Below, piece by piece: positions 1-64,000 of a stretch of 64,000 nucleotides of DNA. The position numbers and the translations under genes are program-made. Positions within the stretch are counted from its first letter, which is position 1; the number at the start of each line of letters is the position of its first letter. The notes beneath the pieces were generated by a model, which saw only the letters and a program-made list of their open reading frames with translations, searched no databases and was not told the origin of the DNA. Origin of the DNA: Planctomycetota bacterium (GTDB taxonomy: Bacteria > Planctomycetota > Phycisphaerae > Phycisphaerales > Phycisphaeraceae); contig CP066225.1 of NCBI GenBank assembly GCA_016350165.1, positions 4,650,001-4,714,000 of the forward strand, given 5' to 3'.

Positions 1-390
1 ATAAACCTTTTCCACCTTCTCAGTAATGCGATTTAACTCTTGACCAAACTGTGATTTGGGGTTCTAATAGGGGCTGCTTTGTCTGTGTTATTCAGGCTGT
101 GCATTTGCGCTGAGTAGGCATCATCTATCCCTTATCAATGCTATGTGTGGCTTACGCCATCCTGACAAAATCTTCCTGCCGGATGATCTTCAAGATGTTG
201 CGAAGACAATTGGTTACGTCAAAGCAAAATCCACTGCTTTGGTGTTTTCAATGACCTGATTGAAAATTTATCAGGTAACAGGCAAGCAAACCGGAACATA
301 AAGCGACCCGATGCGTCAGATGAATATAGTCCGGACTGTGACGTAGCGGTTATTGAAAACATTCTGTACGTTCAGCTACAGGAGATTGGC
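1..390. other. Intergenic leader upstream of the pilM operon
   Basis: No convincing gene is visible in these 390 bases. A hairpin with 7-bp arms (ACCTGAT at 254-260, ATCAGGT at 270-276, loop 9 nt) lies about 115 nt before the first gene. A second imperfect element at about 317-344 contains the palindrome AGTCCGGACT flanked by CGTCA and TGACG. A Shine-Dalgarno AGGAG at 380-384 serves the start codon at 391. These structures may belong to a 5' leader of the pilus operon, but I cannot assign them to a known riboswitch class. Confidence 0.4.
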
Positions 391-2793
391 ATGCCGAGTA
401 AGAACGACTGCTGGGGTATTGAAGTAGGATCCCATGCAATAAAGGCGGTCCGTTTAGTGAAAGCCGGCGGTAATGTTCATTTAGAAGATTACGCCATACT
501 ACCTTTCAAACAGGTACTCACTACACCCGACCTTAACGTCGAAGAAGAGATTCAAGTTCAGCTTGATTCCTTCCTCTCAAAGCACGACGTTTCAAAGAGC
601 TCTGTCATCGTTTCGGTGCCCGGCAATAAGGCGTTCGCTCGTTTCGCCAGTCTGCCGCCAGTCGAAAAGAAGAAGGTTCCTGAAATCGTTCGCTTTGAAG
701 CCGTCCAGCAAATTCCATTCCCGATCGAAGAGGTCGAATGGGATTACCAGATCTTCCAACAGGAAGAATCGCCAGACATTAAAGTCGGCATCTTTGCGAT
801 AACCAAAGAACGCATTGCTCACTTCTTGAGTAACTTTAATGCAGTAAATATGAAAGTTGACGCAGTCACCCTTTCTCCTTTGGCTGTGTTTAATGCATTC
901 CACCATGAAGATCCTGAAGCAGACAACGGTGCGATTTACATCGACATCGGTACAGAATCAACCGACGTAATCATCGTCGAAGGTGGTTCTGTTTGGACGC
1001 GTACACTTCAGATTGGTGGCAACAACTTCACGAACGCTTTGGTTGAAAGCTTCAAGCTTTCATTCCCTAAAGCTGAGAAGTTAAAGAAGGAAGCACGCAC
1101 TTCCAAATATGCTCGCCAAATTTTCCAAGCGATGCGTCCAGTATTTGCTGATCTTGTTCAGGAAGTGCAACGTTCACTTGGTTACTACAAATCAATCAAT
1201 CGTGATTCAGAGCTGAACAAGATTGTTGGGCTCGGTTCGACATTCAAACTGCCAGGCTTGCAGAAGTTCCTCAAGCAGCAGTTGCAAATGGATGTGTCAC
1301 GTCCTGATGGTTACAAGCAAATCGACATTAATGGTCGTCTTGAATCAGATGTTGCTGAAAATGCAGTGAATCTTGCAACAGCTTATGGCCTCGCATTGCA
1401 AGGTCTCGAGCTTGATGCAGTTAATGCCAATATTCTTCCAGATATGATTCTGCGTGAACGTATGTGGAAGGTTAAGCAACCTTGGTTCGCAGCAGCAGCA
1501 GCAGCATTGGTTGCAACGACAGCAGCAGCAGCGGCAGTTTACATGGGCGATAATTCTGCAACAGAAAAATCATTCAAGAGCCCTGCAGCTAGAACTATTT
1601 CGCAAGTCGTTTCCTTGGCTAAACAAGAAAGCAATAAATACAGCGATGTTTCGACAGAAGACCCACGTGTCAAGATCGAAAACTTGTATCGTATGCTTGA
1701 TTATCGTGATCTTTGGCCAGCAATTCTTGCTGATATCAGTGAAGCAACCAACTCACTTGTTGATGGTGCTGATCGTGATACGCAAATGGCTGCATTCGAA
1801 GCTGACTATAAGAAGATCGAAGATCTTGCAGAAGATAACAAACTTGCTCGAGCACAACGCAAGCGTATCTATATCGACTCTATCAAAACCGAGTACATCC
1901 CAACTATTGAAGAAGAGGATGAAGAAGGTTCTGGTGGCATGAACTTCGATATGATGGGCGGCGGCATGATGGGTGGCATGGGAGAAATGGGGATGATGGG
2001 CGGAATGGGTGGCATGGGCGGTGGTGTCAGCCTTGAAGCCGAGCAAATCACAGGTCGATTCGATGAAGACGAATTCTGGAAAGAAGTTGCTGTCGAAGAA
2101 GAAGAGCTTGATGATAGCGAAGCAGATTCAACTTTGATGGATGAAGATTCATTCGGTGATGAAGAAGTTGAAGAAGTTGCACCAAAAATGCAAGGTCCAA
2201 GAATCGTTGTCACGATCGAAGGCACGACTCCATACGGCGAACCTTATGCTTTCCTCGGCCAAAACTTCTTGAATTGGTTTAGAGAAAACGGTGACCGTAA
2301 AAATCGTCCATACACCATTGAAGTTCCAAGTGAAACCACCGAGGCAATGAAAGTTGTCCGAATTGGTGATACCACAATGGGCACAACCATGGGACGTTCA
2401 TCAGGTCGATCAACCACATCAGCCGCAACTCGCCCCGGTGCGAGTAGGGATATGATGGGTATGGGCGACGATATGATGGGCATGGGAATGATGGGCGGCA
2501 TGGGTGAAATGGGTGGTGATATGGGAATGGGCATGGGGCGCTCATTCGGCGGCAACAATAATGCTGCTTCACTACTCCCAACACGTCCGTTGCTTGATGA
2601 AGATTTCCTTGATGACCATAAGTTCACCATCAAGTTGTATTTCAATTTACGTAAGCCAGCAGATGCTCGTGTTACGCAAGCTGAAGCCAAGTCAGATAAC
2701 GTTGCCGCACCAGCAGAAGAAGTCGATGAAGCGACTGATGTTGCTGAAGAACAGGCAAACAACGATAACAACATGGAAGAGGTGCAGGCATGA
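391..2793 (+). CDS. pilM: Type IV pilus PilM-like protein with PilN-like extension and Met/Gly-rich tracts
   Basis: 800 residues, more than twice the usual PilM (about 350). Residues about 6-345 form the actin-like PilM fold: a phosphate-1 loop (GIEVGSHAIKAVRL), a second phosphate motif near residue 181 (YIDIGTESTDVII) and an adenosine-type motif near 277 (IVGLGSTFKLPG). PilM is a cytoplasmic ATP-binding platform protein of type IV pilus or type II secretion machines and binds the PilN N-terminus. Here NILPD (about 347-351) followed by an Ala-rich membrane segment (about 365-386) resembles the start of PilN, so the protein may be a natural PilM-PilN-like fusion; that is inference. The remaining 400 residues are acidic, with Met/Gly-rich tracts at about 513-546 and 686-721. 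AGGAG at 380-384 supports the start. The stop overlaps the next ATG (ATGA). Confidence 0.85.
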   Translation: MPSKNDCWGIEVGSHAIKAVRLVKAGGNVHLEDYAILPFKQVLTTPDLNVEEEIQVQLDSFLSKHDVSKSSVIVSVPGNKAFARFASLPPVEKKKVPEIVRFEAVQQIPFPIEEVEWDYQIFQQEESPDIKVGIFAITKERIAHFLSNFNAVNMKVDAVTLSPLAVFNAFHHEDPEADNGAIYIDIGTESTDVIIVEGGSVWTRTLQIGGNNFTNALVESFKLSFPKAEKLKKEARTSKYARQIFQAMRPVFADLVQEVQRSLGYYKSINRDSELNKIVGLGSTFKLPGLQKFLKQQLQMDVSRPDGYKQIDINGRLESDVAENAVNLATAYGLALQGLELDAVNANILPDMILRERMWKVKQPWFAAAAAALVATTAAAAAVYMGDNSATEKSFKSPAARTISQVVSLAKQESNKYSDVSTEDPRVKIENLYRMLDYRDLWPAILADISEATNSLVDGADRDTQMAAFEADYKKIEDLAEDNKLARAQRKRIYIDSIKTEYIPTIEEEDEEGSGGMNFDMMGGGMMGGMGEMGMMGGMGGMGGGVSLEAEQITGRFDEDEFWKEVAVEEEELDDSEADSTLMDEDSFGDEEVEEVAPKMQGPRIVVTIEGTTPYGEPYAFLGQNFLNWFRENGDRKNRPYTIEVPSETTEAMKVVRIGDTTMGTTMGRSSGRSTTSAATRPGASRDMMGMGDDMMGMGMMGGMGEMGGDMGMGMGRSFGGNNNAASLLPTRPLLDEDFLDDHKFTIKLYFNLRKPADARVTQAEAKSDNVAAPAEEVDEATDVAEEQANNDNNMEEVQA

Positions 2794-4280
2794 AGTCACT
2801 TCTGAACTGGGCTAAATCAAATCCGATCAGTGTCGCGTCAATATTGTTCGCGATCGCTGCTTTAGTTGCCTTCTGGTTCGTACCTGTTCAAGGTGGAGCA
2901 GCTGTTCGTGAGAAAGCTGATGCTTGGAATGGCAAAATGAAGGAAGTAAAACGCTACATTAACAATAGCGTTGAAATCCCTTCAGAAGTAAAAGGTGAAT
3001 CAAAAATGATCTCGCCGATTACGATCAACGAGAAGGTCATTACTGAGATTCGTGGTATCTATAACAATATTAACGATAGCTATGATTCACTACTCAGTGA
3101 AACATTAGATCGAAATATGATGGATCACCAATTGATTCTTCCTGCAGTTTTCGATCCAAAGAATAAGAACAATGTTGATTTGCCTTTTAAGTTTAAAAAG
3201 CAATATCGCGAAGCATTTGTTGATTTGCTGCAACCTTATGACCCAGCCATTGGCGGCGGTCCAACTTTGAACGCAGGCTTGCCTCCATTCCCTGAAGAGC
3301 AGGCACAAGTCATCAAGGAAGCACAAGACAACTACATTAGCTCAATCGAAGTTTCACGTGGTACCGCGAGTGGTTCACCTGTGTTGACTGAAGACGACAA
3401 TGAAGAAATCATCAAAGCTCAGCGCATGAGTTTGATCGAATTACTCCAGAATCAGGCTAATAGTGTTAACGTCTACGCGGATGCTGAGTTCAACAGTCCT
3501 ATGTTCCCTTTTCACATTGGTGCTTGGGCTGTGGACGTTAGTGGTATTCCTCCGAAGCCACATGAACTTTATGAAGGACAGTTGGAACTTTGGATTCAAC
3601 AAGATATTGTTTCGGCAATTGCTTTAGCTAACGACATCTATAAAACCGATGAGAATGGACTCTTTGTCCGTAACTCAGATGGTGCTCTTATTTCAAATGT
3701 AAACAGCAGTGTTCTTACATCACCAATCAAGAATCTTAAGCAGATTGAGATTGTTTCTGGTTATGTAGGTATTCAGTCACGTGGTGGCTTCGATGGTAAG
3801 TATCGTGAATCAAAAGGTAATTCAGGTGGTATGACTGGTGGCAGGAAAGCCATCATCGCATACTCTCCACCTGCTGAAATGATCGATGATATAAATGCTA
3901 AAGTAGGTGAGAATTTCTACTTGAGTCCAACCGGTCGTGGCAGTAACCCAATTTACGATGTGCGTCACGTACGCCTCGTCGCTGATGTTGATTACGAGCA
4001 ACTTCCAAAGATATTCGAAGCACTCAATAAGGTTAATTTCATGACCGTAGTTGATTGCAGAATTTCTCAAGTTGATGAGTACGAGCTTCTTTCGCAAGGC
4101 TATATGTACGGTAAAGCAGACTGCGTAACAGTCGATTTGATGATCGAATCAATCTGGTTGCGTCAGGATCTGCAAAAGTATATGCCTGATATGACTTTGG
4201 AATACCTTGGCTTGAAAGAACCATCTAACCCAGATGCCGCAGGCATGATGAATATGATGGGTGGAGATATGTTCTTCTAA
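2790..4280 (+). CDS. Membrane-anchored protein of the pilus operon (PilO/Amuc_1100-like position)
   Basis: 496 residues, translationally coupled to the PilM-like gene by a 4-bp ATGA overlap. One N-terminal membrane segment (about 13-33) follows a short basic cytoplasmic start, so most of the protein should lie in the periplasm. A helical region (about 38-110) follows. The last 13 residues are Met/Gly-rich (AAGMMNMMGGDMFF), like tracts in both neighbouring proteins. I recognise no family motif. The position after pilM, single anchor and size suggest the inner-membrane alignment role of PilN/PilO-type proteins, including the large PilO-like proteins of Akkermansia; this is inferred from context only. 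Confidence 0.6.
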   Translation: MKSLLNWAKSNPISVASILFAIAALVAFWFVPVQGGAAVREKADAWNGKMKEVKRYINNSVEIPSEVKGESKMISPITINEKVITEIRGIYNNINDSYDSLLSETLDRNMMDHQLILPAVFDPKNKNNVDLPFKFKKQYREAFVDLLQPYDPAIGGGPTLNAGLPPFPEEQAQVIKEAQDNYISSIEVSRGTASGSPVLTEDDNEEIIKAQRMSLIELLQNQANSVNVYADAEFNSPMFPFHIGAWAVDVSGIPPKPHELYEGQLELWIQQDIVSAIALANDIYKTDENGLFVRNSDGALISNVNSSVLTSPIKNLKQIEIVSGYVGIQSRGGFDGKYRESKGNSGGMTGGRKAIIAYSPPAEMIDDINAKVGENFYLSPTGRGSNPIYDVRHVRLVADVDYEQLPKIFEALNKVNFMTVVDCRISQVDEYELLSQGYMYGKADCVTVDLMIESIWLRQDLQKYMPDMTLEYLGLKEPSNPDAAGMMNMMGGDMFF

Positions 4281-4356
4281 GCAATTGATACTTGTTTTTG
4301 TGAAGCTTTAAGTATTCAAGTGATTATGACCTTCATTTAATGAAGAGAGCAGCAAA

Positions 4357-6588
4357 ATGATGAAACCAAAAGATGCAGGCTTCTTTTCGCTACATATTGA
4401 GAAGATCATTCTTCTTATTGCCCTGCTAATTTGCGCCCTGCTGGCGATGATGTACGTTGTATCATCACCAAATAAAATCAAAATGAACAACAAACTCGTT
4501 GATGCAGGTAAAGCTGCAAAAATGGTTGAAGCTGAATCTCAGAGATTGCGTAGTGGTCTCAATGCTGAACCTGAGATTCCAGAAGTTCATACCCCTGACT
4601 ATAGCAGTGAATTCAATAGTAGATTAAACGAAACGACTGTTGCTGTAGCCAGTAGTTACCTGCCATTGGGCAATCCAGGTACAGATAAGAATCTCTTTAC
4701 TCAAGACAATAAGATTCCTCTGTACTACCTTCCAACACCACCTATGCCGAATGCACTTGCAGTTCGCATTGGCAATGCTGTGCTGGATAAGATTGATGAC
4801 GACACAATGGAAGAGATCGTCAACGTTACCTATACAGGCAATCCGGAAAACTTCCGTTATGCTTCTATTAAAGCTGAATTTCCAATTGATGTTTGGAGCG
4901 AACGTTTAGCAGCTAAAGATGTATCTGATGAACTTCTTCAGTACAACGCTGTTGTCAAAGATGACGAAGGCAACCCAATTCTTGATGCTGAGGGCAATGT
5001 TGTAACAGAAGTACGCAAAATGCAGCCAGTTCCTGAAGGCTGGTGGCGTCGTATGTTGGCTGTTACCTCTGTTATGCTTGAACGTGAAGAGCTTGACCCA
5101 ATAACTGGTGAATGGGGCAACCGTCAATTCGTGAGCAATATGCCAACGCAAATCGCTTATCGCCCAGATAACTCAAGATTTGATGGCTCTACTCCAATGC
5201 CAAAGATCGAAGCACAGAGAATTGTGCAAGACGTCAAGGCACGTCAGATGGATATCTGTCGACCAGAATTCTTACCAATGGCATTCCCATTGAACTGGGT
5301 ACCACCAGATGCGAAGAAGCTGACGCCAGAAGAAGAAAAAGAGCTTTATAAGATCCGTAAGAATATTGCGAGATATGAAAAGCAATTGACCAAGATTCAA
5401 GAGAATCTTGAGAAGATGCGTAAACGTGATGAGATGGAAAAAACACGCCGTGATGCAAGCGGTTCACGTTCTCGTGGCACAACATCACGATCACGTTCTC
5501 CTCGTTCAACTGGTGGTGCAGGCATGATGGGCGCCATGGGTGGTGAAATGGGCATGGAAGGTGGCGGTGGCCGCACTTCACGTAGTGGTCGTTCTGCACG
5601 CACACGTTCAACAGGTCGTACTGACCAAGGGTCACTTCTGCAAGAACAAATGATGCAGATTCAAGAGCGTTTGATCAAAGAAATTGAAGAACGTGAGGTT
5701 CTTCTTGGTCGTCGTGAAGAGTTCGATCCAAATGCTGAAGATAACAACATGAATATGGGCATGTACGGCCGAGGTGGCGGCATGCAAGATATGATGATGG
5801 GTGAGATGGACAACATGATGATGGGCGGTATGGGCCCAGGTGGTATGATGGGTGGTAACCCAATGGGAATGGGCATGCGTCCTGGTAGCATCTCACGTCG
5901 TCTCAGCCAAGTTGTTGAAACTCAGTATGAAATGAAAGAAGACGGCACACGCGTCATGAAGGTTTGGGCACATGATATTACAATCCAACCCGGCAAAACA
6001 TATCGCTATCGTGTCATCGTTTCAGTTCTTAATCCACTCTTTAGCCAACACCGTGTGTCAGCTGACCAGAAAGCTGCAAACAACTATAAGCTGGCTCTGA
6101 TCCCAAGTGAAGAAGAGCGTGTGGCTGGCGAATGGACTGAAGCAGTTACTCCAGATCCACAGAGTTACTTCTTCTTGGTTGGCAATTCTGCTAGCAGTGC
6201 ACGCGTTGAAGTTTGGGCACTCAATCGTGGTAAGTGGCTACGCAAAGAGTTTACTTTCGAGCCAGGCGATGAAATCGGCGGCATTATCGAAGACGATTCT
6301 GATGGCAGAGACAAGATTGAAATTCCTGTTAGTAGTGGTGCTGTCATGGTAGACATGATCGCAGCTTCTAAGGGACGCAACGCTCAACTCCTCTACGTTG
6401 ATCCAGAGTCAAATGCAATCTCTTACCGTGATGCAAACTCAGATAAGGATAGCCCGACACGCATCCGTATCCAGAACGAAGCTGTTTCGTTTGATGAGTT
6501 GATCATCGAAAGGGATCGCGACACAACTAGTAATAGTAGAGGTCAAATGATGCCTAATATGATGAATGATCAAATGATGGGTTTCTAA
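4357..6588 (+). CDS. Membrane-anchored Met/Gly-rich protein of the pilus operon
   Basis: 743 residues, 76 nt after the preceding gene, with a purine-rich GAAGAGAG site at 4342-4349. Residues about 14-35 form a single membrane anchor. A coiled coil is likely at about 321-365 (EEEKELYKIRKNIARYEKQL and following), then a Ser/Arg-rich stretch (about 365-420). Met/Gly-rich tracts lie at about 386-405 and 463-510, and the C-terminus reads MMPNMMNDQMMGF. The last 230 residues, starting near QVVETQYEMKEDG, look like a folded beta-rich periplasmic domain. No family was recognised. As last gene of the operon before a terminator it may be the PilP/PilO-like or a structural component; alternatively it is a lineage-specific accessory protein. 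Confidence 0.6.
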   Translation: MMKPKDAGFFSLHIEKIILLIALLICALLAMMYVVSSPNKIKMNNKLVDAGKAAKMVEAESQRLRSGLNAEPEIPEVHTPDYSSEFNSRLNETTVAVASSYLPLGNPGTDKNLFTQDNKIPLYYLPTPPMPNALAVRIGNAVLDKIDDDTMEEIVNVTYTGNPENFRYASIKAEFPIDVWSERLAAKDVSDELLQYNAVVKDDEGNPILDAEGNVVTEVRKMQPVPEGWWRRMLAVTSVMLEREELDPITGEWGNRQFVSNMPTQIAYRPDNSRFDGSTPMPKIEAQRIVQDVKARQMDICRPEFLPMAFPLNWVPPDAKKLTPEEEKELYKIRKNIARYEKQLTKIQENLEKMRKRDEMEKTRRDASGSRSRGTTSRSRSPRSTGGAGMMGAMGGEMGMEGGGGRTSRSGRSARTRSTGRTDQGSLLQEQMMQIQERLIKEIEEREVLLGRREEFDPNAEDNNMNMGMYGRGGGMQDMMMGEMDNMMMGGMGPGGMMGGNPMGMGMRPGSISRRLSQVVETQYEMKEDGTRVMKVWAHDITIQPGKTYRYRVIVSVLNPLFSQHRVSADQKAANNYKLALIPSEEERVAGEWTEAVTPDPQSYFFLVGNSASSARVEVWALNRGKWLRKEFTFEPGDEIGGIIEDDSDGRDKIEIPVSSGAVMVDMIAASKGRNAQLLYVDPESNAISYRDANSDKDSPTRIRIQNEAVSFDELIIERDRDTTSNSRGQMMPNMMNDQMMGF

Positions 6589-6611
6589 TTCATCATGAAA
6601 TAAATAATTAG

Positions 6612-6640
6612 AAAGCCGCTTTTTAAAGCGGCTTTTTTAT
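6612..6640 (+). terminator. Intrinsic terminator of the pilus operon
   Basis: Inverted repeat AAGCCGCTTT / AAAGCGGCTT with a short loop followed by a T run, 24 nt after the stop of the 743-residue gene. The neighbouring gene converges from the other strand. A's precede the stem, so it could act in both directions. Confidence 0.85.
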
Positions 6641-6658
6641 TTCTTATTACTGGTTGAA

Positions 6659-7297
6659 TTATTCGACTTCAAATAGCGCGATCGTGCACCAACCATTTCC
6701 TGTTCGCTCTGTAATCTTAAAATCTTTAAGAGCGGGATAGCGGATCGGTAATCCTTTTTGTTGAATTAGTTCATACCATTTAAGAACATCACGCATGCCG
6801 GTTGCTTGATCCGCCGTGTATAGCATCAACAATAAGCCACCGTGCTTTAAACGCCCATCGCTCCAGATCTTCAATATATCATTTTTAACAGGGCATTTAA
6901 GATCGTTGCTATATTTCTTAGACAGTTGCCCATAATCAAATTCACGAACAACTTTCACTTCCATCCAATACGCTTCTTCTGCTGAAACAGATTCAACAGC
7001 ATCGCCGAATAGCGTACCACTCAATTCCGGATCTTTAAGAGGTAAGCCATCAGGAGTAAGAACAAAGTCGCATCTGATTCCTTCACTTTTTTTACTCTTA
7101 TGCCATTCTTTGGGATATCGCACTTCTCGCCATACGCCAAAATTAGTGTTAAGGAAAAATTCTTCAAGCAGCGTATGGATTTTCAATTCTTTCAATGAAT
7201 CAAAACCGTAGACGGTTTGTTCAAGATCATCATCTAAAGCACGCTTGATTAAACAATTTGCGGCAATTTCTACTAACTCATCACTACACCATTGCAT
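6659..7297 (-). CDS. Hypothetical protein with PD-(D/E)XK-like core
   Basis: 212 residues, last gene of a leftward set, 1 nt after the DUF21 protein encoded at 7299-8303. No named family was recognised. The middle contains a CDFVL strand and, about 35 residues on, YWMEVKVV, which fits the D...E-x-K core of the PD-(D/E)XK nuclease-like fold. An N-terminal helical part with LLEEFF and a C-terminal GWCTIALFEVE strand complete it. No signal peptide or membrane segment is seen, so it is probably cytoplasmic. The fold assignment is a weak inference from spacing; it could equally be a non-catalytic protein. Confidence 0.6.
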   Translation of the reverse strand: MQWCSDELVEIAANCLIKRALDDDLEQTVYGFDSLKELKIHTLLEEFFLNTNFGVWREVRYPKEWHKSKKSEGIRCDFVLTPDGLPLKDPELSGTLFGDAVESVSAEEAYWMEVKVVREFDYGQLSKKYSNDLKCPVKNDILKIWSDGRLKHGGLLLMLYTADQATGMRDVLKWYELIQQKGLPIRYPALKDFKITERTGNGWCTIALFEVE

Positions 7298-7298
7298 T

Positions 7299-8303
7299 TT
7301 AAAACGCTTTCAATTGCCCTGTAATCGGCTCAATCAAATCCTTAATCGTAACAATTCCCAACGGCTTGCCCGCTTTGGTACAAACGATTCCCATCGATAT
7401 GCGATGTTGTTGTAGCGCTTTTAGGCCTTCTCTTATAGAAACATCGCTATTCAGTTGGAATGGCTTCAGCATCATCGATTCAATTGAAGGACAATTCCTC
7501 TGTTCATGAATCAATGCATCATCAAGTTGAAGTATACCGACAACAGTCCCTGTATTATTAATGACAGGATAGCGTGAGCCACGTGATTTATCAGCAAGCT
7601 TCCAAAGTTTTTGAATATCATCATCGACTTTAACTTTGACGACATCATGCCAGCGTACCATCTTCTGTTCGATGGTCATACCGCTCATCGCCAGTACGCG
7701 ACCAGCCATATCTGATATATCATCGCTGAGTAATCCATACCCCACACTTTCTTTAACTAAAACTTCAATATAATTTCGAGGCTGATGTTTAAGATTAAAC
7801 ACTTGACCACGATTTTTACCACCAAATACACGCATTAACGCTCTAGTGAAAACAGATATGGTGGGTACTAATCCCGTCCAAGTAAATAAGTATTTCGATA
7901 TGAGTAATACGCGGTATAGTTTGTAAACGAGACGATCTGCGTGAGCTGCAAATAAATCTTTAGGTAACGTTTCACCAAAGACAAATAAAATTGGCGTAAT
8001 GATAATTGTATTTAAAATAACCGACTGCCAATCATTGAATCCCCAAATTGATAAAAGTACTGCAAGTGACGCAGTTCCCAATTGATTGGTTACATTATTG
8101 CCAATAAGTAATGTACTAAGCAAAGTAGTCTGATTTGAGAGTAGCTTATCTATCGTCTTGGCTTGCCTGTTTCCTTTTTGTTTATCAATATGAAGCATCA
8201 CTCTATTTAGGCGATAGGCTCCGGTTTCCAATCCTGAATATAATGCAGAGCCAACAAAACCGATCAACATTAAAACAACCCAATAGATCACTTCCCAATT
8301 CAT
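7299..8303 (-). CDS. CNNM/DUF21 membrane protein with CBS domains (CorC/HlyC family, short form)
   Basis: 334 residues. The N-terminal half is the DUF21 (CNNM) membrane domain with several hydrophobic helices, beginning with an ALYSGLETGAYRLNR motif typical of the family. Residues about 195-330 form a CBS pair (RYPVINNTGTVVGILQLDD; GIVCTKAGKPLGIVTIKDL). The C-terminal CorC_HlyC domain seen in the upstream paralogue is missing. Family members are implicated in magnesium or cobalt efflux and divalent cation homeostasis at the inner membrane. The start overlaps the stop of the upstream paralogue by 4 bp (8300-8303), so the two are probably co-translated and may act as a heteromer. Confidence 0.85.
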   Translation of the reverse strand: MNWEVIYWVVLMLIGFVGSALYSGLETGAYRLNRVMLHIDKQKGNRQAKTIDKLLSNQTTLLSTLLIGNNVTNQLGTASLAVLLSIWGFNDWQSVILNTIIITPILFVFGETLPKDLFAAHADRLVYKLYRVLLISKYLFTWTGLVPTISVFTRALMRVFGGKNRGQVFNLKHQPRNYIEVLVKESVGYGLLSDDISDMAGRVLAMSGMTIEQKMVRWHDVVKVKVDDDIQKLWKLADKSRGSRYPVINNTGTVVGILQLDDALIHEQRNCPSIESMMLKPFQLNSDVSIREGLKALQQHRISMGIVCTKAGKPLGIVTIKDLIEPITGQLKAF

Positions 8304-9607
8304 TGTTCACCCCCATCCTGATCTTCACGTAGGCTTACTGTTACCCATCTGATCCGATTTTTCTCAACGACATCAACACGGATAACAATTTTGCCAATAG
8401 TGATCTCATCATCTTTGACCGCAAGTCGACCAAGTACAGCGAGTACTAAGCCAGCAATCGTAGAAACTTCATCAAGCACACTGTATTGCTTGATCATTTC
8501 ATTTCGGCCAAAGAATTCGTGCCAATCATGTATAGGTAGATCAGCACTGACACGCCATACGCATTCATCAATCTTTTCTACTTCAGGCTCACCATCTTTT
8601 TCATAACCTCCTGCGATTTCTCCAACCATGTGTTCAACCACATCTTCAATTGTGATTAAGCCCGCAGTTCCGCCATATTCATCGACAACAATGGCAAACG
8701 CCGCGATATTTTCACGTAAATACTTTAGTAATTCTTCAGCTCGTTGCTGTTCTGGAACAAACAAAACATCACTGATTAACGTTCTCATTTCTTCTTGATT
8801 CTGAGGCCGTTTCAGTAAAATCGTGCGACTCGATGCGACCCCAATGACATTATCAAGATCACCCTCGAATACAGGTATATGTCTTAGACGTGTGTTTGTA
8901 ATTAGATCAACAAGTTTGTTTGCATCATGCGAAATATCAAAAGCATGCATGTCGACACGAGGGATCATCAAGTCACGAACTTTGATATGAGCAAGCTCGA
9001 AAACTTGTTGGAGTAATCCTTCTTCATCGCTATCAATCACGCCTCTACGTTGGCTTAACTGTAGCAGTGACTCCAACTCCATCTGTGTCATTTGCACTGC
9101 TGAATCTCGCGGTGCTAACAATCTTGCAAGAGGGGTAATCACAAACCATGCAGCAAACCAGCGTATTGGAGCAATTAAACGGTGTACTAAAAATAAAGGT
9201 ACCGCAATAAATTTTGTACTAGCAACACTTGCACGAACAGCAATCAGCTTAGGCAAAACTTCGCCGAGCAAAATGATTGCAATTAAAGATCCGATTGTAA
9301 TAAGAGGTACAAGCCATCTATTGGCATGGCCGCCTTCACCGCTCACGACATATAGCGACAACGCAGAGCTTATCGCAAAATAGCTCACGTTAACCGTCAT
9401 ATTTCCCAGTAACAAAGTAATTAATATCTGCCGAGTTTCACTCAGCATCTGCGTAACAAGTTTGTCCGTAGCACCGCCTCGCGCAAACTGCATCCGCTCC
9501 AGTTTGCTCAAATTAAACAATGCCGTTTCACTGCCACTAAAAAAAGCACTTAGTATCAGCAGTATCGGCATCGCCAAAACCATTAGCCATATACCAACAT
9601 GATCCAT
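8300..9607 (-). CDS. CorC/HlyC family transporter (DUF21 + CBS + CorC_HlyC domains)
   Basis: 435 residues in the full family arrangement. DUF21 membrane region about 1-190, with the FFSGSETALFNLSKLER motif after the first helix. CBS pair about 205-325 (LMIPRVDMHAFD; FAIVVDEYGGTAGLITIEDV). C-terminal CorC_HlyC domain about 345-430 (WRVSADLPIHDWHEFFG, then STIAGLVLAVLGRL). Proteins of this type act at the inner membrane in Mg/Co resistance or cation efflux; substrate cannot be read from sequence. It follows the oxidoreductase gene by 66 nt and overlaps its shorter paralogue downstream, giving a tandem-duplicated pair in one operon. Confidence 0.9.
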   Translation of the reverse strand: MDHVGIWLMVLAMPILLILSAFFSGSETALFNLSKLERMQFARGGATDKLVTQMLSETRQILITLLLGNMTVNVSYFAISSALSLYVVSGEGGHANRWLVPLITIGSLIAIILLGEVLPKLIAVRASVASTKFIAVPLFLVHRLIAPIRWFAAWFVITPLARLLAPRDSAVQMTQMELESLLQLSQRRGVIDSDEEGLLQQVFELAHIKVRDLMIPRVDMHAFDISHDANKLVDLITNTRLRHIPVFEGDLDNVIGVASSRTILLKRPQNQEEMRTLISDVLFVPEQQRAEELLKYLRENIAAFAIVVDEYGGTAGLITIEDVVEHMVGEIAGGYEKDGEPEVEKIDECVWRVSADLPIHDWHEFFGRNEMIKQYSVLDEVSTIAGLVLAVLGRLAVKDDEITIGKIVIRVDVVEKNRIRWVTVSLREDQDGGEQ

Positions 9608-9673
9608 TGGCTTGCATCGAGCTTCACAACACGCTCAGAGCCTCCTTGCCGATTGCGTCTTGCTTGAAGTGAA

Positions 9674-10774
9674 TTACTTTTCCTCAGTTTGACGCATCGC
9701 AGCATTGATATCTTCATTCGAAATGATTGAGCTGTCGCGCCCAACCCATTTATGTTCTTTGATTGCTTGGACAACCCGCTCTGCCGCATCAACCGCTGCA
9801 TATCCTTCAAGTGCAGTTACCGCAGGTTGATGTCCATTGATTGCAGCTTGTAAGAATGCTGTTGCTTGTGCGGTCAGTGGGTCTTCTTCACCACTTGGCA
9901 CTTCCATGTCCAACTCTTCAATATTAATCATTTCAGTGTAATCAAGGTCAGACAAATCTTTACCTTCGCTTAATTCCTGCCGAACCTGAGATAGGATATT
10001 GACATTTGATTGCGAAGAACGAACCGCGATTCCGCTTCGGCTTGCGTAATTCAAACTCACGTAGCCTTCTTCACTAAAGACACGTAACTTGCGTTCAGTT
10101 TTCAAAGCAAGACGTGATGCAGTTAGATTTGCCACGCAACCACTTTCAAACACAATCCTTGCAGAGCATACATCTTCATGCTCACCCAAAACCGAGACGC
10201 CTGTCGCATCCACTTTCTTAATCGGTGATTGTGCGAACATCAAAATAATATCCAAGTCATGGATCATCATGTCCATTACGACACCCACGTCCAGCGAACG
10301 GAATGTCATCGGGCTCACTCGGTCAACTTCAATATAACGAGGAGTCAGATCCATGGCAGCAACTGTTCTCACAGCCGGATTAAATCGCTCTGTATGACCA
10401 ACCTGTAAGACCGTACCACAACCCTCTGCGAATTCAGCCAAACCTCTTGCCTCAGCCACACTGCCTGCAAGTGGTTTTTCAACCAAGCATGCGATTCCAG
10501 CTTTAAGCAATGGCTTCGCCGTTTCTGGATGATAAACCGTTGGCACAGCAACACTCACAGCCTTTAAACTTGGCTCTTTCTCCATCAACTCTTCAACTGT
10601 GCGATATGCCTTGCAGCCATATTCGTCCGCAACGGTTTCCGCCCGCTCAATATCATGATCAACAACAGCGACTAGATTCGCTGCATCCATCTGCTTATAG
10701 GTCCGAGCGTGGTGTCTGCCCATACGTCCGACACCAACAACTGCCACATCAACCGATTTTTCGATCTTATTCAT
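9674..10774 (-). CDS. Gfo/Idh/MocA family oxidoreductase
   Basis: 366 residues from the preferred start. N-terminal Rossmann motif AVVGVGRMGRHHARTY, the EKPLAG motif near residue 95 (catalytic-type Lys) and GHTERFNPA near 120 identify an NAD(P)-dependent sugar dehydrogenase of the Gfo/Idh/MocA family. The GHTERFNPA block resembles members acting on UDP-N-acetylglucosamine in lipid A precursor synthesis, but no lpx gene is adjacent, so substrate is open. I chose the second of two nearby ATGs (10774, not 10780) because the AGGA sits 7 nt before it but only 1-2 nt before the first. It heads a leftward operon with the two CNNM-type genes. Confidence 0.85.
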   Translation of the reverse strand: MNKIEKSVDVAVVGVGRMGRHHARTYKQMDAANLVAVVDHDIERAETVADEYGCKAYRTVEELMEKEPSLKAVSVAVPTVYHPETAKPLLKAGIACLVEKPLAGSVAEARGLAEFAEGCGTVLQVGHTERFNPAVRTVAAMDLTPRYIEVDRVSPMTFRSLDVGVVMDMMIHDLDIILMFAQSPIKKVDATGVSVLGEHEDVCSARIVFESGCVANLTASRLALKTERKLRVFSEEGYVSLNYASRSGIAVRSSQSNVNILSQVRQELSEGKDLSDLDYTEMINIEELDMEVPSGEEDPLTAQATAFLQAAINGHQPAVTALEGYAAVDAAERVVQAIKEHKWVGRDSSIISNEDINAAMRQTEEK

Positions 10775-10918
10775 GCACATATCCTACGGCACATGCCCCC
10801 TCGCTGCGAGTCTAACCGCCCGCTTTTAGGATAACTATGGATAAACCGTCCCAGCGACCTTATCTCACTGCATCTCATCATTCGAGCAATCACCCAAAGT
10901 TCGTGATAACATACACAT
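10775..10918. promoter_or_regulatory. Divergent promoter region between oxidoreductase and pdxA
   Basis: About 140 bases separate two divergent genes and must hold both promoters. It is C-rich on the + strand. GTGATAACATACACAT directly precedes the pdxA ATG without a clear Shine-Dalgarno, suggesting a short leader or leaderless message. No specific operator was recognised. Confidence 0.5.
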
Positions 10919-11992
10919 ATGGTTCAGAATACCCCCAATAACCCAGACTCACAGCCGTCACGCCGTAAGCCTGTCATAGGCATTACTCTCGGTGATCCCG
11001 CCGGTATCGGCCCAGAAATCGTCGTCAAAGCACTTGCTGACCCAGCCATCCGTCGATTGGGCCGCTACGTCATCTATGGGCTCAACGAGCTTCTTCACTA
11101 CGCCGCCGATCTCGCTGAAATCGAACCATTCTGGTGGAGACTCCAGCACGACACCGAACGTGCCACTTACTCCCTTGTACACGATCTGGTCTGCCTTGAT
11201 TTTGACGAGCATTCAATGCTCGCTTCACCTTATCGTAAAGCTACGCGACAAGGTGGCCAAGCCTCGCTCGCATTCCTCGAAGAAGCAGTATCTGCAGCTC
11301 AGAGACCCATAGAGCAGGGTGGTATTGATGCACTCGTCACAGCACCAATCTGTAAAGAATCCTGGCAACTCGCAGGCTGTCGTTTCCCCGGGCACACTGA
11401 ATTCCTGCAGAAACGTACCAAATCCAAACGCGTTGCAATGATGTTCAATTCACCTCAACTCAACGTTGTGCTCGCAACCATCCATCTTCCACTGATGGAT
11501 ATTCGCAACGTACTTACCATCGGCAAGGTTTTTGACCCCATTGATTTGGCAAATGAGTCTCTCAAACTCCTCGGAATCGAGAATCCCAAGATCGCTGTTT
11601 GTGGCCTCAATCCACACGCTTCTGAGCACGGGCAATTCGGCGACGAAGAAGCACGCATCATTGAGCCAGCCATCGAGCACGCCAAGAAGTTCGGCATCGA
11701 TGCTCACGGTCCATTCCCAGGCGACACCATCTTCATTCAAGCCGCAAAAGGCAAGTATGATCTCGTCGTTGCGATGTATCACGACCAAGGTCTCATCCCC
11801 CTCAAGCTTCTTGCATTCGATGAAGCGGTCAACGTCACACTCGGCCTCCCAATTGTTCGCACATCCCCAGATCATGGCACGGCATTTGATATCGCAGGTA
11901 AAAATATGGCCTCGCCAGATTCCATGAAGGCAGCAATCAAACTTGCAGCGAAATACGCTTCAACACGTATTGTAAACGAAGCAAAATCCTGA
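10919..11992 (+). CDS. pdxA: 4-hydroxythreonine-4-phosphate dehydrogenase PdxA
   Basis: 357 residues, slightly longer than E. coli PdxA (329). It catalyses NAD-dependent oxidation of 4-phosphohydroxy-L-threonine in DXP-dependent pyridoxal phosphate synthesis, in the cytoplasm. Family motifs are clear: GITLGDPAGIGPEIVVKAL near the start, VTAPICKESWQLAG, PGHTEFLQ with His159, NPHASEHG with His233, YHDQGLIPLK with His288 (the three metal-binding histidines of the family) and SPDHGTAFDIAGK near the C-terminus. The first 18 residues are a polar extension. There is no obvious ribosome binding site before the ATG at 10919. It is followed after 61 nt by the FmdB-like gene. Confidence 0.93.
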   Translation: MVQNTPNNPDSQPSRRKPVIGITLGDPAGIGPEIVVKALADPAIRRLGRYVIYGLNELLHYAADLAEIEPFWWRLQHDTERATYSLVHDLVCLDFDEHSMLASPYRKATRQGGQASLAFLEEAVSAAQRPIEQGGIDALVTAPICKESWQLAGCRFPGHTEFLQKRTKSKRVAMMFNSPQLNVVLATIHLPLMDIRNVLTIGKVFDPIDLANESLKLLGIENPKIAVCGLNPHASEHGQFGDEEARIIEPAIEHAKKFGIDAHGPFPGDTIFIQAAKGKYDLVVAMYHDQGLIPLKLLAFDEAVNVTLGLPIVRTSPDHGTAFDIAGKNMASPDSMKAAIKLAAKYASTRIVNEAKS

Positions 11993-12053
11993 CTTTTATC
12001 CCACAAAACTACGATTTTTGCCCAACCAAACATACTCAACATATAATAAGACC

Positions 12054-12353
12054 ATGCCTACATACGTATACGAAGTAATCCTCGAAGACGGCGAGCCCGG
12101 CCAAGTTTTTGAAGTCACTCAAATGATGAGCGACCCACCTCTCACCGAGCATCCCGTCACAGGCCAACCTGTTCGTCGTATCATTCAAGCCCCAAACATC
12201 GGCGGCAAGCATATCGACATCGGTAACACCAAAAATCTCTCCGACGATAAACTCGGCAAGCTTGGTTTTACTAAATACGTCAAAACCGACACCGGCAAAT
12301 ACGAAAAAACGGTCGGGTCAGGCCCCAAAAATATTCACCATAAACGCGACTAA
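12054..12353 (+). CDS. FmdB-like small protein lacking the zinc ribbon cysteines
   Basis: 99 residues from the ATG at 12054, chosen over an in-frame TTG at 12018 because MPTYVYEV matches the start of FmdB/zinc-ribbon regulatory proteins. The family normally has two CxxC pairs; here the region contains no cysteine (FEVTQMMSDPPLTEHPVTGQ replaces it), yet the downstream PVRRIIQAPNIGGK segment is retained. Function is unknown. It may be co-transcribed with pdxA. The bidirectional terminator at 12379-12407 follows. Confidence 0.7.
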   Translation: MPTYVYEVILEDGEPGQVFEVTQMMSDPPLTEHPVTGQPVRRIIQAPNIGGKHIDIGNTKNLSDDKLGKLGFTKYVKTDTGKYEKTVGSGPKNIHHKRD

Positions 12354-12378
12354 TCATCAATTAGTCAAACGAATACAA

Positions 12379-12411
12379 AAAAGCCCATACTCAATGTATG
12401 GGCTTTTCTTA
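12379..12411 (+). terminator. Bidirectional intrinsic terminator
   Basis: Arms AAAAGCCCATAC (12379-12390) and GTATGGGCTTTT (12396-12407), perfect over 12 bp with a 5-nt loop. It lies between convergent genes ending at 12353 and 12435, with A's on one side and T's on the other, so it should stop transcription from both. Confidence 0.9.
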
Positions 12412-12434
12412 TGTTAACTTTAAGTGAAGGATTT

Positions 12435-13631
12435 TTATCCCTTCAAACCTGACATTGAAATACCTTCAATGAACGTCTTCTGCGTGAAGAAGAATAACAC
12501 AATCACAGGCAGCACAATCATTGAACTTGCTGCCATCAGGAAGTGCCAGTCTGTACCACCCTGTTTACTCTGATAGGACTGCAAGCCAAGTGCGAGTGTA
12601 AAGTCCATCTGGTCTGTCAGGTACAGCAATGGTCCCAAGAAGTCGTTCCACGTTGCCATAAATTGGAACAACCCAACAACCATTAATGCCGGCTTCGCTA
12701 GTGGCAAGATAATCTGCCAATAAATACGAAACTCACTACATCCATCGACGCGTGCTGCATCCGACAAATCCTTTGGAATCGACATAAAGAACTGTCTCAG
12801 CAAGAATACATTAAACGCACCCGCAAAGAACGTTGGCACCCACAATGGCTGCAACGTTCCGATCCAACCCAATTCCTTGAACAAGCTATACAACGGCACC
12901 ATCACAACAGGGAACGGAATCATCATCGTCGACAATACAACAATAAACATCGTATCGCGTCCACGCCATTTGATCCTAGAAAAACCATACGCAACCAGCG
13001 AACAACTAATCACCGTACCAAATACCGTAAGTAAACAAAGAATAATCGTATTCCACAGGTAACGTGTGAAGTACAGATTGCCTTCACCATATTCACCCAT
13101 GTCATAAATCGATGCTTCATAGTTATCCCAGCGAGGCGACATCTCGCGTGTTACTTCACTCTTTGGCAATAACCATGATTCAGCAACACCGTCTTTTACA
13201 GTACTTGCTTTAGCTCGCTCACCATCTTTTTTAACTTGCGCTTTCTCGACAAACACCCAAGGCTTCTCTGATGTTGCATCAACATGCTTGATTACTTCGA
13301 TCGTATCCTGACCATACAGGCCAGCCTTTTTATTTTCATCAAGCTTTAATGTTTCATCAGCCGCGCCAACAATCATCAGCTTTCCAGTTGAAGCAAGTTT
13401 TACCTCGTACGAAGGCACCGTAATCTCGTTACGTTCCTTCACTTCAATTGCTTTGCCATCTTCTTCGATATAGCTGCGATAAGGAATAAACGTTGGAGGC
13501 GCAGTCATCGCCTGATCTAGTGGCTTAAGAGATGTCGCCAGCATCCAAATCAGTGGTAACAAAAACAATGCCGAACCACCACACAACAACACATATAAAA
13601 TAATCTTTGATAATTTACTTTGTTTTTTCAT
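12435..13631 (-). CDS. Carbohydrate ABC transporter permease, MalG type, with large periplasmic insertion
   Basis: 398 residues; MalG-type permeases usually have about 280. The first membrane helix (about 10-33, LFLLPLIWMLATSLK) is followed by about 140 residues of hydrophilic sequence (about 36-175) before the remaining helices. The EAA loop that contacts the ATPase is present (DAARVDGCSEFRIYWQIILP), and the C-terminus FIEGISMSGLKG is family-typical. It forms the inner-membrane channel with the MalF-type partner encoded 3 nt upstream, for ATP-driven sugar import. The insertion lies where MalG-family proteins face the binding protein. No MalK-like ATPase is encoded here. Confidence 0.88.
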   Translation of the reverse strand: MKKQSKLSKIILYVLLCGGSALFLLPLIWMLATSLKPLDQAMTAPPTFIPYRSYIEEDGKAIEVKERNEITVPSYEVKLASTGKLMIVGAADETLKLDENKKAGLYGQDTIEVIKHVDATSEKPWVFVEKAQVKKDGERAKASTVKDGVAESWLLPKSEVTREMSPRWDNYEASIYDMGEYGEGNLYFTRYLWNTIILCLLTVFGTVISCSLVAYGFSRIKWRGRDTMFIVVLSTMMIPFPVVMVPLYSLFKELGWIGTLQPLWVPTFFAGAFNVFLLRQFFMSIPKDLSDAARVDGCSEFRIYWQIILPLAKPALMVVGLFQFMATWNDFLGPLLYLTDQMDFTLALGLQSYQSKQGGTDWHFLMAASSMIVLPVIVLFFFTQKTFIEGISMSGLKG

Positions 13632-13634
13632 CGA

Positions 13635-14519
13635 TCAAGCTCCTGCGTAATGCACAAATCGCTTCGTCACCTGTGTCGCCAGGAGCGTTAAACCTAGCAC
13701 AATCAAGAACATCACCCATGCCATCGCACATGCATATCCCATATTCAAATACGAGAACGCATTGTCAAACAAATACACCGCATAAAACAGAGCTGATCGG
13801 TCAGGCCCACCATTTGCAAACATAATGTACGGCTGCACAAACACTTGAATAGAGCCAATAATACCCATCACCATATTGAAATAAATCACAGGTGAAATCA
13901 TCGGCATCGTAACGTGCAATAACTTCTGTAAACCATTTGCACCATCTAACTCAGCTGATTCATACAAATGACGTGGCACATCCTGCAAAGCTGCAAGATA
14001 AATAACAATCTGATTACCCACACCCCACAAAGACATTAGTATCAATGAAGGCATCGCCCATTTCGCATCGTTCAACCAATTTGGCCCATCAATTCCAATT
14101 TTTTCTAAACCAAAATTGATTAAACCGTGCTGACCGTTGAATAACCACATCCAAATCATCGCACTCGCTATGATCGGCACCAATGAAGGCAAAAAGTAGA
14201 TTGTCCTGAAAACAGGTCGGCCAATGATCTGTTGGTTCAGCATCACAGCAACCAATAGCGAAACAACCAGTCCCAGCGGAATCGCAAATGCCGAGAATTT
14301 CAGCGTATTAATTAGAGCTTTCCAGAATACTTCATCGTGATACATATCCACGTAGTTCATGCCGCCAATCCAAACCGGATCACTTAAAATATCATAATCC
14401 GTGAAAGAATAGTACAGCGACGCAATCAATGGATACCCAGTAAATACTAGGAATCCAAAGATCCATGGCCCAATAAACAGTAGACCCTTTAATAATTCTT
14501 TTCGTTCAAAACGTGTCAT
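13635..14519 (-). CDS. Carbohydrate ABC transporter permease, MalF type
   Basis: 294 residues, six predicted membrane helices, starting with a cytoplasmic segment and LLFIGPWIFGFLVFTGYPLI, typical of MalF/UgpA-type permeases. The EAA loop is visible (YESAELDGANGLQKLLHVTM). It partners the MalG-type protein encoded next. Its start overlaps the end of the solute-binding protein gene by 14 bp (14506-14519), consistent with one leftward operon. Specificity cannot be read from the sequence. Confidence 0.9.
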   Translation of the reverse strand: MTRFERKELLKGLLFIGPWIFGFLVFTGYPLIASLYYSFTDYDILSDPVWIGGMNYVDMYHDEVFWKALINTLKFSAFAIPLGLVVSLLVAVMLNQQIIGRPVFRTIYFLPSLVPIIASAMIWMWLFNGQHGLINFGLEKIGIDGPNWLNDAKWAMPSLILMSLWGVGNQIVIYLAALQDVPRHLYESAELDGANGLQKLLHVTMPMISPVIYFNMVMGIIGSIQVFVQPYIMFANGGPDRSALFYAVYLFDNAFSYLNMGYACAMAWVMFLIVLGLTLLATQVTKRFVHYAGA

Positions 14520-15933
14520 TATTAGCCCACTGCTCCAATCTTTGGTCCTTAACCGCGTCCCAACGTCGCATCATTCCATCCAGCTTCCGCTGGATACGTT
14601 CTTGCACTACATTCGCTGCCTCTTCAGGTGTTTTACGCATCGATAGTACCTGTTCATACGTAACACCTAACTCATTGCTGTACTCTTTCCAGATCGCAGA
14701 CTGAGGCACAGTCTTCGCATCCTTACTCCATGCACCATCAATAAACGTTTGGATATAAGGATTCGGATGATTCTTTACAAACCCATCACTCATTTCACGC
14801 AATGGCGAGAACTTCTTCTGTCCTAAGCAAAGCAACTCCATATTCTCGCGCTGCTGCACAAACGCGATGAAATCAAACGCCTCCTTCGGATGTTTCGCAC
14901 CCTTAGGCACAACAAGTGCATCACATTCAGCAATCGTTACAAATGGTGTTTTCTCAGGATCAGCCGCAGGGAAGGGAGCAGCTCCCCACTCCATGCCCGG
15001 AGCATACTTCTCAATAAAGTTATGCATCCAAACCCCCTGAATTACCATCGAAACTTTGCCCGACAAGAATGCATCTTGAGGCGATGCAAAGTTCCCAAAA
15101 CCCGCAGCAAACTGCTGCACGTTCTTCACGCCCAGCTTCTTTGTATAACTCTGATACCACGCTAGTGAAGCAAGATTCTCTTCACTATCCGCAAGCGCGA
15201 CACCATCACCTTCCAATAGATCGCCATTAAACCAATACACCCACATCGTATTAAACCAACCTGGTACGTGTGGTAAATGGCCGACCTGCACCAGATCAAA
15301 GTCCTTCGCTTCCTTCTCTTCTTCAGTCAGTTTGTTATATCGAACTCGAACATCTTCACCATCACGTTTGATCTTCACAATCGTCAGTGCGTCTGACATC
15401 GCATCTAATTCAGCAAGTGATTGAGGGGCCTTATTTGGATCAAGCCCCGCTTCTCGGAACAGCTTTTTGTTCCAGTGCAAACTCACCGTTGCAGGTGTCG
15501 AAGGCAATGCCCACGTAAAACCACGATGCTCACACAAATCTATCATTACAGGAATATAATCATCTCGCTTAATTCCCTCTTTCTCCATCGCCTTATTCAA
15601 CGGTGTCAACGCTCCCTTTTCAGAAAACGTCTTTACCATCCACGACCAAATTCCTGCAATGTCCGGAGGATTTCCACCCGATGTTGCGAGCAACAGCTTG
15701 CTGTCCATTTGGCTCACCGGCAGCATCCGCACGTGAACTTTGTCTTGTGATTCATTGTATTTATCAACCACCGCCTTCATGGCATCGTATTCGAAGCCAG
15801 TCCACTTTTCCCAATAGTTGATCACTAACTTGCCATCTGCCGTGTACTCATCCCCATCACCACAACCGCCGGTCAAGCTCAGCAGCATACTCAGCAATAT
15901 GACTAATGTTGTCCGTATCCGATATGTTGTCAT
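14506..15933 (-). CDS. ABC transporter sugar-binding lipoprotein
   Basis: 475 residues from the ATG at 15933, preferred over the upstream in-frame ATG at 15978 because it gives a clean lipoprotein signal (MTTYRIRTTLVILLSMLLSL, then TGGC with the modifiable Cys near residue 24). The mature part has the family-1 solute-binding layout: VINYWEKWTGFEYDAMKAVV, a GNPPDIAGIWSWMV hinge block, and FLSGKVSMVIQGVWM. It captures a mono- or oligosaccharide outside the inner membrane and delivers it to the two permeases. First gene of the operon. Substrate unknown; plant or algal oligosaccharides are plausible given other genes in the window. Confidence 0.88.
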   Translation of the reverse strand: MTTYRIRTTLVILLSMLLSLTGGCGDGDEYTADGKLVINYWEKWTGFEYDAMKAVVDKYNESQDKVHVRMLPVSQMDSKLLLATSGGNPPDIAGIWSWMVKTFSEKGALTPLNKAMEKEGIKRDDYIPVMIDLCEHRGFTWALPSTPATVSLHWNKKLFREAGLDPNKAPQSLAELDAMSDALTIVKIKRDGEDVRVRYNKLTEEEKEAKDFDLVQVGHLPHVPGWFNTMWVYWFNGDLLEGDGVALADSEENLASLAWYQSYTKKLGVKNVQQFAAGFGNFASPQDAFLSGKVSMVIQGVWMHNFIEKYAPGMEWGAAPFPAADPEKTPFVTIAECDALVVPKGAKHPKEAFDFIAFVQQRENMELLCLGQKKFSPLREMSDGFVKNHPNPYIQTFIDGAWSKDAKTVPQSAIWKEYSNELGVTYEQVLSMRKTPEEAANVVQERIQRKLDGMMRRWDAVKDQRLEQWANNDTF

Positions 15934-16313
15934 TAATTTTGTCTCGTATATAAACCGCGACTTAGCGCACAATAGCACAACATCTGCAAACGCAGATTTA
16001 TCTTCAAAATTAGCATTGTTCCTGCGTTATCACATCACATGACAAAACATCAGCAACGCCACGACACAGTGAACAATGCACGCCATCACACAGTTTTTCT
16101 ACATCGCCTGAGAGTAGGTTTCATAACCCATAGACGATGACACGAGAATACTTCAAATCAATGTCTATTTTTATACTGGGAATGTAACATCCTGACAAGC
16201 GATTTCTTTTGTTACATGAACTTACATTCGCTTCAGCCGAAAAATTGTCACAATAGCCCTATCCACCCGCCATCTCGAGAATTACATCGCATTTATTATC
16301 TCATAAATCGCTC
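15934..16313. promoter_or_regulatory. Upstream region of the sugar ABC operon with an ATGTAAC/GTTACAT inverted repeat
   Basis: No gene is visible. It separates the leftward ABC operon from the leftward SMR gene and must contain the operon promoter. The clearest element is a separated inverted repeat: ATGTAAC at 16182-16188 and GTTACAT at 16211-16217, 22 nt apart. It could be a two-half-site operator; the regulator is not known. Confidence 0.45.
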
Positions 16314-16637
16314 TCATGCCGTCTTGCTGACCCCAAGAAGCAAGGCTACCCCAATTACAATTAAACCCATCCCAGCCAGCTCCACAACCCCCAGCTTCTC
16401 TTTATAGATAATCACACCAACCCCACTCACCAGTGCAATCCCCACAGCACACCAAATCGCATACGCTACCCCTACCTTCATCTTTTGTAGCACCAGTGAC
16501 AGAAAATAAAATGCGCTACTGTACCCAAAAACCACCAGAACACTCATCCATAACTTCGTAAACCCATCTGTTGCCTTAAGCGCACTTGTCGCAATAACCT
16601 CGCTGACAATTGCGATCGCCAAATATAAGTACACCAT
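16314..16637 (-). CDS. Small multidrug resistance (SMR) family efflux protein
   Basis: 107 residues with four membrane helices, the standard SMR size. The essential membrane-embedded glutamate is present at position 13 (IVSEVIATSALK), matching Glu14 of EmrE. The third-helix signature YAIWCAVGIALVSG is also family-typical. It works as a small antiporter dimer that exports cationic compounds or guanidinium-like substrates in exchange for protons. GAGGTG lies 5-6 nt before the ATG. Monocistronic as far as can be seen. Confidence 0.92.
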   Translation of the reverse strand: MVYLYLAIAIVSEVIATSALKATDGFTKLWMSVLVVFGYSSAFYFLSLVLQKMKVGVAYAIWCAVGIALVSGVGVIIYKEKLGVVELAGMGLIVIGVALLLGVSKTA

Positions 16638-16942
16638 ATTTCACCTCTATATTTCTATGTAGCATCATATCATCACCATCAACTCCTCATTCAAATAGCT
16701 TTATACAAAATTCTTTTACCCTCAGCATCAAAATTAAGCGCAATTTCATCTACACATAACATGACATTTACTGTATGATAAGACGTAGCAATAATGCTAT
16801 AAAATAAAAAATACGAATCCTTCACCCCGGCAACGCCCAAAGTCTTGGATATTGGCGTGGCCAGTTATCTATTGCCTGTAGATTTGCACTGCTCAAGAAC
16901 TTCGCATGTCGCAGCAGTGTCACACAACACAAGGAATTGTTC
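16638..16942. promoter_or_regulatory. Divergent region with leader hairpin before the GPH symporter gene
   Basis: About 300 bases without a gene between the leftward SMR gene and the rightward symporter gene. TATGATAAG at about 16775-16783 and TATAAA-like sequence near 16800 are possible -10 elements. A leader hairpin pairs ACGCC(C)AA at 16833-16840 with TTGGCGT at 16852-16858 (11-nt loop, one bulge). A strong ribosome site AAGGAA lies at 16931-16936. Confidence 0.4.
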
Positions 16943-18439
16943 ATGGGTAATTTCTCAAATACCGAAGTCGATAAAACGGCATCAGTCACGCGAACATCAC
17001 CGCCTCCCCCCTCTGATAAAACACCATCAAAATCAGATCATTATCAAATTAAGCCCGAGGATAAGGTTTCATTCTCGCAGCGAATGTATTACTCACTTCC
17101 CTCATTCGCCTTCATCCCAGGCATGCAGACCATCGATCGTATCGCACTCGTTGTTCTGAACATGGGGCTCGGCATCAACCCGACACTCGTCTCACTTGCA
17201 ATGTTCGTCTTCCGCATATGGGACGGCTTCACCGATCCTTTTATGGGCAATATTTCCGACAACTGCCGTTCAAAATGGGGGCGTCGTCGTCCATTCATAA
17301 TCCTCGGTGCCATTCTCTGTGCCGTCACTTTCCCTCTTTTGTGGATGATGTCTCGTGAATGGTCGCACATGATGATCATCATCTACTTCATAGGCATCGG
17401 CCTCGCATACTACACCGCAGTAACCATCTTCACAGTCCCCTACTTCAGTCTCATCACTGAAATGACACCTGACACACATGAACGCACAAACGTTCTCGGC
17501 TTCCGTCAGGTTGTCGTTAAACTTGTCACCATTGGCATGGGTTGGATCAACTGGTTCATCACGCTCGAAATCTTCTCCGATGAACTTGAAGGCATTCGTT
17601 GGTTCGCAGGCATCACTTGCCTTCTCTTCCTCGTCTTCGGCATCCTCCCCGTTCTCTTCATCAAAGAACCATTCTTTGAACAAGCCAAAAAACAGGCAAA
17701 AATCCCACTTTGGCAAAGTATCAAAGTTACACTTACGAATAAACATGCCATGCTCCTCGTCGCAATGATGCTCATGATGACCATCGGCATGCAAACCGTT
17801 GGCACACTCGGATTCTATGTCAGTACATACTTCGTCTTTGGAGGTGATAAAGCTGAAGCAGGTAAAATAGCCGGCATCGCAGGTACCTCAGCAATGATCT
17901 TTTCTGTTCTTACCATCCCATTATTCACTTGGCTCTCACGTGAATACGGCAAAAAAGTTGCTCTCTACGTCAATGGAATTCTCTTCCTGTTCGCAACCGC
18001 ATCGCAATGGTTCCTCGTCATTCCAGAGCATCCATATTGGCAAATTATCAGCGGTACTCTAGTAGGCCCAGCCGTCACCGGTGTTTGGCTCATCCTCCCA
18101 TCCATGCAAACCGACGTCGTCGATGAAGACGAACTAAACACGGGCTGTCGTCGTGAAGGTAGTTACACCGCAGTACTCGGTTGGATTCAAAAAATGGGCT
18201 TTGCACTTTCAGTCTTTCTTTCAGGTGCAATCCTTGATTTCTCAGGCTATGACGCCGCACTCGATCAGCAACCCACAGACACACTCATGAATATGCGTGT
18301 CCTTTTCGTCTTCTTCCCAATCGTCATGGCCGCCATCATGATCGCACTCATTCACTTTTATCCACTTAACGAAAAACGTTGTCTTGAAATCCGTGAACGA
18401 CTCGAAGCACGTCGTGGCGAAATCCACTCACAAGAATAA
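16943..18439 (+). CDS. GPH family (MelB-type) sugar:cation symporter
   Basis: 498 residues, with about twelve hydrophobic segments. The block FRIWDGFTDPFMGNISDNCR followed by SKWGRRRPFIILGAI is the hallmark of the glycoside-pentoside-hexuronide (MelB-like) branch of the major facilitator superfamily, where the Asp residues bind the coupling cation. It should import a glycoside or oligosaccharide across the inner membrane. The ATG at 16943 is preferred to an in-frame TTG at 16937 because AAGGAA sits 6 nt upstream. A polar 45-residue N-terminus precedes the first helix. It ends at a strong terminator. It is a candidate importer for mannan oligosaccharides made by the distant locus, but nothing links them directly. 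Confidence 0.88.
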   Translation: MGNFSNTEVDKTASVTRTSPPPPSDKTPSKSDHYQIKPEDKVSFSQRMYYSLPSFAFIPGMQTIDRIALVVLNMGLGINPTLVSLAMFVFRIWDGFTDPFMGNISDNCRSKWGRRRPFIILGAILCAVTFPLLWMMSREWSHMMIIIYFIGIGLAYYTAVTIFTVPYFSLITEMTPDTHERTNVLGFRQVVVKLVTIGMGWINWFITLEIFSDELEGIRWFAGITCLLFLVFGILPVLFIKEPFFEQAKKQAKIPLWQSIKVTLTNKHAMLLVAMMLMMTIGMQTVGTLGFYVSTYFVFGGDKAEAGKIAGIAGTSAMIFSVLTIPLFTWLSREYGKKVALYVNGILFLFATASQWFLVIPEHPYWQIISGTLVGPAVTGVWLILPSMQTDVVDEDELNTGCRREGSYTAVLGWIQKMGFALSVFLSGAILDFSGYDAALDQQPTDTLMNMRVLFVFFPIVMAAIMIALIHFYPLNEKRCLEIRERLEARRGEIHSQE

Positions 18440-18466
18440 TCAACAATCACAACATGCGCTGCTCAT

Positions 18467-18498
18467 AGATGCGTCATCTCGTATGACGCATCTTTTTA
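18467..18498 (+). terminator. Intrinsic terminator after the symporter gene
   Basis: Perfect 11-bp arms AGATGCGTCAT (18467-18477) and ATGACGCATCT (18483-18493), 5-nt loop, followed by T's. It lies 27 nt after the stop codon. Confidence 0.9.
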
Positions 18499-18571
18499 TT
18501 GTTGTTCAATTAGCAACTGATATATTGTGATCTGACCTACGAATTCGCATTGATATTGAAATGAACGATAC

Positions 18572-18958
18572 ATGTCTAGAATTTGCCAATATTGCACTAC
18601 TGATTTTGATTTCGACTCCGCCATCGACCCTACTGAATTCAGTAACGCATTCGAAGTAAATGGTTCATGGAGTTATTACATGCTCGATAATTCTTCAGCC
18701 CCATTTACAACAACGATTCAATCTATTGATGATGACAATCCAATCAAAGTGATCGAAGCTTTTCTTACCGCAATCGAATCACTACCACCTGCAATGCGGG
18801 ACTTTTGGTCACAATGCGAGAACAAGGTCATCGATATTGCATACGATTGCACGTCAGGGAAAAAATCTACAAACCAAAATCTGTCCAGCGATCTTATCAA
18901 ACGCATCGCCGACATCGGCTGCGACTTGCGATTCACCGTTTACCCTTCAGAAGATTGA
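18572..18958 (+). CDS. Small protein resembling DUF4279
   Basis: 128 residues, cytoplasmic by composition. The N-terminus contains CQYC. The C-terminal half (a helix with LTAIESLPP, the strand VIDIAYDCTSG, and LSSDLIKRIADIGCDLRFTVYP) resembles the end of DUF4279 proteins, in which an 'SLSPELLKRLAELGL' type helix precedes a final strand. This assignment is from memory of the pattern and is weak. No function is known. The ribosome site is poor (AATGAACG). It stands alone between two terminators. Confidence 0.6.
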   Translation: MSRICQYCTTDFDFDSAIDPTEFSNAFEVNGSWSYYMLDNSSAPFTTTIQSIDDDNPIKVIEAFLTAIESLPPAMRDFWSQCENKVIDIAYDCTSGKKSTNQNLSSDLIKRIADIGCDLRFTVYPSED

Positions 18959-18972
18959 TCAATTTCGTAGCA

Positions 18973-19006
18973 TAAAAAAAGACCCGCCGAATCAACAGCA
19001 GGTCTC
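18973..19006 (-). terminator. Terminator of the metal P-type ATPase gene
   Basis: AGACCCGC (18980-18987) pairs with GCAGGTCT (18998-19005) with one mismatch; seven A's at 18974-18980 give a T run on the minus strand. It lies 28 nt past the minus-strand stop at 19034. Confidence 0.75.
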
Positions 19007-19033
19007 AATCTATATCTCGTTTTACTTAGTAGC

Positions 19034-21139
19034 TTACGCTGGCTGAACTGCAACAGGCTTTACCTGCTCAACACGTTCAACATTGCGGCGTGGTGCCACA
19101 GTCTCAGATTCCACAGGAACGTGGTCGATCACATTTTCACCTTCACGCACCAGTCTTGCACTGTTGAACACAACGATGATTGAACTCACGCCGTGAGCAA
19201 TCGCTGCGACCAAAGGCGTCACAATGCCCAAACCAAACAATGCTGCAACCATCGCCAAAATGTAAATCAGTGTACCAAGCAAGTTCTGGCGAATCACAGT
19301 CACTGTCTTCTTACTCAGGTTGAGCAGGAACGGTATACGGTTCAGGTTGTTGTTCATCAAAGCGATCGTCGCTGTGTGAATCGCAACGTCAGAACCAGCA
19401 GCACCCATCGCAATCGAAACATCACCAGCCGCAAGGGCAGGGCCGTCGTTCACGCCGTCACCAATAACTGCGACCGTGTGACCCTTACTCTTCAGCATCT
19501 TCACCAGCTCAAGCTTATCGCCCGGCAATGCTTCCGCTTCAAAGTCCGTCAAATGCAATTCCTGTGCAACACGTAACGCCGGTGACCTTCTGTCACCAGT
19601 AATCATCACGCGACGCTTCACGCCAAATTCTTCCAGTTCAGTCATCACGACCGCAGCACCCGGACGAACCTTGTCTTCCATGCCGACCCAGCCGATCACC
19701 TTCCCGTCACGAGCCACGAACAGCAAACTCATGCCTTCACTTGAACTCATGTCCAAGCCTTCTGTCGCAACGCCTTCGTCCTGCAAGAATGCTTCACGCC
19801 CCACCAGCACTTCATGACCTTCAATCTGTGCCTTAACACCACGACCCGTAACTTCCTCAAACTCATCCGCTTCAGGAACGTTCAATTTAGCTTTCTCGCC
19901 CATTCTCACCACAGCCTTCGCGACTGGGTGCTTCGAGCCTTTTTCTGCTGCAGCACATGTACGTAGCAAGTCGCCACCATTAACACCTTCAACAGGCATC
20001 AATTTCGAAACAGTCAACTCGCCAACCGTCAATGTACCCGTCTTGTCAAACACAATCGCGCTGACGAAGCGTGCAACTTCAAGGTCAGAAACCGTCTTAA
20101 CATACACGCCCAAACGTGACGCACTCGAAAGTGCCGCAACCATCGCAGTCGGTGCCGCTAGAATAATTGCACACGGGCATGCAATCAGAAGCAACGTAAT
20201 ACATGTATCCAGATCTTGTGTGAAGAACCACACAATCGCCGCGATCATCAAGACCACTGGCGTGTAATAACCTGCATATCTATCCAGCATACGAACAACC
20301 ACAGGCTTCGTCGCCGATGCCTGCGTAATCAGATTCTGTACGCGACCAAGCGTCGAATCTTTACCTGCTCGTGTAATTTCAATTTCTACAACACCGGTTT
20401 CATTGATCGTGCCGCTAAACGCTTCATCACCAATCGTCTTCTCGACCGGCACACTCTCACCAGTAATGTTCGCCTGATTAATCGCACTGTTACCCTTACG
20501 GATAATGCCGTCGCCCGGAATCTTATCGCCAGGACGTACGATCACCATATCACCAGGCACTAGCTTCGCCGCATCAATCTCTTCTTCACCGCCACCGCTG
20601 AGCAATCTTCTCGCACGGGTTGGCGTAATACGAATCAAAGCCTCAATCTGTTGCTGAGCGCCAACAGCTGTTCTGTGCTCAATGAACGATGCGATCAACA
20701 TGAAGAATGCTACCGCACCACACTCAAGGAACTGATAGCTCGCAAACGAAGCAATGATTGCCAGAGCAACCAACTCTTCCATGTGAGCGCCACCTTCATG
20801 TTCATGATCGTGATCACAGTCGCCAGGCCCATGATCGTGTGGACACTTGCCCGTGATCATCGCCTTCGCTGCATCATAAACAATCGGACCACCAAGCAGG
20901 ATCGAAGCGATCGCCGCAAGAATAGCCGACTGAATTGACGTGCCAAATGGTGGCGACGCATCAAACATGAAGTTCGCAATCGCTGCCGTGATCAACATCA
21001 TCCCGCCAACCAAAGCAAGCTTGATCTTCGTATCGATCTTTTGCTCTGATTCAATCGGGTGGCTGTGATCGTGATCGTGGTCGTGCTCGTGATCGTGAGC
21101 CTCTTCGAGGTTCATCTGAGCCCCTGCAACCTGCGCCAT
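19034..21139 (-). CDS. Heavy-metal translocating P1B-type ATPase with His-rich N-terminus
   Basis: 701 residues. The phosphorylation motif DKTGTLT lies near residue 365; the transmembrane metal-site motif is CPC (LLIACPCAIILAAPTA), and the hinge is GDGVNDGPALAAGDV. The A-domain TGES is present (NITGESVPVEK). There is no ferredoxin-like CxxC metal-binding domain; instead histidine/aspartate clusters lie at about residues 14-28 and 95-120 (HDHEHDHDHDHSH; CPHDHGPGDCDHDHEHE), suggesting Zn2+, Cd2+ or Co2+ handling. In the last helix pair the family aspartate found in ZntA-like pumps appears replaced by His (AAIAHGVSSIIVV). It exports metal across the inner membrane. AAGGAG lies 8 nt before the ATG. 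Confidence 0.92.
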   Translation of the reverse strand: MAQVAGAQMNLEEAHDHEHDHDHDHSHPIESEQKIDTKIKLALVGGMMLITAAIANFMFDASPPFGTSIQSAILAAIASILLGGPIVYDAAKAMITGKCPHDHGPGDCDHDHEHEGGAHMEELVALAIIASFASYQFLECGAVAFFMLIASFIEHRTAVGAQQQIEALIRITPTRARRLLSGGGEEEIDAAKLVPGDMVIVRPGDKIPGDGIIRKGNSAINQANITGESVPVEKTIGDEAFSGTINETGVVEIEITRAGKDSTLGRVQNLITQASATKPVVVRMLDRYAGYYTPVVLMIAAIVWFFTQDLDTCITLLLIACPCAIILAAPTAMVAALSSASRLGVYVKTVSDLEVARFVSAIVFDKTGTLTVGELTVSKLMPVEGVNGGDLLRTCAAAEKGSKHPVAKAVVRMGEKAKLNVPEADEFEEVTGRGVKAQIEGHEVLVGREAFLQDEGVATEGLDMSSSEGMSLLFVARDGKVIGWVGMEDKVRPGAAVVMTELEEFGVKRRVMITGDRRSPALRVAQELHLTDFEAEALPGDKLELVKMLKSKGHTVAVIGDGVNDGPALAAGDVSIAMGAAGSDVAIHTATIALMNNNLNRIPFLLNLSKKTVTVIRQNLLGTLIYILAMVAALFGLGIVTPLVAAIAHGVSSIIVVFNSARLVREGENVIDHVPVESETVAPRRNVERVEQVKPVAVQPA

Positions 21140-21488
21140 GAAATACTCCTTGAGAGAGCTTATATACTTTGAGAAATTACTAGACTAAAACTGCATCAAT
21201 GGCAGATATGCTGCTAGCCGCCTTTAATACGGCTTTACCCCTCCCTCAGTTTGTCCAAATTATACATTTTTCTGACATTTTCGCCCCCCAATCCCTACCC
21301 ATACCCCATTTTGTGGTAAATCTAACCCTCTAACCCCCTTTAACTTACCCCAGCAATGCTAGAATCCTCTCTCTCAAGCACCATCTCCACCCATTTCTTC
21401 ACACAAAAAAACTCGCTTCCTGCCTCTCAATCGCGATCAGCAGCAAGCGAGTTCGTTCCATTTTCTTACATTCTGTCATTCAGGACAC
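21140..21488. promoter_or_regulatory. Region between norZ and the P-type ATPase gene
   Basis: No gene. A perfect minus-strand TATAAT lies at 21259-21264 and could be the -10 box of the ATPase gene, leaving a leader of about 110 nt that contains a small GCCG/CGGC hairpin near 21219-21235. The left part is strongly C-rich on the + strand. The norZ terminator occupies the right end (21405-21453). Confidence 0.45.
21405..21453 (-). terminator. Terminator of norZ
   Basis: AACTCGCTT (21410-21418) pairs with AAGCGAGTT (21445-21453); the seven A's at 21405-21411 give a minus-strand T run. The 26-nt loop contains a further TCGCGA palindrome. It lies 36 nt past the norZ stop. Confidence 0.8.
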
Positions 21489-23852
21489 TCAATTGCCCTC
21501 TTCAATGACTTCCAGCTCCCCACTTGTCGACCAGCCAAATTTCAGCCCGAAAATGAACCAGGCGAACGCCAAAATCCCCAATGCGAAGATCGTGTCGCCC
21601 ACAACACGCATCCAACGTAGCGTGTCCAGCAAATCAGACTGCAAAAATTCCGCACTTCTCGCATACCACAAACCATGCGTCACGCTCGCCCATGTCTGCA
21701 TCAAGCCCACCGGCAACAGCGAAATCAGCACCATCAGCGATAGCCCAATATTGATCGCCCAGAACCCAAACGACAGCGACCCAGTTTCCCAAATCTTCTT
21801 AGGTCCCAATCCCTTCACGCAGAACAGTGTCAGACCCATCCCCAGCAGACCATACACACCAAACAGGGCAGTATGACCATGCACTGACGTCGTATTCAAA
21901 CTCTGCATGTAATACAGTGCAATCGGCGGATTAATCAGGAACCCAAACAGTCCTGCACCAACCAGATTCCAGAACGCCACCGCGATAAAGAAATAGATCG
22001 GCCACTTATACTGCTTAACCCACGGAGCCGCACGGCTCAACGTCAGACTCTCATAAGCCTCAGCACCAATCAATACCAAAGGCACAATTTCCAATGCACT
22101 AAATAACGCACCCAACGCCAGCACAGCCGTAGGTGTACCTGTGAAGTACAGGTGATGGAACGTACCAATGATCCCGCCCGTCAGGAAGATCGTACACGAG
22201 AAGATTACCGCAGCCGACGCCGTCGCCGTGCGCAGCAACCCCATTCTTGTAAACAAGAACGCAATCACAACTGTCGCGAACACCTCAAAGAATCCTTCAA
22301 CCCAAAGGTGCACAACCCACCATCGCCAATACTCAGCCACCGCTAAATTCGTCTGTCTCCCCCACATAATCCCCGCACCATAGAAAATCGCGATCGCCGC
22401 AGATGCTACCAGGAACATGCCCAGCAACTGCTTCTGATGCCCCGGCTGTTTAAATGCAGGCCAAATTGCACGCAACATCAAGTACAACCACAAGAACAAT
22501 CCCACCAGCAAAAACAGCTGCCAGAATCGTCCCAAATCAACATATTCATAACCTTGGTGACCAAACCAGAAGTTCATTTCCAAACTCATCTCTTGGCGTG
22601 TCGCATACCACGTACCAAACAATGAACCCGCAACAATAATCACCAAACACACAAACAAAAAGTTCACACCCAGTCGCTGGAACTTAGGCTCATACCCCGA
22701 AACCGCCGGTGCCATAAACAGTCCCGTCGCCAGCCAAGCCGTTGCGATCCAGAAAATACCCAACTGAGTATGCCACGTCCTCGTCACCGAGTAAGGCAAC
22801 CACTGTGCTAACGGTATATTGTAAAACCCTTCACCCTCAACCCCATAGTGCGCCGTAATTGCACCCATCAACATCTGCACCAACAACATCGCAACGACAA
22901 CCCAAAAATACTTCAGCGTTGCCTTCATCGACGGTGTTGCCTTCAACGCCAATAACGGGTCATGTTTCGGCGGCGCATGCTCATCATCCTCACGATGTTT
23001 CAGCACAGCGTAATACCACGAAAGCGCACCAATCCCTGCTAAAAGCAGCACAAAACTCAAAACCGACCAAACTATAATTTCGCCCGTTGGCTGATTACCA
23101 ATCAACGGTTCTGCAGGCCAGTTATTTGTATACGTAATCGGTTGCGTCGGCAGATAACCATCTTGACTGATCCCCGCAACTTCTTCATTCACAAGCTGAG
23201 GCCGCTCTGTTGTACACGCCCACGTCGCCCACCAGAAAAACGCAAACATCTCTGCCTGCCGTTTGTCCGATTTGAGCGTATTCGCAGGTATCGCATACGC
23301 ATCCCTCAACTCCACCGGCGTCATATTCGCATCAGCCAAAAATCGCACATTTTCCGGGAATTCTTCAGCATCACCAAATAACGCCTTGTAATAACCAGCC
23401 ATCGCGTGATAAGCCTTCGCCCGATCCTCACTCATCGTGATCAAACCCGTCTCAGGGTTATATGTATTTGCTCTTAAATCTCTCTTTAGCCGCGATAGTA
23501 GTACCGCCTGATTCGCTTCATCAATCTCACTAAATGGTTTGTTATACTGCTCCGTCGCCCAAAGATTCAGCATGTAAATACTTTCACGGTGCAGTAAATC
23601 CGCCGTCCAGTCCGGCGCCACATACGCACCATGCCCCCAGATACTCCCAAGCTCCTGCCCGCCAATAGACTGCCAGACATTCTGCCCATCTTTAATCTGT
23701 GTTTCTGATGCAAGCGTTTCACCTTGCTCCGTCACAAATGCTTTAGGCACCGGCGGCGCCACACGATAAATCTCCAATCCGTAATAAATCAATACCAAAA
23801 ACGACAACAGAACAACAAGACCGAATGCGATCCATAATTTGACGTAGCGCAT
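21489..23852 (-). CDS. norZ: Quinol-dependent nitric oxide reductase (single-subunit NorB/NorZ)
   Basis: 787 residues, the size of single-chain qNOR. The N-terminal part after the first membrane helix is the NorC-like extracytoplasmic domain without a heme c CxxCH motif (QSIGGQELGSIWGHGAYVAP), which marks the quinol-dependent form. The catalytic heme-copper-oxidase-like part follows with family histidines in YSVTRTWHTQLGIFW, EYWRWWVVHLWVEG, GTFHHLYFTG and TSVHGHTALFGVYG. It reduces NO to N2O with quinol electrons at the inner membrane, for detoxification or partial denitrification. No NO-responsive regulator gene is adjacent. The ribosome site is weak. Alternative: none likely. Confidence 0.95.
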   Translation of the reverse strand: MRYVKLWIAFGLVVLLSFLVLIYYGLEIYRVAPPVPKAFVTEQGETLASETQIKDGQNVWQSIGGQELGSIWGHGAYVAPDWTADLLHRESIYMLNLWATEQYNKPFSEIDEANQAVLLSRLKRDLRANTYNPETGLITMSEDRAKAYHAMAGYYKALFGDAEEFPENVRFLADANMTPVELRDAYAIPANTLKSDKRQAEMFAFFWWATWACTTERPQLVNEEVAGISQDGYLPTQPITYTNNWPAEPLIGNQPTGEIIVWSVLSFVLLLAGIGALSWYYAVLKHREDDEHAPPKHDPLLALKATPSMKATLKYFWVVVAMLLVQMLMGAITAHYGVEGEGFYNIPLAQWLPYSVTRTWHTQLGIFWIATAWLATGLFMAPAVSGYEPKFQRLGVNFLFVCLVIIVAGSLFGTWYATRQEMSLEMNFWFGHQGYEYVDLGRFWQLFLLVGLFLWLYLMLRAIWPAFKQPGHQKQLLGMFLVASAAIAIFYGAGIMWGRQTNLAVAEYWRWWVVHLWVEGFFEVFATVVIAFLFTRMGLLRTATASAAVIFSCTIFLTGGIIGTFHHLYFTGTPTAVLALGALFSALEIVPLVLIGAEAYESLTLSRAAPWVKQYKWPIYFFIAVAFWNLVGAGLFGFLINPPIALYYMQSLNTTSVHGHTALFGVYGLLGMGLTLFCVKGLGPKKIWETGSLSFGFWAINIGLSLMVLISLLPVGLMQTWASVTHGLWYARSAEFLQSDLLDTLRWMRVVGDTIFALGILAFAWFIFGLKFGWSTSGELEVIEEGN

Positions 23853-24065
23853 GTTTCTTATGACCTTACCACAGATTAACCAACTGCTTGGATGCTGAGC
23901 CAGACTGATAACTCAAATGATTTCTCTAAAGTCGGCTACTTATAGCACTCACGGCAAATTATAGAGACCACCTATCCCAATAACTTCACCTTAACCCATC
24001 ACAACCTCTAAAATTTCCTCTACCCCTCTACGCATCCACCCTTAAAAACAAGTCTTTTCATCTCA

Positions 24066-24956
24066 TCATCGCTCTGACTTCTTCACAAACTTTCGTTCAC
24101 GCTCCGCCGCCGCCCATGCCACAGCATACCACCCCTTCGCAAGCACTTTTCTACCATCTTCGTTCAGCTTCCCATCAGAATGCGCATAGCTACTGTACAT
24201 CCGATGGTAAGGCTCCCCATCCCACAAAAATGTCACACGCTCCCCCTTTGGCGTTCTCGATTGAATATCCGCGACATCAAACAACAACTTATCACGTTTC
24301 TTACAGAACAACCTCACCTCACGATTAAACATGTTCCGCTGCAGATTTTTCTCATCACGTTCCTTCGTCAAAGGCATCGTACAGTAAACAAACATCACAT
24401 ACGGATACTTCTCTTCCATCTCACTGATCCGCTTACAGTATTCATCAGCATCCGCCTTCGTATCACGTTCACCCAACATCTCCACCACAACCAATAACTT
24501 CCCCTCTTCATACTTGCCCGTCAATCGCTTCCCATCACGCTTAATCTTCGCGTCAATCCAACCACCCTCAGCCAAACACTTCTTCAAAAACTCAAGCTTC
24601 CGTTTCCAGTTCGTATCACCACGATTCAAACCATAAATCCAACCATGCTTAAGCTCCCCCTTTATCGTATGACCCTTCCTACGATTCGTTCGATTCTTCA
24701 CAACAATCAGCGGATACCGTTTGATCTCCTTCTGTTGATACGCTTTCATCCCATCAAGCATCCAATCACCAAACTCAGAGTGCAGTACCAACCAACTCTG
24801 CGTTTTTATTCGCACAGACATACCGCGTGGCATCTTCTCCACACGCTTCAAATCAAAATAATCAATCGTTTGGCCAAGCACCTCACCGCACACACCAACA
24901 AAACAACACATCATTATCACAACAATCAGCAGCCGCCCGGAATAATTTATTCTCAT
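24066..24956 (-). CDS. Secreted SGNH/GDSL-hydrolase-like protein, probably lacking the nucleophile
   Basis: 296 residues from the ATG at 24956, preferred because GGAG lies 5 nt upstream; an ATG at 24974 is also in frame. A signal peptide is present (MRINYSGRLLIVVIMMCCFV, ending near GQT). The C-terminal half looks like an SGNH-type fold: VMFVYCTMPLTKERD, NREVRLFCKKRDKLLFDVAD, then AHSDGKLNEDG, in the place of the catalytic Asp-x-x-His block. I see no clear GDS serine motif near the N-terminus, so it may be inactive or belong to a divergent branch. Basic residues are abundant. No operon partner. Confidence 0.65.
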   Translation of the reverse strand: MRINYSGRLLIVVIMMCCFVGVCGEVLGQTIDYFDLKRVEKMPRGMSVRIKTQSWLVLHSEFGDWMLDGMKAYQQKEIKRYPLIVVKNRTNRRKGHTIKGELKHGWIYGLNRGDTNWKRKLEFLKKCLAEGGWIDAKIKRDGKRLTGKYEEGKLLVVVEMLGERDTKADADEYCKRISEMEEKYPYVMFVYCTMPLTKERDEKNLQRNMFNREVRLFCKKRDKLLFDVADIQSRTPKGERVTFLWDGEPYHRMYSSYAHSDGKLNEDGRKVLAKGWYAVAWAAAERERKFVKKSER

Positions 24957-25185
24957 GTCATCTCCATTCAGCATGATTTACGCAGCTAATTTCCCCATCT
25001 TAACACGCTAACTAACCCAATCAATATATTCCCATGATTCATCCCACCCTCACTCACCTTCCTCTAACATACTGACGATCTCAACCTCACTCCCATTCAC
25101 TTTCATTCAATAAAATTCTTCCGAACTTCTAACTTAAATGTTAATATAACCATGTGTTAGAACATAACGAGTGGGTCCAAACGTA

Positions 25186-25707
25186 ATGAATATCACCATT
25201 CAACCCATTACAGAATCACACATCACCGCCTACCATCGCGTGCTCGATACAGTCTGCCGCGAGCGTCGCTATCTTCCTGCCACTGAAGCGCCGCCCGTCG
25301 AACAGATCACGTTTCAGATTACCTCAGCAATCACCGATGACAATGCGCAATTTGTTGCTATCGCGCAAGACCCTGAACACAACCGCTCTCACATCGTCGG
25401 TTGGTGTCGCATCATCCCCAAAAGCGAAGAGGGCTTCACGCACATCGGCAACCTTTCCCTAGGCGTACTTGAAAAATACCGTTCACGAGGTATTGGTCGC
25501 AAGCTTCTACAAGCCGCGATCAATCACGCTCACCAAAAAGGCCTCACACGTATTCAAACAGAAATACTCGCATCAAACATCCCATGCATCCGACTCCTCG
25601 AGTCCTTCCTCTTTGCACACGAAGGTTTCAAAGAGCGCGCACGTTACATCGACGGCAACTACGACTCACTCATCGTCATGGCACTCATCACAAACACCAA
25701 AAAATAA
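25186..25707 (+). CDS. GNAT family N-acetyltransferase
   Basis: 173 residues from the ATG at 25186 (an in-frame GTG lies at 25171). The acetyl-CoA binding motif A is clear: LSLGVLEKYRSRGIGRKLLQ with the R-x-x-G-I-G core, followed by AINHAHQKGLTRIQTEIL and NIPCIRLLESFLFAHEG, typical of RimI/RimJ-like acetyltransferases acting on small molecules or protein N-termini. Cytoplasmic. Substrate is unknown. It converges with the DUF202 gene and appears monocistronic. Confidence 0.88.
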   Translation: MNITIQPITESHITAYHRVLDTVCRERRYLPATEAPPVEQITFQITSAITDDNAQFVAIAQDPEHNRSHIVGWCRIIPKSEEGFTHIGNLSLGVLEKYRSRGIGRKLLQAAINHAHQKGLTRIQTEILASNIPCIRLLESFLFAHEGFKERARYIDGNYDSLIVMALITNTKK

Positions 25708-25736
25708 AATAACCTCCCCCTCATCCCAACAGCCGT

Positions 25737-26084
25737 CTAATCAACGTATGCACGATTGATCTTGTTCCATACCTTCTTATACCGTCTGATTCCCCAGACA
25801 GATGTAAACAAACCAATCACAATCAATCCATAGCCCGCATACATTACTTCTGTGTGATTACCGAACACCTTAATCAACATGCAACCTGTCGCAACCAGCG
25901 CAATTGCTGTCCTCACATAAGCCAGAAACGTACGCTCATTCGCAAGCACTGTTCTGTCATATGCCAAGTGGTCACGCAAGATCATCTTGCCCGGCTCTAC
26001 TTCCTCGTAGTACGTCTTATTCACGCCTGAAAACCTCTTCGTGTTACGGTTCAATTGATCATATTTTTCAGCACCAACACACAC
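25737..26084 (-). CDS. DUF202 (YidH-like) inner-membrane protein
   Basis: 115 residues from a GTG at 26084, preferred because GGAGG lies about 6 nt upstream; an upstream TTG start would overlap that ribosome site. The DUF202 core is clear: LANERTFLAYVRTAIALVA at the first helix, then a second and third membrane helix (YAGYGLIVIGLFTSVWGI). Members are small inner-membrane proteins of unknown function. It stands alone. Confidence 0.85.
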   Translation of the reverse strand: MCVGAEKYDQLNRNTKRFSGVNKTYYEEVEPGKMILRDHLAYDRTVLANERTFLAYVRTAIALVATGCMLIKVFGNHTEVMYAGYGLIVIGLFTSVWGIRRYKKVWNKINRAYVD

Positions 26085-26304
26085 TTGCCCCTCCAACCTC
26101 CGCGATCAATCACAGGCAGTCCCCCACAATAGCAAAACCTCTTTAACTCTCCAAATCCCACACGCCCCTCAACACCCAATCGTCATGAAATTCCAGTTTT
26201 TCCTGTTTCTTTACGTAAAATCAGGCCCCCATCACCGCATATTCCATCATATCCACGACCTCTTCCCTAGGTTGATCCCTCGCATTATCTCCCAACAATT
26301 AAAC

Positions 26305-27339
26305 ATGACTAAATTTCAGCATCCATCCATTCTCCGCGCGCTAGCTGCCTCCCTACTCATCACACTTTTCCTCACACCATCCCTCTTCGCTCAACTCCCA
26401 GCAGGTGGACCCGTTGGCCCAACTTCAACCGGTGTCCCCGGTGAGTATCGCCCTCAAACCTACAACCCCTCCACAGGCCAACCAGCCTATGGCAACTATG
26501 TCTCTGCACCTCAACCACGCACCCCCATCATCTATAACCGCAATCAAGACTTCGGCATCCCAGGCGTTCGTGGTGACAACTTCAATTTCGGGCTCTTCCC
26601 CGGCCTCAACTCCGGCTTCCGATCCACCGGCTTCTCTGCCTCCGCACTCGCTACACGCTTCGACCGTTCCGACTCTTACGTCGCCACCGAACGTGGTAAC
26701 TACATCAATCCCCAACTCTTGGGCAACCCACAAATCTATCTCTCACCTTATCCAACAACCCAAAACGCAAATACCCCGCGCCCACTCGAATCACCCACCG
26801 CCAACTTCGGTGCATATCGTAATCTCGTTGTTGAAAACAACGCAGAAACACTCTTCAACAGAACGCTCCCTGCTCGTGAAGGTTTCGTCACAGGCCAACG
26901 TCTAAACAACGAAGCTTCCTACGCTCAATCCATCCCATTCCAACAAGGTGGCACCTCCCCATATCAATCCGCACCAACCGATCAACGTATCCCTCAATCC
27001 AACGCATCCTTCATTCCGCAAGATCGTCTCGCATCACCCGCGCAAGTCAACGATCAAGTCAATCCACGTTCAGTCTCACCAACGCTCATGCAAACACCCA
27101 TGCATCAGATCCCTGTTCCATTCTACTACTACCACAACATCTATCGTCCAAACTTAAAAACCGAAGCAACTCAGCAGCAAACCCAACCACAAGCTGTAAC
27201 AACCAAAGAAAAACAGGACGAATCAGAAATCCAATCCGAATTAGAAAACGCCTATTCCACAGGCAACTCAATCCCCGAACCACACACCGTCCCAAAGCAA
27301 AACAATAGCGAAACAAACAGCACCCCAACCAATAACTAA
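26305..27339 (+). CDS. Secreted Pro/Asn/Gln-rich hypothetical protein
   Basis: 344 residues from the ATG at 26305; the longer reading from 26185 lacks a signal while this start gives one (SILRALAASLLITLFLTPSL, cleavage near LFA-QLP). The mature chain is rich in Pro, Asn, Gln, Ser and Thr with no recognised domain. The segment around FGLFPGLNSGFRSTGFSA and several ATxFDRSDSY-type stretches are unusual. The C-terminal 70 residues are Gln/Glu/Asn-rich and probably disordered. Its coding strand is very C-rich, like surrounding non-coding DNA, but reading-frame length and signal peptide support a real gene. Function unknown; likely cell-surface or periplasmic. Confidence 0.65.
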   Translation: MTKFQHPSILRALAASLLITLFLTPSLFAQLPAGGPVGPTSTGVPGEYRPQTYNPSTGQPAYGNYVSAPQPRTPIIYNRNQDFGIPGVRGDNFNFGLFPGLNSGFRSTGFSASALATRFDRSDSYVATERGNYINPQLLGNPQIYLSPYPTTQNANTPRPLESPTANFGAYRNLVVENNAETLFNRTLPAREGFVTGQRLNNEASYAQSIPFQQGGTSPYQSAPTDQRIPQSNASFIPQDRLASPAQVNDQVNPRSVSPTLMQTPMHQIPVPFYYYHNIYRPNLKTEATQQQTQPQAVTTKEKQDESEIQSELENAYSTGNSIPEPHTVPKQNNSETNSTPTNN

Positions 27340-27393
27340 AACGAAACAAATAAATCCTTCCAATCCATCACATACCCTGCAACTCAAGTAGCC

Positions 27394-27410
27394 GCGGCCT
27401 GACAGGCCGC
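27394..27410. repeat. GC-rich palindrome in a convergent intergenic gap
   Basis: GCGGCCTG-A-CAGGCCGC, perfect 8-bp arms around one base, in the 151-bp gap between convergent genes. There is no T run on either side, so it is not a standard intrinsic terminator; it may be a transcript-stabilising or cruciform element. Confidence 0.7.
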
Positions 27411-27490
27411 CGGTCTTATCACATGACCTCAACCAACAATACACTTCAGTAAAACAACTCATCTAAAACGATACACCCAACCCAACATAA

Positions 27491-28162
27491 TCACCACCCT
27501 CGGCGTGGCCGCGCCGTCCCACGTTTTCTTCGTTGACGCTTACGTGCCTCCATAAACTGCGTCGAATACCACCCCTTCATATATCTGCGAGGCACAACTT
27601 TGTACTTCTTCTTCGACTTCAAATACAACAAGCAACCACACCCCAAAAATATCACAAGCAAAATAATCAATGTTAATACAGGGCTATTACGCTTCTGCAC
27701 ATCCGCCGAATGACCTGTTTCCAAAGATAAAACACAAGCTGCAGGATTGGTCGGCGAATAAAAAACTTCAATCGGCTTACCAACCTTCATCTGTTTCGCA
27801 ATCGCATCCGTTTTCGCTTTCTCATTTGATTCATAAGCTGGAAACGAAAACCGATTGCCAATGTACGCTTGCCCATTCACCACATAACGATATTTCAAAT
27901 CAAAGTAATAAAACCCATCCGCGGTTTCACCCGCATCGGTTCGATGTCGTTGCTTGTAAAAATCAACTTCAAATTCATCAAGCGTCCCCATCACGCTCGG
28001 CCAAGTTTCCCTTCCCTCATAAGACGCCGAACGATAACACCCCGGCGTCATCAAAAAAATCACAAATAGCGCAATCAAAATCACAGGCGCAAAAAACTTC
28101 AAGCCCGACAATAAAAGCGTTCCCCAAAAATACATCTGATAATTAAAATTATCGCGACTCAT
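27491..28162 (-). CDS. DUF3592 domain membrane protein
   Basis: 223 residues from the ATG at 28162 (a TTG at 28168 is in frame). An N-terminal membrane helix (about 14-38), a periplasmic DUF3592 domain (about 50-150), a second helix (about 162-182) and a basic Arg/Lys-rich tail (about 185-223) make up the protein. Typical DUF3592 features are WPSVMGTLDEFEVDFY, YFDLKYRYVVNGQAYIGNRF and GKPIEVFYSPTNPAACVL. The family's function is unknown. No operon partner. Confidence 0.85.
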   Translation of the reverse strand: MSRDNFNYQMYFWGTLLLSGLKFFAPVILIALFVIFLMTPGCYRSASYEGRETWPSVMGTLDEFEVDFYKQRHRTDAGETADGFYYFDLKYRYVVNGQAYIGNRFSFPAYESNEKAKTDAIAKQMKVGKPIEVFYSPTNPAACVLSLETGHSADVQKRNSPVLTLIILLVIFLGCGCLLYLKSKKKYKVVPRRYMKGWYSTQFMEARKRQRRKRGTARPRRGW

Positions 28163-28648
28163 ACCCAATTACCCATCAGCCTCATTCACCAAAAAACATA
28201 TTCATCATCAAATCACAACAAGCCGATCAGGCATCAATCATCTTCAGAATTGGTTTCATCACTGCTCCCGAAACAAAACCCAGAAAAGAAAAAATCAATC
28301 AATCTCAAATTAACTTACACGATCCGACATTTTCGTGCGCACGAAAATACCCGTTTTCCATTTCTTCACCCCCTCATCTGCGCGCACAAATCCAAGCAAA
28401 CTTGCTCAAAACCTAACCATTCCGCGCCGTTCTGCTTCAAAACCTCATAAAACTTGTTCGAAACTCGCCAAAATACTTCGTTTTTGCAAATCTGAGAATT
28501 CCTGACCACCAAAACCACAACTCATGTCACCGCAAACAATTGCACATGCAAAAAGCGGGTTTGTGCGCAAAATCTGATTCGTTAGCCAAACCAAACCAAG
28601 CGCACAAACCCGCTTCACTTATTCATCTAATGTCGCGATCCAGAAGCT
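28163..28648. other. Gene-free region with a perfect 20-bp palindrome and TGTGCGCA motifs
   Basis: No gene was found in 486 bases. It holds ATTTTCGTGCGCACGAAAAT at 28329-28348, a perfect palindrome, plus CTGCGCGCACAAA near 28379. The 16-bp terminator inverted repeat occupies the right end. The + strand is C-rich. Similar TGCGCA-centred motifs recur in the gene-free region at 36.4-36.9 kb. Confidence 0.6.
28545..28615 (-). terminator. Long stem-loop terminator of the squalene-cyclase-like gene
   Basis: Arms at 28553-28568 (AAGCGGGTTTGTGCGC) and 28600-28615 are perfect over 16 bp with a 31-nt loop. On the minus strand the stem is followed by TTTTTGC. It begins 33 nt past the stop at 28649, so it probably ends that transcript. 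The stem itself contains the TGTGCGC motif. Confidence 0.75.
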
Positions 28649-29845
28649 TTATTTGCCCACACCAATCGCATTCTGCAGACTGATCAGCGAGTAAGCTGTC
28701 ACCAGATTCGCATCACCTTCCATCCAGCGGTCAGCCATGTTTATCCATGAACCGTCTTCTTTCTGCACCGCACCCAGTGTGTCGATCAGGTCGTTACCCC
28801 AGTTACGAACACCACTTACAGTCTTCAATTCATCCTGACCCCACGCATTGAGCGCACGTGCTGCAGCCAGATAGTAGTAGTACAAACCTTGCAGTTTCAC
28901 CTTCTCAGGCATACCCGGATTCTGTTCGAATGTGTAGTTGTCACAAATCCAGCCAAACGCAGCCGTCACGCGTGGATCACTCTTGGTTAAACCAGCAAAT
29001 AGTAGTGATTTAAAACCAGCATAAGTCATTGAACCGTAAGTTCTTAGGCCAGATACAGGCTTCCCGAGTTTTGCTTCATCTTCCATCTCAGGCGAAGCCT
29101 TACTCTGAGGTACACCGATGTTATCTTTATTCAGGCTCGCTGCATAAATAAAGCCACCATCTTGATTTATAACTTCCGAGCCGAACATGTCGTTCTTCGC
29201 ATTCCCTTGGTGTCTGCTGATAAACACGAGCGCTCTCTGGAACACCACATCCTCTTCGTTAACTCCTGAATCATGAAGAGCTTGCAGCATAAACTGCGTG
29301 TTACTCATATCAGGTCGACCATGTTTCCCATACCCCACACCACCATAATATGGGTGCTTCGAATCAATCATCTTACCCTGCGGATCCAGTTGCCCAGCCC
29401 ACTGTAGTCCCTTGAGATAATCCTGTGCTTTCGCAATGACTTGTGCGATTTCGGGATCGTTCTTCAGCCGCGACAAAGCCGACACGCAAATCGATGTGTT
29501 GTAGTTATTTAGGAAATCACCATCACAGATCGCACCGCTCGGCTGCGCTTTGCTAAGTACAAATTTCAAAGCCTTTTGTAATTGTGGATCTTCCAGCGGT
29601 GTATTCGGATCATCAATCAAAACCTGCATCGCCAATGCTGTGATCGCCGGTCCAGGTTGCGGCGTCCATGACCCATCTTCATTCTGCGTCGATTTTAAAA
29701 ACGCAATGCCTTTTGCGATCGACTTCTCAGCCTTCATCTTGTGTGCATCGTCAGCAGCATAACTCGTTGTTACGCAAAGACATGAGACAATTAAAAGAAG
29801 CGTCACTGTTTGAAGCAAGTACGTGGCTTTTCGCAATGAATTCAT
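28649..29845 (-). CDS. Secreted prenyltransferase/squalene-oxidase repeat protein
   Basis: 398 residues. A signal peptide (LLQTVTLLLIVSCLCVTTSYAA) precedes an alpha/alpha-toroid built of terpenoid-cyclase-like repeats: AKGIAFLKSTQNEDGSWTPQ near residue 45, TSICVSALSRLKND, AFVFISRHQGN-type and GAVQKEDGSWINMADRWMEG near the end. The QxxDGSW repeats match the QW-type motif of squalene cyclases and related proteins, but the DxDD catalytic motif of true cyclases is not seen. Such exported proteins are common in planctomycetes with unknown role, possibly protein binding. It is followed by a long stem-loop terminator. Confidence 0.85.
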   Translation of the reverse strand: MNSLRKATYLLQTVTLLLIVSCLCVTTSYAADDAHKMKAEKSIAKGIAFLKSTQNEDGSWTPQPGPAITALAMQVLIDDPNTPLEDPQLQKALKFVLSKAQPSGAICDGDFLNNYNTSICVSALSRLKNDPEIAQVIAKAQDYLKGLQWAGQLDPQGKMIDSKHPYYGGVGYGKHGRPDMSNTQFMLQALHDSGVNEEDVVFQRALVFISRHQGNAKNDMFGSEVINQDGGFIYAASLNKDNIGVPQSKASPEMEDEAKLGKPVSGLRTYGSMTYAGFKSLLFAGLTKSDPRVTAAFGWICDNYTFEQNPGMPEKVKLQGLYYYYLAAARALNAWGQDELKTVSGVRNWGNDLIDTLGAVQKEDGSWINMADRWMEGDANLVTAYSLISLQNAIGVGK

Positions 29846-29965
29846 CCGGTTTGCCCTTTGATTTGGGGGTATAAGAATGTTCAGCCAACAGCACTTCCGA
29901 GCGTGTCAGCCATATCAAATGGGTGATGCATTTATTATTATTGTTTTCTAAGCAATGACTTATGG

Positions 29966-30577
29966 CTACAGATGCCTGTTCCAAGGCTCCGAATCCAAAT
30001 CATCCATCCCCGTCCCCGTCTCCACCTGCGGCTCATGTTTGAGCGAGCGAGCCAACTTCACCACCACAAACACATATCCAACCACAAGCGTCGTCAGCAC
30101 AATCAAGCTAAAGTCTCGAGACGCAAGCGATAACAATGTAAGTACGCCCGTGATCAAAGCTAGCAGGATTGATAACACCAAACTTGTAATAGTTGCCTTG
30201 CGGCTGCCTTTCTGGATATAGAATGGCAAGATGATATTAATGATTGCAGGTACAACAGTTAAAACAAAGATGATGACCGCGATTACTGGCAAATATGACT
30301 GTGAAGCAAATACCATATCAAGCATCTGCTGTATCAATTGAGCTTGTTCTTCAGGCATCTCCGCTATTTGTGGCTGAAAAATATTATTCAGCTCACTTTC
30401 AGACAAAACGCCAAAAGCCAAAAACGCAAACGAGCAGCAACCAAAAACCAGAATCGTCAGTGGTGACAAGATCCACAACACAATCGATGCGATTTTCGCA
30501 TGTGGATTCAGCCGACTAAATGATGGACCTTGGCCCGGATTAATCGGATTGAATTTGGGAGAATCAAAATTACTCAT
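29966..30577 (-). CDS. Hypothetical membrane protein
   Basis: 203 residues. A polar Pro/Asn-rich N-terminus (about 1-25) precedes four likely membrane segments (about 30-55, 95-122, 130-150, 157-175) and an acidic, soluble C-terminus. A region between the first two helices (NIFQPQIAEMPEEQAQLIQQ) is probably helical and exposed. No family was recognised; the layout recalls DUF4190-like small membrane proteins. It lies leftward, upstream of the repeat protein gene with a 120-bp gap. Confidence 0.7.
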   Translation of the reverse strand: MSNFDSPKFNPINPGQGPSFSRLNPHAKIASIVLWILSPLTILVFGCCSFAFLAFGVLSESELNNIFQPQIAEMPEEQAQLIQQMLDMVFASQSYLPVIAVIIFVLTVVPAIINIILPFYIQKGSRKATITSLVLSILLALITGVLTLLSLASRDFSLIVLTTLVVGYVFVVVKLARSLKHEPQVETGTGMDDLDSEPWNRHL

Positions 30578-30729
30578 GTTGACAGGATATCAGGCTGATA
30601 GCATGGGTGGCAATATAGGATTGCCTTGGGGAAACAGAAAGAAATTTCATCGCGCTTAGATACCAACAAATATTAGGTGTATATAGTTAAGTCATTGCAA
30701 ATACTAGCTGTTTTCTTCTTGTTTCGTGT

Positions 30730-32004
30730 ATGATTATTGCGAAACACAAAATGGGGGAGTGGCGTTTGTTGGATTCTGGGGTAGATTCACAGCAGGCCCA
30801 GAAATGTAGACGAACGGAGTTGTCATTGAAGGATTTGGGCAAAGTTAAGAAGTACATCTCACTGGTGCTGCGTTTAGTTGTTGCAGTAGCGGGCATTGCT
30901 TACATCGCATGGTCGTTGACTTGGACTGATTCGTTGCTCCTGCCCAGCGGCTACGAGTTGTGGGATGGTTATACCGTCAATGCGCCGACGGAATATAAAG
31001 TCATCAGCGAGAATGCATCGGGTTACGAGATTGATGTTAATGATTTAAAGCGTGAACTCTATGTGCCGTTGAATTCGATTGGTAAAGAAGCGACGGATGT
31101 ACAGTATCGGCCGGGCATTGTGACAACGCTTAAAGATGCGGATTACTCTAAGCTATGGTTAGGCCTCATACTCATCGGCATCATGTTTCCAATACAAGGG
31201 ATTCGTTGGTGGATACTCATGAAGTGCAGGGGGCTTGAAGTTCCAAAACTAAAAGCAGTTCGATTAACGTTAGTTGGCTTATTCTTCAATTTCTGTATGC
31301 CTGGCATGACCGGCGGCGATGTCGTCAAAGCTTATTACGCAGCAAAAGGTAGCGGGCGGCGCGGTGTGGCTGTGATGAGTGTTGTCTTTGATCGTATTGC
31401 GGGTTTGTTTGGCCTGATTATTCTCGGCGGAGTTGTCGGACTATTCATGCTCGATAACGAACTTGCAAGACAAATCACGATCGGTATCTGGATATTGATT
31501 GTTAGTATTACCATCATGGGTATTGCATATTTCTCTCAGAGAATCAGGCAGTTGCTCGGTATCAAATGGCTTATGGATCGCATGGGTGAAGAAAACATCT
31601 TTGCACGATTGGATCATGCGACCGTTGCGTATCGACATCATAAAGGCGCAGTCGCAAGTGCGATCGCGATCAGCTTGCCGGTTCATCTTTGCCAGGTGAC
31701 AGCCGTGGCCGTGGCGGGTTATGCTCTTGGGATGCAGATTGAATGGGGCTTGATGTATATGGTTTTGCCGGTGATCTTTTTGGCTGGCTCATTACCGATC
31801 AGCTATCAAGGCCTTGGTGTGATGGAAGGTTTGGGCTTTGCATTTCTTGCAACCAGCGATCTTGCGACGAATAACCAAGTTGTTGGCATGCTCGTTCTGA
31901 TGCGCATCTTCTTTGTGATCTATGCGGTACTCAGCTCCATTCTTGTATTGCGTGGTAATGTGCATCTGTTTCCACAAGAAGAAGCTGCAGAAGAAGCGTC
32001 TTAA
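30730..32004 (+). CDS. Lysylphosphatidylglycerol-synthase-like (flippase-like) membrane protein
   Basis: 424 residues. After a soluble N-terminus and one membrane helix (about 47-65) comes a short extracytoplasmic domain, then the UPF0104/LPG-synthase transmembrane domain (about 135-410). Diagnostic blocks are IQGIRWWILMKCRGLEV, LVGLFFNFCMPGMTGGDVVK and VVFDRIAGLFGLIILG, ending with SYQGLGVMEGLGFAFL. These resemble the membrane part of MprF and related proteins, with no C-terminal synthetase domain. They are thought to move lipids or lipid-linked sugars across the membrane; substrate is unknown. The start could also be the ATG at 30751; no clear ribosome site decides. Confidence 0.85.
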   Translation: MIIAKHKMGEWRLLDSGVDSQQAQKCRRTELSLKDLGKVKKYISLVLRLVVAVAGIAYIAWSLTWTDSLLLPSGYELWDGYTVNAPTEYKVISENASGYEIDVNDLKRELYVPLNSIGKEATDVQYRPGIVTTLKDADYSKLWLGLILIGIMFPIQGIRWWILMKCRGLEVPKLKAVRLTLVGLFFNFCMPGMTGGDVVKAYYAAKGSGRRGVAVMSVVFDRIAGLFGLIILGGVVGLFMLDNELARQITIGIWILIVSITIMGIAYFSQRIRQLLGIKWLMDRMGEENIFARLDHATVAYRHHKGAVASAIAISLPVHLCQVTAVAVAGYALGMQIEWGLMYMVLPVIFLAGSLPISYQGLGVMEGLGFAFLATSDLATNNQVVGMLVLMRIFFVIYAVLSSILVLRGNVHLFPQEEAAEEAS

Positions 32005-32087
32005 ATTAATCAGCAAATATTGAGGGGTCGCCAGTCAATGCGAATCACTTTTAAGTGAGCGTAGATGATGTGCGTTTAGATATGCAG

Positions 32088-32143
32088 AAAAAAAGGGCGC
32101 CCCGCCCCCGATGCAAGGAGGGATGTGAGCATGGGGACGGGGC
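32088..32143 (-). terminator. Strong GC-rich intrinsic terminator (minus strand)
   Basis: GCCCCG at 32099-32104 pairs with CGGGGC at 32138-32143, and CCCC plus ATGC (32106-32114) pair with GCAT plus GGGG (32129-32136), giving about 14-15 bp with one mismatch and one bulge. Seven A's at 32088-32094 give the minus-strand T run. No minus-strand protein gene ends nearby, which points to an RNA transcript. Confidence 0.8.
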
Positions 32144-32330
32144 AGGCGGTGTATGGGTACCGTTAGCAACGCTGTTGTCATAAGGCGCAACAACAGCGCG
32201 AGTGCAGTTAAGGTTGTATGAACCCAAAGCAGCAACGGGTCAGTATGTTGCAATCGATTGTGTGAGAGATCAGCAAAACATGGCCCGGTAAAAACTGCTG
32301 CCTGTAAACCAATTCTGGTTTATCAGCCCT
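32088..32330 (-). ncRNA. Candidate structured RNA ending in a strong terminator
   Basis: On the minus strand this interval contains successive stems: TAAACCA/TGGTTTA (32305-32322) extended by CTG/CAG, GCAAC/GTTGC (about 32232-32251), a perfect 9-bp stem CGCTGTTGT/ACAACAGCG (32170-32178 with 32190-32198) enclosed by TGGGT/ACCCA (32154-32158 with 32222-32226), and a terminal 15-bp GC-rich stem (32099-32143) followed by seven T's. The PEP-CTERM gene upstream has its own terminator at 32471-32496, so this looks like a separate unit. TGATAAT near 32370 on the minus strand is a possible -10. It does not match tmRNA, RNase P or SRP RNA signatures I know. Confidence 0.45.
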
Positions 32331-32470
32331 CACCTATAAATTTACCACACGCGAATGAATAAGTGAAGAATATTATCAGGAATTGTTCTAAAAGCGTGTG
32401 TTGTTGATAAGCGAAAAAATACTTGCAAAAACGTTTTGAATGCCCATCTAATCAGGACTGTGTGCGCATT

Positions 32471-32496
32471 TTAAAAGCCTAATACATGGTTAGGCT
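32471..32496 (-). terminator. Terminator of the PEP-CTERM gene at 32.5 kb
   Basis: AGCCTAA (32476-32482) pairs with TTAGGCT (32490-32496), 7-nt loop; on the minus strand TTTTAAAA follows. It is 33 nt past the stop. Confidence 0.75.
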
Positions 32497-32529
32497 TGTT
32501 GTTTTGTTACTATCTAATTGTTTGTTAGA

Positions 32530-33309
32530 TCAATGTTTTCTTCGCATTAAGAAAACAAGTGAACCAAGCAGTAATGATGCGGTTGCTGGCTCGGGGATGT
32601 CAGTGATTTCAACGAGGCCTATCTTGGCGATAGATGATCCGGAGGTTGTGTCATCGCCGAAGAAAAGGAAATTCGGGATTTCAAATGGATCGATTGTTCC
32701 GACCCACGGCGTGTAATCACGTGTGCTGCCGGTCATGATCACGTTGCCATCGGCATAAAGCATGTATGTTGAATTGTGCAGTGAGAGATTGTATTCAATC
32801 ATTGAAGCGGTTGTGTCAATTGCAGTTGTTTCAGCTTTGAAGAACAATTCGCCTGTATTGTCATCGTGGTATGAGAAAATCTGGTCTTCCCAGAAAGCGA
32901 TTTCGATGCCGACTTTGTTGTTGGATAAAAGGATGATGGAGAAGCCGCCTCGGTTTTCTCTTGAATGATTTTCTTCTTCAATCTGCAATGTGAAGTGAAG
33001 GTTGAAGCCGGTAGCAAGATCCATGTCAGGCATATTGGGATGAACGATGCTGGTTGCAAATGGATTGTGTGAGAAGAAACCGAGCTTGTCGGACATGGTG
33101 GTGGCGGTGTCGATGCGCGTGTAGTTGGAATTGGATGAGGCAGAAGCATTTGCTCCGGTGAGTGGCAAAACGCCCATGGTGAAGCCTTGCGTCGACGGCG
33201 AAGTATCTAGGGCTGCATCGTATAGAACAACAGCATGTGAGTGTGGTGTGAGTATTGCTAAGAATGTTAGGAATGTGATTGCTTGTAAAAAATGCTTAAA
33301 GTGATTCAT
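32530..33309 (-). CDS. PEP-CTERM protein with lectin-like mature domain
   Basis: 259 residues. Signal peptide (HFLQAITFLTFLAILTPHSH, cleavage near HA-VV). The C-terminus is a PEP-CTERM sorting signal: DIPEPATASLLLGSLVFLMR followed by RKH. Such proteins are thought to be processed by an exosortase and displayed or released at the surface. The mature part is beta-rich (LHFTLQIEEENHS, GFSIILLSNNKVGIEIAFWE, YMLYADGNVIMTGS) and reminiscent of concanavalin-like/LamG folds. It is divergent from another PEP-CTERM gene 478 bp away. Exact role unknown. Confidence 0.8.
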   Translation of the reverse strand: MNHFKHFLQAITFLTFLAILTPHSHAVVLYDAALDTSPSTQGFTMGVLPLTGANASASSNSNYTRIDTATTMSDKLGFFSHNPFATSIVHPNMPDMDLATGFNLHFTLQIEEENHSRENRGGFSIILLSNNKVGIEIAFWEDQIFSYHDDNTGELFFKAETTAIDTTASMIEYNLSLHNSTYMLYADGNVIMTGSTRDYTPWVGTIDPFEIPNFLFFGDDTTSGSSIAKIGLVEITDIPEPATASLLLGSLVFLMRRKH

Positions 33310-33787
33310 CTAGTTTTCTCCGGATCTCGCTTGTGAATCGAATGCACAAGTTAACGTGGCAAAAAATGGCACATCACACTGCAACAGGTTAACTCGTTAA
33401 TGATTTAGTAAAACTAAGAAAAGATGCGTTCAGTTTACCCTTAAAAATAAGGGAAACAAGAAGAATTACTTGTGACGTGATTGCATTGGAGTTTTTTAAC
33501 TAATCGTTGATTAGATAAATGAATCATTTGTATTCCAATCAGAGATGTAGGTTTATCCCGTAATGAGGAATAATTTAGAATGTTTCTAAGTGAGTTATGC
33601 GAGGCGTGTGTATTTCCTTTTTTCAATATGCCTAGATGGTGAGTTTAGTTCGAGTTGTTCGTTACGAAAATAAATTCCGCGTGTGCGGAAGTGGCTATCG
33701 TCTGGACCTCGCTGGGTGATGGCTGAAATTAATCGAGGGAAATGTGTCAGTTGAAGAACTGGGACGCGCACAACATGGAGCCTGTGT
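33310..33787. promoter_or_regulatory. Divergent upstream region of two PEP-CTERM genes
   Basis: No gene in 478 bases. It contains the palindromic 15-mer CTAATCGTTGATTAG at 33500-33514, which recurs identically at 36929-36943, a small CCCTTA/TAAGGG hairpin near 33437-33452, and GCGCACAA at 33766-33773. It should hold the promoters of both flanking PEP-CTERM genes. Confidence 0.45.
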
Positions 33788-34480
33788 ATGACTCGAAGCA
33801 AGATGAGTGGGATGATTAACAAGAGGACATTTGTTTTAGGGACTGTCGTGCTGGGGGCAAGTTTGTTTTCAGCCAGTGTGAGTAGTGCTGCACTGCAGAC
33901 GAATGACTCATTGGATTTCTTCACTAATTTTCAGGAAGCTGATGGGAACAATCCAAGTTTCACAATCACCAAGGATGGAATGAGTGTTGATTTTGTCGGA
34001 CATATCGGGATACGACCTGATGGGCCGCTGTATTTTCAGGATGCGCGTTCGTTCTGGGTTGAAGAAGATAATGTCGATGGATCAGCGATGCTGAGTGACG
34101 GAGCGGTGCACGTGCAGTTTGTTGCGCGTGATCGTGTTCTGCCTGGCGCGGGTGATCCGAACGGCGTGATCGAATTCTTGGATATGTCTGACAATGTGAT
34201 TGATGTTGATATTGAAGTTTATGATGCACTGAGTGGTGTACTAAATGCAGCGGATGCGAATCATGGTACCGATATGGATAACATCAGTTTGAGTAATAAC
34301 TGGGTAAGGTATGTTGTTACTGCGAGTGATGATAGTGTGCTGATCAAGTCATTGCGTATGACGAATGATGATGGTGTTGGCAGAAGCGCGATCGATGATT
34401 TTGGTTTTAATGTACCGGAACCAGCAAGCGCGGCGCTTTTGGGTTTGGGTATGTTGTTGGGATTACGCCGCCAGAAGTAA
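33788..34480 (+). CDS. PEP-CTERM protein
   Basis: 230 residues. GGAG lies 7 nt before the ATG at 33788; ATGs at 33803 and 33812 are also possible. Signal peptide INKRTFVLGTVVLGASLFSA ends near SSA-ALQ. The C-terminus carries the sorting signal (NVPEPASAALLGLGMLLGLR followed by RQK). The mature domain is acidic and probably beta-sandwich (FTITKDGMSVDFVGHIGIR; YDALSGVLNAADANHG), like carbohydrate- or calcium-binding surface modules; no family recognised. It is followed by a terminator. Confidence 0.8.
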   Translation: MTRSKMSGMINKRTFVLGTVVLGASLFSASVSSAALQTNDSLDFFTNFQEADGNNPSFTITKDGMSVDFVGHIGIRPDGPLYFQDARSFWVEEDNVDGSAMLSDGAVHVQFVARDRVLPGAGDPNGVIEFLDMSDNVIDVDIEVYDALSGVLNAADANHGTDMDNISLSNNWVRYVVTASDDSVLIKSLRMTNDDGVGRSAIDDFGFNVPEPASAALLGLGMLLGLRRQK

Positions 34481-34510
34481 TACGATGAAGTTTGATTGAT
34501 ATGTAAAAGA

Positions 34511-34545
34511 AAAAGGCGTGCACCATGACGTGCGCGCCTTTTTTA
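34511..34545 (+). terminator. Bidirectional terminator between PEP-CTERM and UspA genes
   Basis: AAGGCGTGCAC (34513-34523) pairs with GTGCGCGCCTT (34530-34540), with one G-T pair and a 6-nt loop, followed by TTTT; A's precede it. It separates convergent genes. Confidence 0.85.
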
Positions 34546-34570
34546 ATATTTGTAATTGGAGGGATGGGGA

Positions 34571-34996
34571 TTAGAGGTTGCCGTTCCAGTTTGCGGGGAG
34601 GAGCATGACGGGTAGGTCAGTTTGGCGGATGAGGTTGCCGGGCACGTCGCCTGCGATGAGACGTTTGAGAACACCTTTACCGGTGAGGCCGAGCAGGATG
34701 AGTGTGCAGTTGCGAGCGTGTGCGGTGTTGAGGATTGCTTTGGAGGTGTCGTCCGAGAAGAGCATGATGCCTTCTGCGTTGATGCCTTTGGACTGGAGAT
34801 TGTCTGTTAGGAGTTTGAGTGTTTGCTCACCTCGGTTGGTCGCATCGGACTCGTGCTCATCTTCATCTTGAAGAGTCGCGACGTGAGCGATAATCACATC
34901 GGAGCCTAATCGGGCTGCGAGATCTGCAACAGGGCCGAGAAGTTTTTCGCTGGCCCATGGTGAGGAAACTGCGACGAGGATTCTGCTTTTGCTCAC
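34571..34996 (-). CDS. Universal stress protein (UspA family)
   Basis: 141 residues from a GTG at 34996, chosen because GGAG lies 6 nt upstream and the fold begins at KSRILVAVSSPWASEKLL; an in-frame ATG at 35035 would add a charged tail. UspA signature elements are visible: DVIIAHVATL after the first helix, AKAILNTAHARNCTLILLGL-type segment and the nucleotide-binding loop GLTGKGVLKRLIAGDVPGNL, ending LPVMLLPA. The G-2x-G-9x-G-type loop suggests ATP binding. Cytoplasmic, usually induced by starvation or stress. Single gene. Confidence 0.88.
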   Translation of the reverse strand: MSKSRILVAVSSPWASEKLLGPVADLAARLGSDVIIAHVATLQDEDEHESDATNRGEQTLKLLTDNLQSKGINAEGIMLFSDDTSKAILNTAHARNCTLILLGLTGKGVLKRLIAGDVPGNLIRQTDLPVMLLPANWNGNL

Positions 34997-35373
34997 GTGA
35001 AACTCCGTTTTTGAACGCTGGCGAGGCGTTTTCAAGTGGCTGAAAGCTTATTGATTTACCAAAAGTGAGTCAGAAGGTCAAAAAAAGTCGAGTTTTAGGT
35101 CAATAATTGGGTGTAGGGGGTGTTTTTGAGGGGGAGAGGGGGTGAGAGGCCAATGATAAGAACGTGGGGGTGAGTGGGGTATTGTTGGGAGGGAAAATTA
35201 TGGGGAACCGGTGAAGGGCTAATCTCGTAAACGAAATGAATATTTTAAGCCGGAACTGGGTTAGTTAGTTATGAAATGAAGCATATCGGCAAAAGTCGGT
35301 GTGTGGCCTATTCAGGTGGTCAGTGACGCTCGGATGAATCAAGGCGATGGGCGACACGGATAATTAAGGATAT
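34997..35373. promoter_or_regulatory. Strongly G-rich divergent region (UspA / thioredoxin)
   Basis: No gene in 377 bases. Its + strand is extremely G-rich: in 35101-35160 I count 28 G and 3 C. It must hold the promoters of both flanking genes. AAGGA precedes the thioredoxin start by 4 nt. No operator was recognised. Confidence 0.5.
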
Positions 35374-36414
35374 ATGAAGATGAAATTCAACGCACTGTGT
35401 AAAGTTGTGGTTTTGGGAGGTGGATTGTGTTTGGCGGCGGGTAGCGGACTGGTTGGGAGTCAGGTTTGGGCGCAGGCCAGTGGTAAGGCTGCGGCCAAGG
35501 CAGAAGCACATGAAGGTTGGCAGGTTGATGTTGATCTGAAGGATGTGTTTAAGCAGGCGAAGAAGGAAGGTAAGGATGTGGTTGTGAACTTTTCAGGTTC
35601 AGATTGGTGTCCGCCTTGTATTAAGTTAGATGAAACGATTTTGAGCCAGAAGGCGTTTCAGGATCGCGTGAAAGATAACTTTGTGCTGGTGAATTTAGAT
35701 TATCCAAGACAGAAGCAGCAGTCACCGGAAGTGAAAGCGCATAATGATGCGGCTGCACGGAAGTATGGAATTACGGGGTATCCAACGCTGCTGATTTTTG
35801 ACTCGGAAGGTCATCAGTATGGGAAGACGGGGTATAAGCCTGTGAGCCCTGAGGTGTACGCTAAGGAATTGAATGCGATGCATGATGTTCGCGTGCAGAA
35901 GGATGCGCTGCTGGCTGAGGCGAGTAAGTTGAGTGGCGTTGAGAGGGCGAAGAAGATCGATGAAGCGGTAGAGAAAATCGGGTTGGAAAATGCAGTGACG
36001 ATGATGAGTGCGGAGATCGCTGAGATTGAATCGCTTGATCCCAATGATGAAGCTGGGCTTAAAAGTAAGTATGCGGAGATCGTTCAGGGCATTAAATTAA
36101 ATGAGGGTATGGAATCGGTTTTGATGTCTGCTCAGATGGGCGATGTTAAGGGCGCGATTAAGAAGTTGGATGCTTTGGTTGCGAAGGTGAAGCCGACGAA
36201 GCCGGATGTGTTGCAACAGATTTCGTTAGTGAAGGCTCAACTGCTTATGAGTACGGGTGAAGGGGATGCGGCGCTTGCTGAGGTCCAGAAGGCGATTGAT
36301 GCAGCACCGGGTTCACCGTTGAGTCGTCAGTTGGAATCATCGTTGCCACAGATCAAAGCTGAGGTGGCGCAGATGAAAGAACAGGCGGCGAGTGGTGCGA
36401 ACGCTGCTGAGTAA
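35374..36414 (+). CDS. Exported thioredoxin-fold protein with C-terminal helical domain
   Basis: 346 residues. A signal peptide (VVVLGGGLCLAAGSGLVGSQ, cleavage near VWAQA) leads to a thioredoxin domain with the active site WCPPC (Cys79, Cys82) inside FSGSDWCPPCIKLDETIL, and the cis-Pro region GITGYPTLLIFDSEG. Residues about 180-346 form an Ala/Glu/Lys-rich helical region, probably repeats of TPR type. It should act as a periplasmic thiol reductase or chaperone. The start may be the ATG at 35374 or 35380. A terminator follows. Partner unknown; the CxxC with two prolines and the preceding D resemble thiol:disulfide interchange proteins. Confidence 0.85.
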   Translation: MKMKFNALCKVVVLGGGLCLAAGSGLVGSQVWAQASGKAAAKAEAHEGWQVDVDLKDVFKQAKKEGKDVVVNFSGSDWCPPCIKLDETILSQKAFQDRVKDNFVLVNLDYPRQKQQSPEVKAHNDAAARKYGITGYPTLLIFDSEGHQYGKTGYKPVSPEVYAKELNAMHDVRVQKDALLAEASKLSGVERAKKIDEAVEKIGLENAVTMMSAEIAEIESLDPNDEAGLKSKYAEIVQGIKLNEGMESVLMSAQMGDVKGAIKKLDALVAKVKPTKPDVLQQISLVKAQLLMSTGEGDAALAEVQKAIDAAPGSPLSRQLESSLPQIKAEVAQMKEQAASGANAAE

Positions 36415-37112
36415 TGAAACGAATGCGAATTTGGGGATAGAAGAAAGCTGAGCTTATGTTCGGCTTTTTTTGTGCGCGCTTTGGGGTGAGGCATTGGGGG
36501 TGAATGTGGAATTTGCTGAGGTGCGCGCATGAAATGGTTGGCAGTTGAACATTTGGGGGTGCTACGAATGGTGGATTTTTGAAATGCAATGTGAGCGATT
36601 AAGTGAAATGGCTGATCGAAAATGTGAAATGGAGTTTTTAAATAAGGATTTATGAATGCGCGGGGTGGGTGGCGATGCGGTTTTGTGCGCACGAATATGA
36701 CGGTTTGGTTATTTTCGATGATTTTCCCGTAGTCAAGAATGGTTAGAAATGGCGTGAAACGGCTTGAAAATGACGAGAAATGAGTTGGAAATGTACAGTA
36801 ATGGTGAGGAAATGGAACGGCTTTGAAGGGATGCGGCGCGAATTTGCGCACGAAATGGAAGTGGGGTAATTTGGCATGGCTTTTGCTAGGGGATGGGTTG
36901 GTGCATTACGCTTGTGTTGCTGTTTGGTCTAATCGTTGATTAGGTGGCTGCGTTGTTCTGAGTTTTATGGGCTGGGCTGAAGACGTGTTGGTTGTTTTGA
37001 TGTGGTACTTAACTGTATTGGTGAGTGTTGTAATGATCGAGATGAGATATAGGGATATGGGGGGAGGTGCGTGAGAGTGATGAGCGGCTTTGTGAGCGTT
37101 TTGAGGATGAGA
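36415..37112. other. Gene-free G-rich region with TGTGCGCA motifs
   Basis: About 700 bases with no credible gene; long minus-strand open frames here only reflect the low C content of the + strand. It holds the thioredoxin terminator, four TGCGCA-centred motifs (36471-36480, 36521-36530, 36681-36695, 36841-36856) and the palindromic 15-mer CTAATCGTTGATTAG at 36929-36943. Compare the gene-free region at 28.2-28.6 kb. Confidence 0.55.
36446..36471 (+). terminator. Terminator of the thioredoxin-fold gene
   Basis: AGCTGAGC (36446-36453) pairs with GTTCGGCT (36458-36465) over 8 bp including G-U pairs, 4-nt loop, then T's to 36471. It is 32 nt past the stop. Confidence 0.75.
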
Positions 37113-37424
37113 TTATTTTGATGTTAATTGTTTTGTGAGCCAGGTTGTGAAGGCCTGTATGGTTTTGTCGTTTCGCTTGCAGTATGACCATTTCTGATGT
37201 TTGCGAACGGTGATGAAGCCTGCCTGTTTGAGTATTTCGAGATGGCGGCTGGCGGTGGGTTGGGCGATTTGCAAGGCTTCTGCGATGAGTGTCATGCATA
37301 CGCCGAAATCAACGGGATCTGCGGACCATTGATGTTTGAAATGTTTCTTGGGGTTGGCTAGAAGTTTAAGGATATGCATGCGTGTGTCGCTTGCGATTGC
37401 TTTGATTTGTATTGACTGATCCAT
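37113..37424 (-). CDS. ArsR-family winged-helix regulator
   Basis: 103 residues, one ArsR-type domain: ASDTRMHILKLLANP, then the recognition helix region ALQIAQPTASRHLEILKQAG and a wing FITVRKHQKWSYCK. Cysteines at VCMTLI and SYCKRN are few and do not form the classic ELCVC metal site, so metal sensing is not evident; such proteins also sense other cues. A palindromic operator-like sequence sits 16 nt upstream of the start, which suggests autorepression. The nearest gene that could be a target is the alpha/beta hydrolase about 460 bp away on the other strand. Confidence 0.88.
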   Translation of the reverse strand: MDQSIQIKAIASDTRMHILKLLANPKKHFKHQWSADPVDFGVCMTLIAEALQIAQPTASRHLEILKQAGFITVRKHQKWSYCKRNDKTIQAFTTWLTKQLTSK

Positions 37425-37889
37425 GTGTTTTATTATATAGTCATATAGCTAAATGACAATATGACATTGCTTAGGCCAAGACTTCATTATGTTGTTTGGG
37501 TTGGCGTGGGGTGGAGGCGATGGATGGGGGAGATGGGTGCGTGTGTGCATAAGATTGATGGTCGTGGATAGCCTTGTGGGGTTGGTGTAAGTATGGGGAT
37601 GGGTATGGATTGCAGTGGAGCGGTTTAGAAGAGTTTTGGGTAATCAGGTGCACCGTGCTGAAGTTATGGGAGATGCGATGAGGGAAGAGAAATTTTGTTC
37701 ACGTGGAGTGGTATGAGGTGAGATTGGTTGGATTGTCGGTGGGCGGCGCAAGGGGAGTGAGGTGGAAGTCGCTGGTGGTGAGGGTATGGATTTGGGGAGT
37801 TGGAATTTATCGTTTGCAGCTTATCGTTTTTGTGATGATGGATGCAATATAGAAATATTGATGTTTGGTACTTATTTAATAGAGTTTTT
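37425..37889. promoter_or_regulatory. Divergent region between the ArsR and alpha/beta hydrolase genes
   Basis: About 465 bases without a convincing gene, G-rich on the + strand. Apart from the ArsR operator at its left end I see no repeat or hairpin. An in-frame ATG at 37842 would extend the hydrolase by 16 residues, but TAGAG 5 nt before the ATG at 37890 and the domain start favour the latter. Confidence 0.4.
37440..37457. promoter_or_regulatory. Putative ArsR operator
   Basis: GTCATATAGCTAAATGAC is an imperfect 18-bp palindrome (outer GTCA/TGAC and central TAGCTA perfect). It overlaps CATAT...ATATG repeats and lies 16 nt upstream of the arsR-type start, where it would block transcription when bound. 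Confidence 0.6.
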
Positions 37890-38735
37890 ATGCTTGAACT
37901 AAAACATACAACATTGATTGAGGGAAATGCGGTGAGGTGGGGTGTGATGAGAGAAGATGATGAGGTGGGTGTTGGGAGTGAAGAGAAGCCGGTGTTGGTT
38001 GCGATACATGGGACGCCGTTTTCGTCACAGGTTTGGAGACGGATTGTGCCGCGACTTGTGGATCGGTTTAAGGTTTATTATTTCGATCTTGTTGGGTATG
38101 GGCAGTCGGAGATGCGTGCTGGGCAGGATGTTTCGTTGGGTGTTCAGAATGGTGTGTTGGCGAGGTTGTTTGAGGAATGGGGTTTGGTGAGTCCACATGT
38201 TTTGGCGCATGATTTTGGTGGTGCGACGGCGTTACGTGGTTATTACTTGAATGGTTTACGGTATGGATCGTTGACGATATTTGATGCGGTGGCGTTGTCG
38301 CCTTGGGGGTCGCCGTTTGTTCAGCATGTGCGGAAGTATGAGGAGGCGTTTTCGGGGATGCCGGGGTATATGCATGAGGCTTTGTTGCGTGCGTATTTAC
38401 AGGGAGCTGCGTATCGTATGTTGTCGGAAGAGGCGATGAAGGTTTATTGCGAGCCTTGGTTGGGGGAAGTGGGGCAGGCTGCTTTTTACAGGCAGATCGC
38501 GCAGATGGATGAGAAGTATACGGATGAGGTGGCGGGGTTGTATGGCGTGATGGATTGCCCGGTTAAAGTTTTATGGGGAGAGAAGGATGAGTGGATACCT
38601 TATGAAAAGGGGGAGTTATTGGCGGCGTTGATTTCGGAGTTGCCTTGCGAAGTTGTTCGGGATTCGGGGCATCTCATGCAGGAGGATTGTCAGCAAGCGG
38701 TTGTGGCGGCTGTGTTGAAGCAGGTTTGTTCTTAG
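37890..38735 (+). CDS. Alpha/beta hydrolase with Asp nucleophile (epoxide hydrolase / haloalkane dehalogenase type)
   Basis: 281 residues. The oxyanion motif HGTPF (His40), nucleophile elbow AHDFGG with Asp108 in place of Ser, acidic residue in WGEKDEW (Asp233) and catalytic His261 in SGHLMQED form a complete triad of the Asp-nucleophile subgroup. This group includes epoxide hydrolases, haloalkane and fluoroacetate dehalogenases; the cap residues that decide activity cannot be assigned from sequence alone. No signal peptide, so cytoplasmic. The divergent ArsR-type gene may control it, since such regulators often sit beside xenobiotic or stress enzymes. Start discussed with the upstream region. 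Confidence 0.85.
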   Translation: MLELKHTTLIEGNAVRWGVMREDDEVGVGSEEKPVLVAIHGTPFSSQVWRRIVPRLVDRFKVYYFDLVGYGQSEMRAGQDVSLGVQNGVLARLFEEWGLVSPHVLAHDFGGATALRGYYLNGLRYGSLTIFDAVALSPWGSPFVQHVRKYEEAFSGMPGYMHEALLRAYLQGAAYRMLSEEAMKVYCEPWLGEVGQAAFYRQIAQMDEKYTDEVAGLYGVMDCPVKVLWGEKDEWIPYEKGELLAALISELPCEVVRDSGHLMQEDCQQAVVAAVLKQVCS

Positions 38736-38855
38736 GATGTGGATGAGGTTGTGTGATTGCATCGAGTTTGTTGCAACAATGGTTCGTGGGATACGTCTTT
38801 ATGATGGGTGAGTTTAGCGATTGAGAGATGATGGCATTTTTTCGGGAGTAATGTG

Positions 38856-40664
38856 ATGAGTGATCAGATTGCGGTGATGGAAGTTGAGCGGTCGGGAGAG
38901 TTGGTTTTGAAGGTGGGGGAAGAGATGCATTGGTTGTGGGGTGTGAATGGTGATGAGGGGGGGAAGTATGAGGTGTTGGGGTGGGTGGAGGTGAAGAGTG
39001 CAGATTTGTGGGAGGTTGGGGTTTGGTTGTGGCCTGAGGTTGTGGTGCTGGCGGGGAGTTTGATGGGGTTGGTGGCGTGCGTGTATTTGTGGCGATGGAT
39101 GAGATTGCGCCGAAAGTTGAGGGATGTGAAAGTTGGAGAAGGTTATTGCAGGGGGTGCGGTTATGTATTGCATTTGGATGATGAGGAGTATAGGGCGGTT
39201 ACGTGTGCGGAGTGTGGGAAGCGGGTTAAGGTTGGGAAAATTAAGGTGAGGAAGTGGTGGCAGGTGCGGTGGGCAAGTTTCGTTGTGGTGTTGATGGTGA
39301 TGCTACTGAGTTGGGGTGGTGCTTCTGTAGTGGGAGTGAGTGCGTGGAAGGCGATGAAGGCGCATAAGTGGAAACAGGCTTATTACGGTGAGTGGCGGAA
39401 TACGACATGGTGGGATGCGGATAAGTATGAGGTGAAGGATTGGTTTAATTTGCCTTCGGCAAAATTTTATCAGTGGATGATGGGTTCAGGGAAACGGTGG
39501 CGAGGGTTGGTGTCGCCGAGTCATAATAGTGTGCATCATGAGTTGTGGGGGATGTGGTTTGATGAGCAAAGTGGTGAGGTGAAGAAGAATGTGCTTGCGC
39601 GGGAGTATGCGAGTGAAGCATATTATGAGGTGATTGATGGGGAGAGGCGAATGTTTGAGTTGGTGAGTGATAATAGGGAAGGGTTGTTGCCACGGTTTAT
39701 TAGATTTGATGGCGGCTATTTGCTGACGTTGGGGCAGCGGTTGTATTGGTATGATGAGTCTAATGGTGGATTAGAGAAGATTGAGATGGTAAAAGGCGGG
39801 GCGTTGCCAGAGACGAATATGGTGGGTACGAGGACGTATGATCTGGGGAATGGTTTTGTTGCGATCATGGGTATGATTCGTGAGGATTTTGGTAGTGATA
39901 AGGCGTATGAGGCGGCGGGTAAGCGAACTGACTCGGAGTTTGGCCGCGTTGTTGTGGTGGATGCGGTGGAGAAGAAGGTTGTGAATGAGCAAAACTTTAT
40001 TGTGAGTCGAGAGGGAGAGAGTTTGGATGATGCACAGTGTGAGCCGATGAAGATCGGTCGTGATGGGAAGGTGTTTTATGATGGGTTGTGTGTGAGAGTC
40101 AGTGGCCGGGTGCATTACAGTAAAGATTATCGTTGGGGGATTGTTGATGATGATGGGATCTGGGATGGATTGGAGTTGGAGGAGATGCACTCGGAAAGTT
40201 TTGAAGAGTTGCCTAAGCGAGGATGGAAACGAAAGAGTGATTTTAATTTTGGTGATGGGATGAAGATTGTTGATCAGCGTACAGCTGATTTTACGAGGCG
40301 TCACTTGGGTGAGTTGGAATCGGTGGTGCCGATGCAGGGGAATATTACGGAGATGGGTTTGACGAAGAAGCAAGAGGAAGAAAGAGCACGGAATGTAAAG
40401 GGAGTATTGAATCGTTATGGCGGGATCGCATGGCCTGGGGAGTATGATCGGGAGAAGTGGGCGATGCAGGCGATTGTGTCGAAGGATGATGCGAGTGAGG
40501 GGCGGTTTTTTGCGCTGAAGATGGGGGAGTTGGGGCGGAATCAGTGGACGAGGGGATGGTTGGCTGTAGATAAGAAAAATAAACGGGTGTGGTTAAGCCG
40601 CTTTGCATGGATGTATGATTCGTACGAGGGGTGGGTGAAGGTTTATGAGATTGATGAAGAGTGA
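38856..40664 (+). CDS. Large zinc-ribbon membrane protein of unknown function
   Basis: 602 residues from the ATG at 38856 (GGGAG 7 nt upstream; an adjacent GTG at 38853 is also in frame). A membrane helix at about 57-80 is followed by a short cytoplasmic segment containing a zinc ribbon, CRGCGY and CAECGK (about 98-123), a pattern common in planctomycete membrane proteins. A second helix (about 139-160) leads to an extracytoplasmic domain of about 440 residues rich in Trp, Tyr and charged residues, with several RTYDLGNGFVAIMG-like strands suggesting a beta-propeller. No family name can be given. The coding strand is very G-rich, as is nearby non-coding DNA. Confidence 0.7.
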   Translation: MSDQIAVMEVERSGELVLKVGEEMHWLWGVNGDEGGKYEVLGWVEVKSADLWEVGVWLWPEVVVLAGSLMGLVACVYLWRWMRLRRKLRDVKVGEGYCRGCGYVLHLDDEEYRAVTCAECGKRVKVGKIKVRKWWQVRWASFVVVLMVMLLSWGGASVVGVSAWKAMKAHKWKQAYYGEWRNTTWWDADKYEVKDWFNLPSAKFYQWMMGSGKRWRGLVSPSHNSVHHELWGMWFDEQSGEVKKNVLAREYASEAYYEVIDGERRMFELVSDNREGLLPRFIRFDGGYLLTLGQRLYWYDESNGGLEKIEMVKGGALPETNMVGTRTYDLGNGFVAIMGMIREDFGSDKAYEAAGKRTDSEFGRVVVVDAVEKKVVNEQNFIVSREGESLDDAQCEPMKIGRDGKVFYDGLCVRVSGRVHYSKDYRWGIVDDDGIWDGLELEEMHSESFEELPKRGWKRKSDFNFGDGMKIVDQRTADFTRRHLGELESVVPMQGNITEMGLTKKQEEERARNVKGVLNRYGGIAWPGEYDREKWAMQAIVSKDDASEGRFFALKMGELGRNQWTRGWLAVDKKNKRVWLSRFAWMYDSYEGWVKVYEIDEE

Positions 40665-40681
40665 TTGGAAGAAGTGAATGA

Positions 40682-40714
40682 ATAAAAAACAACCTCGCGC
40701 GGGGCGAGGTTGTT
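40682..40714 (-). terminator. Terminator of the TPR/alpha-CTD gene
   Basis: AACAACCTCGC (40688-40698) pairs perfectly with GCGAGGTTGTT (40704-40714). The T run is on the minus strand (A's at 40683-40689), so it serves the gene ending at 40759; it may also slow the + strand transcript ending at 40664. Confidence 0.8.
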
Positions 40715-40758
40715 GATGTTTGCGTGTAATGGTGTGTGAGAAAAATAGTTGTTAGCTA

Positions 40759-41688
40759 TTAGCCTTCGAGGGTGCGGAGGCCCATGCCCATTTCGGCGAG
40801 CTTCTCTTTGATTTCGAGAAGGGAAGTCATGCCGAAGTTTTTGACGCCCATGAGTTCAGCTTCTGTCTTGAGGACGATGTCGCCGATGCATGAGACGTTA
40901 AGAAGAGCGAGAGCTTTGCGAGCACGTACTGAGAGGTTGAGGTCAGCGATTGGGCGGCCGAGCATCTCGTTGTCGCCGTGGGAGCCTGCGAGCTGTTCGT
41001 AAACTTGCTCTTTGACTGCCTGCTGATGCTGCTCAACTGATTGGCCAAGACGAAGGCCCTTCTGTGCGAGCATAGCTTTGATTTCTTCGAGAGATGCGTC
41101 GCCGAAGTTCTTGAAGGAACGTAGTTCGGCTTCGGTGACTTTGAGAAGGTCGCCGAGGGTACGGATGTTCATCTTGCGAAGTGCGTTACGTGTACGAACT
41201 GAGAGTTCGAAGTCGGTAACAGGTGTGTCGAGAAGCACCATGTGCTTTTCGTTACGCTTTTCGGCTTCGTCATCAATGACCATTGCTTTGGAAGCGATGA
41301 TGTCTTTGATGTATAGCGAAGCGCGTGGGTGTGTTGGATTGGTTGCGAGTACTTGACGGATGCAACGTTCGGCTTTTGAAAGCTCGTTGCGGTCTTCGTA
41401 CATGATCGCGAGGTTGATGAGTGCATTGAGATGAGGCTTGTCGGCCTTGATGCATTCTTCGTAGAGGTGAAGTGCTTCATCTTCTTCACCTACTACGTCG
41501 AGAGCGTATGCGAGGCGGAAGCAGATTTCGGCATCATCAGGGTTTGCGGTGTATGCTGCCTGGTAAGCTTTGACAGCAGCAGGTCGGTCGCAAGCCTGTT
41601 CGGCAGCGAGACCTTGTTCGTAGTATTTTTGGGCGGTTGCGGAATCGACTGCCTGTACGGCACCGAATGTTGCATCAGCATCTGTCAT
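40759..41688 (-). CDS. TPR protein with two RNA polymerase alpha C-terminal-like domains
   Basis: 309 residues. TPR-like helices at about 17-130 (AAVKAYQAAYTANPDDAEIC; EALHLYEECIKADKPHLNAL). Two tandem alpha-CTD domains follow: about 155-215 (VTDFELSVRTRNALRKMN) and about 246-307 (IADLNLSVRARKALALLN). In the first, Arg165 and Asn168 align with E. coli Arg265 and Asn268, and Gly196/Ser199 with Gly296/Ser299, the minor-groove DNA contacts. The second keeps Arg255, Gly286 and Ser289 but has Lys258 for Asn. Lys298 is not conserved in either. There is no polymerase-assembly N-terminal domain, so it is not rpoA. It could recruit polymerase or bind A-tract DNA; that is inference. AGGGG lies 9 nt before the start. 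Confidence 0.88.
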   Translation of the reverse strand: MTDADATFGAVQAVDSATAQKYYEQGLAAEQACDRPAAVKAYQAAYTANPDDAEICFRLAYALDVVGEEDEALHLYEECIKADKPHLNALINLAIMYEDRNELSKAERCIRQVLATNPTHPRASLYIKDIIASKAMVIDDEAEKRNEKHMVLLDTPVTDFELSVRTRNALRKMNIRTLGDLLKVTEAELRSFKNFGDASLEEIKAMLAQKGLRLGQSVEQHQQAVKEQVYEQLAGSHGDNEMLGRPIADLNLSVRARKALALLNVSCIGDIVLKTEAELMGVKNFGMTSLLEIKEKLAEMGMGLRTLEG

Positions 41689-41863
41689 AGTGATTTAACC
41701 CCTGAGGTTAAAAAATGGTCAAGTTCAGTATTCGTAAGACTATAAATAATAATCATGTGGGGATTGGGGGGCAAATATAAGTCGGGTAAGGGTGTTGAAC
41801 GGGGAGTGATTGTGGCTGGATGTGTATATCGGTTTTGGGGGGTAAATGGGGCCAAAGTGTGGG

Positions 41864-42880
41864 TTATGTGGCTGTGAGTTGGGGTATTGAGTCGGTTTGA
41901 GGGAGATCTGGGAGTGGTGGGAGGTGTGGATTGAGGGTTTGGATAGTGGATTCTGGTTGAAGGAGATTGCACCAGCGGAGATAGTTGCCGGTCGAAAGAG
42001 GGGCGCGTGAGGAGAGGGCTTTGAGGCATGGGAGGAAAGATTTTATGAGCGCGAGGGGTATGCGACGACGGTAGCTGAGGTTAGCGTAGCGGCGGTAAAT
42101 GGTGGAAAGCTGATTGAAGAAGACTGGAGGGATGCGTGTGAAGGGGACGTAACGTGTGGTGAAAATGAGGTTGTTGGTGGTGTGAAGGTCGGCACGCCAA
42201 AGGGGGGAGTATGGGGTTGAGGGAGATTGGGGGGCAGGGGATGCTGAAACGGATCGATTGGCGGGATCGTGGATAATGTGATTTGAGTTGGCGAGTGCGA
42301 TGAGGAAGCCTTGGGCGAAGAGGCGGATGGATAGGTCGGAAGCTTCGGTGTAGACGCGGAGAGAGGTGCGGAAGCCTTGGAGGTGGCGGTAGACATCGGT
42401 GCGATAGAGGGTGGTTGCTTCGAGGTATGCGTTGATGAGGCGAGGGGATTGAGGTGAGGTGGCTTGGATGAGGTCGGGGTTGCCTTGCTCCCAACGATTG
42501 GTTTGTGGGTTGAAGCAGGGGATGCCGACGATGGCGATGCGGGGGTGTGAGAAAAAGGGGAGTGCATCGGTGAGTGTGTTTGGGGAACTGAGGTATGCAT
42601 CGTCGTCGAGGATGAGAGCGAGTGGGGTTTGGACGTGCTTGAAAAGATTGTTGCGATGGCGGATGAAGTTGTGGTCGGTGTCGGGTGCTTTGATGATGGT
42701 GACTTGAGGGTAGTGCTCTTGAATGTGTGTGAAGGTGTCGTCATCGGAGTGATCATCCATGACGATGATTTGTGGTGGTGCGGGTTGTTGTGAGAGGAGT
42801 GAATCAATTGCGCGGCATAGTACGTTGCAACGATTGCGCGTGCAGATGAGAGCGGTGACGTCGGCGTTGGTGTATTGCAT
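41864..42880 (-). CDS. Family 2 glycosyltransferase
   Basis: 338 residues from the ATG at 42880; an in-frame ATG at 42940 would add 20 residues before the fold, and no ribosome site decides. The GT-A fold begins at once: VTALICTRNRCNVLCRAIDS, then IIVMDDHSDDDTFTHI and the DxD-type LILDDDAYLSS near residue 95, which binds the nucleotide-sugar metal. The C-terminal third is basic (YRRYANLSYRRRIPLALI) and may contact membrane. It transfers a sugar to a surface glycan or lipid; acceptor unknown. Single gene, no polysaccharide cluster adjacent. Confidence 0.88.
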   Translation of the reverse strand: MQYTNADVTALICTRNRCNVLCRAIDSLLSQQPAPPQIIVMDDHSDDDTFTHIQEHYPQVTIIKAPDTDHNFIRHRNNLFKHVQTPLALILDDDAYLSSPNTLTDALPFFSHPRIAIVGIPCFNPQTNRWEQGNPDLIQATSPQSPRLINAYLEATTLYRTDVYRHLQGFRTSLRVYTEASDLSIRLFAQGFLIALANSNHIIHDPANRSVSASPAPQSPSTPYSPLWRADLHTTNNLIFTTRYVPFTRIPPVFFNQLSTIYRRYANLSYRRRIPLALIKSFLPCLKALSSRAPLSTGNYLRWCNLLQPESTIQTLNPHLPPLPDLPQTDSIPQLTAT

Positions 42881-42984
42881 GAGAAGTATGAATCTAACGT
42901 GTTTTATAGTGGTTTTAGATGAGCATGCTAACATATGCATTGAATAGATGTAATGGTTTAGTGGATGGGGTTTACCCGTGTGAA

Positions 42985-43015
42985 AATAAAAAAGCTCGCA
43001 TGATGGTGCGAGCTT
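42985..43015 (-). terminator. Terminator of the EamA transporter gene
   Basis: AAGCTCGCA (42992-43000) pairs with TGCGAGCTT (43007-43015), 6-nt loop; A's before the stem give a T run on the minus strand. It begins 24 nt past the stop at 43039. Confidence 0.8.
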
Positions 43016-43038
43016 GGTGTGGTTGAAATTGTTTGTTG

Positions 43039-43926
43039 CTAGTCTCGTTTTGTGTTCAGCATGTAGACGCCTAGAAATATCATTGCTGTTGCGAGGTAGT
43101 CGAGAAGTGTGATCGGTTCTTTGGCGATGATGACTCCGATCAGGAGTGCGACGACAGGTGGAATGTAGGTTACTGATGAAGCAGAGACGGCGCCGAATTT
43201 TTCAATGATGTAGTAGTAGATGATGTATGCGATGCCTGTGCCGAGAAGCCCGAGGCCGACGATGAGGCCAATGGTTGCATGTGCATTCGTTAGGATGTTT
43301 GTGGTGTTATGAAAATCTGTGATGAGGAGGAGGGTGATAAAGCCAGTACCGAGTTGGTAGGTGGTCAATGCTTCGGCGGGGAGTTTGAGAGGTATGATGA
43401 ATTTCTTTGCATAGACGAAAGAAGCACCGACGGAGAGCGACCCGATGGCGATGTAGAGGATGCCTTGGATATTTGAGGAGGCAATTTCGGATTCAGTAGG
43501 TCGAGCGATCATGGCGACGCCGATGAAACCGATGATGATGCCGAGGATTTTGGTGAGTGTGCATTTTTCTTGTGGGATGAATGTAATTGCTAAAAGAAAG
43601 GAGAAAAGTGGGATTGAGCCGCTGATGGCGCCTGCGATGCCGGAGAGTAAGAGGGAAGTGCCTTTGACGAAGCAATAGTAGTAGAGTGTGGTGGCGAGGA
43701 TGCCCATGACGATGAAGTGGGGGAAATGTTTGAGGTGTTTCCAGTGAAGCGCTTTTCGGTATAGGGCGTAGAGGACGACGGGGGTGAAGCCGAAGAAAAC
43801 ACGGAAGAATGTTGTTTGCATTGGGGAGATGAGGTTGGTTGCCATTTTCATGTAGATGAAGTTGCTGCCCCAGATGATGCCGAGAGCAGCGAAGGCGAAG
43901 AGTGGTAGATATTGCGGCTTTCTCAT
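43039..43926 (-). CDS. EamA/DMT family transporter
   Basis: 295 residues with ten predicted membrane helices in two EamA repeats: AALGIIWGSNFIYMKMAT opens the first and GSLSVGASFVYAKKF the second; AKEPITLLDYLATAMIFLGV closes it. Drug/metabolite exporters of this type move amino acids or other small metabolites across the inner membrane. AGGAA lies 8 nt before the ATG. It is divergent from an XRE-cupin regulator gene with a 109-bp shared region containing tandem repeats, a common pairing in which the regulator controls the exporter. Substrate unknown. Confidence 0.9.
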   Translation of the reverse strand: MRKPQYLPLFAFAALGIIWGSNFIYMKMATNLISPMQTTFFRVFFGFTPVVLYALYRKALHWKHLKHFPHFIVMGILATTLYYYCFVKGTSLLLSGIAGAISGSIPLFSFLLAITFIPQEKCTLTKILGIIIGFIGVAMIARPTESEIASSNIQGILYIAIGSLSVGASFVYAKKFIIPLKLPAEALTTYQLGTGFITLLLITDFHNTTNILTNAHATIGLIVGLGLLGTGIAYIIYYYIIEKFGAVSASSVTYIPPVVALLIGVIIAKEPITLLDYLATAMIFLGVYMLNTKRD

Positions 43927-43971
43927 TTTAATTGTTCCTGTAGTTGAAAACGCCGAATCTCCGATGTACGC

Positions 43972-44036
43972 TATAACGCACGAATGGGTGCTAAATAGTA
44001 TGTAGTAGTCAATATGTAGTCAATATGAGCGTTATA
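43972..44036. promoter_or_regulatory. Operator-like repeats between EamA and XRE-cupin genes
   Basis: GTAGTCAATAT occurs twice head to tail (44005-44015 and 44016-44026), one helical turn apart. An inverted pair TATAACGC (43972-43979) and GCGTTATA (44029-44036) brackets it. The regulator start codon follows directly without a Shine-Dalgarno. These are likely binding sites for the adjacent XRE regulator. Confidence 0.6.
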
Positions 44037-44590
44037 TGAAACAATCAATTGAAGCAATATCCAGTAATCTCAAGGCGTATCGCGAGAGTCGGGGTTTGAG
44101 TTTGGATCAGCTGTCAGCTTTAACAGACGTGAGCAAGAGCATGTTGAGGCAGATTGAGAACGGTAAATCCAGCCCGACAATTGCGACGTTGTGGAAGATT
44201 GCAAACGGATTGAAGGTGTCGTTTAGTGGACTTTTGGCGAAGCCGGCGATTGAGGCGGAGGTGAAGTCATTTTGTGAGGGCGAGCCACTGGTTGAGAAAG
44301 AAGGGCATTACCGGTTGTATCCGATCATTCCGTTTGATCCGAGCCAGTCGTTTGAGAGTTATTATTTTGAGATTGATCCGGGGACGGAGTATATGGGGGA
44401 GCCGCATGAGGGGAATACATATGAGTATGTGTTTGTGCATGCTGGTGTGTTGGAGATACAGGTAGGAGGGAAAGAACATAAGATTGAGGCAGGACATTTT
44501 TTGAAGTTCTTAGCGAACAATCCGCACCGGTATCGATGTACGAGTGATGAATCAGTGCGAGCGATTATGCAGGTTTGTTACAGTTTGTAA
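44036..44590 (+). CDS. XRE-family regulator with C-terminal cupin domain
   Basis: 184 residues. N-terminal helix-turn-helix (about 11-65): LKAYRESRGLSLDQLSALTD, VSKSMLRQIENGKSSPTIAT, LWKIANGLKVSFSGLLA. C-terminal cupin domain (about 105-182): DPGTEYMGEPHEGNTYEYVF, GVLEIQVGGKEHKIEAGHFL and NNPHRYRC. This is the common XRE-cupin design in which a small ligand bound in the cupin barrel tunes DNA binding. It is divergent from the EamA exporter and probably controls it. No clear ribosome site precedes the ATG, so a leaderless message is possible. Confidence 0.92.
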   Translation: MKQSIEAISSNLKAYRESRGLSLDQLSALTDVSKSMLRQIENGKSSPTIATLWKIANGLKVSFSGLLAKPAIEAEVKSFCEGEPLVEKEGHYRLYPIIPFDPSQSFESYYFEIDPGTEYMGEPHEGNTYEYVFVHAGVLEIQVGGKEHKIEAGHFLKFLANNPHRYRCTSDESVRAIMQVCYSL

Positions 44591-44600
44591 GAGATAAATA

Positions 44601-44634
44601 AAAAAGCTCACAAATTGAATGTGAGCTTTTTTTA
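44601..44634 (+). terminator. Bidirectional terminator between XRE-cupin and ettA genes
   Basis: AAAAAGCTCACA pairs with TGTGAGCTTTTT over 12 bp with a 7-nt loop. It serves the + strand gene ending at 44590 and the minus-strand ettA ending at 44653. Confidence 0.88.
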
Positions 44635-44652
44635 CTTGTTTTATAGGTGTAT

Positions 44653-46335
<1,683 letters not shown>

Positions 46336-46475
46336 GGGGCAGGCCTCGTGAGGGTGGGGTTTTGAAATAATGAGGGGGTATTTTAGTCGTATTCGAAGTG
46401 AGGTGCTATGTGGCGTTATTCTTGGGGAATGGGGATTGTGCGATGGTGGGTGTGATGAGCTAGAATGGTAAGGTT

Positions 46476-47558
46476 ATGAAAGATCACCGCAGTAACAAGC
46501 AGTTTCGTCCTCGGCGGCCTCAGGGTCAGTTTAAGCAGTCTCGTCCGCAGCAATACAGGAAGCCACCGTTGTGGATACAGCCTACGACACTGTGGGACTA
46601 TCCATCGCAGCATTATGGGGATGATGTGCAGGGTGATCCGAATTATCGCGGTGCGACGCCTAGCTATGTGATTTGGAATTTGCTGCAACGGTATACGCAG
46701 GAAGGTGATCTTGTTGTTGATCCGTGTTGTGGTAGTGGAACGACGTTGGATGTTGCGAGGGATTGCGGCCGCAAGGCGCTTGGGTTTGATGTGAATCCGA
46801 CACGCGATGATATTTCGGATGCCGATGCAAGAGATTTGCCGGTTGAGAATGAGACAGCGGATTTTGTGTTTATTGATCCGCCTTACTCGACGCACTTGGA
46901 GTATTCGGATGATATTCGTTGCATTGGAAAGATGGATGCAGCAGATGGGAGTTACTACGAGGCGATGGAGCTTGTGATCAAAGAGATTGATCGCGTGTTG
47001 AAGCCGGGCGGGTTTATGGGGTTATATGTGAGTGACTCGTATGTACATCGCGGTGAAGGGAAGGGGTTCCATCCGATTGGTTTTGAGTTGTTTGGCATGA
47101 TGTCGAAGGCATTTAGGCCGATTGATATCGTGAGTGTGATAAGACATAATCGTACGCTTGAGATGGGTAATTATCGCGCGTCAGCAGAGGAAGAGAATTT
47201 TTATCTGCGAGGTTTTAATTATCTGTTTGTTATGCAGAAGCCGGGTGGAGAGCATGATGGGCCACAGCCTTTGCGAGTAAAGAAGAAAAAAGTTGATCGC
47301 CGTGGTGAAGGGAAAAAGTGGGAAGGTAAAGGCAATGGCGGGCAATGGGATGGGAAGAAAAAGTTTGTGAAGAAACGTGAAGGTTTTATTGGTAAGGGAA
47401 AGAAGGCTGCGAAGCGGCAGAGAGAACGAGGTGAGGGGCCTGAGTTTCATGGGCAGGGTGAAAAGATTTATGGAGGAAAGAAGCGAACGTTTCGGGTAGA
47501 AGGGGGCGGCCCGACTGACATGCCTGTGAAGAAAAGGCGATGGAATAAAAAGAAGTAA
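46476..47558 (+). CDS. DPPY-motif methyltransferase with basic Lys/Gly-rich tails
   Basis: 360 residues. The SAM-binding motif DPCCGSGTTLDVARDCGRKA (about 86-105), the acidic NPTRDD loop and the catalytic FIDPPYSTHLEYSDD (about 131-145) identify an amino-methyltransferase of the N6-adenine/N4-cytosine type. VLKPGGFMGLYVSDSYV follows. The first 30 residues are rich in Arg, Gln and Pro, and residues about 270-360 are a Lys/Gly/Arg-rich, probably disordered tail (GKKKFVKKREGFIGKGKKAA). No restriction endonuclease or specificity gene is adjacent. The tails hint at RNA or ribosome-associated targets rather than a restriction system, but that is inference. AAGG lies just before the ATG. Confidence 0.82.
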   Translation: MKDHRSNKQFRPRRPQGQFKQSRPQQYRKPPLWIQPTTLWDYPSQHYGDDVQGDPNYRGATPSYVIWNLLQRYTQEGDLVVDPCCGSGTTLDVARDCGRKALGFDVNPTRDDISDADARDLPVENETADFVFIDPPYSTHLEYSDDIRCIGKMDAADGSYYEAMELVIKEIDRVLKPGGFMGLYVSDSYVHRGEGKGFHPIGFELFGMMSKAFRPIDIVSVIRHNRTLEMGNYRASAEEENFYLRGFNYLFVMQKPGGEHDGPQPLRVKKKKVDRRGEGKKWEGKGNGGQWDGKKKFVKKREGFIGKGKKAAKRQRERGEGPEFHGQGEKIYGGKKRTFRVEGGGPTDMPVKKRRWNKKK

Positions 47559-47641
47559 ACAAGTTGGATGAAACTTGTTAAGGTGTGTCGGTAATAATAT
47601 GTTTGAGATTTCTTTAACCCCGTGTTCGGGAGTGAGTGATT

Positions 47642-47953
47642 ATGGCAGAAGGCCAAAAGCAAGTACGTATTCGTATCAATGACCGTGCAGAGAAAGCAAC
47701 GTATGTGAATGCATTCCGTACGGAAACACAGGCTGATGAGTTTGTGCTGGAAGTGGGCATGAATACGAGCGTTCAGAATGTTCAGGGTGATGATCAGGTT
47801 GATGGCGAGATTCGTTTTGATTTGGAAAATCGTTTGGTTATGAATCCTTATACAGCGAAACGTCTTGCGATTACGCTTGGGAATTATGTGCGTGATCATG
47901 AAGAGAAGTTTGGCGAGTTGAAGCTGAATGCTGCGGATCGCTTGAAGAAGTAA
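47642..47953 (+). CDS. DUF3467 protein
   Basis: 103 residues from the ATG at 47642; a GTG 6 nt upstream is in frame. The protein matches DUF3467: VRIRINDRAEKATYVNAFRT, DEFVLEVGMNT and a C-terminal NPYTAKRLAITLGNYVRDHE. Members are small, soluble and of unknown function, found across bacteria. It follows the methyltransferase by 83 nt on the same strand and may share its transcript. A terminator follows. Confidence 0.88.
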   Translation: MAEGQKQVRIRINDRAEKATYVNAFRTETQADEFVLEVGMNTSVQNVQGDDQVDGEIRFDLENRLVMNPYTAKRLAITLGNYVRDHEEKFGELKLNAADRLKK

Positions 47954-47977
47954 GACACGAATAAAAATTACATAAAA

Positions 47978-48011
47978 AAGAACTGCATTGTGAACATGCA
48001 GTTCTTTTTTT
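47978..48011 (+). terminator. Bidirectional terminator
   Basis: AAGAACTGCAT (47978-47988) pairs perfectly with ATGCAGTTCTT (47996-48006), 7-nt loop, T run to 48011 and A's in front. It separates the convergent DUF3467 and ICL/PEP-mutase genes. Confidence 0.9.
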
Positions 48012-48025
48012 ATAGGGTTGGGTGG

Positions 48026-48862
48026 TCATGTGAAGAATTCGTTTGCTTTGTCGTAGCTGAATTGGTTGTCAAAGAGTGGCTCGATTGTGTTTTGGTTTTT
48101 GAGCTTATCTGCGATATTGATAAGGTGAGCGAAGACAGAACGAACTGCGCCTGAGCCGATACTAAGTCGTGTGACGCCAAGGTCATTGAGTTTGTTAAGA
48201 TCGTTACTGAGTGGGTTTGCGATGATATTGATTGGAGCATTGATGTTCTTGGATAAAGTTTGGATGGTTTGGTAATCCATGATGCCGGGGATAAAGACGC
48301 AGTCTGCACCCGCTTCGGCAAAAGTGTTGCACCGATCAATGACGAGTTGAAGTCGTTCATTTTCGTGGCCAATCTTAAGCCAATATGCACACGTTCTCGC
48401 GTTGATGACAAAGGGGATGTCAAGTTTGGTTTTTAACTTTGCAATGGCTTGTATTTTATCAAGTTGGGTCTCAAGATCTTCAAGTTTTGGATTTGGGCCT
48501 GGGTAGCCGTCTTCAAGGTTTATTCCAACAGCACCCGCTTGGATGATTTGCTCAACGTTTCGGCATACCTGTTGTGTGTTGTCAGCGTAGCCACGTTCGA
48601 GGTCAACGGAGAGTGGTATGTTGATGCGATTGGTGATTTGTGTGGTTACTTGAATGAGGTCATTGAGTGTAATTATTTCACCGTCAGGTTGAGCTTTGGC
48701 ATAGGCAATACCTGCACTTGTTGTTGCTATAGCGCTAAAACCTGCTTTTTCAAAAATCCATGCACTGCCCACATCCCATGCATTGGGAAGTGTGAATAGT
48801 TGTGATTCTTTATGTAGTTTGTTGAATGTAATGGCATGTATTTTCTGTACAGCGTGATTCAT
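48026..48862 (-). CDS. Isocitrate lyase/phosphoenolpyruvate mutase family enzyme
   Basis: 278 residues forming one alpha/beta barrel of the ICL/PEPM superfamily. Conserved blocks are LPNAWDVGSAWIFEKAGFSA, SVDLERGYADN (metal-binding Asp and following loop), GAVGINLEDGYPGPNPKLED and IPFVINARTCAYWL. The KKCGH catalytic motif of isocitrate lyase is absent; members with this pattern act as 2-methylisocitrate-lyase-like, carboxyphosphonoenolpyruvate-like or oxaloacetate decarboxylase-like enzymes. The precise reaction cannot be given. Cytoplasmic, single gene. GGAG lies 11 nt before the ATG. Confidence 0.85.
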   Translation of the reverse strand: MNHAVQKIHAITFNKLHKESQLFTLPNAWDVGSAWIFEKAGFSAIATTSAGIAYAKAQPDGEIITLNDLIQVTTQITNRINIPLSVDLERGYADNTQQVCRNVEQIIQAGAVGINLEDGYPGPNPKLEDLETQLDKIQAIAKLKTKLDIPFVINARTCAYWLKIGHENERLQLVIDRCNTFAEAGADCVFIPGIMDYQTIQTLSKNINAPINIIANPLSNDLNKLNDLGVTRLSIGSGAVRSVFAHLINIADKLKNQNTIEPLFDNQFSYDKANEFFT

Positions 48863-48967
48863 TTGTACTCATCTCCAATTCAAGCATAGAACGTACTATC
48901 GTTGCAAAACATTGATGAATTAGAATTATATGCATTGAAACGGTGGGGAGTATTAATTGTGGTAAGT

Positions 48968-51964
48968 TTATTCTTGTATGCGGTAAAGTTTAAAGGCTAT
49001 GTCATTTTTAAAGCTTGGAATTTCAATTGTAATTGATTGGTTTTCTGCTTTATATTGTCCGGCTTCTGTAACATCTGATGATATTGTGTCGAAAAGAATT
49101 AATTGATAATAAGCACTGGGGATATCGTTTAGTGTGATGTGTATGGGATTTAATGGTTCGATGTTGCGTTGGTTGACATACTGTGTCCATGAATAATCCT
49201 GGTTCCGTATCCAGCCAATGACTGTCGGTTGACCTTGGGATGTGGATGGGTAAATTCGCCCATGTAAATCAATCCATGGTGTATCACGTAGCCATGGTGA
49301 AACGATCTCGTAATCTATCATTGCCCAATCTTTACCGTCGTTAATAATTTGTATTTCATGTTTACCTGCAGGGACTGGAATGGCGTATCGCCCAGCATAT
49401 TGTTTAAGCACTTCGGTTTTTTCATCGCCATCTGGGTCTGCAAAATCTTCATCTATTAATAATTTTTGATCCAGATAGACTTTTAGTTTGGCACCACCCC
49501 AGCCTGAAACCTCTGCAATATTGACCGCAAATTCACCATCCATTTCATAGTCGATTTTTATTGTTAGTGGGTTTGCGAGTTCGGGCTTGCCTGTTGATCC
49601 ATGTAGAATCCCTGAGAGGTGATCGTTACCTTGGATCGTATTCTTGTCAACAATGATTATTGTTGGTTGATTTGATGGTGCTTGAGACCAAAGACGAGTA
49701 TCTCCTTGGATACGTATCATTGCAGGGTGTGGATCTTTGAGAGGTTTGGTGAAAGACGCAGAGATGAAGTTGAGTGCCTTTGAATTCGGGTTATTAACTG
49801 GAGCGTTCTGAATGAATTTGGATGCAGGTTTTAGATGAGTCCAGAGATTTAACGGTCTGAGATAATTGTCCCACCACCATGACATTGCAGTTGATGGCGT
49901 CTCAGTGAATAATCCAGCCCAAATCATGTTGTGAAAATGAATTCCTTCAGGATCTTTGTTTGTTTGTTGGCCTGAATGTGCAATTCCCATTTCACCCATT
50001 ATGTGAGGTTTGTTGAATTTTTTAGTTTGGAATGTCGCGATTTTACGAATGGTCGGTGCGAGCTGGCTGCTGTTGTAATTATGGGATTGAGAAAAATCAA
50101 TTTCATCTAGGAGATAGTGTGATAATGATGTGTCGCCTTCATGTGCGCTTGTGGTTACTAGGTGCTCATATGGATCATTCTTTTTGATATATTTGGCCAT
50201 AGTTTGATGCCATTCTTGGCTTTCTTTTAAGTGTTCAGGCCATTCGTTTGTAAATTCAACTTCGTTCCATAATTCCCAAGCAAAGATGTTATGAGAATGT
50301 CCATATCTTGCGATTAGATAGCGTAGGCGATCGCGGAAGTATTTTCGTGCAGTTGGATTGGTCCAGAATTGGCTGGGGGATTCTAATGGCCCGCCGTTTT
50401 TAATGTTGTAGATAGATTCATGCCACTTGCCATGAGCGGCGGCGTTATCGTTTAATGAATTGTAGGATTCAATGCAGAGCATTATGTAGATATCATTTTG
50501 TTCTGCATATTGAAGTATCTTGTCAATTCTTGAAGCAGCGAGTTGATCGATCACGCCTGGGCCAGTCGTTGGCCGGTTGGTTTCTGCTGGGCGGCTTAAT
50601 GAGAGGGCACTGAACGTTGGTGCAATCCAGATGCGTGCATAATTTGCATTATTTTGAGCTAAACTTTGCCAATATTGTTCGAAATCAAAAACCCCTGAAG
50701 TTGTTGACCATGCAACGTTTGCTCCTATGGGAATGTAAGGCGATCCATCGTTGAATGAGAATGTTAATGGATTCGAGGGGCTGATTTGGATGAAGCCTTT
50801 GTCTGGGTTTGAGGCAACGAACATTTGTGAAGGCGAGCTTTTGTGTGTTGTAGTCCCATCGTTAAGCGTGAGTGTGTACGTGTATTTGCCAGACAATGGT
50901 GGGCGAAAACGTAATTGCCAATCTGCTGAATTGTCATGTGTGTAATGCTCTTTATTGTCTTGTAATGAATGTTGAAATTTCACATTAAAGAAAGCTGGAA
51001 TGCGGAATGATTGGCCTGTTTCATGTGTGAAAATTGCATCTAATTTAACGTCATCAGGATCAAATGGATTCGTGTAGTTAGCATCAAGATCAATTGTGTA
51101 TTCGATTAATTGATGTTGTGTAGGAGATGGCGTGTGGCAAGTTACTGATTTAATGTTAGCTGAACCAGAACTAATGATTGTATTTGCTTCTGGCAAGTTG
51201 ATTGTTTGGTTTGATTCTTTAAGCCATTCATTCATCTTGCTTGCCTGTTTCGATTGTATTGTAAATTCAAAAATGATTGGTTCATTGGGTTGTAATATGT
51301 TTGCTGTTTGTGCGTAGATTTGAATTTCAATGTTATTGTTGCTGAACTTGCGATTATCTTGAAGTTGTATTTTTTGAGTGTTTTTCCAATTCGGTTTTAT
51401 TCTAATAGCAGATGTTTTAGAAGCTTGTAATGCAAGCCATCCGTTGTTTGCGGTATCCCAAAGCACGTGTTTATCACTTGGAGGATCAGAAGAAAATTGA
51501 GAAGATTTTTCAGTACCGCTTTCATTTTTAGATATATATTGTTTATTAATGAGATTTTTGATTGGAATTTTTAAGCTTAATATGGCTGTTTCACAGGTGA
51601 TTGATTCGAGCGGAATCAATGTAATTGTGCATTGAATTTCAGAATCATTTTGGGTGGTTGTCCACTTGTACTTTGCTTTGGGTGATCTTGAGTTTGGGAG
51701 TAACGCAGATTGATTTGAATTGAGGTCACCTGTGCCGAGAGTATCGGACATTGAAAGAATGTTTCCAGACCAGCCAGGAGCGATGATATGAAAATCAATT
51801 TCTGAGATTAATGTATCAGTATTTGATATGAGCTTGTATTTGCTTGCTGGTGTGGCCTGCTCGAAAAGTAGAGGTATTGTTGAGGTGAATGCGTTTGTTG
51901 AGTTCATCATAAATAACGCAATGATAAAAAATAGTTTGTAGAGGTGTCGTATTGCAGGCTGCAT
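48968..51964 (-). CDS. Exported multi-domain glycoside hydrolase with DUF5060 domain (GH5-like clan)
   Basis: 998 residues. Signal peptide FFIIALFMMNSTNAFTS. Residues about 25-260 form a beta-rich N-terminal part. DUF5060 occupies about 270-385 (LRFRPPLSGKYTYTLTLNDG). The (beta/alpha)8 catalytic domain (about 400-720) carries WELWNEVEF with the acid/base Glu568 and PHIMGEMGIAHSG with nucleophile Glu658, typical of clan GH-A. The C-terminal third contains a carbohydrate-binding-like sandwich (KIDYEMDGEFAVNIAEVSGW; RYAIPVPAGKHEIQIINDG). It should cleave a beta-linked polysaccharide outside the cell. It is the last gene of the leftward arm of the mannan locus, which suggests mannan or a related glycan. 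Confidence 0.85.
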   Translation of the reverse strand: MQPAIRHLYKLFFIIALFMMNSTNAFTSTIPLLFEQATPASKYKLISNTDTLISEIDFHIIAPGWSGNILSMSDTLGTGDLNSNQSALLPNSRSPKAKYKWTTTQNDSEIQCTITLIPLESITCETAILSLKIPIKNLINKQYISKNESGTEKSSQFSSDPPSDKHVLWDTANNGWLALQASKTSAIRIKPNWKNTQKIQLQDNRKFSNNNIEIQIYAQTANILQPNEPIIFEFTIQSKQASKMNEWLKESNQTINLPEANTIISSGSANIKSVTCHTPSPTQHQLIEYTIDLDANYTNPFDPDDVKLDAIFTHETGQSFRIPAFFNVKFQHSLQDNKEHYTHDNSADWQLRFRPPLSGKYTYTLTLNDGTTTHKSSPSQMFVASNPDKGFIQISPSNPLTFSFNDGSPYIPIGANVAWSTTSGVFDFEQYWQSLAQNNANYARIWIAPTFSALSLSRPAETNRPTTGPGVIDQLAASRIDKILQYAEQNDIYIMLCIESYNSLNDNAAAHGKWHESIYNIKNGGPLESPSQFWTNPTARKYFRDRLRYLIARYGHSHNIFAWELWNEVEFTNEWPEHLKESQEWHQTMAKYIKKNDPYEHLVTTSAHEGDTSLSHYLLDEIDFSQSHNYNSSQLAPTIRKIATFQTKKFNKPHIMGEMGIAHSGQQTNKDPEGIHFHNMIWAGLFTETPSTAMSWWWDNYLRPLNLWTHLKPASKFIQNAPVNNPNSKALNFISASFTKPLKDPHPAMIRIQGDTRLWSQAPSNQPTIIIVDKNTIQGNDHLSGILHGSTGKPELANPLTIKIDYEMDGEFAVNIAEVSGWGGAKLKVYLDQKLLIDEDFADPDGDEKTEVLKQYAGRYAIPVPAGKHEIQIINDGKDWAMIDYEIVSPWLRDTPWIDLHGRIYPSTSQGQPTVIGWIRNQDYSWTQYVNQRNIEPLNPIHITLNDIPSAYYQLILFDTISSDVTEAGQYKAENQSITIEIPSFKNDIAFKLYRIQE

Positions 51965-52012
51965 AGCTGTTCTTTCGATGAATAACTAAATATCGCTATA
52001 AGTTTAAAGTAT

Positions 52013-52044
52013 AAAAAGCTGCGAATCGTCTCCAATTCGCAGCT
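52013..52044 (-). terminator. Terminator between PEP-CTERM and GH genes
   Basis: AGCTGCGAAT (52017-52026) pairs perfectly with ATTCGCAGCT (52035-52044), 8-nt loop; the A run 52013-52017 makes the minus-strand T tract. It lies about 70 nt past the PEP-CTERM stop and 50 nt before the GH start, so the GH needs its own promoter or read-through. Confidence 0.8.
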
Positions 52045-52114
52045 AAACTGTGTGTGGGCATATCACTTTCATTTGCTTGAATGAGAAAAATAGTTTCATA
52101 TTCAAGCATTTGAT

Positions 52115-52723
52115 TTATTTCTTTGAACGTCGCGCAATTAAAGCGAGGCCGCCAGTAGCGAGAAGGAGTAGTGATGCTGGTTCTGGTATATCTTCGATAC
52201 CTTGAACTTTGACTTGAACACCGGTTGCTGGTTGGCCGTCTCCAAAGATTTGAATACCAAAAGCTTGGATTTTTGACTGAAGTTCTGATGGAATAAACGA
52301 TTTGGGTATTGATACAGCCACTTCGTTACTTGGTGGTGTGCCTAGTTGGGTAAGGCTACTTTCGAGCCAATTCCAGCTATCGCCAGCCTGAACGAATATT
52401 TTTGCATTCCAGAATCCAGATAGCGAAGTGATATTGAATTGGAAACCATCGTAACCACTCATGTCCCATGGGGCGTAACCATTGTCCGCATCGCGCATGT
52501 CGATTCCAACAACGATACGTGTGTATGAATCGCTCCCAGGGTCTAAATCAGCAGTGATAGTAGCTCCAAGTGGGTCAGCGGCTATATCAGTAATTGTGCC
52601 TTTAGCACTCCAGTTTCCATCTTGGATTTGAGTTGCTGTCGGCATGTAATTAGCTGCTGACGCAATTGCAGAGCAGAGTATGGCGCATGATGTCAAAGCG
52701 AAGTATTTTGTGAATCGAAACAT
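52115..52723 (-). CDS. PEP-CTERM protein, small carbohydrate-binding-like module
   Basis: 202 residues. Signal peptide TKYFALTSCAILCSAIASAA; C-terminal sorting signal DIPEPASLLLLATGGLALIA followed by RRSKK. The mature part of about 150 residues is beta-rich with aromatic strands (YDGFQFNITSLSGFWNAKIF; GDSWNWLESSL), like CBM or CIA30-type beta-sandwiches. GGGAGA lies 9 nt before the ATG. It sits between the pseudopilin and the DUF5060 hydrolase in the mannan locus and may present bound polysaccharide at the surface. Family not named with certainty. Confidence 0.82.
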   Translation of the reverse strand: MFRFTKYFALTSCAILCSAIASAANYMPTATQIQDGNWSAKGTITDIAADPLGATITADLDPGSDSYTRIVVGIDMRDADNGYAPWDMSGYDGFQFNITSLSGFWNAKIFVQAGDSWNWLESSLTQLGTPPSNEVAVSIPKSFIPSELQSKIQAFGIQIFGDGQPATGVQVKVQGIEDIPEPASLLLLATGGLALIARRSKK

Positions 52724-52834
52724 TTTTCAGTCTCCCTAAGTGAAGATTTAGTCATTAGAAGATAGATGTGAATCCCATTAGTAGTGAATCTATGAACTAG
52801 CCGTAGTATGTAGGAGTTACGGCATCATGTTTGA

Positions 52835-53626
52835 TTACCACCAGACTGCCCATCGCCAAGGATCACTCAGCGGATCGTCTGTGTTGAACTTCAAGTCTTC
52901 AAAGGTTGTAGAAGCGGCGTGGCCGTCCATGTAAGCCATGTTTGCGTTGTTGGGGATGTTTTGAACTTGCTCAAGTTGTGTGTTGTCGCCTGAGACGGTA
53001 CGCCAAACGAAAGCACCGTTTGGTAGAGTGTCTCTACCGGATTCGCCGCCATGACGCCAACCTGGTCCTGAGCCCCAGTTACCATAACCAAGATGCTCTG
53101 GAGCAAATATGAATGCTGAGTTACGCTCCATGAGGTCACCTAATGCGATAATGGTTGATGGGTTTGGGACAGCATCAATTTTGTATCGCCAAAGTCCTGC
53201 ATCGCCACCATTGAGTTCCATGAACGCGTTGAGGCCGTATGTGAAACCATCTTTTTGCCAGTAATCGGGATCGTCGTAATCGCCTACATTATCACGTCTT
53301 GCAGGGCAGGCTAATATGAAATCTTTATCCATCGATCCGAAACCTGCACCGCCGCCTGGCGCGTTGCTTAGTTGGGGGAGATATGGGTAAAGTCGTTTTT
53401 GCCAAACCACGGTTCCTGTTCCGTAGGTTAAGAAGCCATCATTGTCGTTGCCATACATAACTTGGGAGAGCATGAGTTGGCGTATGCTGTTTAGGCATTG
53501 GACGTTGATTGCTGTTTGGCGGGCTGCTGATAGAGCAGGTAAAAGAATACCAATAAGCAAAGCAATAATAGATATGACAACTAATAACTCAATTAAAGTG
53601 AAAGCTCTATTTAGCGGTCTAGGCAT
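52835..53626 (-). CDS. Prepilin-type (type II secretion/pseudopilin-like) protein
   Basis: 263 residues. The prepilin motif RAFTLIELLVVISIIALLIG gives a short leader ending in Ala instead of the usual Gly before Phe, followed by the hydrophobic N-terminal helix. The C-terminal part has the H-x-DG type ending seen in planctomycete pseudopilins (MAYMDGHAASTTFEDLKFNT). Such proteins are processed by prepilin peptidase and assemble into short pseudopili or stay as membrane proteins; in this lineage they often neighbour polysaccharide-degrading genes. AGGAG lies 9 nt before the ATG. Its exact job here is unknown. Confidence 0.88.
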   Translation of the reverse strand: MPRPLNRAFTLIELLVVISIIALLIGILLPALSAARQTAINVQCLNSIRQLMLSQVMYGNDNDGFLTYGTGTVVWQKRLYPYLPQLSNAPGGGAGFGSMDKDFILACPARRDNVGDYDDPDYWQKDGFTYGLNAFMELNGGDAGLWRYKIDAVPNPSTIIALGDLMERNSAFIFAPEHLGYGNWGSGPGWRHGGESGRDTLPNGAFVWRTVSGDNTQLEQVQNIPNNANMAYMDGHAASTTFEDLKFNTDDPLSDPWRWAVWW

Positions 53627-53734
53627 AGCTGTAACTCCTAAATTACAGTTGATATGTAATACTTCATTGCAAATACAGCACGTAGCACTACTTGGAGCTA
53701 GTATCAGGCATATATTGTTGAACGAAAACTAAGA

Positions 53735-54757
53735 TTATGATTCAATCAAGGGTGCTGGGGCAGTTGACTCCCGAATGACGAGTCTTTCGGAGAGTATGAT
53801 CTGTTGTGGTTCTGCGGTATCCGGGTTACGAAGTTGCTTAAGGATGATTTCGGCTGCTTTTACACCCATTTGGTTACTGGGTAAGGACATCGCTGTCAGA
53901 GATGGGACCATATCTTCACACGGAAACAAATCGTTAAAGCAGATCAAACTAATATCTCTGGGGACATGGTAACCGAGCGTATGAAGAGCACGAATAATTT
54001 TTACGGCCATCATATGGTGGTATACAAGTATTGCTGTTGCACCTTGTTCAGTGACCATTTTACGCACGGCTTCGATGGGGGGTTCAGGCTCTGGGATTAT
54101 TGGTGTTAGAGGTTCAATGTTGACCTCTTTGAGTGTTCTTATATAAGCGGCATGTCTGGATTCAAGTGATCGGTGCCAATCATATTGATCAGGTATTGCG
54201 TATGCAATACGTTTATGCCCGAGGGCCATTAGATGTAGTAGCGCTTCTTTTGTACCAAGCATATCATCGACACTGACTGAAGAGCCGTTTATTCCTGCTG
54301 GTCCATTGATTGTAACGTAGGGGACGCCTGATTCATCTAAGGATTTTAAGTGGTTATTGTCGGAACAATCTACAACGATAGCACCATCGACGCGCCATCG
54401 AGGCAACTCATAGATCGATTGTTCGGGGCTTATTACATTCATGCAAAGTTCGTAGCCGCTAGCATATGTGATCTGCATGAATTTATTGAGTGCTTCTTCA
54501 GTTGAGCCACGAATTGCTGTGCCGAAGTCTTGCATACCTAGTACAGCTATTAAGTTTGTGTGCTTTGCGCGAGAAGATCTTGCAATTGGATCGGTGCGGT
54601 AATTGAGATCTTTGGCTACTTTAAGTACGCGTTTTCTAGTTTCATCACGTACCGAGAATCCATCGCTACGGTTGTTGAGAATACGGCTGACTGTCGAGGT
54701 TGAAACGCCTGACAGTTTTGCGACCACGGCTAGAGATATCGTGGAATTGCGACTCAT
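53735..54757 (-). CDS. LacI-family transcriptional regulator of the mannan locus
   Basis: 340 residues. N-terminal LacI helix-turn-helix with hinge (about 6-60): ISLAVVAKLSGVSTSTVSRI, then LNNRSDGFSVRDETRKRVLK. The periplasmic-binding-protein-like effector domain (about 65-335) contains HKRIAYAIPDQYDWHRSLES and ISLICFNDLFPCEDMVPSLT. A sugar ligand, possibly a mannan oligosaccharide, should modulate DNA binding. It is divergent from the epimerase gene; the shared region carries three TTTTAGAAAT-type sites that are good operator candidates. No strong ribosome site. Confidence 0.9.
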   Translation of the reverse strand: MSRNSTISLAVVAKLSGVSTSTVSRILNNRSDGFSVRDETRKRVLKVAKDLNYRTDPIARSSRAKHTNLIAVLGMQDFGTAIRGSTEEALNKFMQITYASGYELCMNVISPEQSIYELPRWRVDGAIVVDCSDNNHLKSLDESGVPYVTINGPAGINGSSVSVDDMLGTKEALLHLMALGHKRIAYAIPDQYDWHRSLESRHAAYIRTLKEVNIEPLTPIIPEPEPPIEAVRKMVTEQGATAILVYHHMMAVKIIRALHTLGYHVPRDISLICFNDLFPCEDMVPSLTAMSLPSNQMGVKAAEIILKQLRNPDTAEPQQIILSERLVIRESTAPAPLIES

Positions 54758-54798
54758 AAAGGTAAATTAACGAAATAAATACAACTGTCAAGAAATAT

Positions 54799-54980
54799 AT
54801 TTCTAAAATTTAGTAAAACGTAGGAAATGTGCAGTTTACCGAAAAAAGCTGATTTAAGCGTTGTAAAGCTCTATTCAAGCTATTAGGATGCTTGTTGCAT
54901 ATATAAATATGATTATCTACTTTTTGGGGATTTATATGATTTTTAGAAATAGTTTCGTAAATGGTTTAGTTTTCTAGAAA
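54799..54980. promoter_or_regulatory. Three putative LacI-family operator sites
   Basis: ATTTCTAAAA at 54799-54808 (reverse of TTTTAGAAAT), TTTTAGAAAT at 54941-54950 and the perfect palindrome TTTCTAGAAA at 54971-54980 share one core. They lie between the divergent LacI gene (start 54757) and the epimerase gene (start 55012), at spacings allowing looping. A further GAAATAGTTTC palindrome overlaps the second. Confidence 0.55.
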
Positions 54981-55011
54981 TATGTGTGTTTGTTTCCAGA
55001 TCGAGGGATAT

Positions 55012-56415
55012 ATGGGATCAAATTACGAATTTGCTTCGAATAAACTCGATATAGCCAATCTGTCTTTAGGCGAAGTGGCGAAGGATGTTTTGAAGATCTG
55101 TTTGGCTGAGACAGATTGTTTTTATACGCATTGTATTGATTACGAGGGTGGCGGATTTTGTAGCGATTTTGATTCGACTTGGTGTAAGAAAGACAGCAAG
55201 GCAAAAAGCTTGGTCTTTCAGTCGCGTATGGTATGGGTTGCTGCTGAGATGGCAAAATTTATGCTCGCAGAGTCTCAGCAGAAGAGTGTACTTGAAACGA
55301 ATACGCACATAACGAAAAGCGAAGCAGGACATATCCATTCAAGTAGCTTCATACCTCGTGGTAAATATACATATGAAGATTATATTTGTTTTGCGAAGCA
55401 TGGTATGCGCTTTTTAATTCACGAAATGTTTGACAATGAATACGGTGGTTTAAAATGGTTGGTTAATGCAAACGGTAATGAGGTACAACAAAAACACTTG
55501 TATGGTATGGCGTTTGCTATTTATGCAGCATCGAATACCTATGAAGTTACTGGTGATGAAACCATATTAGATTTTGCAAAAAACTTATATTATTGGATTG
55601 AAGATCATGCTTCTGATCAGATAAATGGTGGCTATTTCGAGTTTTTTGAGAGGGACGGTACACCGATCCTCAAGTTGTGTAATAAGTACGGCGGTGCAGA
55701 CTATATTGGCACACCTATTGGATGTAAATCTCTCAATACACATCTTCATTTACTAGAAGCGTATACTTCGTTGTTACGTGTTTGGCCTGATGAGCATTTG
55801 CAAGTAATACTGCATAAGCTTGTTGATTTGTTTAATGAGAAAATGTTTGTTTTGCCTGGTTACTTAAATCAGGTGTATCAATTGGACTGGACGATTGTTT
55901 CGGGTGATGTTTCATATGGTCATGATGTTGAGGCTGCTTACTTATTGATTGAGAGTGCAGAACTACTTGGTGAACCAATCTTATCGAGGGTAAAGCTGAG
56001 AGCATTGAAGCTGATTAATCATTCGATTGAAGTTGGTTGTGACCATGATCTCGGCGGCATGTATGAGTCAGGGTCAAGCGTAGGAACGGAACTTGATAAA
56101 ACGAAGACATGGTGGGTGCAAGCAGAGTTTTTGAATGCATTGATATTCGCTGATTCTATTGATCGAAATAATGGCGTTTACATCAATACGTTTTTGAAAA
56201 CATGGCAGTTTGTGAGCAAATTCTGTATTGATCGTGAACATCATGGATGGTGGTGGTCTGTTGATAAGGAAGGGCAAATTAATAGTGATCGAGACAAAGT
56301 AAATCAATGGAAAGCACCATATCACACTGCAAGGTCTTTGCTGAATATCTATCAGTTGTTATCCCGTCGGTTGAAATTGCAAGACTTGATAATCATAAAT
56401 GATCATAAAAAATGA
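55012..56415 (+). CDS. AGE-family mannobiose/cellobiose 2-epimerase
   Basis: 467 residues from the ATG at 55012 (GAGGG 4 nt upstream); an in-frame ATG at 54982 lies inside the operator palindrome region and is less likely. The family catalytic histidines are present: NTHLHLLEAYT (His244/His246), SYGHDVEAAYLL (His304) and KAPYHTARSLL (His438). Enzymes of this group convert beta-1,4-mannobiose to mannosyl-glucose, or cellobiose to glucosyl-mannose. It is longer than most (about 400); a polar insertion at about 86-122 explains part. With the following GH113 and GH130 genes it fits the mannan route. Cytoplasmic. Confidence 0.9.
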   Translation: MGSNYEFASNKLDIANLSLGEVAKDVLKICLAETDCFYTHCIDYEGGGFCSDFDSTWCKKDSKAKSLVFQSRMVWVAAEMAKFMLAESQQKSVLETNTHITKSEAGHIHSSSFIPRGKYTYEDYICFAKHGMRFLIHEMFDNEYGGLKWLVNANGNEVQQKHLYGMAFAIYAASNTYEVTGDETILDFAKNLYYWIEDHASDQINGGYFEFFERDGTPILKLCNKYGGADYIGTPIGCKSLNTHLHLLEAYTSLLRVWPDEHLQVILHKLVDLFNEKMFVLPGYLNQVYQLDWTIVSGDVSYGHDVEAAYLLIESAELLGEPILSRVKLRALKLINHSIEVGCDHDLGGMYESGSSVGTELDKTKTWWVQAEFLNALIFADSIDRNNGVYINTFLKTWQFVSKFCIDREHHGWWWSVDKEGQINSDRDKVNQWKAPYHTARSLLNIYQLLSRRLKLQDLIIINDHKK

Positions 56416-56439
56416 GGGAGTAGGACATTGAAGAATACT

Positions 56440-57504
56440 ATGAAAAAAAAGTTACTTGGTATTGGTTTTCTTTGTCTGTTCGGATTCGGGGGTGTAGGGC
56501 AATTGAATGCAGACATGCGATTTCACGGTGTGTCTTACACGTCGTTTAATAAAAATGCTTGGATGACAGAAAATTCATATCAATCTTTACTTGACATTAA
56601 AAATAGTGGTATGGATACAGTGTCATTAAACTTTTTCTGGTTTCAAGATAATGTCAATTCGTCTGTGATTAGTGCTGACTATACGAGATATAGTGCAAGT
56701 AAAGCATCGGTTATAAATGCGATACAACAGTCAAAATCTTTGGGTTTAAAGGTTATTCTGAAACCCAATGTCGATCTGCGTGATGGTAATTGGCGTGGTC
56801 ATATCAATGCAAGTAATACATGGTTTGAGGGATATAAGTCGTTTATGAATGAATGGGCAGACGTAGCTGAATCAGAAAATGTTGATGTGCTGTGTATAGG
56901 GAATGAGTTTTCGAAAACTGAGAGTTGGAAAAATTCATGGCAATCAGTGGCTAGTGAAGTGAGGGGTCGTTATTCTGGATCAATTACCTATGGAGCTAAT
57001 TGGGATCATTATAAACAAGTGAAATGGTGGGATGCAGTAGATTATGTTGGTATGTCGGCCTACTTTCCGTTGGCAACTGATCCAAATGCAAATAAGGATG
57101 TAATGAGTGCGAAATGGAATTCATTGGCTGCTGATATGAAGTCCTGGAAAGATTCCAAAGGACTTGATCAGCAGATCATGTTTACTGAAGCTGGTTATCG
57201 CTCTGGCGATGGCGCAATTACTGCTCCATATGATTTTACTATGCCACTTGTTGAGGATTTACAAGAACAGGCTGATGCTTATGATGCATTACTTGGAACA
57301 ATGTGGGATAAAGATTGGTGGGCAGGTTCTATGTTCTGGAATTGGGAAACTGATCCAAACGCAGGGGGGAGTGGAACCGGCTTTACCCCGCAAGGTAAGC
57401 CAGCGTTGGAAGTGTTGAAATACTATGCTTCTATACCAGAGCCAAGTAGTATGATGGTTGCAGGAATTATGTTATCTGGTCTGATTAGAGTGCGACGATC
57501 ATAA
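56440..57504 (+). CDS. GH113-like beta-mannanase with PEP-CTERM sorting signal
   Basis: 354 residues from the ATG at 56440; a TTG at 56428 with GGGAG 7 nt upstream would add four residues. Signal peptide LLGIGFLCLFGFGGVGQLNA. The (beta/alpha)8 domain opens with FHGVSYTSFNKNAWMTENSY and carries VDVLCIGNEFSKTESW (acid/base Glu156) and QQIMFTEAGYRSGDG (nucleophile Glu250), with SMFWNWETDPNAGG closing it, as in GH113 endo-beta-mannanases. The last 25 residues are a PEP-CTERM signal (SIPEPSSMMVAGIMLSGLIR), so the enzyme should be processed and held at the surface. It follows the epimerase by about 24 nt and precedes a GH130 phosphorylase. Confidence 0.88.
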   Translation: MKKKLLGIGFLCLFGFGGVGQLNADMRFHGVSYTSFNKNAWMTENSYQSLLDIKNSGMDTVSLNFFWFQDNVNSSVISADYTRYSASKASVINAIQQSKSLGLKVILKPNVDLRDGNWRGHINASNTWFEGYKSFMNEWADVAESENVDVLCIGNEFSKTESWKNSWQSVASEVRGRYSGSITYGANWDHYKQVKWWDAVDYVGMSAYFPLATDPNANKDVMSAKWNSLAADMKSWKDSKGLDQQIMFTEAGYRSGDGAITAPYDFTMPLVEDLQEQADAYDALLGTMWDKDWWAGSMFWNWETDPNAGGSGTGFTPQGKPALEVLKYYASIPEPSSMMVAGIMLSGLIRVRRS

Positions 57505-57582
57505 TTACTATGTTAATAGCAGTAGGGCAGTGGTTGAAATTAGACAATCAGTAATTGAAGAAATTATCAGGAGATCTGTCAT

Positions 57583-58578
57583 ATGAGTACGATGTCAAAA
57601 ATTAGTGAAACGCAGGATTTGTCAATACCTTGGGAAGAGCGGCCATGCGATAGTAATGAGATCGTTTGGCGATATAGCTGTAATCCAGTTATACAAAGAG
57701 ATCAGACTCCAACTTCTAATAGTATTTTCAATTCTGCGGTAGTTCGTTTTGGTGATGGTTATGCTGGTGTTTTTCGATGTGATAACCGTGCTCGACAAAT
57801 GAGAATTCATGTGGGATTTAGTGGGGATGCAGTGAACTGGGAGATTGCACCTAAGCCGATTGAATTTAAAATTGAGACTCCTGTACCTGATGATTATCAA
57901 TATGCGTATGATCCTCGAGTTTGTTTTATCGAAGATCGATATTATGTTTCATGGTGCAATGGTTACCATGGACCGACAATCGGTATTGCTTACACGTATG
58001 ATTTTAAAACATTTCATAAACTAGAAAATGCATTCTTGCCATATAACCGCAATGGTGTATTGTTTCCAAGGAAAATTAACGGATACTATGCGATGGTATC
58101 ACGACCAAGTGATACAGGGCATACACCATTTGGTGATATTTTTTATAGCCAAAGTAAGGATCTAGAGTACTGGGGCAAGCATCGATATGTTATGGGCGCA
58201 CGAGATGTTACACCTTGGGAAAGTCAAAAGATAGGCCCTGGACCAACACCTATTGAAACAGCAGATGGTTGGTTGATGATTTATCATGGTGTGCTAAATT
58301 CATGTAATGGATTTGTTTACTCGTTTGGCGGAGCTATTTTAGATATCGATGAGCCATGGAAAGTGAAGTATCGTTGTCAAAACTATTTCTTGTCACCACA
58401 AATGCCTTATGAGTGTTTTGGTGATGTGCCTAATGTTACATTTCCATGCTCAGCTCTTGTAGATGAAGAGAATGACCGTATTGCAATTTATTATGGTGCG
58501 GCAGATACTACAACCTGTTTGGCGTTTGCTAATCTCAGTGAATTAGTTGCATACATTAAAAAGAACTCACTACTTTGA
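57583..58578 (+). CDS. GH130 mannoside phosphorylase
   Basis: 331 residues, five-bladed beta-propeller family. Markers are [39 protein letters not shown], the [18 protein letters not shown] blade with the putative catalytic Asp110, and [22 protein letters not shown]130 enzymes split beta-mannosides with phosphate; members of about 330 residues are usually mannooligosaccharide phosphorylases, while mannosyl-glucose phosphorylases are near 390. Either activity would follow the epimerase and release mannose-1-phosphate. AGGAG lies 9 nt before the ATG. No signal peptide, so cytoplasmic. It ends 16 bp from the convergent RND pump gene. Confidence 0.9.
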
Positions 58579-58594
58579 GTAGTCTATTGAATGT

Positions 58595-61500
58595 CTATTG
58601 TTTCAGTTTCATAGCATTGCGTTCGCATTTCATGCAATAAAGTACAGGAACAATAAACATTGTTATTAATTCAATAAGCATGCCCCCTACACTAGGTATT
58701 GCCATGGGGATCATGATATCTGCACCACGTCCTGTCGCGGTGAGTACAGGCAATAGGGCTAATATTGTGGTTGCTGTTGTCATGAGACAAGGGCGTACTC
58801 TTTTTTTACCAGCTTCTATGGTTAAGGCATAAATTTCAGGTTTGGTAAGGGATTTTTTGCCAGCAAACATCTGTTTTAAGTATGTGGCTATCACTACACC
58901 GTCATCGGTAGCGACTCCAAATAATGCAAGAAAACCAACCCAGACAGCAACGCTGAGATTAATAGGTTGTACTTGAAAAACATCGCGCATGTTGTGTCCG
59001 AGCAGATCGAAATTTAAAAACCAGCTTTGTCCGTATAGCCAAATTAGAATGAATCCACCAGCCCATGCGACAGCGATACCACAAAATACAATGAGTGTTG
59101 TTGTTACCTCTTTGAATTGAAGGTAGAGAATAAGAAAAATTATTAGTAGAGCAATGGGCAGCACTACTTGAAGTGTTTTGTTTGCTCTGATCTGATTTTC
59201 GTAATTGCCGGCAAAAGTGTAATTTACACCTGTTGGTAGAATTAATGTATTTGTTGCGAGCTTTTCATTGAGAAATTGCTGAGAAGCTTCAATGACATCT
59301 ACCTCGGCATAGCCGCTTCGTGGACCAAAAGTCACGTAGCCAACAAGAAAAGTATCTTCACTGCGGATCATCTGAGGCCCACGTGTGTATTCAATTGTGG
59401 CTAATTGAGTGAGTGGTATATGCTGGCCGTCCGGAGTGGTTACAAGCACCTGTTCAAGTGTTTCGGGTGAATCGCGAAGTTCACGAAGGTATCGCACACG
59501 TACGCCGTAACGTTCACGACCTTCAATGGTGCGTGTGATTGTGATACCGCCGACAGCGACTTCAATAACACGTTGGACATCAGCAATTGAAAGACCATAA
59601 CGCCTGATTGCTGTACGATCGATATTAATTTCAAGATATGGTTTGCCAACAATACGATCAGCATTGACAGTTAGTGGATCAATACTAGGAACCTGTCGCA
59701 GTAGTGTTTCCAACTCCAGCACAGTTTTCTCTATTGAGATAAGATCAGGTCCTCGGACTTTAATACCCATTGGTGCACGGAAGCCACTTTCGAGCATAAT
59801 TCGTCGTGTTTCAATCGGTTGTAGTTTGGGAGCACCTGTTACACCTGGGATTGTGGTAACTTGCTGTATTTCACGCCAAATATCGTCAGGGCTTTGAATT
59901 TCTTCACGCCATTGCCTGACTCTTTCGCCCTCTTTATTGATCGTGTACTCGTCTTTATAGTAGACAACGCTTTCCAGCATGAAAATTGGTGCGGGATCTA
60001 ATGGTGAGTCAACACGCCCGATTTTGCCTACAACTTGTTCAACTTCTGGAACACTGGATGCAGCGGCATCTACTTGCTTCATCATATCCAATGCCTGGCC
60101 TAGCGAGGCATGAGGCATAGTTGTAGGCATTAGCAAAAATGAACCTTCATCAAGAGCAGGCATGAATTCACGCCCTAGCCCAGGAAAAGTTTTTTCACCC
60201 CATTGCCAAATTGGGTTTGCTAAAATCTTCCCCGTGTTTACACCTAATTTGCCAGCACCCCATGGAATGAAGAAAAACGTTTGAGAAAATCCCAGCCAAA
60301 CACATAAACCTACGATGAGAATAAATGATGGAATGGATAAGAATAACCACCTGAATTTTAAGCACCAACTAAGAATGGTTGGATAAACAACTATAAAAAG
60401 TTGGAATAGTAGTAATAAGCCACCTACAACTAAGACAACAAATGTTAGGTTGTAGAGTAGGCCTGCTTCAGGGCTTAATGGTTCCCAAAGATAACTGAGA
60501 ATGATAGCGATGAAAAATGCGATTAATATATTAAAGCTACGTTTAGTTAAGAATCTGAAACGGCTTGACTGTAACAATCCTATTAATTGCTTAGAGTAGA
60601 ACCATAGGCGGAGTATAATATTTTTAGGTTTTGTCTTATGCTGGTAAGAAAGAGTTTTCGGTACGCGATGTGGGTGCTTACTTTTCCATAAGAAAAGTAA
60701 TAAATGTGCTAACGGAGGAATTACAGTTAGGGCAACTATAATTGAAGCCACCAATGTAAATGTTTTGGTAAAAGCGAGAGGTTTGAAAAGTTTACCTTCT
60801 GAACCAATCATGGTAAAGACAGGAAGAAAACTAACGATAGTTGTCATTACTGCAGTAAGAACAGCACTACCTACTTCAATTGATGCTTCGTAAACTACTT
60901 TAGCGGAATTTGTGCTTGTCGCATTTGCTTGTTGTTTTTTTAGAATGTTTTCCGTTAAAACAATTCCCATATCTACCACAGTACCAATTGCGATTGCAAT
61001 GCCAGATAATGCAACAATATTTGCATCTACATTAAAAAGTTTCATTGCAATGAAAGCCATGAGAACTGCAAGTGGAAGTGTCATGCTGATAATCAGACTT
61101 GCTCGCAGATGAAATACCATAATAATAACTACGATTATGGTGATGAGTACTTGTTGTATTAATGCATCATTTAATGTTTGAAGCGTTTCATAGATAAGCT
61201 CGCTGCGGTCATAGAACGGCACAACTGTTACCGTACTTTTGCTTAACCAATCAGGCCAAAGTGAATAATCGTTTTGGTTCATCCAGTCTAGCCACGGATC
61301 TTGGTTTATAATTAGACTTTGACCGACAAAGCCGTTAATATTTTGATTTTTTGCAAATAGCTTTGCTTGTGAAGCAGAGATCATTTCCCAATTAATTACG
61401 GCTTTACTTGGTAAGCCGGGAGCTAGTTCTTGGATTTTACTTTTAACATTGTTGATAGCAGCTAAAGGGTTTTCGCCAAATCTTGCAACGACGACACCAC

Positions 61501-62449
61501 CCACAGCTTCTGCGCCGCCTTTATCTAGAGCGCCTCGTCTCTCTGCAGGTCCGATTGTAACATTTGCAACTTCACTCAGAGTGATAGGTACGTTGTCGAC
61601 AGATTTGATGACTGCTTTCTCAAGATCAGCAACACCTTCTACCCATCCAATACCACGAATTAAATATTCAACACGATTAACCTCAATTGTTCGGGCGCCA
61701 ACTTCCTGATTGGAGTTTCTTACAGCATTGAAAACATCCTCGAGGCTGATTTCATATAAACGCATTGCATCAGGATCGACGTCGATCTGGTATTCACGAA
61801 CGTATCCACCAACTGAAGCTACTTCAGATACTCCTTCTGCAGACATTAAGCCATAGCGAACATACCAATCTTGAATGCTGCGCAATTCTTCAAGATTCCA
61901 GCCGCCTACAGGTTGTCCATCAGGGTCGCGACCTTCAAGTGTGTACCAAAAAACCTGCCCAAGAGCTGTTGCATCAGGTCCTAGTCGAGGATTTGTTGAT
62001 TCAGGTAGTGTGTCTGTTGGAAGACTACTGAGTTTTTCCAAAAGGCGACTTCGTGACCAGTAAAAATCTACATCATCTTTGAATATGACATAAATAGTAG
62101 AGAAGCCGAAATATGAATAGCTGCGAACGCTTTTAACGCCAGGTACGCCTAGGAGTGATACTGCCAAAGGATATGTGATTTGGTCTTCAATATCTTGTGG
62201 GCTACGGCCGGGCCAGTCGGTGAAAACAATCTGTTGGTTTTCACCGACGTCAGGTATTGCATCTACAGCTACAGGATCACGTGGTAGATCGCCGATTTTC
62301 CAATCGAATGGCGCGACCATAATGCCCCATGTAATCACAAAAATTACCATTAAGAAAACAATTAGTTTTTGTTGAATACAAAAACCAATTATGCGATTTA
62401 ATACTGTGTCAGATCGTTCGGCAAGTTGGTCGCTGGATTCGTCCTTCAC
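58595..62449 (-). CDS. CusA/CzcA-type heavy-metal efflux RND pump
   Basis: 1284 residues, about 240 more than CusA. The start is GTG and overlaps the stop of the adaptor gene (GTGA), showing co-translation. Twelve membrane helices and typical blocks are visible: DVGENQQIVFTDWPGRSPQD, YFGFSTIYVIFKDDVDFYWS, ERYGVRVRYLRELRDSPETL and GVATDDGVVIATYLKQMFAG. Extra sequence lies in the first periplasmic region (about 345-410) and between helices about 6 and 7 (about 615-780, with several additional hydrophobic segments). The pump drives Cu+, Ag+ or Zn2+/Co2+ out through a CusC-like channel; the Met/His-rich adaptor favours Cu/Ag. Confidence 0.93.
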   Translation of the reverse strand: MKDESSDQLAERSDTVLNRIIGFCIQQKLIVFLMVIFVITWGIMVAPFDWKIGDLPRDPVAVDAIPDVGENQQIVFTDWPGRSPQDIEDQITYPLAVSLLGVPGVKSVRSYSYFGFSTIYVIFKDDVDFYWSRSRLLEKLSSLPTDTLPESTNPRLGPDATALGQVFWYTLEGRDPDGQPVGGWNLEELRSIQDWYVRYGLMSAEGVSEVASVGGYVREYQIDVDPDAMRLYEISLEDVFNAVRNSNQEVGARTIEVNRVEYLIRGIGWVEGVADLEKAVIKSVDNVPITLSEVANVTIGPAERRGALDKGGAEAVGGVVVARFGENPLAAINNVKSKIQELAPGLPSKAVINWEMISASQAKLFAKNQNINGFVGQSLIINQDPWLDWMNQNDYSLWPDWLSKSTVTVVPFYDRSELIYETLQTLNDALIQQVLITIIVVIIMVFHLRASLIISMTLPLAVLMAFIAMKLFNVDANIVALSGIAIAIGTVVDMGIVLTENILKKQQANATSTNSAKVVYEASIEVGSAVLTAVMTTIVSFLPVFTMIGSEGKLFKPLAFTKTFTLVASIIVALTVIPPLAHLLLFLWKSKHPHRVPKTLSYQHKTKPKNIILRLWFYSKQLIGLLQSSRFRFLTKRSFNILIAFFIAIILSYLWEPLSPEAGLLYNLTFVVLVVGGLLLLFQLFIVVYPTILSWCLKFRWLFLSIPSFILIVGLCVWLGFSQTFFFIPWGAGKLGVNTGKILANPIWQWGEKTFPGLGREFMPALDEGSFLLMPTTMPHASLGQALDMMKQVDAAASSVPEVEQVVGKIGRVDSPLDPAPIFMLESVVYYKDEYTINKEGERVRQWREEIQSPDDIWREIQQVTTIPGVTGAPKLQPIETRRIMLESGFRAPMGIKVRGPDLISIEKTVLELETLLRQVPSIDPLTVNADRIVGKPYLEINIDRTAIRRYGLSIADVQRVIEVAVGGITITRTIEGRERYGVRVRYLRELRDSPETLEQVLVTTPDGQHIPLTQLATIEYTRGPQMIRSEDTFLVGYVTFGPRSGYAEVDVIEASQQFLNEKLATNTLILPTGVNYTFAGNYENQIRANKTLQVVLPIALLIIFLILYLQFKEVTTTLIVFCGIAVAWAGGFILIWLYGQSWFLNFDLLGHNMRDVFQVQPINLSVAVWVGFLALFGVATDDGVVIATYLKQMFAGKKSLTKPEIYALTIEAGKKRVRPCLMTTATTILALLPVLTATGRGADIMIPMAIPSVGGMLIELITMFIVPVLYCMKCERNAMKLKQ

Positions 62450-64000
62450 TGACCAACCTCCTGTTCTTCTAGATGAATGGATTTGATTTCACCGCATGTG
62501 AGCATGGATTCACCAAAATATGGATTGCGTATACCTTTGGATTTTTGTAGCCAATAGGCCCCTTTAAAATCCAATGCCATGGGACAAAATGCAATATAAA
62601 GGTTTGAGTTCCTAACTAACTTAGCTGAAGGTTGGATAAGCTCGATTATTTGATCAGAAAATATAGCAAAATGGTCGCGTAAAATTTTGATATCACTAGA
62701 TTTAGTCATAGTATTGCTTAATTTATGCATATTTATAAGCGTTTTTTGAAAGTCTTTCAGCGATACTTTGCTATTGCTATCATTCATTTTGCTAAGCTGA
62801 ATGCTTGTTATTTGAATTAAGTTAGATAGTTTGTTCTGTGTCGAATTTATATTTTGAATAGCTTGATCGAAATTGTCATCTGCTAAAGCTTTGGTTGTAT
62901 TTAGATATGATCCAAGTAACTGTTCCAGTGCATTATTCAATGATTCATTATTTGAAGTAATCTTAATGATCTGTTTTCCGCTGAATGTACTTTCAGATGA
63001 ACTATACTGAATAATATTTACATTTTTATTGCTGTGATGTGGTTTGATATCTTTTTGATTTAGAGTATCTCTGCTATGTGGATCCATGTTCATGTTGCTG
63101 TGATCCATTTGCATATCGCCATGGTTCATTCCTCCATGTCCTGGAAGAGCCCCGCCACCTGTCGGCGACATCATGCTTGGTTTAGCTTGTATTTGTAGCG
63201 CACTGTCGATGCTGAAGTTACCCGATGTGACGACGAGATCGCCTTCTTGGAGTCCGCTTTCAACGATGTATTGTTCATCAGCTCGTGGACCTAAAACAAT
63301 CTCACGACCTTCAAACGTTGGCTTGGTCCTATTTGGAACTTTGATATACACAACAGCACGACGACCTGTAAGTAAAACAGCCGATCTCGGAATTAATAGT
63401 GGTAGCGTATTTTCAAATTCCCGGACACTGACATAGCCAAGGGAGTGAGCTTGTACTAATGGCATGCCACATATGCTGCAATTGCCAGGTTCTTTTGAAA
63501 CCTCTTCAGGATGCATTGGGCAAATATATTTATCAGCCAAATTAGGCTCGATAACACGTCCTATTCCGCTTGTGGTGGCTTTGACAACAGCACTCGCTAA
63601 CATTCCGGGTTTAAGAGTACGATTAGTATTAGGGACATTAACTCTAACTTGTACTGTTCTGCTAGATTCATTTAGTACTGGTGATATAAATGCAATTGTC
63701 CCAGAAAATTCATGGCCTGGTAATGCCTGCACATTAAAGTTAACTTTTTGCCCGTATCGTAACCATGCTAGATCCGATTCGTAGGCTGAGAGATTTAGCC
63801 AAACTTGAGAGAGATCTGCTATCGTGTATATACGTGTCCCAGTTTCAACATAAGAACCTTGATTAGCGTTTTTGTCGACCACTACTCCACTATTTAGTGC
63901 ATGTAATGTAACACGCTCACTTGCTGTACCTCTGTTCTCAATTTGCTTGATTTGGACTGCACTTAACCCCCATAATCTTAACTTATCACGAGCTGCATTT
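62446..64000 (-). CDS. CusB-type periplasmic adaptor with metal-binding and DUF3347 domains (5' end beyond window)
   Basis: At least 517 residues; the reading frame stays open to the window end, so the N-terminus is missing. Visible parts in order: hairpin/lipoyl end (VTLHALNSGVVVDKNANQG), barrel strands (YTIADLSQVWLNLSAYESDL), a heavy-metal-binding YICPMHPEEV and CSICGMP element (about 63470-63530), a His/Met-rich segment (GHGGMNHGDMQMDHSNMNMD, about 63060-63160) and a C-terminal DUF3347-like domain with IAFCPMALDFKGAYWLQ and PYFGESMLTCGE. These Cys/His/Met clusters point to Cu+ or Ag+ transfer to the pump encoded immediately downstream. Confidence 0.92.
   Translation of the reverse strand, partial: NAARDKLRLWGLSAVQIKQIENRGTASERVTLHALNSGVVVDKNANQGSYVETGTRIYTIADLSQVWLNLSAYESDLAWLRYGQKVNFNVQALPGHEFSGTIAFISPVLNESSRTVQVRVNVPNTNRTLKPGMLASAVVKATTSGIGRVIEPNLADKYICPMHPEEVSKEPGNCSICGMPLVQAHSLGYVSVREFENTLPLLIPRSAVLLTGRRAVVYIKVPNRTKPTFEGREIVLGPRADEQYIVESGLQEGDLVVTSGNFSIDSALQIQAKPSMMSPTGGGALPGHGGMNHGDMQMDHSNMNMDPHSRDTLNQKDIKPHHSNKNVNIIQYSSSESTFSGKQIIKITSNNESLNNALEQLLGSYLNTTKALADDNFDQAIQNINSTQNKLSNLIQITSIQLSKMNDSNSKVSLKDFQKTLINMHKLSNTMTKSSDIKILRDHFAIFSDQIIELIQPSAKLVRNSNLYIAFCPMALDFKGAYWLQKSKGIRNPYFGESMLTCGEIKSIHLEEQEVGQ

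Follow-up and report, generated by a model that had tools for sequence, protein, structure and literature searches.

What would two copies of the RNA polymerase alpha C-terminal domain (alpha-CTD) do in a protein that carries TPR repeats and lacks the alpha N-terminal domain? The question is raised by a gene in a stretch of 64,000 nucleotides from a member of the Phycisphaeraceae (Planctomycetota; GenBank assembly GCA_016350165.1, contig CP066225.1, positions 4,650,001 to 4,714,000), which is termed the window below. The best explanation of its product, the TPR-(alpha-CTD)2 protein, would be a phylum-core adaptor that tethers a partner to DNA, most likely at promoters beside RNA polymerase; this composite reading is tentative, at a little under an even chance.

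Domain architecture

In Pfam searches, the window protein matches RNA_pol_A_CTD over two stretches (E 1.2e-38) and TPR_2 over three (E 3.1e-12; Table 1). Both CTDs score above the PF03118 cut-off of 23.8 bits (73.5 and 65.5 bits), and the three TPR_2 stretches, together with three helix pairs in the structure model, give at least the three repeats by which a TPR protein is recognized. A model of the alpha N-terminal domain is absent among the 25 Pfam hits of the protein at E up to 1, and its scores against the NCBIfam RpoA equivalogs lie below the cut-offs (NF003513, 131.6 bits versus 302; TIGR02027, 123.6 versus 227.8). The protein is not an RNA polymerase alpha subunit: residues 16-120 are TPRs and the alpha N-terminal domain is missing. 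The third alpha-CTD match of the window genome belongs to a 356-aa frame, presumed to be rpoA, located about 83 kb away at 4,607,794. The original prediction of a TPR protein with two alpha-CTDs and no alpha N-terminal domain is confirmed by the ORF, Pfam and the model, and a chance architecture is excluded because it is conserved over a phylum (see below).

The AlphaFold2 model (mean pLDDT 90.4, pTM 0.56) consists of three TPR helix pairs (residues 16-116), a long helix (121-153), CTD1 (about 155-215), a further helix (216-236) and CTD2 (about 240-306); confidence is high within each domain, but this pTM leaves their relative arrangement undefined. When the model is used in Foldseek, hits 1-29 are TPR proteins, and rank 44 is the alpha-CTD of a CAP-DNA complex (3n4m_B; TM 0.83 by target length, 43% identity).

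The window gene stands alone: the same-strand ORF before it ends 175 bases upstream, and the downstream neighbor is convergent. The flanking terminator-like hairpin is only suggestive, with three such sites in the region versus 1.5 (sd 1.2) in shuffled sequences, and the promoter-like site is a candidate at most, with one such site versus 0.8 (sd 0.9). No conserved motif was seen by eye in 20 upstream stretches (the window and 19 relatives).

Table 1. Features of the TPR-(alpha-CTD)2 gene and its flanks (window positions; residues of the window protein).
Feature	Position	Strand	Basis
TPR-(alpha-CTD)2 protein, 309 aa	40759..41688	-	ORF with ATG start; Pfam; orthologues across the phylum
Three TPR repeats, residues 16-120	41329..41643	-	Pfam and AlphaFold2 model
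Long helix 3' of the TPRs, residues 121-153	41230..41328	-	AlphaFold2 model
alpha-CTD 1 (CTD1), residues 155-215	41044..41226	-	Pfam, alignment to E. coli alpha
Inter-CTD helix, residues 216-236, mostly poorly conserved	40981..41043	-	Model and alignment
alpha-CTD 2 (CTD2), residues 240-306, Lys at 268	40771..40971	-	Pfam, alignment
Terminator-like hairpin, 11 pairs and T tail, 3' of the gene	40688..40714	-	Only suggestive
Candidate promoter-like site TTGCCC-17-TATTAT, 5' of the gene	41746..41774	-	Candidate at most

Distribution in Planctomycetota and beyond

A strong match (1e-30) to the window protein is present in 276/294 sampled Planctomycetota genomes, and in 153 of the 155 good genomes with one match each. 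The 18 genomes without a strong match are mostly incomplete, two of them being at least 90% complete (G031 and G143). At the looser threshold of E 0.001 all 294 genomes match, a level that similarity to TPRs or rpoA could reach by itself. The phylogenetic distribution, which the original prediction named as a check, is near-universal in the phylum. The number of alpha-CTD matches in the 148 genomes with a completeness of 90% or more is exactly three in 125, above three in 17 and below three in six, three of these six belonging to a single genus, g92. Three per genome is the pattern expected of rpoA plus a TPR-(alpha-CTD)2 gene, an assignment confirmed place by place in part of the 125 genomes. 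Where examined, the additional alpha-CTDs of genomes with more than three sit in other frames.

A peptide scan of the window protein against 84,980 species, which detects close relatives only and covers the distribution beyond the phylum poorly, gave 30 loci, of which 29 are titled as Planctomycetota lineages. In the 30th (L063), the match is confined to TPR residues, and six genomes of the phylum of L063 have one alpha-CTD (five genomes) or none (one genome). A mobile origin was rejected, as 80% query coverage is reached in 0/41 matching plasmid records and 0/6 phage records. The matches listed, which include 15 of the 41 plasmid records, all lie on the CTD half with 37-45% identity, and the named ones among them are RNA polymerase alpha. 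Likewise, seven loci on viral contigs each match the CTD half only.

The domains themselves are already known, and no earlier paper on the arrangement of TPRs with tandem alpha-CTDs was found in the literature searched. Automatic annotation names for the protein may exist. The titles listed, with subscription papers mostly outside the coverage, include no study of a TPR-(alpha-CTD)2 protein, and the main text of a Planctopirus TraDIS paper contains 0 occurrences of 'TPR', 'rpoA' or 'alpha subunit' (PMC10632474).

Conservation of the CTDs and the TPR arm

Conservation was assessed in 100 orthologues, comprising 81 (from 99 matching frames after removal of copies) and a further 19; 41 are from or near the order of the window and 59 are outside it. 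L148, whose stretch gave a weak match only (score 79), was left out. Counts for CTD2 are over 98 rows, the RpoA-CTD comparison includes 21 sequences from the phylum, and residues in the CTDs are numbered as in E. coli alpha. The contact positions other than R265 and N294 among the six considered next are presumed, in part following the original prediction.

In the window protein, alignment with E. coli alpha places R165, N168, G196 and S199 of CTD1 at R265, N268, G296 and S299, and R255, K258, G286 and S289 of CTD2 at R265, position 268, G296 and S299, just as originally described: the four residues are kept in CTD1, and CTD2 has Lys at 268. CTD1 of the window protein also has N294, E302 and acids at 259/261, and it lacks K291 and K298. 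Across the orthologues, CTD1 retains R265 in 99, N268 in 94, N294 in 99, G296 in 100, S299 in 96 and E302 in 100 of 100 sequences, and all six are invariant in the 59/59 orthologues outside the window's order. CTD2 retains R265 (97/98), N294 (93), G296 (95), S299 (92) and E302 (98); at its position 268, a basic residue is the rule (86/98; Lys 59, Arg 27), with Asn in six. The loss of contact residues in orthologues, which would have spoken against the original prediction, is not seen: R265 persists in 99/100 CTD1 and 97/98 CTD2. Among mostly polar columns, variability is lower in the seven contact columns than in the remaining 31-32, both in CTD1 (p=0.0023) and CTD2 (p=5.8e-5) and in RpoA-CTD (p=0.0005), p-values that ignore relatedness and include positions some of which may be structural. 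Conservation alone is not proof of DNA contact, because G296, S299 and E302 may serve the helix-hairpin-helix fold and RpoA is equally constrained.

Several positions set the CTDs apart from the RpoA-CTD of the phylum. N294, which in E. coli alpha is described as entering the minor groove together with R265 (PMC7822876), is kept in 99/100 CTD1 versus 14/21 RpoA, and Arg is present at 267 in 97/100 CTD1 and 89/98 CTD2 versus 4/21 RpoA. At position 273, Met predominates in CTD1 (98/100) and Leu in CTD2 (91/98), versus Glu or Ala in 15/21 RpoA; position 271, acidic in 21/21 RpoA, is mostly non-acidic in CTD1 and CTD2, and position 306 is hydrophobic in CTD1. K291 and K298, described as phosphate contacts of E. 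coli alpha (PMC7822876), are conserved in neither CTD1 nor CTD2 across the orthologues. At position 291, Ser or Ala prevails in CTD1 and Gly or Ala in CTD2, K291 being present in 12/21 RpoA of the phylum, and position 298 is mostly Thr/Ala/Ser in the CTDs and Thr in 20/21 RpoA.

In E. coli, alpha D259/E261 contact sigma70 R603 (PMC5511352). An acid is present at 259 in 100/100 CTD1 and at 261 in 99/100, versus 15/21 RpoA at each, and the best sigma match of 10/10 genomes, including that of the window, has Arg at an R603-like motif. The R603-like position is a presumed one, placed by motif relative to E. coli sigma. Over equal columns (254-315), the mean charge is +1.5 for CTD1, +1.4 for CTD2 and 0.0 for RpoA-CTD (n=21). 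A shift of about four charges (RpoA -1.9, CTD1 +2.0, CTD2 -0.7) was dropped, as it was due in large part to unequal flanks; equal columns give a modest shift.

In the TPR arm, N92 (99/100), E98 (97/100) and D99 (97/100) are near-invariant and may face the TPR groove. Most orthologues outside the window's order have about 140 extra N-terminal residues, with TPRs in the four scanned; those without the extension include L080, L098 and L103, partly due to start codon choice.

Origin and loss of CTD2

A tree was constructed by a quick method from 72 CTDs (22 RpoA including that of E. coli, 26 CTD1 and 24 CTD2) over 73 columns. RpoA-CTD, CTD1 and CTD2 are each separated from the rest by one branch (SH-aLRT 88, 96 and 93), with many forks open, which suggests that the CTD duplication predates the radiation of the phylum. 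In genus g92, both orthologues that were read (L146 and L147) end after CTD1, and ruvA is located 239-248 nt downstream. In family f15 (L136 and L138), most contact residues of CTD2 are lost and CTD1 is intact. The simplest reading would be a single duplication before the radiation, followed by loss of CTD2 in g92 and its degeneration in f15. The natural single-CTD variant of g92 demonstrates that loss of CTD2 is possible.

Gene neighbors

Neighbors were surveyed with models of six neighbor genes in 61 stretches from 36 families, 60 of which have an orthologue, over the interval from -450 to 800 nt from the end of the gene on the same strand. ruvA is present in this interval in 26/60 stretches (19/36 families). 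Where ruvA is absent, spoIID is present in 11 stretches (7 families), or else tgt in two (2 families), and 21 stretches have none of the three; taken by family, ruvA, spoIID or tgt is near the gene in 28/36. The ruvA start is 9-324 nt downstream in 24 of the 26 stretches (17 families), and at most 35 nt downstream in 13 (9 families). In L086 ruvA is at 597 nt, with ruvC between it and the gene, and in L091 its distance is -412, where a stop inside the match of that genome indicates a doubtful frame rather than plain adjacency. In families f24 and f62, ruvA is farther away or on the opposite strand.

In several stretches the genes are arranged in the row TPR-CTD, ruvA, ruvB, spoIID, tgt, yajC, secD, and Pfam confirmed all six neighbor genes in one instance apiece, including RuvA and RuvB of L084. 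The family of the window and eight others include stretches with none of ruvA, spoIID and tgt, and the family of the window is not among the 17 with ruvA closely downstream; in the window genome, the TPR-(alpha-CTD)2 gene (4.69 Mb) is distant from both ruvA (1.85 Mb) and ruvC (1.94 Mb). In many other bacteria, the YebC gene precedes ruvC. Replacement of YebC by the TPR-(alpha-CTD)2 protein was rejected, as YebC (PF01709) is present in 57/59 sampled genomes, including that of the window. Homology to RuvA, RuvB or RuvC is absent in the window protein (Pfam, E up to 1), with only a weak HHH_5 hit (E 0.15).

Other proteins with alpha-CTDs

The alpha-CTD of RNA polymerase (PF03118) shares its fold and most of its DNA-contact residues with CTD1 and CTD2. 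The TPR-(alpha-CTD)2 protein differs from RNA polymerase alpha in the missing alpha N-terminal domain, the tandem CTDs behind TPRs, Arg267, the hydrophobic residue at 273 and the lack of K291 and K298. PglW of type-2 BREX likewise has an alpha-CTD-like domain outside RNA polymerase, which is described in its nucleic-acid-binding part (PMC12839542), but PglW is a kinase of 1400-1600 aa in a defense system, whereas the TPR-(alpha-CTD)2 protein is a small TPR protein. The window protein scores 33.7 bits against the NCBIfam PglW model (cut-off, 990) and has no kinase hit in Pfam. In Francisella, alpha1 and alpha2 are a second source of alpha-CTDs in one cell (PMC3294249), but these are RNA polymerase alpha subunits from two rpoA genes.

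Phage-type stand-alone proteins share with the TPR-(alpha-CTD)2 protein an alpha-CTD without the alpha N-terminal domain, and uncultured Caudovirales entries bear the name 'RNA polymerase, alpha subunit, C-terminal'. Unlike the window protein, three such short ORFs on viral contigs (IMG/VR; L126:2968-3303, L129:2791-3222 and L131:2857-3255) encode 111-143 aa with a single CTD, leaving no room for a TPR array. The ORF in L131 is followed by one that, by eye, resembles thymidylate synthase.

Another alpha-CTD architecture of the phylum is joined to a sigma-like domain. An 803-aa frame (L184:2093-4501; G019) has three alpha-CTDs and a 701-aa frame (L187:1538-3640; G058) has two; in both frames a Sigma70 region 4-like domain follows, together with a HARE-HTH-like match. 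Genome G058 also has a 338-aa frame with an RpoA-like C-terminal alpha-CTD (L192:354-1367), possibly a second rpoA or contamination, and an alpha-CTD match in a 437-aa frame. In G121, a 1423-aa frame (L186:2485-6753) contains NERD, protein kinase and alpha-CTD domains and is PglW/BREX-like, and a 137-aa frame (L185:547-957) has a single well-conserved alpha-CTD beyond the usual three of that genome. In a 966-aa frame (L188:1038-3935; G063), an alpha-CTD lies between PurS-like and FGAM-synthase linker/AIRS domains, and the long frames in L189, L190 and L193 (1503, 1472 and 1091 aa) have one alpha-CTD each.

Possible functions

For a DNA-tethering adaptor, CTD1 and usually also CTD2 would grip the minor groove through the face used by polymerase alpha, that is, R265, N294, N268 or Lys/Arg, and the G296-S299 hairpin, with CTD2 as a second grip beside CTD1. 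The TPRs would dock one conserved protein partner, which would thereby be held on DNA, and the setting would be promoters, adjoining RNA polymerase. The tether anatomy is suggested by where the constraint is strictest, structural TPR positions aside: the DNA face of CTD1 and a small number of TPR residues. DNA binding by the CTDs is predicted with considerable confidence, and a conserved TPR partner is likely. This conservation agrees with the idea in the original prediction of CTDs on DNA and a partner tethered by the TPRs, DNA binding and the partner both being predictions; the interpretation given there is thereby supported in part.

The promoter setting is possible rather than probable. 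It is favored because CTD1 keeps the sigma-contact acids 259/261 more strictly than the phylum's own alpha and because the primary sigma has arginine at the motif matching sigma70 R603; however, the acidic pair may be structural, and the genes commonly found nearby belong to ruv, spoIID, tgt and sec rather than to transcription. The absence of K291 and K298, the modest charge shift, and the absence of CTD2 in g92 or its degeneration in f15 argue against the adaptor reading as a whole. The weaker charge argument is roughly offset by the invariance outside the window's order, and the assessment is therefore left unchanged. A more specific version is rather unlikely: the protein would provide RNA polymerase in trans with two further alpha-CTDs carried by a TPR arm, as a phylum-wide core transcription factor binding UP-like DNA and sigma region 4 beside polymerase, with CTD1 under stricter constraint at N294 and 259/261 than the alpha of the phylum itself.

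The frequent proximity of ruvA on the same strand (19/36 families, the start being 9-324 nt downstream in 17) and the ruvC gene located between the two in L086 raise the alternative of a role in DNA recombination or repair. The protein would then bind DNA as a partner of RuvABC, which acts on Holliday junctions; its CTDs would grip DNA as helix-hairpin-helix domains of a general kind, and its TPRs would dock one of the Ruv proteins. This is unlikely, as spoIID, tgt, yajC and secD are in the same cluster, which looks like an old housekeeping cluster; moreover, another gene of the cluster is downstream instead in nine families (spoIID in 7, tgt in 2), none of the three is near in 21 stretches, and ruvA and ruvC of the window genome are far from the gene. 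Two likely DNA grips per chain would also suit a nucleoid-associated protein whose CTDs occupy many A-tract sites and whose TPRs link molecules or other proteins, thereby compacting the chromosome, and the protein is near-universal in a phylum where Gemmata is described as having a highly condensed nucleoid (PMC3440768). Yet the charge of the CTDs is shifted only modestly from that of RpoA-CTD, and a single CTD suffices in genus g92, leaving such a role distinctly improbable.

Loss of DNA binding, with the fold kept in CTDs that have become protein-binding modules, would be in keeping with the hydrophobic residue at 273 in both CTDs and the missing K291 and K298, but R265 (99/100 and 97/98), N294 (99/100 and 93/98) and the new Arg267 are hard to explain without nucleic acid, and there is little chance that this reading is correct. 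Least probable of all would be a decoy or competitor that removes UP-element DNA or alpha-binding partners from polymerase alpha, a reading that was one part of the original prediction: the DNA face of alpha and its sigma-contact acids are retained in CTD1, but other surface positions (273, 271 and 306) depart from RpoA, and near-universal presence would be less expected of an inhibitor than of a constitutive factor.

Biological significance

The TPR-(alpha-CTD)2 protein is a near-universal, one-copy protein of a phylum, with deep constraint on a surface that is likely to grip DNA. A location at promoters would make it a general transcription factor of the Planctomycetota, and action alongside RuvABC or within the nucleoid would have implications for chromosome handling in these bacteria.
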